From a virus: 34,714 nucleotides of DNA. The position numbers were made by a program, and so were the translations under genes. Positions 1 to 34,714 of this stretch are shown here, in pieces. The notes beneath the pieces were generated by a model. That model saw only the letters and a program-made list of their open reading frames with translations, ran no database searches and had not been told where the DNA came from. Every line of letters begins with the position of its first letter. Position 1 is the stretch's first letter. The stretch spans positions 1 to 34,714 of IMG/VR virus record IMGVR_UViG_3300039354_000359; one strand, written 5' to 3'.

Positions 1-215
1 GCCTGCTGGCGAATGTTTTTGGGGTCCTCCTTTGCATAAACCTGCACGGGGTGCATGCAGATCCCGCGAAGTTCGTACTTCTGGCCTGCAACTAGCGGAA
101 TGGAGCCACGAGCTGAATCGCCAATTGGGCAATCATTGGCTTTACCCGTGTTGCGAATGTCGTCATAAGTGACGTTGGACCCACCACGGTTTGCATCGTT
201 GCCACCGGGGTCCCT
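1..215 (-). CDS. psbO: PsbO (photosystem II manganese-stabilising protein), interior fragment
   Basis: Read on the minus strand from about 215 down to 1 there is one open frame of about 71 codons. It contains NVTYDDIRNTGKANDCP, then ARGSIPL, GQKYELRGICMHPVQVY and KEDPKNIRQQ. These match my memory of the N-terminal mature part of PsbO, the extrinsic 33-kDa subunit that stabilises the oxygen-evolving Mn cluster on the lumenal side of photosystem II. Two Cys are in the expected places. No start codon or signal peptide precedes it: the frame runs directly into the AT-rich tail of the phage capsid gene, and the C-terminal two thirds lie beyond base 1. Base composition (about 54% GC over the first 180 bases) differs sharply from the rest. 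I infer a chimeric contig end from a marine cyanobacterium rather than a phage gene. Identification is from motif memory, not a search. Confidence 0.7.
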
Positions 216-245
216 TAATATTATTAAATACTTTGTAGTTCTAGA

Positions 246-1739
246 TTATAGTTCTACAGCAGCATCAAATGCAACGTATTGTGTTTCAGGGTGGAAACCA
301 GCTTCAACTAATGCGAATCTAGATTTAACAGCTACTTTAGGAGCCATAGTTCCTTCAGCAATTGTTTGTACTGATTCAGCCATTAGGTAAGGCATGAATA
401 CTAGACCAGGTCCATTTCCATCTCCTTTTCTACCAACTAATACTGTTTCTTTAGTCCATTCCCATTTTGGGTTAGTATAAACCTGAACACCAGCAACAGT
501 ACCTACAGGATAAATAGCACCTGCAGCTTGAGTAGCTGTGTTAGCGAATGGGTTAGGTACAAAACCTGAAACAGATTGAATAGCTGTAGCAACTTTAGGT
601 CCTACGACCGCGAAGTTACCAGCACCTCTTCTACCTCTGTTTGCAATAAGGTTAGCAGCAGCTAAAATACCAGTAAGTACTTTTCTGTGTTGAGAACCTT
701 CAGTTTGTCCACCAGATAATGTGTTACCAGAAGTGTTTGAGTAAGTAGCGTCAACATCAAATTCACCAGCAGTAAAACCAGCTTTTTGGATGTTTAATGC
801 TCCTAACTTAGCAATAGATTCAATAATTAAATCATTGATGTTCTGAGTGATTTCGTTAGTTAATACAGATTCTACTTGAGCAACTGCGTCAACACCGAAT
901 TGTTTTAAATCTTGAACTTGTTCTCTAGTAACTGCAGCAGCAACTTGATAAGTTTCAGCGCTTACTGACTTACTGAATAAAGAAAGTCCCATGATTTTGT
1001 CTGGAGTCGATTCTCCACCTTCTCTACTGTAAGGATTTCCATCCTCATCACCAGCTGAGAAACCTCTGATATGATCGTCAAGTGCAGCAACTAATTGTGC
1101 TTCACCATTTGCGAAAAGATCAGATGCTTTACTGATTCCGTTACCTGCAGCATCGATAAGGTCTTGTCCTGATTCTTCAATTTTCCAGATTTTATCTCCG
1201 TCAATTCTTGAAGTACCAACCTCAGTAATATCTCCTGCAACTGTAGCAGTAGATTCTGTTACAGTAGTTCCTTGAATTGAACCATTAGCACCATCACCAC
1301 CTTTTACATAAGTAGGTGCGTTTTTACCGTCTGCTCCACCAGCTTTTCCGATAGAACCTCCTTCGTATACGAAGTCTAGGTAAGAAAGTAGTCCCATAGG
1401 ACCAGCCATTGGTACAACTGGTACAAGGTCTAAACCTATTGTTTGAGCTGCAACTTGCATCGCTAAAGGAAGTAAAGTTGGAGCTTTGTCACCTGAACCT
1501 AATGCTCCAGTACCAGGTCCTGTTGTAAGAGCTGATTGTCCTGGGAATGCTGTTGCACCCATACCACCTAAGTTCATTCCTGGATTTAAAGTCATGATAG
1601 CTGCATCTTCATAAAGTTTATGATTGTGACAGTATTCAGACATCCATGCTAATTTTGAAGTATCTTGGATACCAGTAGCAGACTCGATAATTGGTGACCA
1701 AGTCTCTCTGATTTCCGCTTCATTAATTAAATTTGCCAT
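246..1739 (-). CDS. 23: major capsid protein (T4 gp23-like)
   Basis: Main shell subunit of the T4-like head. The 497-residue length fits the gp23 family. The region around residues 65-130 (TLLPLAMQVAAQTIGLDLV, PMAGPMGLLSYLDFVYEGG) resembles the stretch of gp23 that begins the HK97-type fold. The gene lies last in the order portal, core protein, protease-scaffold, capsid, which is the T4 head-gene order 20-67/68-21-22-23. T4 gp23 loses 65 residues to the prohead protease; here the only early match to the (L/I)-x-E site is LINE at residues 4-7, so processing would remove just seven residues, or may differ. A 198-base leader (1740-1937) holds a late-promoter-like motif and no gene. The stop at 246 is followed within about 35 bases by the foreign PsbO sequence, so the natural terminator is missing. 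Confidence 0.93.
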   Translation of the reverse strand: MANLINEAEIRETWSPIIESATGIQDTSKLAWMSEYCHNHKLYEDAAIMTLNPGMNLGGMGATAFPGQSALTTGPGTGALGSGDKAPTLLPLAMQVAAQTIGLDLVPVVPMAGPMGLLSYLDFVYEGGSIGKAGGADGKNAPTYVKGGDGANGSIQGTTVTESTATVAGDITEVGTSRIDGDKIWKIEESGQDLIDAAGNGISKASDLFANGEAQLVAALDDHIRGFSAGDEDGNPYSREGGESTPDKIMGLSLFSKSVSAETYQVAAAVTREQVQDLKQFGVDAVAQVESVLTNEITQNINDLIIESIAKLGALNIQKAGFTAGEFDVDATYSNTSGNTLSGGQTEGSQHRKVLTGILAAANLIANRGRRGAGNFAVVGPKVATAIQSVSGFVPNPFANTATQAAGAIYPVGTVAGVQVYTNPKWEWTKETVLVGRKGDGNGPGLVFMPYLMAESVQTIAEGTMAPKVAVKSRFALVEAGFHPETQYVAFDAAVEL

Positions 1740-1830
1740 TTTGTTAAATTTATTTTTTTTTGCGTTTTTAATTTTCGACTTGTTAATTTTCGGTTTTCTG
1801 CTTCTTTCACCAAATCGTCGAATAATATTT

Positions 1831-1839
1831 TATATATCT
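1831..1839 (-). promoter_or_regulatory. late-promoter-like motif upstream of capsid gene
   Basis: Minus strand reads AGATATATAAAATA, 92 bases before the capsid ATG. The same core stands before most other head genes here. It resembles the T4 late promoter TATAAATA, recognised by gp55. The rest of the 1740-1937 gap shows only A/T-rich leader. Confidence 0.55.
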
Positions 1840-1937
1840 CTCACTTTTTTGAAAGTATTATCGTATTATTATATAACCATAGTACCAGACTAAAAGTATA
1901 TAAAAGTATGTGTTTTAGATATTATTAGAATATGAGA

Positions 1938-2177
1938 TTATCTATTTTTAAAAATTTCTTTCCAGGTTTTCCAACCGTAATGGTTTTTAATATTCCAATA
2001 TAAACCTCCAAAGAAACTACCATAGGCTGCGATAAAGGTTGCTATTTTTAAATATAAAGTATCTAGGTACCCATCACTTAGCCAGAACGGCCATTGAATG
2101 CAAAGAAAAAGTGAAAAGGCTACTTGACCCCAGTTTAAGAATGTTCTAAATTTACTCTTTTTATTATTTAATGTCAT
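1938..2177 (-). CDS. small hypothetical membrane protein
   Basis: A 79-residue protein I do not recognise. It has a basic N-terminus (KKSKFR), then two hydrophobic stretches separated by a short polar loop: roughly residues 16-35 (VAFSLFLCIQWPFWL) and 43-63 (IATFIAAYGSFFGGLYW). It ends in a basic, Trp-rich tail. Topology is likely a two-helix hairpin in the inner membrane with both ends cytoplasmic. It sits alone between the terminator of the protease-scaffold gene and the capsid promoter motif, and has its own late-promoter-like motif 13 bases before the ATG. It is therefore probably a late gene. A holin-like role would be conceivable for a late two-helix protein, but nothing in the sequence shows it. 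Confidence 0.65.
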   Translation of the reverse strand: MTLNNKKSKFRTFLNWGQVAFSLFLCIQWPFWLSDGYLDTLYLKIATFIAAYGSFFGGLYWNIKNHYGWKTWKEIFKNR

Positions 2178-2189
2178 AACTTTTATTTT

Positions 2190-2198
2190 TATATATCT
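2190..2198 (-). promoter_or_regulatory. late-promoter-like motif upstream of small membrane gene
   Basis: Minus strand AAGATATATAAAAATA between the terminator at 2222-2246 and the ATG at 2177. A terminator followed at once by this motif suggests an independent late unit. Confidence 0.5.
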
Positions 2199-2221
2199 TA
2201 AATTTCACAAAAATTAGACAT

Positions 2222-2246
2222 AAAAAAACCCGATTTCACATCGGGT
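2222..2246 (-). terminator. intrinsic terminator after protease-scaffold gene
   Basis: Perfect 7-bp stem ACCCGAT (2228-2234) with ATCGGGT (2240-2246) and a 5-base loop. Read on the minus strand it is followed by seven T residues. It lies just after the stop of the protease-scaffold gene. Confidence 0.85.
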
Positions 2247-2272
2247 CTTTTCTTTAAAATATTATTCTTTAA

Positions 2273-3550
2273 TTACTTCTTAAATCTCTTAGTAATTGCT
2301 TCTTTAACACTGTCTAATTCATAAGGTAACTTTTTAACTTCTTCTTTCTTAGATTCATTAATCATTTCAACTTTTTCCATTACTGGAGCAGTTTCTCTCA
2401 TATCTCTAGTTTGCCAAAAGTTTCTTACTTGATATTCAGTAGTTACTTTGTGCATTTTAGATTGTGCAATTAATTGTTTTTGTTTCTTTTCAGAAAGGTT
2501 AGACCATTTTTCTTTGTATTCAGCTGGCATTGCTTCTACTACGAAAGGTACATTATTTCCTGTTACTTCACTTATGTTAACGTTTTCCATGATTCTTACA
2601 ATCTGAGACTCTGTTAAGAACCCTGCATTTTCAACCTCTTTTCTTACGTGAGATTTTGCCTCTTCATTAAGTGTGTTGAATTTTTCTGCAGTTTTTGATG
2701 TTACAAGTTTAAAGAAGTGAGGATCTTTATTTTCTCTCTTTTCTTTTTTCTCTAAAAGTGCAGCTAATTTAGCTGAAATTTCTGATTTATATTCTTCTAC
2801 TTTATCTTGTGGTTCGTCAGCTGCGTCATCTCCTGAATTTGTAGGAGCAGTTTTTGTAGCAGGTTTGTGTTCGTCTGGAGTAGTAACGTCTTTTCTTTCG
2901 TCTGGAATATCTTCTTTCTCAACTCCTGAGTCTTCAGCACTTGCAGTGTTTGATTCTCCTGAGTTATCACCAACTTTTTCTAATTCGTTTTCTTCCTCTG
3001 CTTCATCATATTCTTTAGCAGTAACGTCATCGCTTTCTGTTACTAATTGCTCGTTAATAGACTCTGCAATATAGTTAGCGTATTCACTAACGTTTTGTAC
3101 GTTATCTTTTAAATAGTTTACGTATTCAATAAGTTTTTCATTTTGTTCTGCACCGCCATTATAAGTTTCTGCTAAATAATTAGTATAATCTTTAAGATTT
3201 GTTACTGATTCAGCAATGTGCTCTGAATAACTTATTCCTTGATCTGCTTTTTCAGCTACATGTTCTGTATACTGAATAGCCTGATCTGTTTTTTCTGCAA
3301 CGTATTGAGAATACTCAATCGCTGAGTTTGTTTTTTCTGCAACATACTTAACATATTCTGTTAAATTGTTTATTGATTCAACAATGTGATCGTTGTGAGC
3401 AGTTACAGTTTTAATGTCGTCATTAGTACTAGCAGATCCTTCATTTGAATTTTCCGATAGGTCTGTGAGAGCGGACTTTAACCCCTTTATTTGCTCAGCC
3501 AAATACTTAGTGTAATTGTTGAAGTCATCTGTTTTTACAAATTCTTCCAT
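2273..3550 (-). CDS. 22: possible nested scaffold-only product (internal start)
   Basis: Met206 of the fusion begins a 425-residue product starting MEEFVKTDDFNNYTKYLAE that coincides with the junction between protease and scaffold regions. The minus strand just before it reads AAAAAAGAGCAAAAAATG, an A-rich context like that of the true starts in this genome and with a weak AAGAG. A core needs many scaffold copies per protease copy, and nested in-frame scaffold genes are established in other phages (lambda C/Nu3). This is inference; no product is shown. Confidence 0.35.
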   Translation of the reverse strand: MEEFVKTDDFNNYTKYLAEQIKGLKSALTDLSENSNEGSASTNDDIKTVTAHNDHIVESINNLTEYVKYVAEKTNSAIEYSQYVAEKTDQAIQYTEHVAEKADQGISYSEHIAESVTNLKDYTNYLAETYNGGAEQNEKLIEYVNYLKDNVQNVSEYANYIAESINEQLVTESDDVTAKEYDEAEEENELEKVGDNSGESNTASAEDSGVEKEDIPDERKDVTTPDEHKPATKTAPTNSGDDAADEPQDKVEEYKSEISAKLAALLEKKEKRENKDPHFFKLVTSKTAEKFNTLNEEAKSHVRKEVENAGFLTESQIVRIMENVNISEVTGNNVPFVVEAMPAEYKEKWSNLSEKKQKQLIAQSKMHKVTTEYQVRNFWQTRDMRETAPVMEKVEMINESKKEEVKKLPYELDSVKEAITKRFKK

Positions 3551-4165
3551 TTTTTGCTCTTTTTTATTTTGTATTGGTTTATTAATTTCTTCGTTCTTTT
3601 TAAACATTTCATAAATGTATAGGCTATCATCATTGCTAAAACCGAAAGATTCATTTACTCTTGTCAATTCTGCATTAGCAAACCCAGGGTCTGCAACCAA
3701 GTCATAAGTGAAAAGTTGTTTGATTTTTACTTTACCTCCTTCTGAAACCTCTCCAGCTGCTCTTGAGCTGATATGTAAAGGAATTCCTGAATCAACAAGC
3801 GCCTTTGCCTGTCTTCCAGCGTCGGTATCTAGTAACTTAATTTTCCCCATAACTCTTTTAGATTCAGAGTCATATCTTACCTCCTCGATAACATGTGATA
3901 CATTCTTAAGGGAAATATCAAACTGCTGTGGATGGTCCAATTCACCTAAAAGTTTAGACGATTTGATTTTTTCTTGTAACGATTCTATTTGCGGTACGTA
4001 TTCGCTTTCGGTATAAATTCTGTTATTTTTATTCTTAACATCTATTTCTCCAAAAACCCCTTCTAGTACATAGTCCTTTTCTTCACCTGATTGGGTTAAA
4101 ACCGATGATGATTTTTCAACTATTAACAAATTATAATCGTTAGGCTTAGTGATAAGTCTATCCAT
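2273..4165 (-). CDS. 21-22: fused prohead protease and scaffold (gp21-gp22-like)
   Basis: A 630-residue protein joining two functions that are separate genes in T4. Residues 1 to about 175 look like the gp21-type serine protease that matures the prohead: GELDHP carries the candidate catalytic His78, and HISSRAAGEV carries candidate Ser133, with spacing typical of the family. From about 205 onward it is low-complexity and coiled-coil: eight 14-residue-type units at 260-373 (YVAEKT, HVAEKA, HIAESV), an acidic Ser/Thr-rich linker at about 375-465, then a charged helical tail ending KRFKK. This resembles gp22, the core that fills the prohead and is degraded during maturation. An internal ATG at 3550 (Met206) could give free scaffold. 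The gene lies between the core protein and capsid genes, as 21 and 22 do in T4. A frameshift joining two genes is unlikely because the frame is open throughout. Confidence 0.85.
   Translation of the reverse strand: MDRLITKPNDYNLLIVEKSSSVLTQSGEEKDYVLEGVFGEIDVKNKNNRIYTESEYVPQIESLQEKIKSSKLLGELDHPQQFDISLKNVSHVIEEVRYDSESKRVMGKIKLLDTDAGRQAKALVDSGIPLHISSRAAGEVSEGGKVKIKQLFTYDLVADPGFANAELTRVNESFGFSNDDSLYIYEMFKKNEEINKPIQNKKEQKMEEFVKTDDFNNYTKYLAEQIKGLKSALTDLSENSNEGSASTNDDIKTVTAHNDHIVESINNLTEYVKYVAEKTNSAIEYSQYVAEKTDQAIQYTEHVAEKADQGISYSEHIAESVTNLKDYTNYLAETYNGGAEQNEKLIEYVNYLKDNVQNVSEYANYIAESINEQLVTESDDVTAKEYDEAEEENELEKVGDNSGESNTASAEDSGVEKEDIPDERKDVTTPDEHKPATKTAPTNSGDDAADEPQDKVEEYKSEISAKLAALLEKKEKRENKDPHFFKLVTSKTAEKFNTLNEEAKSHVRKEVENAGFLTESQIVRIMENVNISEVTGNNVPFVVEAMPAEYKEKWSNLSEKKQKQLIAQSKMHKVTTEYQVRNFWQTRDMRETAPVMEKVEMINESKKEEVKKLPYELDSVKEAITKRFKK
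3047..3388 (-). repeat. 14-residue (42-base) scaffold repeat region
   Basis: Codes residues 260-373 of the protease-scaffold protein as about eight units with period 14 (one lengthened by 7): HIVES, YVAEKT, YVAEKT, HVAEKA, HIAESV, YLAETY, YLKDN, YIAES. The period is two heptads, as expected for a coiled coil. DNA copies have diverged, so the repeat is clearest in protein. Confidence 0.8.
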
Positions 4166-4186
4166 TGTGTTTTTCTTTGTTTTTTG

Positions 4187-4195
4187 TATATATCT
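4187..4195 (-). promoter_or_regulatory. late-promoter-like motif upstream of protease-scaffold gene
   Basis: Minus strand AAATAGATATATACAAAA, 21 bases before the ATG at 4165. Same core as before the capsid and acidic-protein genes. Confidence 0.5.
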
Positions 4196-4220
4196 ATTTA
4201 TTTAATTACTTTTTTAAATT

Positions 4221-4565
4221 TTATAATCCGGCTAGTGGGTCCTCTTCTTCTCCGCCTCCATCACCGCCTTCTTTCTCAGCTTCTTTCTCTTTGGCTGCTA
4301 CTTCTTTGTAATAATCGTTGTAGTCGGTTACCATCTGTCCCATTGTTCCGGTATCAAATTTAGTTGAACCATATCTATCATAAAAATAGGCTTTAAATTC
4401 ATCTTCAGTTTCTGAAGCTAAAACCTGTCCTAATATTTCCTGTGCTGGAATAAGTTTTCCATCTGCAGTCTTTTGATCGCTTACTTCTACTTCACTATCT
4501 TCACCTGCTTTTATTGATGTAAGCATCTTTTCTTCTAGGTATTGTTCAAATGTTTTATATTTCAT
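4221..4565 (-). CDS. acidic prohead core protein (gp67/68 position) with capsid-targeting N-terminus
   Basis: A 114-residue acidic protein between portal and prohead protease, exactly where T4 encodes the small core proteins gp67 and gp68. It begins MKYKTFEQYLEEK, matching the T4 capsid-targeting pattern, with a gp21-type cut expected after LEE at residue 12. The middle contains EDEFKAYFYDRYGSTKFDTG and a Tyr-rich DYNDYYKEV. The C-terminus is highly charged (KEKEAEKE) and ends with GGGEEEDPLAGL. I infer an internal core component packed with the scaffold and processed by the protease. Sequence similarity to gp67 is limited to size class, acidity and position. A late-promoter-like motif stands only 4 bases before the ATG. 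Confidence 0.6.
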   Translation of the reverse strand: MKYKTFEQYLEEKMLTSIKAGEDSEVEVSDQKTADGKLIPAQEILGQVLASETEDEFKAYFYDRYGSTKFDTGTMGQMVTDYNDYYKEVAAKEKEAEKEGGDGGGEEEDPLAGL

Positions 4566-4569
4566 AACT

Positions 4570-4578
4570 TATATATCT
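4570..4578 (-). promoter_or_regulatory. late-promoter-like motif abutting start codon of core protein
   Basis: Minus strand AAGATATATAAGTT directly followed by ATG. If this is a -10 element, the transcript would begin at or inside the start codon region, so it may produce a leaderless mRNA or serve a downstream Met. Confidence 0.4.
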
Positions 4579-4580
4579 TT

Positions 4581-6182
4581 TTACATCGCCATTGGATCTT
4601 CTGGTTCTGGAGCCAATTCGTCATTTTTAGCCTCTTTAGCCTTAGCAGCCTCATTTGCAGCCATATCATCTGGAGACAATTGTAAATATCTGTCTACCAA
4701 GAAGCCCATATCAAAGTAATATTCTTCTTCCATAGTCTCTTGATTTGTTGTCATTAATGAATCTCTCATCGATCCAATAAATTCAAGTCTACGTTCCATG
4801 ATTTCCATTTCTTTTAGGGCTGCAAAATCATTATCTCTATTATAACGTAATGCTACTTGAGTTTTAAATTGTGGATCTTCTGCAAGGTCTTTATATTTAA
4901 TACACATTTGCAAATAGAGTGGCTTTACTAATATTTCTTGGAAAGCAGCTCTTAATCTTTTTACAAATTTACTGAATTTAATCTCATCTCTAATCATTCC
5001 ATCTGCAGCAAGGTTAAAGTCTCCACCACCATCTTCATATAAGAATCTTGAGTATGGTATTTTAGAAACATGCTTAAGTTTATCTGAGAAATACTTAAGT
5101 GCTTCTACGTCTGACATATCAGGTCCTGAACTGTCTAGTGTTTCTATTTCTGGACTTTCTCCATCTTTACTTGGTAACCAATACTCTTTATTAAATTGTA
5201 ACATTGGTTTTCCATCTGTTTCCATTGAACCTGATTCCCAATCAAAATCAACCACTTCTTTATATGAATTCATTAACTGTGCAAGGGATTGTTTTGCTCT
5301 TGTTTTTGATTTACCACCAACTGGTATAACAAATTTCATTCTATAAGAACTATTGGTCACTGCCCAAATAATTCTTGTATGTTCCATTATTCTTAATAGA
5401 TTAAACGATCTGGTTAATCTCTCAACGTAGGATACTCTTGATGCTGTTGTAATTGAAGAATATGAAAGGTAAATAACCTGTGAGTCGTAAAGCTTTCTCT
5501 CTTTTACTGGGTCATCTTTAAATTGTATCCATACTTTTTTACCGTCTTCATTATTATATCCTGGTACAAGATTAACAGGGTCCAGTTCTTTAAAACCGAT
5601 AATCTCAGTTTGATCTGGTGAATAGATAATTTCAAATGCTAAATAACCATCAATTAACCATTTTCTAAAATAATACCAGGCTGATTGGTCTGAATTAAAA
5701 CCAAATGCATGATAAATTTGTCTAAAATATCTGTTAAGGTCTTTTTGAATTCCTTCTGCAACTTCAACTCCTAAAATCTCAGGAGAACCAATAAAGTTTT
5801 TATTATCATATACTATTGTTTCATCACAAAGAATATCTAATATATCTTCTATTTCGTCATTTACTGAAAACCTTCTAAGTTCATCTCTTTTAACAACATA
5901 TTGCTGGTCAAAGAAAGGAACATTTTTTCTCATGGTCGTATCGGCCATAGAGAGGGCGGCAAACGCAGCATACATGTCATCATTGTCTACACCCATAGGG
6001 TTCATAATGCCATATCCAAACTGGTCTTCTAAAGGACCAATAGCTTGAGATTGCCTCAATATCATGTCATCGTACCTCATTCCAAACGAGGACAATGTCT
6101 TAAGTGTATTACTTAGAGTAAAAGGTCTTTTCCCTGTACTCCACGGTCCGTTTCTCGGATCTTTATCTGCAAAACCTGCCAT
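4581..6182 (-). CDS. 20: portal vertex protein (T4 gp20-like)
   Basis: A 533-residue portal subunit, the dodecameric ring at the head vertex through which DNA enters and on which the tail assembles. The length matches T4 gp20 (524). Family-typical segments are FGFNSDQSAWYYFRKWLIDG (about residues 160-180), FKELDPVNLVPGY, and KEYWLPSKDGESPEIETLDS, followed by DVEALKYFSDKLKHVSKIPY and SRFLYEDGG. The C-terminal tail is rich in Ala and acidic residues (EAAKAKEAK, APEPEDP). It is the first gene of the late head cluster in transcription order, preceded by a variant late-promoter motif and followed after 15 bases by the core protein gene. No irregularity is seen. Confidence 0.93.
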   Translation of the reverse strand: MAGFADKDPRNGPWSTGKRPFTLSNTLKTLSSFGMRYDDMILRQSQAIGPLEDQFGYGIMNPMGVDNDDMYAAFAALSMADTTMRKNVPFFDQQYVVKRDELRRFSVNDEIEDILDILCDETIVYDNKNFIGSPEILGVEVAEGIQKDLNRYFRQIYHAFGFNSDQSAWYYFRKWLIDGYLAFEIIYSPDQTEIIGFKELDPVNLVPGYNNEDGKKVWIQFKDDPVKERKLYDSQVIYLSYSSITTASRVSYVERLTRSFNLLRIMEHTRIIWAVTNSSYRMKFVIPVGGKSKTRAKQSLAQLMNSYKEVVDFDWESGSMETDGKPMLQFNKEYWLPSKDGESPEIETLDSSGPDMSDVEALKYFSDKLKHVSKIPYSRFLYEDGGGDFNLAADGMIRDEIKFSKFVKRLRAAFQEILVKPLYLQMCIKYKDLAEDPQFKTQVALRYNRDNDFAALKEMEIMERRLEFIGSMRDSLMTTNQETMEEEYYFDMGFLVDRYLQLSPDDMAANEAAKAKEAKNDELAPEPEDPMAM

Positions 6183-6205
6183 ATTATTTTAAATACTTTT
6201 TCAAT

Positions 6206-6802
6206 TTATATATTCTTATTTTTTATGTGATTTTCGAACATTTTTCTTAAATCAGCATAATTAATCTCTTCTAACTGCGCTAAATCACATAAAATTATCT
6301 TTGGCCAGTTTTTATAACTTACAACTGCTTGATTTTTTTTATGATTTGGTATGTATTGTCTAAGCGCAAAATCATACCCTTCTTTTTGTATATACTCTTT
6401 AGCCATTTCCCATGTTATTGATAACATTTTTTGTCTTTTAGCGCTTTCAGAAATTGATGCCATTTTTATTTCTCCAGCATATAAAGTGTATATAATATCC
6501 AATAGGTCTTCTTTTACTTTAATTGGTAAAAGGTTTAAATTTATTCCAAAGTCATTTTTTTCAGCCTCATCAAGTGCTAAAACGACAGGTCTAGCATCAT
6601 ACCATGGAAGTGTTTTAATATTTAGAGGTTTATATTCAAAAACGTAAATTTTTCCAGGTTCAAATCTTTTAGCATATGACTGTACTCCTTTTTCGTTTTT
6701 ACTTTTTACACCGTCTTCAAACCATTTTTTTGCGGCTTTCATAGCTTTCTTTTTTCCACCTTCTCCTTTAATATAATCTCTTAGCTCTTTTCTTAATAAC
6801 AT
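6206..6802 (-). CDS. conserved myovirus protein of unknown function
   Basis: A 198-residue protein. The N-terminus is strongly basic and helical (KGEGGKKKAMKAAKKWFEDG). A central block, PGKIYVFEYKPLNIKTLPWY followed by DARPVVLALD and NLLPIKVKEDLL, resembles a segment I have seen in virion-associated proteins of marine T4-like phages that have the pattern LPYYD..P. I cannot assign a function with confidence; a DNA-end or head-neck role is possible from its place between portal and gp4. Its ATG overlaps the stop of the gp4-like gene (TAATG), so the two are translationally coupled. Its end abuts the promoter motif of the portal gene. Confidence 0.6.
   Translation of the reverse strand: MLLRKELRDYIKGEGGKKKAMKAAKKWFEDGVKSKNEKGVQSYAKRFEPGKIYVFEYKPLNIKTLPWYDARPVVLALDEAEKNDFGINLNLLPIKVKEDLLDIIYTLYAGEIKMASISESAKRQKMLSITWEMAKEYIQKEGYDFALRQYIPNHKKNQAVVSYKNWPKIILCDLAQLEEINYADLRKMFENHIKNKNI
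6207..6216 (-). promoter_or_regulatory. variant late-promoter-like motif upstream of portal gene
   Basis: Minus strand AAGAATATATAAATTG, 24 bases before the portal ATG and overlapping the end of the preceding gene. It carries one extra A relative to AGATATATA. Confidence 0.35.
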
Positions 6803-7275
6803 TATTTAAGACTTTTTTCTGTTAACACAACAAATCTAAACCCTCTAGACTTAGCATACTCGTTGGCATATTTATATTTATCTCTGTTTTTAATAAATTG
6901 TTCTGCTAGAAATTTATAGTTCTTAAGTGCCTGTTTACTATTTTTCTTAGGGGGCTGTGGTTTAATAATTTGCTCTTCAGGTTTTATTTCAATAAGACTT
7001 TCTTCGAAACCCGTCTCTTTCTTTACTTTAATATAAAAGTCTGGAAAATATTTATGTTCTTTTTTGTCTATAGAACTCCAATATTTTATTTCTACGGGCT
7101 CACTTGACCACTTTACAATATCTTCTCTGTTGTCGCACATTTTCATGAATTTTAATTCCCACGAACTTCTGTAAATAATTGGAGGTGTACCAGCATATTT
7201 ACTTGGATATACAGGGTTATAATATCCTTGATTATAACCGCTGTTTTTTGTGGGTTTAACATTCTTTATTGACAT
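6802..7275 (-). CDS. 4: head completion nuclease-like protein (T4 gp4/gp50-like)
   Basis: A 157-residue protein with the gp4 head-completion signature. YRSSWELKFMKMCD (about 35-48) is followed by KHKYFPDFYIKV-type sequence with PDFYIKV (about 79-85) and then SLIEIKPEEQ (about 93-102). These supply the E, D and ExK of a PD-(D/E)xK nuclease fold. In T4 gp4 is needed to finish filled heads before tail joining; its biochemical role is not settled. The N-terminus (GYNQGYYNPVYPSKYAGTPP) is the Tyr/Pro-rich leader seen in the family. It lies two bases downstream of gp55 and overlaps the next gene at TAATG, forming a three-gene unit. Confidence 0.75.
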   Translation of the reverse strand: MSIKNVKPTKNSGYNQGYYNPVYPSKYAGTPPIIYRSSWELKFMKMCDNREDIVKWSSEPVEIKYWSSIDKKEHKYFPDFYIKVKKETGFEESLIEIKPEEQIIKPQPPKKNSKQALKNYKFLAEQFIKNRDKYKYANEYAKSRGFRFVVLTEKSLK

Positions 7276-7277
7276 TT

Positions 7278-7664
7278 TTAAATATTAAACATTCCACCTC
7301 CGCCGTCTCCATCTTTTGAATTGTAAGAGTTTATACGGTCCATGGATAGTGTTCCTTTATATTTATTTGGATGTAATTTATTCCATCCTTTTGCATATCC
7401 TCTTTTTGCTATTTCTGTAAAATAGGCGAATGCATTTGTATATTTAGGATTGAAATTTCTCCAGTATCGCCATAGGTCTAAGAGCGCGAATTGAAGGCAA
7501 TCTTTTCTGTCTTCTTCATTCACATATTTAAGTCTATTTATGGCCTTTTCTGCTAACAACAGTAGCATCTTTTCTGCATCTCTTGTCAATTTGTCTTCTT
7601 CTAAAGATTGGACTATTTGGGCATAGAGGTCTTTGTTGTTTAAATAATTCTTTTTTCTAGGCAT
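7278..7664 (-). CDS. 55: late-transcription sigma factor (T4 gp55-like)
   Basis: Short phage sigma factor that directs host RNA polymerase to late promoters, activated by the gp45 clamp through gp33. The N-terminus MPRKKNYLNNKDLYAQI aligns with T4 gp55 (YNYVNNKELLQAI). The central helices (RKDCLQFALLDLWRYWRNF, PKYTNAFAYFTEIAKRGYAK) match the sigma-2-like region of gp55 ([20 protein letters not shown]). It is shorter than T4 gp55 (128 against 185), lacking most of the T4 C-terminal extension but keeping an end with a Gly-rich, hydrophobic tail (GGGGMFNI). I chose the ATG at 7664: the upstream ATG at 7709 lies inside a strong terminator hairpin, and the shared N-terminus begins at MPRKKN. A TATAAT stands 15 bases upstream. 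Confidence 0.85.
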   Translation of the reverse strand: MPRKKNYLNNKDLYAQIVQSLEEDKLTRDAEKMLLLLAEKAINRLKYVNEEDRKDCLQFALLDLWRYWRNFNPKYTNAFAYFTEIAKRGYAKGWNKLHPNKYKGTLSMDRINSYNSKDGDGGGGMFNI

Positions 7665-7679
7665 TATGTCTTGTTTAGT

Positions 7680-7685
7680 ATTATA
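7680..7685 (-). promoter_or_regulatory. TATAAT box upstream of gp55
   Basis: Minus strand CATATAATAC immediately after the terminator U-run and 15 bases before the gp55 ATG. No clear -35 because that space is occupied by the terminator stem. Confidence 0.45.
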
Positions 7686-7687
7686 TG

Positions 7688-7719
7688 AAAAAAGGGCCAA
7701 ATGTTTCATTTAGCCCTTT
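7688..7719 (-). terminator. intrinsic terminator between 67-residue gene and gp55
   Basis: 13-bp stem with one mismatch: 7691-7703 pairs with 7707-7719 around a 3-base loop. On the minus strand it ends in six T residues. It follows the stop at 7743. Confidence 0.85.
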
Positions 7720-7742
7720 CAGTATTAAAATATATTAGTAGT

Positions 7743-7946
7743 CTACTTACTTTCGATATATTTGATATAGGCATCGTTTGCCTTTACCAATTCTTTCATG
7801 TATTTTTTCATTCCTTTAGCATCTTCTGCTAATGTAGCATTTGACCATTTAGCCTGCACCATTCGTACATCATGTTGTTCTTTACTACTCCATTGACTGT
7901 AGTCTTTTTCATTTAAAAAATCTTCGAAATTATTTACATTTTCCAT
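7743..7946 (-). CDS. small capsid-targeted protein (67 residues)
   Basis: Begins MENVNNFEDFLNEKDY, matching the capsid-targeting pattern with a predicted prohead-protease cut after LNE (residue 13). Cleavage would leave a 54-residue, Lys-rich helical peptide (KGMKKYMKELVKANDAYIKY). It is unlike the other capsid-targeted proteins beyond the N-terminus. I infer a packaged internal head peptide. It forms its own unit: a TATAAT lies 6 bases upstream and a strong terminator 24 bases downstream. Confidence 0.65.
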   Translation of the reverse strand: MENVNNFEDFLNEKDYSQWSSKEQHDVRMVQAKWSNATLAEDAKGMKKYMKELVKANDAYIKYIESK

Positions 7947-7952
7947 TTGTAT

Positions 7953-7958
7953 ATTATA
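7953..7958 (-). promoter_or_regulatory. TATAAT box abutting start of 67-residue gene
   Basis: Minus strand TCTATAATATACAAATG: TATAAT, six bases, then ATG. As a -10 box this would place the first transcribed base at or next to the ATG. Confidence 0.4.
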
Positions 7959-7968
7959 GACTGTTTTT

Positions 7969-8209
7969 TTAAATTGTTTCAGTATTTGCTAAACTTATAT
8001 GTCTTTTTAAAACTTTAGTTGGTTGTTCTCCAATAAAAACTGTAATATTTTCATCGGCTCCTGAAGTTGTGTAGTCTTCTGCGTCTACTTTCATTTCTGT
8101 TCCTTCAGCATGGTTTTCAGTTTTTCTATTAAGAGTTGCTGGTACATAACCATCTGCTCTATTTACAGATATTTCTGTTTCTAAACCGGCCTCGTTAGTT
8201 TTTTTTTTT
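7969..8209 (-). other. frameshifted C-terminal extension of the acidic protein
   Basis: The stretch after the stop of the acidic protein is open in the -1 frame for 76 codons. It begins inside an 11-base A run (8199-8209) and reads TNEAGLETEISVNRADGYVP, then KTENHAEGTEMKVDAEDY and ENITVFIGEQPTKVLK, ending at a TAA at 7969-7971. It looks like real protein and fills an otherwise empty 230-base gap. A single missing A in the run, or -1 slippage, would join it to the upstream gene, giving about 455 residues. Confidence 0.7.
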
Positions 8210-9326
8210 CAGCTTCTAACTCTTCAGATTCTTCAACATCGCTTTCTCCTTCATCTTCAACCTCATCATCTTCTTTAGATTCTGGTGCAACTTCGTCTCC
8301 AGCGTCTTCTCCACTTGCATCAGGTGCTTCAGCAGTAGCCTCTTCTCCTTCCTCTTCTCTATCTTCTTCGTTGTCTACTTCTTCAGCATCAGATTCTACT
8401 TCTTCAGCAGGTTCTCCAGCCTCTTCGCCATCTTCCATTGAATCGGTATCAGCGGCATCGCTTGAAGCCTCTTCCATATCTGCAGGTCCTTTTGTTGTAT
8501 TTTCATCTTCAACATCTTGTTCAAGTTCATGTTCTTCGGCAGTTTGCGCTGTAAATTCTTCAAAGGATTGAATTTCTTCTTCAAGTCTTTTGATTTCATC
8601 ATTAATAAGAGTGTCCGCCTGCTTGATTTCTTCTACAGATTTATCAGCCTCTGCGATAATTCCTCTTTGGTCTTTAAGAAATGCTACCATCTCTTCTAAC
8701 TTGTCTATTTCAACTTGTCTTTCTGCTGCCTTTACTCTTTCTCCTTCTAAAAGTTCTGCAGTCATGTCAGCCAGTTCATATCCAGTCTGTTCTTTAATAT
8801 AATCAAAGGCTTCATTAGCGTTTAATTTTCCAAACTTATAGATTTTATTTGCTTCGTTCATTCTATAAATAAAGAAGTCTTCGTTAAGTTTCATAACATA
8901 ACATTTAACAGATCCTTCTTCTATTTTCTGAGCGAATTCTAAAACAGAATATCTGTTATAATTATTACAAGCAAATTCAAAAAGATCGATTTTTGATTTT
9001 TGATTATAATTTACTACACCTGAAAGTAATAGGTGGTTTGATATACTTTCTCCTAACATTTCTGTATTGTTAAGATATGTTTTATTTGTTTCTGCGAAAT
9101 ATCTTATTTTCGTAGCTCCATTATACCATGTGATACCGCTTTCTGTAATTTGAAAATGTTCTAGAGCAAGTGCAAGATTTCTAAATTCTCCTGGAGAACT
9201 CATGATATTCGCCTCTTCTATTTGGTTTTCTTTTACTAAAAAAGCTTTACCATCTAAACAAATAAATGTATCACCATTCTCGTTAACGTGTAGCGGTGAA
9301 ATAATTTCTTTTGTAACTTTTGCCAT
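8181..9326 (-). CDS. acidic coiled-coil protein, probably truncated by a frameshift
   Basis: A 381-residue protein I do not recognise. Residues 1-195 are globular (DTFICLDGKAFLVKENQIEE, then EFRNLALALEHF, FFIYRMNEANKIYKFGKL). About 195-265 is a coiled coil (KAAERQVEIDKLEEMVAFLK, EIKRLEEEIQSFEEF). About 265-370 is an extremely acidic, Ala/Ser-rich low-complexity tract. The annotated end KKKLTRPV comes directly after a run of 11 A residues, and the next 76 codons are open in another frame, so the true protein probably ends near 7969. It has a late-promoter-like motif 33 bases upstream, which suggests a late virion or assembly protein. The acidic tract recalls scaffold or core proteins, but there is no family match I can defend. 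Confidence 0.75.
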   Translation of the reverse strand: MAKVTKEIISPLHVNENGDTFICLDGKAFLVKENQIEEANIMSSPGEFRNLALALEHFQITESGITWYNGATKIRYFAETNKTYLNNTEMLGESISNHLLLSGVVNYNQKSKIDLFEFACNNYNRYSVLEFAQKIEEGSVKCYVMKLNEDFFIYRMNEANKIYKFGKLNANEAFDYIKEQTGYELADMTAELLEGERVKAAERQVEIDKLEEMVAFLKDQRGIIAEADKSVEEIKQADTLINDEIKRLEEEIQSFEEFTAQTAEEHELEQDVEDENTTKGPADMEEASSDAADTDSMEDGEEAGEPAEEVESDAEEVDNEEDREEEGEEATAEAPDASGEDAGDEVAPESKEDDEVEDEGESDVEESEELEAEKKKLTRPV

Positions 9327-9359
9327 TTTGATTATTTTTATTTTTTTGATAATTTTATT

Positions 9360-9368
9360 TATATATCT
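9360..9368 (-). promoter_or_regulatory. late-promoter-like motif upstream of acidic protein
   Basis: Minus strand AAATAGATATATAAATAAAA, 33 bases before the ATG at 9326. The closest match here to the T4 late box TATAAATA. Confidence 0.55.
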
Positions 9369-9388
9369 ATTTAATTAGTTTAATTATA

Positions 9389-10300
9389 TTAACACGGAGG
9401 CGCTGCGTTAGGGTCCTCTTCTGGGTCAAACCCTGACAGTGGTGAGTTAGGTAGGTTATTTGATGTTTGAGATGGTCCATATCCTAGACTATTTCCTGAA
9501 CCTTGTGAAACACCAGATCCGTCATTAGCCAATGCAGCGGCATCTACCTCATCCAATCCTCCTCTACCGACTTGGGCTATTTTAGAACCAACTCCAAATA
9601 TTCTAGTACCTGCACTCATTTCCGTTGCAAAGTCTATTGATGGAATAAATGAATTTATTTCTATACTAAATGTTAATTTATAGGTTCCTTTGTCTTCAAA
9701 CCCGTATTCAATAGGGTTCTCTTTACCATAATCGTCTGGCATTGCATAATATGCAGAAACTCTATAAAGACCTTCGTCTAAATGTCCAACCTCTACGTTA
9801 TATTGATTTGATTTATATAATTTCTTTATTAGTTGTTCAGTGCATTTAAAAATATCTAAAAGACTTGAAAGAATTATTTCAACATCTACTGAACATGTGA
9901 TTGGTATCATTTCAAATTCGGCTCTATAAGACTCTAATACATTTTGGTCTCCCATTTTAGAATATTGTCCTACATTTCTCTTATTTACAAGTTTAGCAGG
10001 ATCGACCGTCATTGAGGTTAAATTTAAAACCCCTCTTGGAACCTGTTCATAATTACCATCTGCTTTTTCGGGTTGAGGAGAACAATCTAAACCATTTGCC
10101 GTAGAAAACAAAAAATGGTCTCTTAAGAAATTATCGTCTCCAGTAATTGAATAGTAGAAAGGTACGTCAACCTCTATTCTTTTATCTTCACTAGTCTGTC
10201 TCCAAAAACTCACTTTTTTATTAAGGTCTGCTAAAAGACCAATAATAAGGTGTCTAATAACACTATCATCTTTATTAAATTTAAGATTGTAAGTTGCCAT
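9389..10300 (-). CDS. probable virion structural protein, conserved in marine myoviruses
   Basis: A 303-residue protein. Residues 1-60 (MATYNLKFNKDDSVIRHLII, then VDVPFYYSITGDDNFLRDHF) resemble a protein family I recall from structural regions of marine T4-like phages: a first part that sets up homologous secondary structure around a 'VPFYY...GD..FL' block, and a middle part with beta-rich EMIPITCSVDVEIILSS and YKLTFSIEINSFIPS. The last 60 residues are flexible, rich in Gly, Ser, Asn and Pro, ending in APPC. I cannot name the T4 counterpart; a tail or baseplate-associated part is plausible. It stands between the acidic protein and the capsid-targeted gene cluster, 4 bases after the latter. 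Confidence 0.55.
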   Translation of the reverse strand: MATYNLKFNKDDSVIRHLIIGLLADLNKKVSFWRQTSEDKRIEVDVPFYYSITGDDNFLRDHFLFSTANGLDCSPQPEKADGNYEQVPRGVLNLTSMTVDPAKLVNKRNVGQYSKMGDQNVLESYRAEFEMIPITCSVDVEIILSSLLDIFKCTEQLIKKLYKSNQYNVEVGHLDEGLYRVSAYYAMPDDYGKENPIEYGFEDKGTYKLTFSIEINSFIPSIDFATEMSAGTRIFGVGSKIAQVGRGGLDEVDAAALANDGSGVSQGSGNSLGYGPSQTSNNLPNSPLSGFDPEEDPNAAPPC

Positions 10301-10304
10301 TCTT

Positions 10305-10703
10305 TTACATGTGATTATTTTGAATATCTGATATTACAGAATCTAATACACTTGAATTTAGTTTTTTAATATCTATTGGAAAGTCTAACCCGCTAGATGC
10401 AATACTTTTTCTTTGGGAACCGCTATGTAATGAAGTACTTATTGGCATTCCATCAAAGTTAAAACCAAAATGAGTATGTCCCAATCCATCCGCTGAATAG
10501 ATTTGTACCATTAATTCCATGCCATCAAGTTCGTCTATTGCAGCTCCAAATGTTTCAGCTCCAGCAAAACCTTCTGCCTCCATCTCATCAGAATCAAGAG
10601 AACCATAATGTTCCCATGCATATCCTGGAAGGGCTTTTTTAATTACTTTTTCTGCCTGTCTATTTTCATTAATAAACTCGCTAAATGATTCTATTATTTT
10701 CAT
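10305..10703 (-). CDS. capsid-targeted internal protein (132 residues)
   Basis: Begins MKIIESFSEFINEN, identical over 13 residues to the next gene upstream, with a predicted prohead-protease cut after INE. T4 internal proteins begin MKTYQEFIAE and are cut at the same place. The body is unrelated to its neighbours and unrecognised: KVIKKALPGYAWEHYG, an acidic DSDEMEAEGF, and GLGHTHFGFNFDGMPIST. Final protein would be about 119 residues. It is the last of four capsid-targeted genes read in the same direction. I infer packaging in the head and delivery with DNA; any activity in the host is unknown. Confidence 0.7.
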   Translation of the reverse strand: MKIIESFSEFINENRQAEKVIKKALPGYAWEHYGSLDSDEMEAEGFAGAETFGAAIDELDGMELMVQIYSADGLGHTHFGFNFDGMPISTSLHSGSQRKSIASSGLDFPIDIKKLNSSVLDSVISDIQNNHM

Positions 10704-10707
10704 AATT
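10665..10707. repeat. 43-bp direct repeat, copy A (start of capsid-targeted gene)
   Basis: Identical base for base to 11352-11394. It covers the last bases before the ATG plus the codons for the targeting peptide and its cleavage site, and stops where the proteins diverge. Confidence 0.9.
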
Positions 10708-10721
10708 GTTTTTTATTGTTT

Positions 10722-11390
10722 TTATTTTCCAAATTGTTTTACCAATTTAGTGTAATGGTCTGCTTTCTGTTTTAGTTCTTTTTGCTTTTCTTTAACATCT
10801 TGTTTCGAAATTTGTACACATGCATGGTTTTGCCAAAACGAATCATCTTTTGATGGATTGGCTTTTGTATTTTCCATAGCAAGTTTTTTAGTCGGTGCAG
10901 ATACAAGCTCAAAAGTTCCTTCATCTGAATAATCCCTATATCCATAACTAGAAAATTGATAAACCAAAAAGTCCAAGTCTTTAAAAAGTCTAGGGTAATT
11001 TTCATAAGCCCAATCTTCAACTTCCTGATCCTTATTTTTATCAGCAATATACGGAAATTTAACTAGATTCCTTCCTGGTCCGACATATGCAATAATAAAC
11101 TTTAATTTTCCTTTTTTATCAAATAGGAATTTATTACCTTGTACGGAGCTCTGTGCCTGTTCAGTATATTTGCTAGCATTTGCTATGTTATAAAAGCCGG
11201 TCCCATACATATCATCAAACTCTCTAACCGCAGCCTGAATTTTATCAAAATTTTCAGCGTTCATTTCCAAGGTCTCATGTTTTTTCATGAGGACTTTTGC
11301 TATCTTATCAGGTGTTGGAGTGTTTTCAAACTCCTCGCCATATTGATTTGATTCATTAATAAACTCGCTAAATGATTCTATTATTTTCAT
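10722..11390 (-). CDS. capsid-targeted internal protein (222 residues)
   Basis: Begins MKIIESFSEFINES with a predicted protease cut after INE (residue 13). The rest has no family I recognise: an N-terminal helical part (TPDKIAKVLMKKHETLEMNA), a middle region with GTGFYNIANASKY and beta-like KFLFDKKGKLKFIIAYVGPG, then DLDFLVYQFSSYGYRDYSDE and a very basic C-terminal helix (KEKQKELKQKADHYTKLVKQ). The basic tail could help hold packaged DNA, as internal head proteins tend to be basic. Gene order: between the 159- and 132-residue members of the same set, separated by about 15 bases. Confidence 0.7.
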   Translation of the reverse strand: MKIIESFSEFINESNQYGEEFENTPTPDKIAKVLMKKHETLEMNAENFDKIQAAVREFDDMYGTGFYNIANASKYTEQAQSSVQGNKFLFDKKGKLKFIIAYVGPGRNLVKFPYIADKNKDQEVEDWAYENYPRLFKDLDFLVYQFSSYGYRDYSDEGTFELVSAPTKKLAMENTKANPSKDDSFWQNHACVQISKQDVKEKQKELKQKADHYTKLVKQFGK

Positions 11391-11394
11391 AATT
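11352..11394. repeat. 43-bp direct repeat, copy B (start of capsid-targeted gene)
   Basis: Perfect copy of 10665-10707. The start of the next gene upstream shares 34 identical bases with copy A's downstream flank (10684-10717 and 11866-11899), so the motif occurs three times in a row. Confidence 0.9.
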
Positions 11395-11405
11395 ATTTTT
11401 TATTT

Positions 11406-11885
11406 TTAACCTTTATAAAAAGGATCTGTTCCAACATTAAACTTATTTATATCTTTAATGCTAAGATATAAAGTTTTGTTAAGATTTGTCCAACTGCTTT
11501 CTCGACCAATTACCTTTGCACCGTTTATTATTCCGGTCATGTACGTTGCACCAGAGTCCATTTCATGGTATTTAGTATTTTTCATGCTATCTTCAAGTTC
11601 ATGAAACCTGTTAGTTAATGCTTCTCCATCATCTGGCATATCAGACCATACGTCTCCTCCGGTAAGTTCAACTATTTGGTCTGTTCCAAGATAGTCTGTT
11701 ATAAATTTATACTCTGCGTCTACAATCTCTTTAGTATCGTATCCATTATCATAGTCATTATTAAGCATGATATCGTATGCGTACTTTTTAAAACCTCTAG
11801 CCCTTTGTTTAAGATCAGCCGGTGTCTTAGCATGGTAGTCACTTCTTTCTGTAATAAATTCTTCGAATGATTCTATTATTTTCAT
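11406..11885 (-). CDS. capsid-targeted internal protein, paralogue 1 (159 residues)
   Basis: Begins MKIIESFEEFITERSDYHAK, predicted cut after ITE. It is a tandem paralogue of the adjacent 153-residue protein: both have HAKTPADLK after the cut site, then YKFITDYLG.DQIVEL..GD (FKFITDYLG in the other), ALT.R..EL, an ING-type segment (GIINGAKV against GTLNGAKV), and end .F..G.DPF.K. Function unknown. A Gly/Asp-rich centre and the conserved DPF end point to one small domain of about 145 residues. Likely packaged in the head. Confidence 0.72.
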   Translation of the reverse strand: MKIIESFEEFITERSDYHAKTPADLKQRARGFKKYAYDIMLNNDYDNGYDTKEIVDAEYKFITDYLGTDQIVELTGGDVWSDMPDDGEALTNRFHELEDSMKNTKYHEMDSGATYMTGIINGAKVIGRESSWTNLNKTLYLSIKDINKFNVGTDPFYKG

Positions 11886-11901
11886 AATTGTTTTTTATTT
11901 T

Positions 11902-12363
11902 TTACCATTTAATAAATGGGTCTACTCCAAGGTCAAACTTTTTAACATCTTTAATATTAACCATAATGGATAAATGTGTAGGAGTACTCCAACCATCATA
12001 TTGGCAAAGTACTTTTGCTCCATTTAGGGTTCCCAGAACCACATCAGTACCTGATTCCATTGATTGGTCTTTTGCGTTTTTAATATTACTAACAAGTTCC
12101 ATATACCTAGCAGTCAATGCTGTTGCATTAGGATGGTCTCCCCAAGAGTCTCCTCCAATAAGTTCAACTATTTGGTCTCCTCCTAGATAATCTGTTATAA
12201 ATTTAAAGTTAGCATCTACATCTTCCGGTTCTAAAAAACCAGATTCTCTATCGTAGTAGTCTTTCTTAAAACTTCTAGCCATTTTTTTAAGGTCAGCAGG
12301 TGTCTTAGCATGCCAGTCACTACTTTCTGTAATAAATTCTTCGAATAGTTTAATATTTTTCAT
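11902..12363 (-). CDS. capsid-targeted internal protein, paralogue 2 (153 residues)
   Basis: Begins MKNIKLFEEFITESSDWHAK, predicted cut after ITE. Paralogue of the adjacent 159-residue protein along its whole length (NFKFITDYLGGDQIVELIGG, TLNGAKVLC, DLGVDPFIKW). Its targeting peptide is closer to that of the distant 93-residue gene (MKNIKLFEEF) than to its own paralogue, so N-terminus and body have different histories. It is the first gene after gp46, 14 bases downstream, and probably shares the recombination-gene transcript unless a promoter is hidden in gp46. Confidence 0.72.
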   Translation of the reverse strand: MKNIKLFEEFITESSDWHAKTPADLKKMARSFKKDYYDRESGFLEPEDVDANFKFITDYLGGDQIVELIGGDSWGDHPNATALTARYMELVSNIKNAKDQSMESGTDVVLGTLNGAKVLCQYDGWSTPTHLSIMVNIKDVKKFDLGVDPFIKW

Positions 12364-12377
12364 AATTAAATTTGTTT

Positions 12378-14048
12378 TTAATCAATCTTCTCTATCTCAA
12401 ATTTAGAGAAGCCATTTTCTCTATATATTTGTATTTTTTGATCAAAAATTTCATGTGGAAGTTCGGTATGATTTATTACAAAAGTATTCAATCCATTCTC
12501 TTTAATAACCTCATTTAATATTTTAAGAATATTATAGACTCCGTCTTGGTCGACTGAGCTCAACAGTTCGTCTAAGAACATTAGATTTAACTGGGGAAAC
12601 CTCAGTTTTAATATTTTTATGATTGCTATAATAACTATAAAGTCGGCCTTCTTTCTCTCTCCAGTTGACAGGGTTAATGGGTTAATATCTTCACCTAAAT
12701 GATTTACAATACAATCAAACTTTTCATTAAATCTTATATGAAATGGAAGGTGCATTGTTTGAACCATCATCGCAATATTTGCATTCAGTCCTGGTAGAAT
12801 TGTTTTTACTGCCAGGTTTTTAACGCCGTCATCACCCAAAACCTCTTCAAGAATACCCATAAAAGCATCTTCTTTTTCTACGACAACCTTCTTTTTGCTT
12901 TTTTGTTTTTCTGTTTTTTCAAAGTCTTTTATGATTTGTTTAAGATGCTGAAATTGACTTTTATTATTAGTAGTCTCTTTTATTTTAATCAGCTCTTCTT
13001 TGATTTCTTTAATAGAATATTTTATATTTGTAGATCGGGTCTCTACCTGTTTCTTTTTGGTTTTAAGAGAACCTATTCTTTCTTCAGCCTCTTCAATTAT
13101 TTTTTTAAGTTTTACAATTTTATCTTCATTTGTACTTTTTTCAACCTCCCAATCAGCCAATCTATTTAAGTGTTCGGTAGAGGTTAAAGAGGTTTCACAT
13201 GTTGGGCATTTACCCTTTTCATATAACTTTATTTTTTCTTCAATATATTGGTTGTCTCTTAAAATATCTCTTTGACTGTTTTCCATTTCATTAGAAAAAT
13301 CGACAGATTGTTCCAGTTTTTCATGAATGTTTTCTTTTGCCTCGGTAAGTTTTTGTATGCTTTCACCATGTCCTAATAGGTTTTTCTTAAGCTGTTCTAT
13401 TTTAACCTTGTCTTTATGGTGAGCATCTTCCATAAGGTTATTTAATTTAAGACGAACCGAAGATATCGATTCCATTATTTGATTCAATTCAGAATTATAA
13501 GAGTCGACTTCCATTTTTATTTGTTTTCTCTCTTCTTTAACCTCTCTAAACATATCATTTAGGACTGAAAAACCGAACATTTTATCAATGATTTGTTTTT
13601 TATCTCCTGAATTCATGGTAAGAAAAGACTTAAAATCATTTATACTTAAGATAATAATATTCTTAAATACATGATATGGTATGCCAAATATTTCATCTTC
13701 TAAATACTCTTGAACTGATCTTTTTCCAGCCTTGTCAAATTCAACGCCGTTTACCATGACTTTAAATCTTCCAGGCATGAGGCCTCTCTCAATTTCAACC
13801 AACATATCTTTACATGTTATATTGATTTTAACCCATAATTCTTTATTGATTCTATTCGGCAGATCTGCCAATTTTACACCTTCTACTTTTCCGTAAAGGG
13901 CATATATAATACTGTTTGCAATTGTAGTTTTTCCGTGACCGTTTTTACCCAATGTTAAATAGAGCTGGGCCTCATCACCAAACTCTATCCTTTGAATAGA
14001 GTTACCGTAACTTGCGAAGTTTTTAAATTCTATGCTATTAATTCTCAT
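12378..14048 (-). CDS. 46: recombination endonuclease, ATPase subunit (T4 gp46, Rad50/SbcC-like)
   Basis: SMC-like ATPase that pairs with gp47 to resect DNA ends for recombination-dependent replication. Walker A is GKNGHGKT (34-41). A long coiled coil is interrupted by the zinc hook CPTC (281-284). The C-terminal ATPase half has the ABC signature LSTGERKKADF and Walker B LMFLDELLSSVD. The length of 556 matches T4 gp46 (560). Its ATG overlaps the gp47 stop by four bases (ATGA), so the subunits are translationally coupled in the T4 order. Confidence 0.95.
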   Translation of the reverse strand: MRINSIEFKNFASYGNSIQRIEFGDEAQLYLTLGKNGHGKTTIANSIIYALYGKVEGVKLADLPNRINKELWVKINITCKDMLVEIERGLMPGRFKVMVNGVEFDKAGKRSVQEYLEDEIFGIPYHVFKNIIILSINDFKSFLTMNSGDKKQIIDKMFGFSVLNDMFREVKEERKQIKMEVDSYNSELNQIMESISSVRLKLNNLMEDAHHKDKVKIEQLKKNLLGHGESIQKLTEAKENIHEKLEQSVDFSNEMENSQRDILRDNQYIEEKIKLYEKGKCPTCETSLTSTEHLNRLADWEVEKSTNEDKIVKLKKIIEEAEERIGSLKTKKKQVETRSTNIKYSIKEIKEELIKIKETTNNKSQFQHLKQIIKDFEKTEKQKSKKKVVVEKEDAFMGILEEVLGDDGVKNLAVKTILPGLNANIAMMVQTMHLPFHIRFNEKFDCIVNHLGEDINPLTLSTGERKKADFIVIIAIIKILKLRFPQLNLMFLDELLSSVDQDGVYNILKILNEVIKENGLNTFVINHTELPHEIFDQKIQIYRENGFSKFEIEKID

Positions 14049-15160
14049 TTGTCTAAATCGTAATTATTTACGCAATTATTATAGAGATTTTCTAGCTTTT
14101 GTTTTATTTGTTTTTTCAACTTTTTATCGAAGTGTGTAGATTCAACAAACTTTTCACAAAGCCCAAGAACACTATAATTCTTTTGCATTTCTTCAATTTC
14201 ATCTATATCATAAAGGTCTTTGTCAATCATGTTATCCTCTTGATAAATATTTGGCTCTATTCTTCTACCTATTTTTTGAACCTTATTTATAAGATTGGAA
14301 AGGGACGAGGATGTTGCTATTTCTGATGGAACATAAAGGTCTACAAAATTATTTTCTATTTGACTTTTAAAATTACCAAGACTCATATCATACAGCATTT
14401 TAATATTGTATCTTAAGAATTTGGGACTAATATTGTTTTCAAAGAAGGTCTCTTCCATTGTTTCTAGATCGACCAAATCAAATCCTTTTGTATTATTCAT
14501 ATCTGATCGGGTAAGTTGATATGGAACTCCAACCATTAAGAGTTTATTCTTTTCTTGTCTGTAATGTATATGTCCACTATATACTCTTAAATATTTATCA
14601 TAAATATTGCTCTCATTTCCATGTTGGTTTTTTACCTTTGAATTAAGATAGATTCCTCTGACTTCAGAATGACAAAAAACAATTTCGCTTGTTGGGTTAT
14701 CGGCAAGAGTCTCTGCCTCATGTTCTGAATCTCTTCTCCACGGCATTAGTAATACATTTTTGTTGTCCCAATCATAAGTTACAGGGTCTGTATAAACCTG
14801 AACATTTGGGATCCATTTAAGACTGTCGATTGAAGTTACATTATTTGATTTTTTAGCCCATATATCGTGATTACCGACTATAATATGGACTGGAAGAATT
14901 TCACCTAATCTTTCAAATAGGTTTATTGCATAATTCAAGACTCGTATATTAATACTCTGTCTATTATCAAAAGTATCTCCGACCTGAACAAGTACATCTC
15001 CTGGTTTGTAATGTTTTTTAAGGGTTGGAATAAATAAGTTTTCAAAAAAGTCTTTTTGAATTTCTAACCATTCTAGAGAATTTGATCTAACTCCAAAATG
15101 TAAGTCTCCTAGAACCCAAACCCTTTTTACGGGCTTATGAAGATCTGCTTCTTTAATCAT
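14045..15160 (-). CDS. 47: recombination endonuclease, nuclease subunit (T4 gp47, Mre11/SbcD-like)
   Basis: Metallophosphoesterase subunit of the gp46/47 complex. The Mre11 motifs appear in order: GDLHFG (D19, H21), VQVGDTFDNR (D62), IIVGNHDIW (about 95-101), FCHSEV (about 163) and YSGHIHYRQE (about 194-203). Together they ligate the two metal ions. The 371-residue length is near T4 gp47 (339). The C-terminal Lys-rich helix (FDKKLKKQIKQKLENLYNN) probably contacts gp46. It starts one base after the preceding 147-residue gene. Confidence 0.95.
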   Translation of the reverse strand: MIKEADLHKPVKRVWVLGDLHFGVRSNSLEWLEIQKDFFENLFIPTLKKHYKPGDVLVQVGDTFDNRQSINIRVLNYAINLFERLGEILPVHIIVGNHDIWAKKSNNVTSIDSLKWIPNVQVYTDPVTYDWDNKNVLLMPWRRDSEHEAETLADNPTSEIVFCHSEVRGIYLNSKVKNQHGNESNIYDKYLRVYSGHIHYRQEKNKLLMVGVPYQLTRSDMNNTKGFDLVDLETMEETFFENNISPKFLRYNIKMLYDMSLGNFKSQIENNFVDLYVPSEIATSSSLSNLINKVQKIGRRIEPNIYQEDNMIDKDLYDIDEIEEMQKNYSVLGLCEKFVESTHFDKKLKKQIKQKLENLYNNCVNNYDLDK

Positions 15161-15161
15161 G

Positions 15162-15605
15162 TTAAAATAATTTATTAATATTCTTTTTTGAAAGTATTCC
15201 GGTTTTATTGTCTAATTCTGAAATTAAACCCTCTTTAAATACGTTGGATAGTGAATTATAGAATTTTGTTGAGTGTATATTAAAATAGCTGGCAACTTCT
15301 GAAAAAATGTCAATTCTAGAATATTTTTCTAAGAGTTCATCAACTATAAAACCGTAGACTTCGTTTATGTCCATTTTTTTAAGTTTTGTAGTATTTGTAA
15401 ACTCATCTATTTTATTAAATTTTTTAAATCTAGAGTTTTCTATAAGTTTATGAATATCAGATGCTAATAGTTCATAATGTATTTGTTCTTCTTCGGATAG
15501 ATTTCCTCTTATAGAAGAATCTAACTCAAATGACATTTTACCTCCACTTGTTATTTCAGGGGCATCAAAGGTATTGTCAAATATTTTATCTTGTTTATTT
15601 CTCAT
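15162..15605 (-). CDS. hypothetical protein; possible late-transcription coactivator (gp33-like)
   Basis: A 147-residue protein with a polar N-terminus and helical C-terminal half. The segment IVDELLEKYSRIDIFSEVAS then YFNIHSTKFYNSLSNVFKEG and LISEL resembles in pattern the helical segment of T4 gp33 (SYLEATTAFLEENSIPETQF then IPSGIIEKI). Gp33 bridges the gp45 clamp and RNA polymerase during late transcription; gp55 and gp45 are both in this window, so a gp33 is expected somewhere. The match is only a spacing of hydrophobic residues and could be chance. Its ATG overlaps the helicase stop (ATGA) and it runs into gp47 with a one-base gap. Confidence 0.4.
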   Translation of the reverse strand: MRNKQDKIFDNTFDAPEITSGGKMSFELDSSIRGNLSEEEQIHYELLASDIHKLIENSRFKKFNKIDEFTNTTKLKKMDINEVYGFIVDELLEKYSRIDIFSEVASYFNIHSTKFYNSLSNVFKEGLISELDNKTGILSKKNINKLF

Positions 15606-16918
15606 ATCGCGTGTATGTTACTCATTGTAATTTCTTCAGTTTCTCTCAATCTTAAATAATTCCAATTAATATCAAGCTTACATTTTGTACCTTTACCTTC
15701 ACCATCTCTAATTTTAAGTATTTTTAATCTGTACTCATCGCTTGCTCTCATAATATCATCTTGAATAATTCCTAACATAACATCTGCAGTGTGTGAAAGT
15801 CCTGCAGATTCAGCTATGTCGGTCATTGTAATATCTGTTGAGTTATATCCGTTTCTTGTTATTTGTGTTGCTGTTATTATTAACCAATTATTTCTAATTC
15901 CCATCGCACGAAGGTCTTCGGCGATTTGTTTAATTTTCATGTAAGTGTTTTCACTATTTGGGTTTCTGTAGTTTGCTAATATATTTATATAGTCAATCAC
16001 TACTGCTCCTAATTTAATTCCTCTTTCTTCCTCTATTTGGCAAAGATGTGCTTCAATGTCTAGAACAGTTGCCTGAGAAGTAGGCATTTGTTTTACAAAT
16101 AATTGACCAGGAGGAGTAAACCCATTTCCTACGGTTTCTAATTTTCTTTTTATATAGTCTTTGTTTTTAGACTTTTCAGTGTATTCATTTATTGGAACAC
16201 CTAATAGATTTGAACCTATTCTCTTTACAAATTTATGAGCTGCCATTTCTGCTGTAATTACCGCAGTATTTGTACCCATCTTTACGAATTGGGCCGCATC
16301 ATTTGCTAAAAAGATAGATTTACCAATGTTTTGTTCTCCAGCATAGACTACAAGATTTCCACATTTATCATAACCACCTTCTAAAACTCGGTCTAAGAAG
16401 TTATATCCTGTAGATACTTTTTCGGTTTGTTTTTGATCGTGAGAATCTACATCAAAAAAGTCTAAGCCAATATCGCTATTAAAGGTAATATTATTTCTTT
16501 CATTAATAAGAGTCTTAACTTTTTGTATAATATGGTCGGTATTTTCTGGAGTTACGTTGGTTGTTTTAATAAATTCAATAGTATCTATAAGAGTTGTATC
16601 GAAGTTTCTCCATTTTATCCAAGATTCTGCTGTTGATGTTAACCATTCCTCGTCATACTGGTCAAGATCAACTTCAAAGATAAGATTCATGATTGTATCA
16701 CTTATTTTATCTTTTGCGCCATTTGCATTTTTGACTAATAATTTTAACTGATCCCTTGATGGAGTCTCGTTAAATTTAGTATAAAATTTTAATGAAAGAG
16801 TTGAAAGAATATCAATCTCTTCAGAAGAATAGAAACCACTCTTAATCGCTTGCAAATACTTAGGTTTTTCTAATGAAAACCTAAAAAACATTTTTTCATA
16901 ATCTTGTCCGAATTCCAT
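15602..16918 (-). CDS. 41: replicative DNA helicase (T4 gp41, DnaB-like)
   Basis: Hexameric 5'-3' helicase of the replication fork. The N-terminal domain (residues 1-140) is helical. The RecA-like core has Walker A GEQNIGKS (194-201), then TAVITAEMAAHKFVKRIGSN, Walker B-type LGAVVIDYINIL and ITATQITRNG, the DnaB-type Q/R motif, and SAGLSHTADVMLGI. The length of 438 is near T4 gp41 (475). The gene lies between a winged-helix-like small protein and the gp33-like candidate, in the same operon as UvsX, gp47 and gp46. No primase (gp61) is visible in the window. Confidence 0.93.
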   Translation of the reverse strand: MEFGQDYEKMFFRFSLEKPKYLQAIKSGFYSSEEIDILSTLSLKFYTKFNETPSRDQLKLLVKNANGAKDKISDTIMNLIFEVDLDQYDEEWLTSTAESWIKWRNFDTTLIDTIEFIKTTNVTPENTDHIIQKVKTLINERNNITFNSDIGLDFFDVDSHDQKQTEKVSTGYNFLDRVLEGGYDKCGNLVVYAGEQNIGKSIFLANDAAQFVKMGTNTAVITAEMAAHKFVKRIGSNLLGVPINEYTEKSKNKDYIKRKLETVGNGFTPPGQLFVKQMPTSQATVLDIEAHLCQIEEERGIKLGAVVIDYINILANYRNPNSENTYMKIKQIAEDLRAMGIRNNWLIITATQITRNGYNSTDITMTDIAESAGLSHTADVMLGIIQDDIMRASDEYRLKILKIRDGEGKGTKCKLDINWNYLRLRETEEITMSNIHAI

Positions 16919-16920
16919 AA

Positions 16921-17220
16921 TTATTCAAATGGGTTTATTAGTATTTTAAACGACTCTTTGCCTTTTGTTTCATTTATGGTTCTTATATAACCATCTTTTA
17001 TTAACTCTGTTAAGACCTCATCTACTCGGTCTTCATTTGCATTTTTAAGCATATATCTCATAACCGAATGTTTTGTAAAATTCCATTTCTTTTCTTCACC
17101 AACATGTCTTCTTACCTTTTCATAAAGAATATCCATTCCCGTCGGGTATTCTGGTAAAGACTCGTGTATTCCTAAAATGTATTTTATAGGTAATTTATTT
17201 TCGTCTAGTTTTAAAATCAT
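16921..17220 (-). CDS. small winged-helix-like protein between UvsX and helicase
   Basis: A 99-residue protein of unknown function. After a short beta-like N-terminus, residues 45-95 read like a winged helix: HSVMRYMLKNANEDRVDEVL as two helices, TELIKDGYIRTINETKGKES as recognition region and wing, then FKILINP as a closing strand. Its ATG overlaps the UvsX stop (ATGA) and its stop lies two bases before the helicase ATG. This tight placement suggests a partner of UvsX or the helicase, such as a loader or mediator, but I see no similarity to gp59 or UvsY. Confidence 0.6.
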   Translation of the reverse strand: MILKLDENKLPIKYILGIHESLPEYPTGMDILYEKVRRHVGEEKKWNFTKHSVMRYMLKNANEDRVDEVLTELIKDGYIRTINETKGKESFKILINPFE

Positions 17221-18281
17221 TCTGCTGCCTCTTCTAATATTTCGTCAACATCTACATCGTGAGAAATATCGTTATAATTAAATATAGGTTTGATATGCTC
17301 GTTAATTTTTTCTAAGACTTCTTTTGTAAAAACTTTTTCGGTAAAAAAGTCTGCGTTTGAGACCGGTTTGTCCAAGTGTTCACATATCCATGTTCTTGCT
17401 GTTTCTTTTGGTACTTTTTCACCCTTTACAATTGTTCCTCTGGCTACTCCACAAATATCCCAAGTTGCGTATTGTTCTAAACCTACATATCGGTTCATTC
17501 CTTTTGTAAAGTGTAAATGAAATTTGATAGGAGTTGGTTTTGCAAATCTGTTTTTATTTGGTTTTGCTGTAACAATAATTCCTGTTTTTTCAGTACCTTC
17601 TTTTAATTGTGCTTTATTTAAAAAGAGAACAATTGATGCTGCGTATTCTGGTCCAGTTCCACCGCCTGCAATTTGTTGAGCAATAAAACCTTGCGACATA
17701 TATGTGTGATTTGTAAATAGGAAAGGAATTTTTAGGTCTGCCAATGGAGTCATTATAATTCTAAAAATTGATTTAAGAATTTTTGCTCTTGTCATATCTG
17801 CTTTTTCACTTCCGCTGACTGCATCATTAATTTCTTTTTGAGTTGCCAGGTTACCAGCGCTATCAAGAATAATCATTAACTTTGGAACTTCTCCACCAGC
17901 TGCTTTGACTTCTTGCATCTTTGTAGTAATTGTAGTTACCGAATGTCTAAATGCCTGGACAGTATTAATAGGTTGGTAATTGACTTTACTGATATCGATT
18001 CCAAACTTTTTCATTAATTGTCTATCAACTGCAGCTTCAGAATCGTAAAACACAATACTATAACCCATGTCGATTGCACGTTTTATACTATTTAAAATAA
18101 GGAATGTTTTACCCGTTCCTGAAGGTCCAGCTAATGCACAAGTCCTACTGTTTGGCCATCCACCAAAAAGTGAACCACTAACACATGCATTAAGGTGATA
18201 ATTTCCTGTGTCGATATATTCTGTGACTTCGCTAAAATCATTTTCTGACATAATAGACCCAAGAGGGTTTATGTTAGCCAA
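17217..18281 (-). CDS. uvsX: UvsX recombinase (RecA-like)
   Basis: Strand-exchange protein of T4-like phages. Core motifs: GSLFGGWPNSRTCALAGPSG with Walker A GPSGTGKT (52-59), VFYDSEAAVDRQL, Walker B LMIILDSAGNLATQKE, MTRAKILKSIFRI, FLFTNHTYMSQG and the loop GGGTGPEYAA. The frame as printed has only a TTG start at 18281, with an ATG at 18251. However the in-frame sequence upstream (KKKEFNFSDLNAELANINPL) looks coding, and an ATG at 18327 would read MAKKKEFNFSDLNAE if an A run of seven (18316-18322) had six. I infer that the gene really starts there and that one base is misassigned or the gene is shifted. Confidence 0.93.
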   Translation of the reverse strand: MANINPLGSIMSENDFSEVTEYIDTGNYHLNACVSGSLFGGWPNSRTCALAGPSGTGKTFLILNSIKRAIDMGYSIVFYDSEAAVDRQLMKKFGIDISKVNYQPINTVQAFRHSVTTITTKMQEVKAAGGEVPKLMIILDSAGNLATQKEINDAVSGSEKADMTRAKILKSIFRIIMTPLADLKIPFLFTNHTYMSQGFIAQQIAGGGTGPEYAASIVLFLNKAQLKEGTEKTGIIVTAKPNKNRFAKPTPIKFHLHFTKGMNRYVGLEQYATWDICGVARGTIVKGEKVPKETARTWICEHLDKPVSNADFFTEKVFTKEVLEKINEHIKPIFNYNDISHDVDVDEILEEAAE

Positions 18282-18289
18282 TTCTGCGT

Positions 18290-18490
18290 TTAGGTCACTA
18301 AAATTAAATTCTTTCTTTTTTTGCCATTTTGTTTTTGTTTTTTTTCTGATTCTCTAAGTTTATACAATTCGTTTAAAAGCTCTTCCGATCTTTCTTGCAT
18401 TTTAGCCATCATTTTTGATATTTCTGAAAGTTCTTTATGAATTTCAGAATATTGGTTTATTATTTTTTGTTCTTCTTCGTTTATTTCCAT
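18290..18490 (-). CDS. small coiled-coil protein upstream of uvsX
   Basis: A 66-residue, highly charged helical protein (IHKELSEISKMMAKMQERSE, ELLNELYKLRESEKKQKQ), probably a short coiled coil. Function unknown. Its last residues after KKQKQNG run through the seven-A stretch that seems to disturb the uvsX start. With six A residues the protein would instead end NGKKERI, three residues after the run, and overlap the uvsX start. Its ATG overlaps the end of the 63-residue gene by 10 bases. Confidence 0.5.
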   Translation of the reverse strand: MEINEEEQKIINQYSEIHKELSEISKMMAKMQERSEELLNELYKLRESEKKQKQNGKKRKNLILVT

Positions 18491-18672
18491 GGTCCTCTAA
18501 ACTTTTTTTCTACATCCATTAAACCTTTTGGCCTCCATTCTGGATATTCTTTTCTCATCTTTTCAATAAGCGGTTGAAACCTTCTTCTAATAAATTGGCC
18601 TAAGGCATAATTATTTGGAAGATGTGCTATTGCCGCTACTATTTCTTTTTCTGTTTCGTTTAGTTCTTTCAT
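18481..18672 (-). CDS. small hypothetical protein
   Basis: A 63-residue protein: an acidic N-terminal helix (MKELNETEKEIVAAIAHLPN), then a basic, Trp-containing part (GQFIRRRFQPLIEKMRKEYP, EWRPKGLMDVEKKFRGPWK). I do not recognise it. It lies nine bases downstream of the C-terminal polymerase half and overlaps the coiled-coil gene, so it is cotranscribed with replication genes. Confidence 0.5.
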   Translation of the reverse strand: MKELNETEKEIVAAIAHLPNNYALGQFIRRRFQPLIEKMRKEYPEWRPKGLMDVEKKFRGPWK

Positions 18673-18681
18673 ATTCTTTTT

Positions 18682-19890
18682 TTACCATAATGCCGAAGCA
18701 TATACGAGGTTTGTATCTAACTCTTGTAATTTTGTAGCTCTTAATACCCTATTAATAGGATCGATCATACATTTTTCAAATTGTGTATCGTAGTCTATTT
18801 CAGGAGCTATTTCATAAGGATGTTCTCCTGGTAAATAGGCAAATATATCACAAATTGGATGTTTAGTATTATATAGTCTAAGCTTTTCGCCATTTGCTAT
18901 CATCTTGTATTTGTTTTTATATTTGGGATTGTTATTCATTAAATAGTTATAAAACCCAGCTGCTTTTACATTAGGAGGACATTTAAGTCCTATTTGAAAT
19001 TCTTTATTATCGTCTATTATATACTTATGTATGTTATTTGTTTTTCTGTTAAAGCAAATATCATCAATATCTACAAGTTTAAATTCTGTCTTACACTCTT
19101 TTAAAAACTTTACCATTTCTTGTAACTCATTAGGTCCTGGTGTTTTACCATTTTTAAAGAGAAGAGTCAATGCTTCTGTTAATTTCTTTCTAGCGAAAGA
19201 TGGAGTAGAACTCTGAATAGTATCATATCCTATTGTCTTAATTTTTTTAAGAGAAGGGTGACGATCTGTTATTGCCAATTTGTCTTCCCATGCGATATCT
19301 TGGATATATTTCTTTTTGGTCATGAATATTCCAGAATAGGCAATAGACTCTAATTCAAATACTAAGAAATTTTCAGTATTGTGAACTTTAGCATATCTTT
19401 CCATAGCAAGTCTTATGTACTCTTTAATTCTAAGATTGTAAACTTCCATCGTAAAAGTAGTTACGTCCATTTTTTTAGACTCATCTAACCATTCTACTGA
19501 ATCGTACATTTCACCGAACTGAACATAATTAGAATCTGTATCGATATAAATTACAGATGGTTTTACTAATTTATTCTTTACGGTAATTCCAAGCTTTTCA
19601 TGAATATCAGTATCTTTGTGCCAAAATTCATTAAAGTATTTGTTAAGAATTTTCTCTGAATAGAGGATAGCATTTTGACCCTGTAGAGTAATTGATTCTG
19701 CCATCTGTATGTTAAAGAAGTGAAACCACTTGTTACCAAATGCACCATAAATAGAGTTAAGGGATAACTTGACGGCTTGTTCGTAAGCGGTATATTTATT
19801 GCTTAAAACTTCACATTTGATAGCAAGTGCTTCTAATTCCTCTTTGGACAATCCATCCAAATTATTTTTGACAGTATCAACTTCGGACAT
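18682..19890 (-). CDS. 43B: DNA polymerase, C-terminal half of a split family B enzyme (T4 gp43)
   Basis: A 402-residue polypeptide carrying the rest of the polymerase whose N-terminal half is encoded at 25870-27270. It starts with a finger-helix segment (LSNKYTAYEQAVKLSLNSIY) whose motif B is KLSLNSIYGAFGN (41-53), then palm motif C VIYIDTDSNYV (113-123) with the two catalytic Asp. The thumb region follows (KKYIQDIAWEDKL onward). The exonuclease domain and motif A are absent. Both halves must associate to form an enzyme. It begins one base after the clamp gene stop, and clamp and polymerase also neighbour each other functionally in T4. Confidence 0.92.
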   Translation of the reverse strand: MSEVDTVKNNLDGLSKEELEALAIKCEVLSNKYTAYEQAVKLSLNSIYGAFGNKWFHFFNIQMAESITLQGQNAILYSEKILNKYFNEFWHKDTDIHEKLGITVKNKLVKPSVIYIDTDSNYVQFGEMYDSVEWLDESKKMDVTTFTMEVYNLRIKEYIRLAMERYAKVHNTENFLVFELESIAYSGIFMTKKKYIQDIAWEDKLAITDRHPSLKKIKTIGYDTIQSSTPSFARKKLTEALTLLFKNGKTPGPNELQEMVKFLKECKTEFKLVDIDDICFNRKTNNIHKYIIDDNKEFQIGLKCPPNVKAAGFYNYLMNNNPKYKNKYKMIANGEKLRLYNTKHPICDIFAYLPGEHPYEIAPEIDYDTQFEKCMIDPINRVLRATKLQELDTNLVYASALW

Positions 19891-19891
19891 A

Positions 19892-20635
19892 TTATGCAGT
19901 TTGACATGTTGAAATTGTTAAAAGAGTTTCTGATTCTGTAGAGTCAAATACAACTTTACTTGGCGTAACGTGAACGTTGTATTCTTCTTTGTCTAAAAGG
20001 GAAAGATATTTTTTATAAAGGGTTGCGTTACCATCTCCTGTTGAAGATTGGCTAATAACGACATTAAATGTTTTACCTTTTACTTCTACACCTCTGCCAT
20101 TTGCTTTAATATCGAATGTTTCGTCTTTTTCAAGGTTAAATAGATTTTTAAGTCTGTTAACTGTGTGATTTTCCATTGGAAATTGAAAGTCGCTATTTTC
20201 TCTTGAAAAGATAGCATCTACTTGGTCAGCTGTAAGGTCTTTAAAACCTAATGATGGTTCAGAACACGAAAGTGTAATTTCTAATTCGTCATTATAGATT
20301 CTAAATGCTGAAGCAACAAGATCCTGATCATTTTCAATAAATTCAATTTCACATCGTATAGAATCAGCTTCAAATTGTTTAAAAGCATCTATAATTCTAC
20401 CTGCATCAAAAAAGGCTACTTTTAATTCTTTTTCTAATTGTGGAACCTCGTTTGTTTGAAATATACTTTCAAAAGGAACTGAATGATGTTTAACTGCATC
20501 TCTTTGTGGTAGATATACCGTAGAAATAACTTGGTCTTCTTTAATCTTAAAATAGATAAAAGAGTCTATTAATTTTAGTTTGTTTACAAAACTAATAAAA
20601 GCATGTTGGTCAATTCTGTCAATTTGTAATTTCAT
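19892..20635 (-). CDS. 45: sliding clamp (T4 gp45-like)
   Basis: A 247-residue processivity clamp, close to T4 gp45 (228). The two-domain clamp pattern is visible as alternating beta strands: FIYFKIKEDQVISTVYLPQR, VAFFDAGRIIDAFKQFE, then ELEITLSCSEPSLGF, and VNRLKNLFNLEKDETFDIKA, VKGKTFNVVISQSSTG, NVHVTPSKVVFDSTESETLL. It tethers DNA polymerase and, with gp33 and gp55, activates late transcription. TATAAT- and TATAAATT-like sequences lie in the 61-base space upstream. Clamp-loader genes (44, 62) are not in the window. Confidence 0.85.
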   Translation of the reverse strand: MKLQIDRIDQHAFISFVNKLKLIDSFIYFKIKEDQVISTVYLPQRDAVKHHSVPFESIFQTNEVPQLEKELKVAFFDAGRIIDAFKQFEADSIRCEIEFIENDQDLVASAFRIYNDELEITLSCSEPSLGFKDLTADQVDAIFSRENSDFQFPMENHTVNRLKNLFNLEKDETFDIKANGRGVEVKGKTFNVVISQSSTGDGNATLYKKYLSLLDKEEYNVHVTPSKVVFDSTESETLLTISTCQTA

Positions 20636-20661
20636 TTGATTCTTTTTTTTAATTTATAGTT

Positions 20662-20667
20662 ATTATA
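20662..20667 (-). promoter_or_regulatory. TATAAT box upstream of clamp gene
   Basis: Minus strand AATATAATAACTATAAATT: TATAAT 26 bases before the ATG, and TATAAATT nearer the gene. Either could be a -10 element of an early or middle promoter for the clamp-to-gp46 operon. Confidence 0.4.
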
Positions 20668-20696
20668 TTAAACTATATTAAAAAGTTTCAAATGTT

Positions 20697-21770
20697 TTAT
20701 GCTTCTTTAGGTTCTTCTTTTGGCTTGTCTTTTCCTTGAACTTCTGATAATAGCGTTTCTATAATCGCGATATATGCTAAATATTTTGCAGTAGTCGCTG
20801 CGTATGATATTATAGTTCCTACTCCTGGAATTCCGTGAAGAGAAAACTTTAGTAATTTTTTACCAAGTCCTTTAACTTCCATTTCTACAAGAATTCCAAT
20901 AATTGTCGCAAGAGCTACAAATTTATATGGACCTGGAGCACCTGCTACTTCAGTTGCCCATACAGAAAACTTTTCTAAGGCTCCTCCAACAACATCTTTT
21001 ACTTTATTTTTTACACCATATAACTGTTTAAATGGTGGAAATTTATTTAATTTAGCGGCAATTGAAGAAATAAATGGTATTTTTGGTCCTGCTCCTTCAT
21101 TTAAAATATCTTTAATATCTATGTCTCCGTCTTTAATTGCCTGTGCCAGTCCTTCTGTAATTGCCCATTCAAAATGTCTAAAGTCTTCAGCCTCGTCTGT
21201 TTTTCCGGCTTTTAACATAGCATTTGCTGTTTCTTTATTAAAACCTCCTAATACCCATGCTGACATTGATTTTAACATGCTTCCTGCATTTTTAATATCT
21301 TCGGAAAGTTGTTTGGGATCTTTAACATTTCCTATTGCTTTTCTGCATTTTTCTTTGGCTTTTTCTGAAACCTGACTTGCTATTTTTTTGCCAGATTCAT
21401 ATGCTTTTTTAACAGCCTCTGTAAGTTGTTTAATTACTACTTGAATAACTTTTTTGACATCTCCTCCAAATTTAATTATTTTTTCTTGAGCATCAGAAAG
21501 TGCTTTTTTACCCTTTTCTTTTAAAGTCTCTTTCGCTTTTTGAAATTTTTCTTTCGCTTTTTGAAATATGTTTTCAAATAATTGTTCTTCTGAAAGATTA
21601 TTTATATTATCAAATGTTAAAGAATCAAAAATACCAAGATTAACCATTGATTTTGCCTCTTCTAAAATAGGCTCTATTTCTTCAATATTTTCAAATATTG
21701 CTATTGTAAGATTTCTTCTAGATTGGACTAGGTTTTTTTCTAATAAAAATTGGTTATACTCTAAAATCAT
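20697..21770 (-). CDS. large capsid-targeted protein with membrane-active-looking C-terminus
   Basis: A 357-residue protein beginning MILEYNQFLLEKN, a divergent form of the capsid-targeting peptide with a predicted cut after LLE. Residues 65-150 are Lys/Glu/Ala-rich amphipathic helices (QKAKEKFQKAKETLKEKGKK, AVKKAYESGKKIASQVSEKA). A middle part has FRHFEWAITEGLAQAIKDGD. From 270 there are hydrophobic segments (FVALATIIGILVEM; GIPGVGTIISYAATTAKYLA, YIAIIETLL). It could be an injected protein that enters the membrane; this is inference from composition. It forms its own unit with a late-type motif 4 bases upstream and a terminator before that. Confidence 0.65.
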   Translation of the reverse strand: MILEYNQFLLEKNLVQSRRNLTIAIFENIEEIEPILEEAKSMVNLGIFDSLTFDNINNLSEEQLFENIFQKAKEKFQKAKETLKEKGKKALSDAQEKIIKFGGDVKKVIQVVIKQLTEAVKKAYESGKKIASQVSEKAKEKCRKAIGNVKDPKQLSEDIKNAGSMLKSMSAWVLGGFNKETANAMLKAGKTDEAEDFRHFEWAITEGLAQAIKDGDIDIKDILNEGAGPKIPFISSIAAKLNKFPPFKQLYGVKNKVKDVVGGALEKFSVWATEVAGAPGPYKFVALATIIGILVEMEVKGLGKKLLKFSLHGIPGVGTIISYAATTAKYLAYIAIIETLLSEVQGKDKPKEEPKEA

Positions 21771-21774
21771 GTTT

Positions 21775-21783
21775 TATATATCA
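21775..21783 (-). promoter_or_regulatory. late-promoter-like motif abutting start of 357-residue gene
   Basis: Minus strand TGATATATAAAACATG. It follows the terminator U-run at once and ends within a few bases of the ATG. Confidence 0.45.
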
Positions 21784-21785
21784 TT

Positions 21786-21818
21786 AAAAAAGGGAAGCGT
21801 AGCGATACTCTTCCCTTT
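21786..21818 (-). terminator. intrinsic terminator after nrdA
   Basis: Perfect 9-bp stem AAAGGGAAG (21789-21797) with CTTCCCTTT (21810-21818) and a 12-base loop containing its own small GCGTAGCG pairing. On the minus strand it is followed by a short T run (21786-21791). The stop of nrdA lies about 50 bases earlier. Confidence 0.85.
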
Positions 21819-21870
21819 AAAGTCCGTAACTAAACGGTCCTAAAGCGTGACCTCGATGGGCCACACATTT

Positions 21871-23706
21871 TTAGCCATCGCATGATACGCAATCTTCACT
21901 AAGGGCGCTAGAAGCAACATCTCCCCTCAGAACTGATTCTGTTCTCATATAATAGAGAGTTTTTATACCCTGTTTGTATGCTTCTAAATGCACTTTATTA
22001 ATAAATTTAGGTGACGCACTATTTGGAAATGCAAGATTAAGACTAACCGACTGGTCAATATATTGCTGTCTTATTCCTGCTTGTCTTACCAATTCTAATT
22101 GATTAACCTCTTTAAATGTTTTATAAACTTCTTTAGGGGATATCCAAAAGTCTCTGTCTTTTTGTTCTAGGTCTATCCATTCTGATTTTTTAATTGCCCT
22201 AAGTTCTTCTTGATTATGGCTCATCATCCAATCATTTAAAAACTCTAGACCTTGAACACTGCCCTTGTCTTCTACTATTTTCTTCCAATTCTCTTCTCTA
22301 TCTTCATCCATCATTTTAAATAATGATACAAGAGACTGGTTTTTACGGATAAAGGTTCCTTTTGCAGTTTGTTCCGTAAATACATTTGCTGCCCATGGTT
22401 CGATACCAGGACTTACATTTCCACTAAGTTTTGAATTAGTAACTGTTGGTGCCACTGCTCTTAAATGAGTATTTCTCATTCCTGTTCCAACACACCATAG
22501 AGGTTCTCCATATTCTTCAGCCAATTGTCTACTTGCTGTTTCACTTTCTATTTGAATTTGTGAAAATATTCTTCGGGTTTCAAATTGAGCCTGGAGACCT
22601 TCAAATGGAATTCCTTTATTTTGTAAATAGGTATGCCATCCTAAAACTCCAAGTCCTAATGCTCTACCTTTTTCTGCAGAACGGACAGAGTTTTCAAAAC
22701 CTTGTCTAAATTTTGCTTTTTGTAAAAATTCTTCTAAGACTCCATCAAGAAACCATGTTGCAGTTTGAATAACGTCTGTATTTTTCCACTCGTCATATTT
22801 TGCAAGATTCAATGAACTTAAACAACAAACAAAAGAGTGATTTTCATCAGTATGTAATGCGATTTCACTACAAATGTTAGTCATATAGACTTTTAAACCA
22901 TTTTTAGTATAGGCTTCTGGGTTTGCTCTATTTACATTACCCTTATACATAATAAATGGTTGGCCAGTTGCTTTACGTTTTTTAACAACTGCCAAATATC
23001 TTTTTCTTGATTCTTTATCTCCATCTTCTACCTTGTCCATAAAACCATCACTTACGACAACGCATTGATGCATATTTAAACATTGTCTATTAATATCTCC
23101 TTTAGGTTCTCTGATTTCTAACCAATCCCAAAAGTCTTTATGTTCAATATCTATATTTACGCTTGCTGCTCCTCTTCTGACTGCTCCTTGATTTGTAGCA
23201 AGAATTGTAGAATCATATATTTTACAGAATGGAACTATTCCATCTGAAGTTCCGTTATCCGTTATTTCAGATCCTGCTGGTCTAATTTGATTTATTCCAA
23301 TTCCTACTCCACCTCCATTCTTTGCAAGTAACATCATTTCAAGATTCTTTTTACCAATATCATGGATAGAATCTGCGACATCAATTCCAAAACAGGAGAT
23401 TGGTAAACCTCTTTCTGTTCCGGTATTTGATAAGACTGGAGAGGCTAGGTTTAACCAACCCTTCCAAATATAATCAAAAAACTTACTTGCCATTTCGGGC
23501 TTTTTAAGTCTTCTTGCAATTGTTGTTGATACTCTCCAATATGAATCTTTTGGAGTTTCTCCTAGTAAACAATATCCTTTTGAAATTGTTTTTAAATATA
23601 TTTCTGTGTGACCCCATACTGGATAGTCAACACCTTTTTCCCAACCTAAATCAGCAGCAACCTTGTCTGCCAAATTTAACTCTTCTTTTTCTAATTCTTT
23701 TAACAT
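21871..23706 (-). CDS. nrdA: ribonucleotide reductase, large subunit (class I NrdA)
   Basis: Reduces ribonucleoside diphosphates to deoxy forms for phage DNA synthesis. Active-site features: LPISCFG (C104, half of the redox pair), NICSEI (the N-C-E catalytic set), FVCCLSSLNL (partner Cys), LYYMRTES (radical-transfer Tyr pair) and C-terminal CVSC that is rereduced by thioredoxin or glutaredoxin. At 611 residues it is short: the usual N-terminal ATP-cone domain of about 100 residues is absent, so dATP feedback inhibition is probably lost. It is separated from nrdB by two capsid-targeted genes. Confidence 0.95.
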   Translation of the reverse strand: MLKELEKEELNLADKVAADLGWEKGVDYPVWGHTEIYLKTISKGYCLLGETPKDSYWRVSTTIARRLKKPEMASKFFDYIWKGWLNLASPVLSNTGTERGLPISCFGIDVADSIHDIGKKNLEMMLLAKNGGGVGIGINQIRPAGSEITDNGTSDGIVPFCKIYDSTILATNQGAVRRGAASVNIDIEHKDFWDWLEIREPKGDINRQCLNMHQCVVVSDGFMDKVEDGDKESRKRYLAVVKKRKATGQPFIMYKGNVNRANPEAYTKNGLKVYMTNICSEIALHTDENHSFVCCLSSLNLAKYDEWKNTDVIQTATWFLDGVLEEFLQKAKFRQGFENSVRSAEKGRALGLGVLGWHTYLQNKGIPFEGLQAQFETRRIFSQIQIESETASRQLAEEYGEPLWCVGTGMRNTHLRAVAPTVTNSKLSGNVSPGIEPWAANVFTEQTAKGTFIRKNQSLVSLFKMMDEDREENWKKIVEDKGSVQGLEFLNDWMMSHNQEELRAIKKSEWIDLEQKDRDFWISPKEVYKTFKEVNQLELVRQAGIRQQYIDQSVSLNLAFPNSASPKFINKVHLEAYKQGIKTLYYMRTESVLRGDVASSALSEDCVSCDG

Positions 23707-23716
23707 GTTTTAAATT

Positions 23717-24304
23717 TTAAAGTTTTGGTCTTCCAACCAAGATTTTAGTGTGCATTCCACCTCCAATTTTTCGACTATACCATCCGTTTCCAGGAATTGT
23801 ATTATCTTTAGGGTGTTTTCCATGCCATTCTACGTTTTTACCTCCAATTGCAGCCTGAACTTCATTTTCATCTGTAACTACCGGTACACCATATTTAATC
23901 ATTAAGATTTCAGCCAATTTACCACTGACTTCTCCATAATATCCTAATTTTTTAAGGTCTTTTCCTTTGTGGTTTAAATATTCTTTTCTACTATCTCGTT
24001 CACCATCATGTCCAACTCCAGCAAATTTAACACCATATTTTGTATTTTTACCCCATACTATAAGGTCTAAATCTGGCGCGCCATGGAGGTCTACTCCTTT
24101 CCAAAAAGTCCATTCTTTATCGGCAAAAACGTCTTCCGGGGTTTTTATTTTAACATGGCCTCCTATTTCAGCATACGCTATATTAATAAGTTCGTAAAAA
24201 TGGTCATCTAGTTCTTTGTCAGAAGTTGGAGAAATTTGAGTCCATCTACCTCTTTTAAAACGAGATTCATTAATATATTCTTCAAAAAATAAATACTTTT
24301 TCAT
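23717..24304 (-). CDS. capsid-targeted protein of a family conserved in myoviruses (195 residues)
   Basis: Begins MKKYLFFEEYINESRFKRGR, predicted cut after INE. The body, including ELINIAYAEIGGHVKIKTPE, WKGVDLHGAPDLDLIVWGKN and GVKFAGVGHDGERDSRK, then YGEVSGKLAEILMIKYGVPV and GWYSRKIGGGMHTKILVGRP, resembles a hypothetical protein family I recall from other marine myoviruses, suggesting an enzyme-like fold with a conserved Asp-x-Asp (DLDLIVWG) and His-Asp. No function can be named. Located 10 bases upstream of nrdA. Confidence 0.65.
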   Translation of the reverse strand: MKKYLFFEEYINESRFKRGRWTQISPTSDKELDDHFYELINIAYAEIGGHVKIKTPEDVFADKEWTFWKGVDLHGAPDLDLIVWGKNTKYGVKFAGVGHDGERDSRKEYLNHKGKDLKKLGYYGEVSGKLAEILMIKYGVPVVTDENEVQAAIGGKNVEWHGKHPKDNTIPGNGWYSRKIGGGMHTKILVGRPKL

Positions 24305-24315
24305 TTTAATTCTTT

Positions 24316-24693
24316 TTATTTTAAATAGTCTAAATCAGAATCTTCGTTAGATTCTTTAAACGAAGATGGGAGTGTATAGTCTTTAGTATGTTTATTTTGC
24401 GTTAACATTATATACAAAACTCCTCCTGGTAAAAATGTAGCAGCTGTAAGACCTGCTGTTTTAAGAATATCTCCCATTTGTTTTTTGATTTCAGCCTTGT
24501 CTTCTTTACTTAATGGTTCTCCATCTTTTATAGAATGCTTTATCTTTTTAAAAATAGCCTTAGTCTCTTTACCTTCTTGACCTAGTGCCTTTCCAAACTT
24601 TTTAGCCTTTTTAACAAATTTATCTTTTCCAGCCTTTAATTTATCGCGGAACTTTTCATCCATAAAATCTTCGTACATTTTTATTTGATTCAT
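24316..24693 (-). CDS. basic capsid-targeted protein with LETM1-like hydrophobic motif (125 residues)
   Basis: Begins MNQIKMYEDFMDEKFRDKLK; the targeting pattern is present though the residue at the usual Leu/Ile position is Met (MDE). A strongly basic segment (KAGKDKFVKKAKKFGKALGQ) follows. Residues 65-100 (DKAEIKKQMGDILKTAGLTA, ATFLPGGVLYIMLTQ) recall the short LETM1-like membrane segment found in some phage proteins. After processing the protein would be small, basic and hydrophobic at one place, fitting a DNA-associated internal protein that meets the membrane. It lies 13 bases after nrdB, and a late-type motif precedes its ATG by 4 bases. Confidence 0.6.
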   Translation of the reverse strand: MNQIKMYEDFMDEKFRDKLKAGKDKFVKKAKKFGKALGQEGKETKAIFKKIKHSIKDGEPLSKEDKAEIKKQMGDILKTAGLTAATFLPGGVLYIMLTQNKHTKDYTLPSSFKESNEDSDLDYLK

Positions 24694-24697
24694 AAAT

Positions 24698-24706
24698 TAT
24701 ATATCA
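24698..24706 (-). promoter_or_regulatory. late-promoter-like motif between nrdB and 125-residue gene
   Basis: Minus strand TGATATATAATTTATG, placed immediately after the nrdB stop. It would let the capsid-targeted genes be expressed late while nrdB is expressed earlier. Confidence 0.45.
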
Positions 24707-25708
24707 TTAAAATAATTCAGCTTCGTCCCATATCTCGTCTTCTCCAGCTTTAGAATAGTCTGTTGGTCTAATAGCGAAAAAATCAGCATGTTCTACTCCA
24801 CCTGTTAAATGATAAAACCAATTAAGTTTGTCAGCAGACAATTTATCATATTCGAAATGTCCTCTATATCCTAATTCTCCTAATTTTTCATTTGCTCTTC
24901 TCTTAATAAAATTCTTAAGATCTTCTGATTTCATATTATCAAGATCTCCCATTTCAAACATTTTATCAATAAATTTATGTTCCATTTGAACCATTAATTC
25001 TGCAGCATGTGCAATATCTTTTTGAACTTCACTTTTTAATTCTGGGTATTCTTCGCACATGTGTCTAAAAAGTCTACAACCCATTTTTGAGTGTAGTGAT
25101 TCATCTCTTACCGACCATTTCATTTGTTGACCTATTCCTTTTAAAAGATTTCTCATTTGAAAAGAGTATAAAACTGCAAATGAACTATAAAGTGAAACCC
25201 CTTCTGCAAACGCACTAAAAATAGCAAGACTTCTTGCAACCTGTCTACGGGCTTTAGGATCTTTTATAAGGTCTTCATGTGTATAATCACCATCTATATT
25301 TGTTAAGAATTCAAATTTTTCTGCAGTTGATTCTTCATGTAAAAATGCTGAAAAATCATCCAATCCTAATGTTTCGTTTAAATAAGAATAGGCCGTAGCA
25401 TGGATAGTTTCTTGACTTCCAAAAATCATTGCCATTTGTTTTATTTCATGTTTAGGAAACCAATTGGTAACCATTGTTGTCCAATAGTCCGATACTGCGC
25501 ATTCTGTTTGAGCGAAACCTAGTAATATATTTCCGACAAGATTTTTTTCATGTGGCATAAGATTTTCTTTCCAATCTTTAACATCACTTTGCATTGGTAT
25601 TTCAGTATGTAACCAAAATGCCTGTGCCTGTGGAAGCCATCCGTCGTTATAATATTCTGGGTATTCAAAGGGTTTATATTCGATTCTTTCTGTAAATAGT
25701 TGCTTCAT
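24707..25708 (-). CDS. nrdB: ribonucleotide reductase, small subunit (class I NrdB)
   Basis: Radical-generating subunit, 333 residues. Metal ligands are recognisable: QETIHATAYSYL gives E and H with the radical Tyr seven residues after the Glu, FAEGVSLYSSF gives E, and VRDESLHSKMG gives E and H. The first ligand position (FAQTECAVSDYW) seems to be Glu, where many NrdBs have Asp. The C-terminus EDEIWDEAELF is the acidic tail that docks on NrdA. The gene is preceded by a terminator and an inverted repeat, so it starts a new unit after the N-terminal polymerase half. Confidence 0.93.
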   Translation of the reverse strand: MKQLFTERIEYKPFEYPEYYNDGWLPQAQAFWLHTEIPMQSDVKDWKENLMPHEKNLVGNILLGFAQTECAVSDYWTTMVTNWFPKHEIKQMAMIFGSQETIHATAYSYLNETLGLDDFSAFLHEESTAEKFEFLTNIDGDYTHEDLIKDPKARRQVARSLAIFSAFAEGVSLYSSFAVLYSFQMRNLLKGIGQQMKWSVRDESLHSKMGCRLFRHMCEEYPELKSEVQKDIAHAAELMVQMEHKFIDKMFEMGDLDNMKSEDLKNFIKRRANEKLGELGYRGHFEYDKLSADKLNWFYHLTGGVEHADFFAIRPTDYSKAGEDEIWDEAELF

Positions 25709-25765
25709 ATTTTTTCTTTTATTTAAAAATTCATTCTTTACACAATACGATATTATTATGCTATG

Positions 25766-25783
25766 TTGTTCAATTTAGAACAA
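25766..25783. repeat. inverted repeat upstream of nrdB
   Basis: Arms TTGTTC (25766-25771) and GAACAA (25778-25783) around six bases, about 60 bases before the nrdB ATG. Size and symmetry suit a repressor operator, but it partly overlaps the terminator U-run and may be chance. Confidence 0.35.
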
Positions 25784-25802
25784 AAAAGGTCCTGAAAGAC
25801 CT
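25782..25802 (-). terminator. short intrinsic terminator before nrdB
   Basis: 5-bp stem AGGTC (25787-25791) with GACCT (25798-25802), 6-base loop, then six T residues on the minus strand. Weaker than the other terminators here. Confidence 0.65.
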
Positions 25803-25810
25803 AATTAATA

Positions 25811-25820
25811 GCAGCGCTGC
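25811..25820. repeat. 10-bp perfect palindrome
   Basis: GCAGCGCTGC, a GC-only-flanked palindrome in an AT-rich gap between the N-terminal polymerase half and nrdB. It lies between the promoter-like motif at 25831 and the terminator at 25782. Confidence 0.5.
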
Positions 25821-25830
25821 AAATATAGGT

Positions 25831-25839
25831 TATATATCG
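25831..25839 (-). promoter_or_regulatory. late-promoter-like motif in polymerase-nrdB gap
   Basis: Minus strand CGATATATAACC, with TTGACA about 20 bases upstream. A transcript from here would pass the palindrome and end at the terminator some 40-50 bases on. Confidence 0.35.
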
Positions 25840-25869
25840 TGCAGTCTGTCCGAGATGTGTCAATTTACA

Positions 25870-27270
25870 CTAAAACTTTTTTTTAATTTTTTTTCGGATG
25901 TCTCGGGCCTTTTCAAAATATTCAAATGCTTTTGCTTTGTATTCCTTTCTCTGATTATATAAATCACTCTGTATTTGTTTAAGTACGGAGTCTTCATTTT
26001 TATAAACAACTCCATTTTCACAAACAATAACGTCCTTGTTTTTTCTCTTCTCTGCTATCTCTTCTTTTGAGACTTGTTCAATATATGAATCCGGTGATAT
26101 ATTAAACTGCATCATGATGGATGGGTATAGAGAAGCAAAGTCAAATGCACTTACACCGCTGTAAAAACCTGAAATAGGTTCTTTAACAAAAGCACCTGCG
26201 TATTTTCCATCTTTTTTATTGTCTTCTCTAGGTTCAGTCCCGATTCTTTTATTATCTTCCATTAATTTTCTTGCCATTAACGCCTCGGTCATAGCAACTG
26301 GACTTGCTGCTTTATAAAGTGGCATCTTCGTGATGCTTGCAAGTGTTAAAAGAACTTCCATTGATTTGATTTTTTGGTCAATATAATAGACTAGACATGA
26401 ATCGACAATGTTATAATAAACATATTTTTTATAGTCGTTTTCATACAACTCTTGAAGTCCTCCGTTATATTTAATCTTTTTAAGTTTAACAACCTGTCCT
26501 GCAACATAATCAAGTCGGTTTGATTCTTTTACTTTTACTGACCGGTCATATTTATCATACAATTGCATATAATCAAGAATGCCCATGTGAAGTGGTCTAC
26601 CATCTACTCGGTCAACTGCACCTGTTTTTGCAGATTCGCTAATATCAATTTGAAGTCTTTTACAACGATTAACTATGTATTGCCAGTCATAATTAATAAA
26701 ATTCCAACCTGTCATCATTGGAAATTTAGGCATGAATTTGTGTACGAAATTATAGACCATATCATACTCGCTTTTAAATTTGTAATATGATATGTCCCAA
26801 TCAGAGTCTAATGTTTTAAAATATTCATTGGTGTCTTTTTCCATGCCGTCAATATCTTCAAGGTCTTTAAGACCAAGAACTATTGCTTTTCTATCGGGTG
26901 TAATTATTGAAAAGTTAAGAATTCTGGTTTTAGCGTCTTCCGCTTTTGGAAAGCCATCAACAATTTCTGTTTCGATATCGACAAAATAGGTTCTTGGCAT
27001 ATTATATGCTAATATTTCATCCTGGTCTTCTTTGGGCAAACAGTCAATAAAATATATCAGACCAAATTTATTGTATCTCTTAGTGTTTACCAGTTTTACT
27101 GGTCTACCATCCCAATTCTTGATTTCTTTGTCTTTATTTCTATCTTTCTCATTAGTTACAACCCAGTTTTTGAATTGTTGAATTGGGTATCTTTTGAATG
27201 AAACATTACCTTCTTTGTTGTAATAACTTATAATGATTTCGTTTTCTTTTTGCTCTATATCTAATAACAT
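25870..27270 (-). CDS. 43A: DNA polymerase, N-terminal half of a split family B enzyme (T4 gp43)
   Basis: A 466-residue polypeptide with the proofreading exonuclease and the first part of the polymerase domain. Exo I is YFVDIETE (D98, E100), Exo II GWNFINYDWQY (D195), Exo III YYNIVDSCLV (D290). Palm motif A is FDFASLYPSIMMQFN (376-390). The protein ends in the first finger helix (QIQSDLYNQRKEYKAKAFEY, then KARDIRKKIKKKF). The second finger helix, motif B and motif C are on the separate gene at 18682-19890. The break lies at the tip of the fingers, where neither half loses a catalytic residue. No intein or homing-endonuclease sequence is seen at either end. Confidence 0.93.
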   Translation of the reverse strand: MLLDIEQKENEIIISYYNKEGNVSFKRYPIQQFKNWVVTNEKDRNKDKEIKNWDGRPVKLVNTKRYNKFGLIYFIDCLPKEDQDEILAYNMPRTYFVDIETEIVDGFPKAEDAKTRILNFSIITPDRKAIVLGLKDLEDIDGMEKDTNEYFKTLDSDWDISYYKFKSEYDMVYNFVHKFMPKFPMMTGWNFINYDWQYIVNRCKRLQIDISESAKTGAVDRVDGRPLHMGILDYMQLYDKYDRSVKVKESNRLDYVAGQVVKLKKIKYNGGLQELYENDYKKYVYYNIVDSCLVYYIDQKIKSMEVLLTLASITKMPLYKAASPVAMTEALMARKLMEDNKRIGTEPREDNKKDGKYAGAFVKEPISGFYSGVSAFDFASLYPSIMMQFNISPDSYIEQVSKEEIAEKRKNKDVIVCENGVVYKNEDSVLKQIQSDLYNQRKEYKAKAFEYFEKARDIRKKIKKKF

Positions 27271-27310
27271 TTGCTTTTTTTAAGTTGTCCGGGTTACATG
27301 GAGTTACCTA

Positions 27311-27775
27311 CTAATATCCTCTTTTTTGTCTGTCGTGGTTCTCTGAATTCTTTGCCATATAAAGATTTACAATATCTTTGCTTGTCATTCCAATTGCAAG
27401 TGCAAAATTCATATAAAAATGTAAACCATCAATCCACTCGTAAAATAGTTCTAATTTATCAGATTCAGACAAATCAGAAACTTTCATTGTTGATGCTTTT
27501 TTATTGTCTTGTTTCCAATACTTCCAAGCTGCTGACCCTATACCATCGTTGATACCGCCAAGTGCGTCGAACATTTCGTTTAATTCATCACTAAGCGCAT
27601 GCTTATTTACCATCCACATATCTGCAATTTCTTTCAGGGTTAGGTCTTTGTAGTCTAAACCTAATTTAGCCTGTAATTCTCTCTGTTTTTCATAAACCAT
27701 TCCGAATGTATCTTTTACATCGGAATGAAAATCTTTAACCTCTAGGTCTGCGCATTGATTGTCGTCGTTTGCCAT
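27311..27775 (-). CDS. dut: dimeric (all-alpha) dUTPase
   Basis: A 154-residue protein of the dUTPase_2/MazG-like fold, which hydrolyses dUTP to dUMP. It shows FYEWIDGLHFYMNFALAIGM (acidic metal-binding residues in ExxD arrangement) and the C-terminal substrate motif YMAKNSENHDRQKRGY, matching the family pattern Y.aKN..N..RQ..GY. The N-terminal helix with VYEKQRELQAKLGLDYKDLT is also family-like. A second acidic pair usual in the family would be in LNEMFDALGG. It lies 40 bases upstream of the polymerase half. It keeps uracil out of phage DNA and supplies dUMP. Confidence 0.8.
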   Translation of the reverse strand: MANDDNQCADLEVKDFHSDVKDTFGMVYEKQRELQAKLGLDYKDLTLKEIADMWMVNKHALSDELNEMFDALGGINDGIGSAAWKYWKQDNKKASTMKVSDLSESDKLELFYEWIDGLHFYMNFALAIGMTSKDIVNLYMAKNSENHDRQKRGY

Positions 27776-27792
27776 AATTTTTAATCTTTATT

Positions 27793-27798
27793 ATTATA
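27793..27798 (-). promoter_or_regulatory. TATAAT box upstream of dUTPase
   Basis: Minus strand AATATAATAATAAAG, 17 bases before the ATG at 27775. Confidence 0.35.
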
Positions 27799-27799
27799 T

Positions 27800-28207
27800 T
27801 TATTTTTCGTCATTTGTTTCTTCCGCGGACTCCCATTTTCCATCTGTTGTTAACTTATAACTACCAATATATGGTTTGTTCCATTCTTTAGGTCCGATAA
27901 GACTTAAGAAATACTCATCCTTTCTCGCATAAAGGTGATATGTTTTTCCAGTGATAGGACTAAAACTATATGCAGCGTCGTATACTTTTTTTGTATCTTC
28001 CCATTCTCTAATAAGTTTATGGTATTCTGTTTGAATTTCATCAAACTTTGTCATGAAATATTTAGAGGCCTTTACTGCCTCGGTATTATCATAAATTATA
28101 GGTTGAAATGATGGTGCACTTAACGAGGTTGGGTATGCCTTCTTCTTAGCGTCGTATTCACCAGTTTCTTCATTAAATACTATGTGGTCTGGTTTTTTAT
28201 CTTCCAT
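27800..28207 (-). CDS. DUF2452-like protein
   Basis: A 135-residue protein. KPDHIVFNEETGEYDAKKKA near the start, a central helix (KFDEIQTEYHKLIREWEDTK), and PITGKTYHLYARKDEYFLSL then IGPKEWNKPYIGSYKLTTDG fit my memory of DUF2452, a small cytosolic family common in Flavobacteria and related Bacteroidetes. Function is unknown. Its presence supports a Bacteroidetes host and suggests acquisition from one. A TATAAT box stands five bases before the ATG, just after a terminator, so it starts its own unit. Confidence 0.65.
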   Translation of the reverse strand: MEDKKPDHIVFNEETGEYDAKKKAYPTSLSAPSFQPIIYDNTEAVKASKYFMTKFDEIQTEYHKLIREWEDTKKVYDAAYSFSPITGKTYHLYARKDEYFLSLIGPKEWNKPYIGSYKLTTDGKWESAEETNDEK

Positions 28208-28212
28208 TTGTT

Positions 28213-28218
28213 ATTATA
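28213..28218 (-). promoter_or_regulatory. TATAAT box abutting start of DUF2452-like gene
   Basis: Minus strand TATCTATAATAACAAATG directly after the terminator U-run: TATAAT, five bases, then ATG. Confidence 0.45.
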
Positions 28219-28221
28219 GAT

Positions 28222-28250
28222 AAAAAAAAGGGAACTGTTTAAGGTTCCCT
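28222..28250 (-). terminator. intrinsic terminator after 93-residue gene
   Basis: 7-bp stem AGGGAAC (28229-28235) with GTTCCCT (28244-28250), 8-base loop, then eight T residues on the minus strand. Confidence 0.85.
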
Positions 28251-28274
28251 CGTTTTTAATTTAATTGTTCGCAA

Positions 28275-28556
28275 TTATTCATTATCGTAAGCCCAATCAG
28301 TCCACTCGTCCTGTAGCTTTGTAAAGTCTTTATGAGATTTCATTGTACCTTCCCATGCACCTGCGTTCATATCGAATTGAACTTCTCCGTTTTTATAAAA
28401 ATAAACATTGGCTGCAAAGTTTTCATCCTCATATTCCAGCATATCGCCGTCATCATCAACAAATATTAAATTGCCGTCGTTTTCTATCTCTTTTTTAAGA
28501 GCCTTTAAGTTAATAGCTTCTCCTACAAACTCTTCAAATAGTTTTATGTTCTTCAT
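28275..28556 (-). CDS. small acidic capsid-targeted protein (93 residues)
   Basis: Begins MKNIKLFEEFVGEAINLKAL; the first ten residues equal those of the distant 153-residue gene. The predicted site is VGE at residue 13, with Val in place of Ile/Leu. The rest is very acidic (IFVDDDGDMLEYEDENF) with beta-like NVYFYKNGEVQFDMNAG and a Trp-rich end (LQDEWTDWAYDNE). Unknown function; the acidity and DNA-like charge pattern could suggest a mimic, which is inference only. It has a late-type motif 20 bases upstream and a terminator 25 bases downstream. Confidence 0.65.
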   Translation of the reverse strand: MKNIKLFEEFVGEAINLKALKKEIENDGNLIFVDDDGDMLEYEDENFAANVYFYKNGEVQFDMNAGAWEGTMKSHKDFTKLQDEWTDWAYDNE

Positions 28557-28576
28557 GATTCAAAATTATTTTTTAG

Positions 28577-28585
28577 TATATATCT
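28577..28585 (-). promoter_or_regulatory. late-promoter-like motif upstream of 93-residue gene
   Basis: Minus strand AGAGATATATACTAAAA, 20 bases before the ATG at 28556 and just after the glycosyltransferase stop. Confidence 0.5.
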
Positions 28586-28590
28586 CTATA

Positions 28591-29436
28591 TCAAAACAGT
28601 TTTTTAAATTTTGGGTCTTGCCTTCTTTTCTTAGGATGGAGCTGAGTTCTTACTGTAATTTTACAGTCTTCGCCGTACGTTTTAAAATTTGCATTGCTCT
28701 CATGTTGTTTTGCATATTGAGGAAACATTGTAACGAATTCGTCATAGGATTTTTTAAGTTTTGCTCCTCTATCGGGTGTATTACACCCTCCTTCCATTTC
28801 ATTTTGTCCTGTTTTTTCTCCAACATTCCATTTAACAAGTGTGAAAAAATCATTTCCTTTGTCAAACCAATCACAAAAAATATAGAGGTCTTCACACATT
28901 CCAGAAGGAGGAGCATTTCTAAAGTTACATTTTTCAAAATTAAAAGAGTCTAAATTAATACAAAATACCCAATAACAAACTGTGTTTTCTACGTAGGGAT
29001 ACCATCTTCGATCTCTACTAAAATTTAGATTTCTCATAGTACCAAGACTATATTTGTCTAAAAGGTCTTCAATATATTTAAACATTTCTACATATTCTTC
29101 TGTTGTTTTAAATGCTTTTCCTCTGCCGATAAAAGGTAATTTTGTAGACGGTTGTGGGTGATCTCCTAATTTTGTTTGATAAAATCTAACGTCGTCATCA
29201 AGAACCATTATTTTACCTGAAAATTGTTCGTTGATTCTTTGTCTAGTCTCTGCTATCCCATCTATATCTTTTCCTAAATTATGGATATTTACACCTGGAT
29301 GGGCAGTAACATACTCGTCGTACTCTTCGTCTCTGACTGCTATCCAAACATATTCTTTAACTATTTCTTCTGGCATGAATCTTATAGTGTGGTTGACTCC
29401 TGCTCTTTTATAACTTGGTATGATTATTTTTAACAT
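28591..29436 (-). CDS. GT-A glycosyltransferase, TET-associated glycosyltransferase-like
   Basis: A 281-residue nucleotide-sugar transferase. It begins MLKIIIPSYKRAGVNHTIRF, the usual first strand of GT-A enzymes, followed by GIAETRQRINEQFSG and the metal-binding KIMVLDDDVRFYQ. Later, SGMCEDLYIFCDWFDKG gives the acceptor-side acidic pair, and EMEGGCNTPDRGAK a conserved Gly/Cys turn. The arrangement IIPSYKR, tR..in, DDDv recalls phage TAGT enzymes that glycosylate modified DNA bases. I chose the ATG at 29436 because it overlaps the preceding stop as TAATG; an ATG 39 bases upstream is inside that gene. Substrate could be DNA or a surface glycan. Confidence 0.7.
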   Translation of the reverse strand: MLKIIIPSYKRAGVNHTIRFMPEEIVKEYVWIAVRDEEYDEYVTAHPGVNIHNLGKDIDGIAETRQRINEQFSGKIMVLDDDVRFYQTKLGDHPQPSTKLPFIGRGKAFKTTEEYVEMFKYIEDLLDKYSLGTMRNLNFSRDRRWYPYVENTVCYWVFCINLDSFNFEKCNFRNAPPSGMCEDLYIFCDWFDKGNDFFTLVKWNVGEKTGQNEMEGGCNTPDRGAKLKKSYDEFVTMFPQYAKQHESNANFKTYGEDCKITVRTQLHPKKRRQDPKFKKLF

Positions 29437-30611
29437 TAGAAAAGGGTTCCTTGTGAATATGTTGAAATTGCGCAAGATTCTCCTATAGTCTCTTGCGATA
29501 TTGGAGCGCTTGATCTGTTTAAGGCCATACTTTTACTTTCTCTAAGTCTTCTAAAAACTGAAAACTGACAAGTACTTATTTCACAACCAAAAGTTGTAAA
29601 CCTTCCGGTTTCTGTAACGCTATTTAAAACGCTTTCATTAATTCCACTAAAATCAAAAAACTGGTGTTGTGTATCTCTTATTTGTCTAATAACTTTTGCT
29701 CCAACATGCGAAGAGATTGAAAAACCTAAATGATTGTATAACCAATTAATAGTCTCCATTGCCCCAACACCAGGTGCAACAAAGTCGTCGTCTTCATCCA
29801 GATTTCCTGTTAGAGAACCCTCTTTTAAAAGGGCTGCTGTTCCGATTTCTGGCATTCTCGCCAGGTTAGTGCTAAAGTGATAGCCATAATAATTACCAAT
29901 ACCTCTAAAAGAAGTCAAGAAATTAAACGATTCTTCCATTGTTGGTTTCTTTTTATAGAAGTCAACAAATAGGGGACCGAGATGGGTAAACCAATAGAAC
30001 ATGTCACTTGTTCTACTTTTTCTGGTAGGATCTGGTTCTAGGCCCATTGTTTCATCATAAGGCGTTTTTATCTGTCGAGTATAATTTCTAGATTCTGTTT
30101 GAAGACTTGTTCTAAGTTCTGTAGTACCATAAATCTTTTCTTTTCTCCTCTTTGCATTTTCAAGATTGGTCATGCATTTAAGAACATAATCATTATTATT
30201 TACCAGAGAATCATATTTTATAAAATTAAAACCTGTTCCTTCGGTAATAAGATTAATTGTATTTGAAGGTCCATAAAATTTTACAATTGCTGCATTTATT
30301 AGTTTATCTTCAAATGTACATTGTGGGTTATAAAATACATTTTCATTTAGCCAAATAATCTCGTCGTGAAAAGACCTGTTTGGGTGGAAATAGGGTACTG
30401 ATCTTCCTGATACTATAAAACCATATCCAAAAACATCTTCATTTTCAAGATGTTGGAAATTATCAAATGTACATGATTTATTAAATCGAACTTCTAATTC
30501 TCTTCTATTCATTTCATGAACAAAAGTTCTTACAAGATTTATTTTTTCTTGGGGAATCAGGTCAACTAAGGCCTGTCCACTCATATTTAGTAGTTCTTTA
30601 TTTGATGTCAT
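29436..30611 (-). CDS. probable nucleobase-hypermodification enzyme (hmdU-kinase helical / aGPT-pyrophosphorylase-like domain)
   Basis: A 391-residue protein. FYNPQCTFEDKLINAAIVKF and YGPSNTINL (about 95-125), NFLTSFRGIGNYYGYHFSTN LARMP-type sequence (about 235-260), and DEDDDFVAPGVGAMETINWL (about 285-305) resemble the DNA-glycosylase-like helical domain of phage 5-hmdU DNA kinases and alpha-glutamyl/putrescinyl-thymine pyrophosphorylases: family pattern f.d.L....f..fn..eT; G.g.f..y....dl; D..f..pGpGa. It contains no P-loop, so it is not a complete kinase. The C-terminus is Ser/Arg-rich and unassigned. I chose the ATG at 30611, four bases after the preceding stop. Assignment rests on pattern memory only; the family call is moderate. 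Confidence 0.55.
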   Translation of the reverse strand: MTSNKELLNMSGQALVDLIPQEKINLVRTFVHEMNRRELEVRFNKSCTFDNFQHLENEDVFGYGFIVSGRSVPYFHPNRSFHDEIIWLNENVFYNPQCTFEDKLINAAIVKFYGPSNTINLITEGTGFNFIKYDSLVNNNDYVLKCMTNLENAKRRKEKIYGTTELRTSLQTESRNYTRQIKTPYDETMGLEPDPTRKSRTSDMFYWFTHLGPLFVDFYKKKPTMEESFNFLTSFRGIGNYYGYHFSTNLARMPEIGTAALLKEGSLTGNLDEDDDFVAPGVGAMETINWLYNHLGFSISSHVGAKVIRQIRDTQHQFFDFSGINESVLNSVTETGRFTTFGCEISTCQFSVFRRLRESKSMALNRSSAPISQETIGESCAISTYSQGTLF

Positions 30612-30615
30612 ATTT

Positions 30616-31314
30616 TTATTTATAAAATAGACAGTCATGTGCCCAAACTGCTTTAAAAACTATAAGAGGTTCTATTTCTGAATGTTTATATTTTTCTTTT
30701 AAAAGATCTGTATACAATTGCATGTTCTCTTCGTTTTTACCTGTTCCATGTAATTCTATAAAAAGAACTTCTGGAAAATAGTCTAAAATCTCATCCATAA
30801 GGGTATATTCTGCTCCCTCAATATCTATTTTTATTATCTGTGGTTTATATTTTTCTAGTAAGGTTGATATGTGAACGTTATCTACTTCGTCATATTCAGT
30901 GTATCTACTCTTTCCGTAAATTGTAGTACTACAGTGTTTGTTTTTAGCGCTTGATTTATATAACTTTAGCTTTTCAACATGAGTTCCAGTAACAGCAGCT
31001 TCTATTAAATTTACCGAAGTATCTCCTTTAAAACTTTCTTCTAATTTACTAAAATTTCTATGATCGCATTCTACTGCGGTAACATGTTTTGCTCCAAGGT
31101 CTAGTGCTATTTGAGTAAATGCTCCAACATTTGACCCAAGGTCTAAACAGACTTTATCAGTATAATCTATTTGAGGTTTATAATAATTATCAATGGACTC
31201 ATTTATCATTCCATTATCTACGCCTTCAGTTGCGTTTAACTTTTCTGCGTATGTTTTTCTAATTCTTCTCCTGTCTTTTGTAGACATCGGTAATTGTGGG
31301 AGTTCTATTCTCAT
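30616..31314 (-). CDS. FkbM-family SAM-dependent methyltransferase
   Basis: A 232-residue methyltransferase. KVCLDLGSNVGAFTQIALDL is the SAM-binding motif I (DxGxNxG), AVECDHRNFSKLEESF motif II with the acidic ribose-binding residue, and IIKIDIEGAEYTLMDEILDY the FkbM-typical KIDIEGAE. The family O-methylates sugars or small molecules. The start was chosen at 31314 because that ATG overlaps the HAD stop as ATGA; an ATG 48 bases earlier overlaps the HAD gene far more. It sits between HAD phosphatase and hypermodification-like enzyme in one operon, so its acceptor may be the product of that pathway. Confidence 0.85.
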   Translation of the reverse strand: MRIELPQLPMSTKDRRRIRKTYAEKLNATEGVDNGMINESIDNYYKPQIDYTDKVCLDLGSNVGAFTQIALDLGAKHVTAVECDHRNFSKLEESFKGDTSVNLIEAAVTGTHVEKLKLYKSSAKNKHCSTTIYGKSRYTEYDEVDNVHISTLLEKYKPQIIKIDIEGAEYTLMDEILDYFPEVLFIELHGTGKNEENMQLYTDLLKEKYKHSEIEPLIVFKAVWAHDCLFYK

Positions 31315-31754
31315 TTTTCTACTAGTTTTGAAATTACTTCTACTATTTCTATTTTTGGCCATTTTTCCTTGATTATTTTGGCCTGTACTCTATCGTCTTC
31401 AAAAAATCTTTGGACATGTATTCTATTAGCCTTTAGATTTCGAATCGTTATTGCTTTATGTTTTCCAGAATGTCTTCTTGCTGATAGGGTATGATTTCCT
31501 CTTTCTTCAAGAGTCATAGGGTTAAAATAAACCTTGTTTTTAATACCTCTTTCTTTTAAAATGGCATAAACATATTCGGTTTCATCAATGCACCTTCCTG
31601 TTATTATAACATCGTTTTCATTTCTAGGGTTTATTCCTAGAGAAACTACTCCATCAAAATCATAACCATAAATTTCTATGTGTTTTGGTTTAACAGGTTC
31701 TGGTTTGTTAAACTGTAAAAGTTTTCTTAAAAAATTAAATTTCATTTTATACAT
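31311..31754 (-). CDS. HAD-superfamily phosphatase
   Basis: A 147-residue hydrolase with HAD motifs: IYGYDFDGVVS (nucleophile DxDGV, about 30-36), VIITGRC (motif II Thr), HSGKHKA (motif III Lys) and RFFEDDRVQA (motif IV acidic pair). No cap domain is evident, so it acts on exposed or large substrates. It follows the inositol-phosphate synthase by two bases and overlaps the methyltransferase gene. A phosphatase releasing free inositol, or acting on a later intermediate, would fit this place. That is inference. Confidence 0.8.
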   Translation of the reverse strand: MYKMKFNFLRKLLQFNKPEPVKPKHIEIYGYDFDGVVSLGINPRNENDVIITGRCIDETEYVYAILKERGIKNKVYFNPMTLEERGNHTLSARRHSGKHKAITIRNLKANRIHVQRFFEDDRVQAKIIKEKWPKIEIVEVISKLVEK

Positions 31755-31756
31755 TT

Positions 31757-32986
31757 TTAGTTTTTAGATACTTTTTCTTGTTCTTTTCTAATTGATGTTA
31801 CTTTGTTAGCAATTACTTGCTTTTTAGTAGTTGTTGTCAATTTTCTATTTGCCAATGCTTCGCATTCTTGAACGGCATCTGCAAACATCATCTGTTTTGG
31901 TGGAGTTTTTTGAGTGAACGCTGATGGACCTCTTAGGGCTCCAACAATTCCCATTTCTCTTGCAACTCTCACATATCTTAATGCATCAATTACAACTCCT
32001 GCAGAGTTTGGACTATCTTGAACGGATAGTTGAGCATCAAATAGAACTGGTGCACCTCCAAAACCTTCAAGTTCCAATCTAAAATTGGCTACTTTATTAT
32101 CACCATAATAGGCAATATATTCAGAAGGACCAGCATGTAAAAAGCTGTCTTCGGTAGAGATACCTCTAATTTCATTCTGGGCTCTAATAACATTTTCTTT
32201 AGAAATTTTCTTAGATTGAAGTCTTCCTTTGTCTTCCATATTTAAAAAGTCTGTGTTACCTCCAACATTTCTTTGAATGTGTGCTTTAACAACATGACCT
32301 CTTTCGAATGCCAATTCTTGTAACATTTGAGAAAGAATAGATGCTCCAAATTGACTTCTCATATCATCTCCAACGATTGGAATACCTGCATCAATAAATC
32401 TCTTTTCCCAAGATGGGTTAGATGCTATAAATACTGGGATGCAGTTTACGAATGAAACTCCAGTTGCTAAACAAATTTCAGCCCAAAATTCTGTTGCCTT
32501 TTGAGACCCTACTGGAAGATAGTTAACCAATACTTCAACTTCATGTTTGTTAATCAGATTAATTACCTTTTCTTTCCATTCATTTTCTTTCTTTTTAGTC
32601 CAAGAAACTCTATTCATTTCAGAACTATTTCTCAATTTTTCAGAAACTAAAAACCTGTCTTTTTCTGGGTAGGCATCCATAAGAAGTGCATAACCATCAA
32701 TCACTGGACCTTCATATACTGGTGCCTTTGATTTAATTTTTTTAACAATATCATAAGCGCTATTTGGTCTCTGTTTAAGAGCTTCTCCTAATGGAAGATT
32801 AACTTTACGTTCGTCAATATCAAACCCGCAAACGAATTCTATATTTTCTGCTTTATAACCTCCAATATCTTCTCTCATCATACCATTTGCTGATACTTCT
32901 TTTTCAGAATAATATTGGACTCCTTCTACTAAGGACTTAGCGCAATTCCCTACGCCGATAATTCCTACTTTGATTTTTTTACTCAT
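31757..32986 (-). CDS. ino1: myo-inositol-1-phosphate synthase
   Basis: NAD-dependent enzyme making 1D-myo-inositol 3-phosphate from glucose 6-phosphate. The Rossmann motif GIIGVGNCAKSLVEGVQYYS opens the protein. Family-diagnostic blocks follow: LVNYLPVGSQKATEFWAE, FVNCIPVFIASNPSWEKRF, PIVGDDMRSQFGASI, NVGGNTDFLNMEDKGRLQSK with KISK, FGGAPVLFDAQLSVQDSPNS and AGVVIDALRYVRVA. The 409 residues fit the bacterial/archaeal type. I know of no common phage gene of this kind; its place at the head of a HAD-methyltransferase-glycosyltransferase operon implies inositol is built into something specific. Confidence 0.95.
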   Translation of the reverse strand: MSKKIKVGIIGVGNCAKSLVEGVQYYSEKEVSANGMMREDIGGYKAENIEFVCGFDIDERKVNLPLGEALKQRPNSAYDIVKKIKSKAPVYEGPVIDGYALLMDAYPEKDRFLVSEKLRNSSEMNRVSWTKKKENEWKEKVINLINKHEVEVLVNYLPVGSQKATEFWAEICLATGVSFVNCIPVFIASNPSWEKRFIDAGIPIVGDDMRSQFGASILSQMLQELAFERGHVVKAHIQRNVGGNTDFLNMEDKGRLQSKKISKENVIRAQNEIRGISTEDSFLHAGPSEYIAYYGDNKVANFRLELEGFGGAPVLFDAQLSVQDSPNSAGVVIDALRYVRVAREMGIVGALRGPSAFTQKTPPKQMMFADAVQECEALANRKLTTTTKKQVIANKVTSIRKEQEKVSKN

Positions 32987-33032
32987 AATTTATTTTATTG
33001 TTTTAATTTATACTCGGTTTTTAGATTTTGTT

Positions 33033-34082
33033 TCAAAAGAGACTTAATGTTTTTTGTTTAAGCTCTCCATTATCTTCTCCACTATCAAAATCGTAGTGGT
33101 AATATTGTCTTGATAAGTGAACACTTCCAGGTTTTTCCATATAAGTGTCTGCAAATTCTTTTGGATGGGTCTCGTACCAGTGTCTTGGCCATTCTTTAAA
33201 TTCCCAACCTTTTTCTTCACAAAGTCTTCTAACAACCTGATTAAACCCTATCATGATTTTTGTTCTTGCCTCTTGGGTTCCAATAAATGGACTTCCTTTA
33301 TACCATCCTGTTTTTGGAATTCTTCTCTCTTCATACTCGATTGGTAAAAGAGCAACTACTGTAATTTTTGGAATATTTAAAGTTTCAAGGTGTTTAATAT
33401 AATCTTCAGCAAGGGTTATTGTTGAAAACAACGGATCTTTTTGTCTACCAAGATGGTGTCTAATATCTATATTTCCAAAATATGAAATAAGATGTTTTGT
33501 CCCTTCTGGAATATAGTTTTGCATTCCTTCTTTAAGAATTCCATAAAGTGTTTTACCATCATTTCTAGAGATATTTGCTCCAGGTTTATATGCTGAAACT
33601 GAATGACTATCACCTAATACAAAAGTATCCGATTCTAATGTAAGATCTATTGTTTTTATATTTTTTGAAATTTCTGAAAGTTTTTCAGTGTCAAGTTCGG
33701 ACCATTTTTGAGAACATGATTTCATTCTACTTTCTGCAAATTTACCAATATCTGGCATTTCTCTATTAATACAAAATATAGGTCCTTTAAAATCTAATAG
33801 TCTTTGAATTCTTTCAGCAGTTTCGTCTTGTGCTCCGCCAAAAAGATTATAACTTCCAGCGAATTCCATTGGAAGTACAATAAACCACGCATCATAGTCG
33901 TGAACATTTTCTGATTTTGTTAATACATCACAATCTAAACCAACATGATTCAACTGGTGTTTTAGCATGTATGTCCAGGCAGATTTGTGTGAAGTCTTTT
34001 TATCGCTAAATGTTGTTACAACATCGTCAATAGCAATTTTAGCCCATGTTCCTAATTCCCAAATATCATTTACTTTTACCAT
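33033..34082 (-). CDS. SGNH-like hydrolase
   Basis: A 349-residue protein. TFVLGDSHSVSAYKPG gives an SGNH block I (GDSH, nucleophile Ser), SYFGNIDIRHHLGRQKD resembles block III with Asn, and GSVHLSRQYYHY a block V-type His. Between them are VVALLPIEYEERRIPKTGWY and FNQVVRRLCEEKGWEF. The first 150 residues (WTYMLKHQLNHVGLDCDVLT, AWFIVLPMEFAGSYNLFGGA) look like a separate alpha/beta domain. It could be an esterase or acyltransferase acting on the cassette's product. It overlaps the DUF6378 gene by 17 bases and lies 46 bases before ino1. Confidence 0.6.
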   Translation of the reverse strand: MVKVNDIWELGTWAKIAIDDVVTTFSDKKTSHKSAWTYMLKHQLNHVGLDCDVLTKSENVHDYDAWFIVLPMEFAGSYNLFGGAQDETAERIQRLLDFKGPIFCINREMPDIGKFAESRMKSCSQKWSELDTEKLSEISKNIKTIDLTLESDTFVLGDSHSVSAYKPGANISRNDGKTLYGILKEGMQNYIPEGTKHLISYFGNIDIRHHLGRQKDPLFSTITLAEDYIKHLETLNIPKITVVALLPIEYEERRIPKTGWYKGSPFIGTQEARTKIMIGFNQVVRRLCEEKGWEFKEWPRHWYETHPKEFADTYMEKPGSVHLSRQYYHYDFDSGEDNGELKQKTLSLF

Positions 34083-34353
34083 CTTTTTCGTCTATATAAT
34101 TATCTAATGCTCCTATGTATGCAACTGCATCAAGAAGGTTATCTCTTTTGTGATTGTAGCTTTCTCTAGAAAACTTAAGCGCTATAAGCGCCATATACAT
34201 TTCACGGCCTGTAACATTTAAACCTGTCATTCCGTTAAATATTGAAGCTGCTCTATCCATACCTTCTGAAAAAGGACCATATTGTCTCTCTTTTTCTTCA
34301 GATCGGTTGTTGATTATTTCATCAGCTTCTTTTAATATACTCTTTTTCTTCAT
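34066..34353 (-). CDS. DUF6378-like protein
   Basis: A 95-residue helical protein. LKEADEIINNRSEEKERQYG then FNGMTGLNVTGREMYMALIA and LKFSRESYNHKRDNLLDAVA YIGAL-type sequence matches a family common in phages (E A..i....R...YG....n......w....g...t......m...K.aR.....h.DnliD...Y). Size and helical pattern recall small MazG-like nucleotide-binding folds, but function is unknown. It opens the ino1 cassette: a TATAAT lies four bases upstream of the ATG. Confidence 0.7.
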   Translation of the reverse strand: MKKKSILKEADEIINNRSEEKERQYGPFSEGMDRAASIFNGMTGLNVTGREMYMALIALKFSRESYNHKRDNLLDAVAYIGALDNYIDEKDGKSK

Positions 34354-34357
34354 ATTT

Positions 34358-34363
34358 ATTATA
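34358..34363 (-). promoter_or_regulatory. TATAAT box abutting start of DUF6378-like gene
   Basis: Minus strand CATATAATAAATATG: TATAAT, four bases, then ATG. It would be the head promoter of the inositol cassette. Confidence 0.45.
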
Positions 34364-34383
34364 TGTTAAAATTGTAAAAAGTT

Positions 34384-34638
34384 TCAACTATTTCCGTAGA
34401 ATGTTGGTCTAAATGCAGTATCATAGTCTTTATCTTCTAAAGGTTCATCAAGTGAAATTTCTTTAATATCGAAACTTGCAAATGGAACAGATTCCAATTT
34501 TTCAAGTTTACAATCTTGACTAGGAAATTTTGCTTTTTCTCTAGTTTCCATCATTTTAGCTTTCGATCTTGCGTGATTATCGTCTTTTGCATAGACGTAC
34601 ATTGTGTATGTTGCTACGTATCTTTTTTCTTTATTCAT
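34384..34638 (-). CDS. small hypothetical protein
   Basis: An 84-residue protein beginning MNKEKRYVATYTMYVYAKDD, followed by a basic helix (HARSKAKMMETREKAKF) and a beta-like second half (FASFDIKEISLDEPLEDKDY). I do not recognise it. An earlier in-frame ATG at 34689 would add 17 very basic residues, but MNKEKRYVATY has the A-rich context (AAATAAG) usual for starts here, and the beta-alpha-beta pattern begins there. The end of the window is 76 bases further on; I see no gene in 34690-34714. Confidence 0.55.
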   Translation of the reverse strand: MNKEKRYVATYTMYVYAKDDNHARSKAKMMETREKAKFPSQDCKLEKLESVPFASFDIKEISLDEPLEDKDYDTAFRPTFYGNS

Positions 34639-34714
34639 CTTATTTATTTTTGTCTTAATAATTCTGCTTTTGTTGTTATTTTTCCACATAACCTACATCT
34701 AACTTTGGCATTAG

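Follow-up and report, generated by a model that had tools for sequence, protein, structure and literature searches.

A protease–scaffold fusion gene in a T4-related phage, with a proposed nested start for the putative scaffold

A T4-related phage appears to encode its prohead protease and its putative scaffold in a single gene with two starts, the second of which would open a nested, in-frame scaffold gene; we put the probability of this reading at roughly three in four. The window, that is, the whole stretch of DNA analysed, is a virus contig of 34.7 kb whose T4-type head genes all lie on the minus strand. The features that bear on the argument are listed below.

4581..6182, minus strand: portal gp20 (Pfam Portal_T4, E 5e-71)
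4221..4565, minus strand: acidic ORF of 114 aa at the T4 gp67/68 position, assigned by position only
4187..4194, minus strand: GATATATA, late-promoter candidate for the fused gene, 29 nt before its start
2273..4165, minus strand: fused ORF of 630 aa, prohead protease and putative scaffold, with an ATG start and no internal stop
3608..4165, minus strand: S77 (gp21-type) protease domain, residues 1-186, with invariant H78 and S134
3608..3616, minus strand: I-Y-E, residues 184-186, candidate self-release site of the L/I-x-E type
3551..3607, minus strand: A-rich, hypervariable linker, residues 187-205, preceding the proposed internal start
3548..3550, minus strand: Met206, proposed internal start codon (3550-3548)
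2276..3550, minus strand: scaffold-like half, residues 206-630, which is 425 aa long with Met206 as its start
3167..3346, minus strand: 14-residue repeats with (Y/H)xAE, residues 274-333, predicted helical
2221..2246, minus strand: intrinsic terminator after the fused gene, a GC stem followed by a seven-T run on the minus strand (the scan listed the stem on the other strand)
1938-2177, minus strand: hydrophobic ORF of 79 aa between the putative scaffold and gp23, preceded by a GATATATA copy of its own
246..1739, minus strand: major capsid protein gp23 (Pfam Gp23, E 1e-43)

The two halves of the fused reading frame

The original prediction, made from the DNA alone, described one continuous frame of 630 codons, and the ORF is indeed stop-free from its ATG onwards. 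It also assigned the N-terminal part to a gp21-type protease with the motifs GELDHP and HISSRAAG, and this assignment is borne out by the motifs, by the S77 profile and by the predicted fold. In a Pfam search the 630-aa ORF gave S77 and S80 matches and no match to a ClpP-like (S49) protease; residues 29-143 match Peptidase_S77 (PF03420; E 3e-12, 46.8 bits vs a cut-off of 27), while residues 5-557 match PHROG 207, 'head maturation protease' (E 4e-38). With a profile of 17 relatives, the sole significant PDB match was 5JBL, the crystal structure of T4 gp21 (E 1e-5). Both H78 (in GELDHP) and S134 (in HISSRAAG) are invariant over 60 relatives and, in the profile alignment, fall on the corresponding motifs of 5JBL, whose chain has Ala for the His. 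A structure prediction for the N-terminal part had been suggested as a check, and our model of residues 1-190 (60 sequences, mean pLDDT 79) superimposes on 5JBL with Z 17.4 and an rmsd of 2.0 over 138 residues (Foldseek E 1.5e-7). Behind gp21, the model next resembles herpesvirus proteases, with Z of 7.4 or less, the highest being VZV 1VZV over 103 residues, a value under the safe level of the tool, which warns that scores in this range may reflect a merely common arrangement; the herpesvirus and phage proteases are distant homologs at most. As judged from sequence and model together, residues 1-186 are an S77 (T4 gp21-type) prohead protease, and its cleavage activity is predicted. T4 gp21 is known to cut after L/I-x-E and to be processed at its own C-terminus (PMC9026906). 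Of 124 distinct relatives, 113 read I[YF]E at the candidate self-release site that closes the domain, nine have D and two have Q, and cleavage after I-Y-E186 may be inferred from it.

The C-terminal half lies between protease and gp23, is acidic and predicted to be helical, and contains 25 (I/L/V)xE motifs vs 10.6 in shuffled sequences (z 5.3, an inflated value since the shuffles ignore the repeat structure). For comparison, gp22 of RB6 has 20 such motifs vs 10.1 in its shuffles (z 3.9), and T4 gp22 is cut to pieces by gp21 (PMC9026906). A spacing of 14 residues dominates the repeats of the relatives, which possess 2-12 motif copies. In some huge phages (L066, L067, L068, L069) the scaffold halves contain as many as a dozen almost perfect 14-residue repeats similar to SEYIAENLDKNIAY, with one (I/L/V)AE motif per repeat, and the copy number differs among relatives. 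No homology to gp22 was found in hhalign comparisons with eight separate scaffold or scaffold-annotated proteins (probability <1%), so the scaffold identity is founded on position, on the predicted helices with their 14-residue repeat and on motif enrichment. Residues 206-630 are accordingly termed scaffold-like and considered a putative scaffold. The earlier description of this half as a coiled-coil core protein is supported by the predicted helices and the strict 14-residue period; the full-length model in which the helices appear (17 sequences) reached a pLDDT of 46, too poor for use.

The two small ORFs that flank the fused gene gave no match (114 aa; Pfam and PHROG searches) and no significant family match (79 aa). 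Elsewhere in the window, an ORF of 381 aa (8181-9326, minus strand) has a strongly acidic C-terminus and 16 (I/L/V)xE motifs; family searches gave no significant match for it, and it is possibly a further prohead-core protein.

The proposed start at Met206

An anchor downstream of the boundary between the halves, picked regardless of Met, could be located in 138 loci (82 distinct). A boundary ATG lies 8-14 residues before it in 82/82 distinct homologs, although these are related to each other and the count therefore amounts to far fewer independent observations. Met occupies only 1.7% of the remaining linker residues, and at this rate chance alone would put a Met into a seven-position span in roughly one of nine lineages. 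Counted from DPGF, the Met is 42 to 65 residues away, depending on the relative. In divergent relatives the linker is shifted by 3-5 residues and the Met moves along with the boundary, for instance in NTNTIM/ENQARFV and NKTM/VNEENSKLV compared with EQKM/EEFVKTDD (slash after the Met).

The nucleotide context points in the same direction. The original prediction placed Met206 exactly at the boundary in an A-rich context, and we find 16 A in the 20 nt before the codon, a number matched by 0/247 other in-frame internal Mets of the window's genes; the Lys/Asn-rich linker residues account for part of this richness. With a start-site matrix built from the 38 genes of the window, Met206 ranks third of 248, and two others reach or exceed its score. 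The genes of this phage start behind A-rich DNA without Shine-Dalgarno sequences, and start sites in Flavobacterium are characterised by A at -3, which promotes initiation, by weak structure and by few other AUGs (PMC6847099). Compared with the rest of its own ORF, the site of the homologs ranks at a median of 0.6% by number of A in the 24 nt that precede the ATG, at 4.7% by synonymous A excess (the part not set by the choice of amino acids) and at 7% by weakness of folding. In the 67 contexts from the window's lineage, A stands at -3 in 59, and ATG occurs 0 times in -21..-1 and twice in +4..+24, where about 23 would be expected in each interval. Overall, the nested scaffold start proposed at Met206 is strongly supported by the sequence.

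The signs are weaker in a second lineage, made up of huge phages. Its 59 contexts hold 34 and 39 ATGs in the two intervals, so AUG is not depleted, the mean A content before the Met is only 10.2/20, and the Met is embedded in conserved amino acids (LFNMNKNEFV). In one locus of this lineage (L225) the boundary Met is present and displaced by one residue (LFMDN vs LFNMN). Lak phages show no clearly assignable boundary Met. We regard nesting as well supported for the window's lineage, and the nested start as much better supported there than in the huge-phage lineage; in that lineage and in Lak phages a nested start may exist.

The fused gene could also do without an internal start, in which case each scaffold would carry a protease, self-cleavage in the linker would follow assembly and Met206 would be an ordinary conserved residue. 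The conserved I-Y-E at the end of the protease domain and the processing of T4 gp21 at its C-terminus fit this scheme, and protease–scaffold–capsid fusions exist in small actinophages (PMC7302621). We consider it unlikely, though still the strongest competitor, as it leaves unexplained why an invariant ATG persists in a hypervariable linker, why the Met shifts with the boundary and why its context is A-rich and depleted of AUG.

Scaffold alone might instead come from a separate, nested transcript whose promoter lies within the protease gene, the way HSV-1 makes UL26.5 (PMC2949831). The distribution of GATATATA, a candidate for the late promoter of this phage group, makes this very improbable. 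The motif, which resembles T4 TATAAATA yet is not equal to it, is located on the minus strand of the window at 28584, 25838, 24705, 21782, 9367, 4577, 4194, 2197 and 1838; all nine copies are intergenic and situated 12-130 nt before a start codon, and none was found on the window's other strand. In 632 kb of related loci it occurs 266 times on the coding strand and 0 times on the opposite strand. All distinct relatives (70/70) carry it no more than 120 nt before the fused ORF, near -30 where shown, and none of these 70 has a copy inside that ORF. Matches to sigma-70-like sites in the region are no more frequent than in shuffles. An internal promoter of either kind was rejected on these counts, and one of another type may exist. 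Since GATATATA is always upstream and never inside the fused ORF, scaffold alone should arise by internal translation. With this motif upstream and the terminator downstream there is probably one transcript, and if two products are made from it, there would be two translation starts.

Distribution and age of the fused gene

The original prediction recommended a search for the same fusion in related contigs, and it proved to be present in every full-length relative examined, namely about 200 IMG/VR loci, five huge-phage genomes (LR756500, LR756504, LR745206, LR756501 and LR756502) and the Lak phages (Lak-A1, Lak-B4 and Lak-C1). The IMG/VR loci came from a first search (57 loci, 48 of them long enough for the whole or nearly whole ORF), from a search with the protease profile (80 loci, on contigs partly shared with the first) and from the second, huge-phage lineage (about 79 loci); in all three sets a single ORF was seen wherever the contig was long enough. 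The full-length ORFs are stop-free and about 600-830 aa long. The Lak-B4 ORF is fused provided that six in-frame TAG codons stand for Gln; these six lie in the ORF around 3400-5200 of this locus (L232), and the Lak-A1 and Lak-C1 homologs have none. The Lak protease, used as a query, retrieved one contig only.

As had been stated for T4, genes 21 and 22 are two genes in T4-type phages. We found them separate in RB6 (T4-type), S-MbCM6, Mosig, F357, 7t3, PA5oct and PAU; the phages with two genes comprise T4-type, cyano-, Pelagibacter, Campylobacter and jumbo phages. Among the about 200 related loci, separate 21 and 22 genes were found in none, and the reading of the gene as a protease–scaffold fusion is supported in the absence of unfused close relatives. 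An assembly or sequencing artefact joining genes 21 and 22, suggested by the two genes that are standard in T4, is rejected as practically inconceivable, because every full-length relative carries the same fusion, whether its contig stems from one of many metagenomes or belongs to a deposited genome of a huge phage or a Lak phage.

In the protease-domain tree the fused lineages group with full support, and the unfused Sphingomonas phage PAU adjoins Lak on long branches; both one fusion with a later split and two fusions are therefore possible. This sequence comparison marks the fusion as an ancient trait of a phage superclade, of single or double origin. A search of bacterial and archaeal genomes for a host link found no relative; the hosts of this large virus family are probably Bacteroidota, and the moraphages, which are aquatic and related to Lak, are probable flavobacterial phages (PMC12619734). 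We are somewhat inclined to extend the interpretation to a whole superclade of large T4-related phages, mostly of Bacteroidota, in which one protease–scaffold gene would be read from two Shine-Dalgarno-free starts as a prokaryotic counterpart of UL26/UL26.5, in a phage protease family whose structure may resemble that of herpesvirus assemblin. If this is true, Lak-type phages and other huge phages have their scaffold identified, and the strength of initiation sets the ratio of protease to scaffold.

Proposed mechanism and comparison with known systems

According to the two-start reading, a single transcript would run from the GATATATA-type promoter to the intrinsic terminator. Initiation at ATG1 would give the 630-residue protease–scaffold, and initiation at ATG206, an A-rich site of the Bacteroidota type, would give an excess of the 425-residue scaffold on its own. 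Through its scaffold half the fusion product may co-assemble and so carry the protease into the prohead core, the bulk of which would be supplied by scaffold alone. After assembly the protease would cut itself free, probably behind I-Y-E186, and then degrade the scaffold at the numerous (I/L/V)xE motifs, so that the head has room for DNA. The two products, their ratio, the co-assembly and the self-cleavage are all inferred from sequence features. T4 employs about 576 gp22 to 100 gp21 (PMC5694885); given this imbalance a strict 1:1 fusion would be unusual, and the nested start would restore a T4-like excess of scaffold over protease.

Head assembly depends critically on the stoichiometry of scaffold and protease, and as of 2017 a gp22 counterpart had yet to be confirmed in a giant phage (PMC5694885). 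Our finding offers a scaffold candidate for a very large, uncultured phage group and shows how two T4 genes can be one. Moreover, the fused gene is a clean test case of internal initiation in phages whose hosts do without Shine-Dalgarno sequences. Nested protease–scaffold genes are already known from herpesviruses (PMC2949831) and from lambda C/nu3 (PMC11739229). A protease–scaffold fusion with a proposed nested start in the T4 gp21 family appears to be new: our literature search, which covered few subscription journals, found no description of a gp21–gp22 fusion or of a nested gp22.

The likeness to T4 genes 21 and 22 comprises the protease fold, the active-site motifs, a scaffold rich in (I/L/V)xE and the gene order portal – small core ORF – protease – scaffold – gp23. 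T4 differs in having two genes, and the scaffold halves are without sequence homology. T4 gp21 itself has a second, internal start (Met45) that is required for head assembly (PMC9026906), but it yields a shorter protease and not a scaffold. The Lak phages and the huge phages LR756500-504 and LR745206 possess a homologous fused gene.

The closest analogues are herpesvirus UL26/UL26.5 and lambda C/Nu3. Lambda Nu3 is the in-frame 3' part of C, and the C protease is ClpP-like and of an unrelated family. The overlap of the scaffold gene nu3 with the protease gene C (PMC11739229) is combined with an S49 enzyme, whereas the fused ORF described here encodes an S77 protease and lacks an S49 match in Pfam. 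In UL26/UL26.5, as in the phage gene, an N-terminal protease is fused to a C-terminal scaffold, here a putative one. The herpesvirus gene has a nested in-frame product of scaffold alone, which is predicted here from a start-like ATG; UL26.5 has its own promoter (PMC2949831), unlike the fused ORFs, which contain no internal copy of the promoter-like motif. The phage gene would parallel the nested herpesvirus arrangement within a presumed single lineage of proteases.
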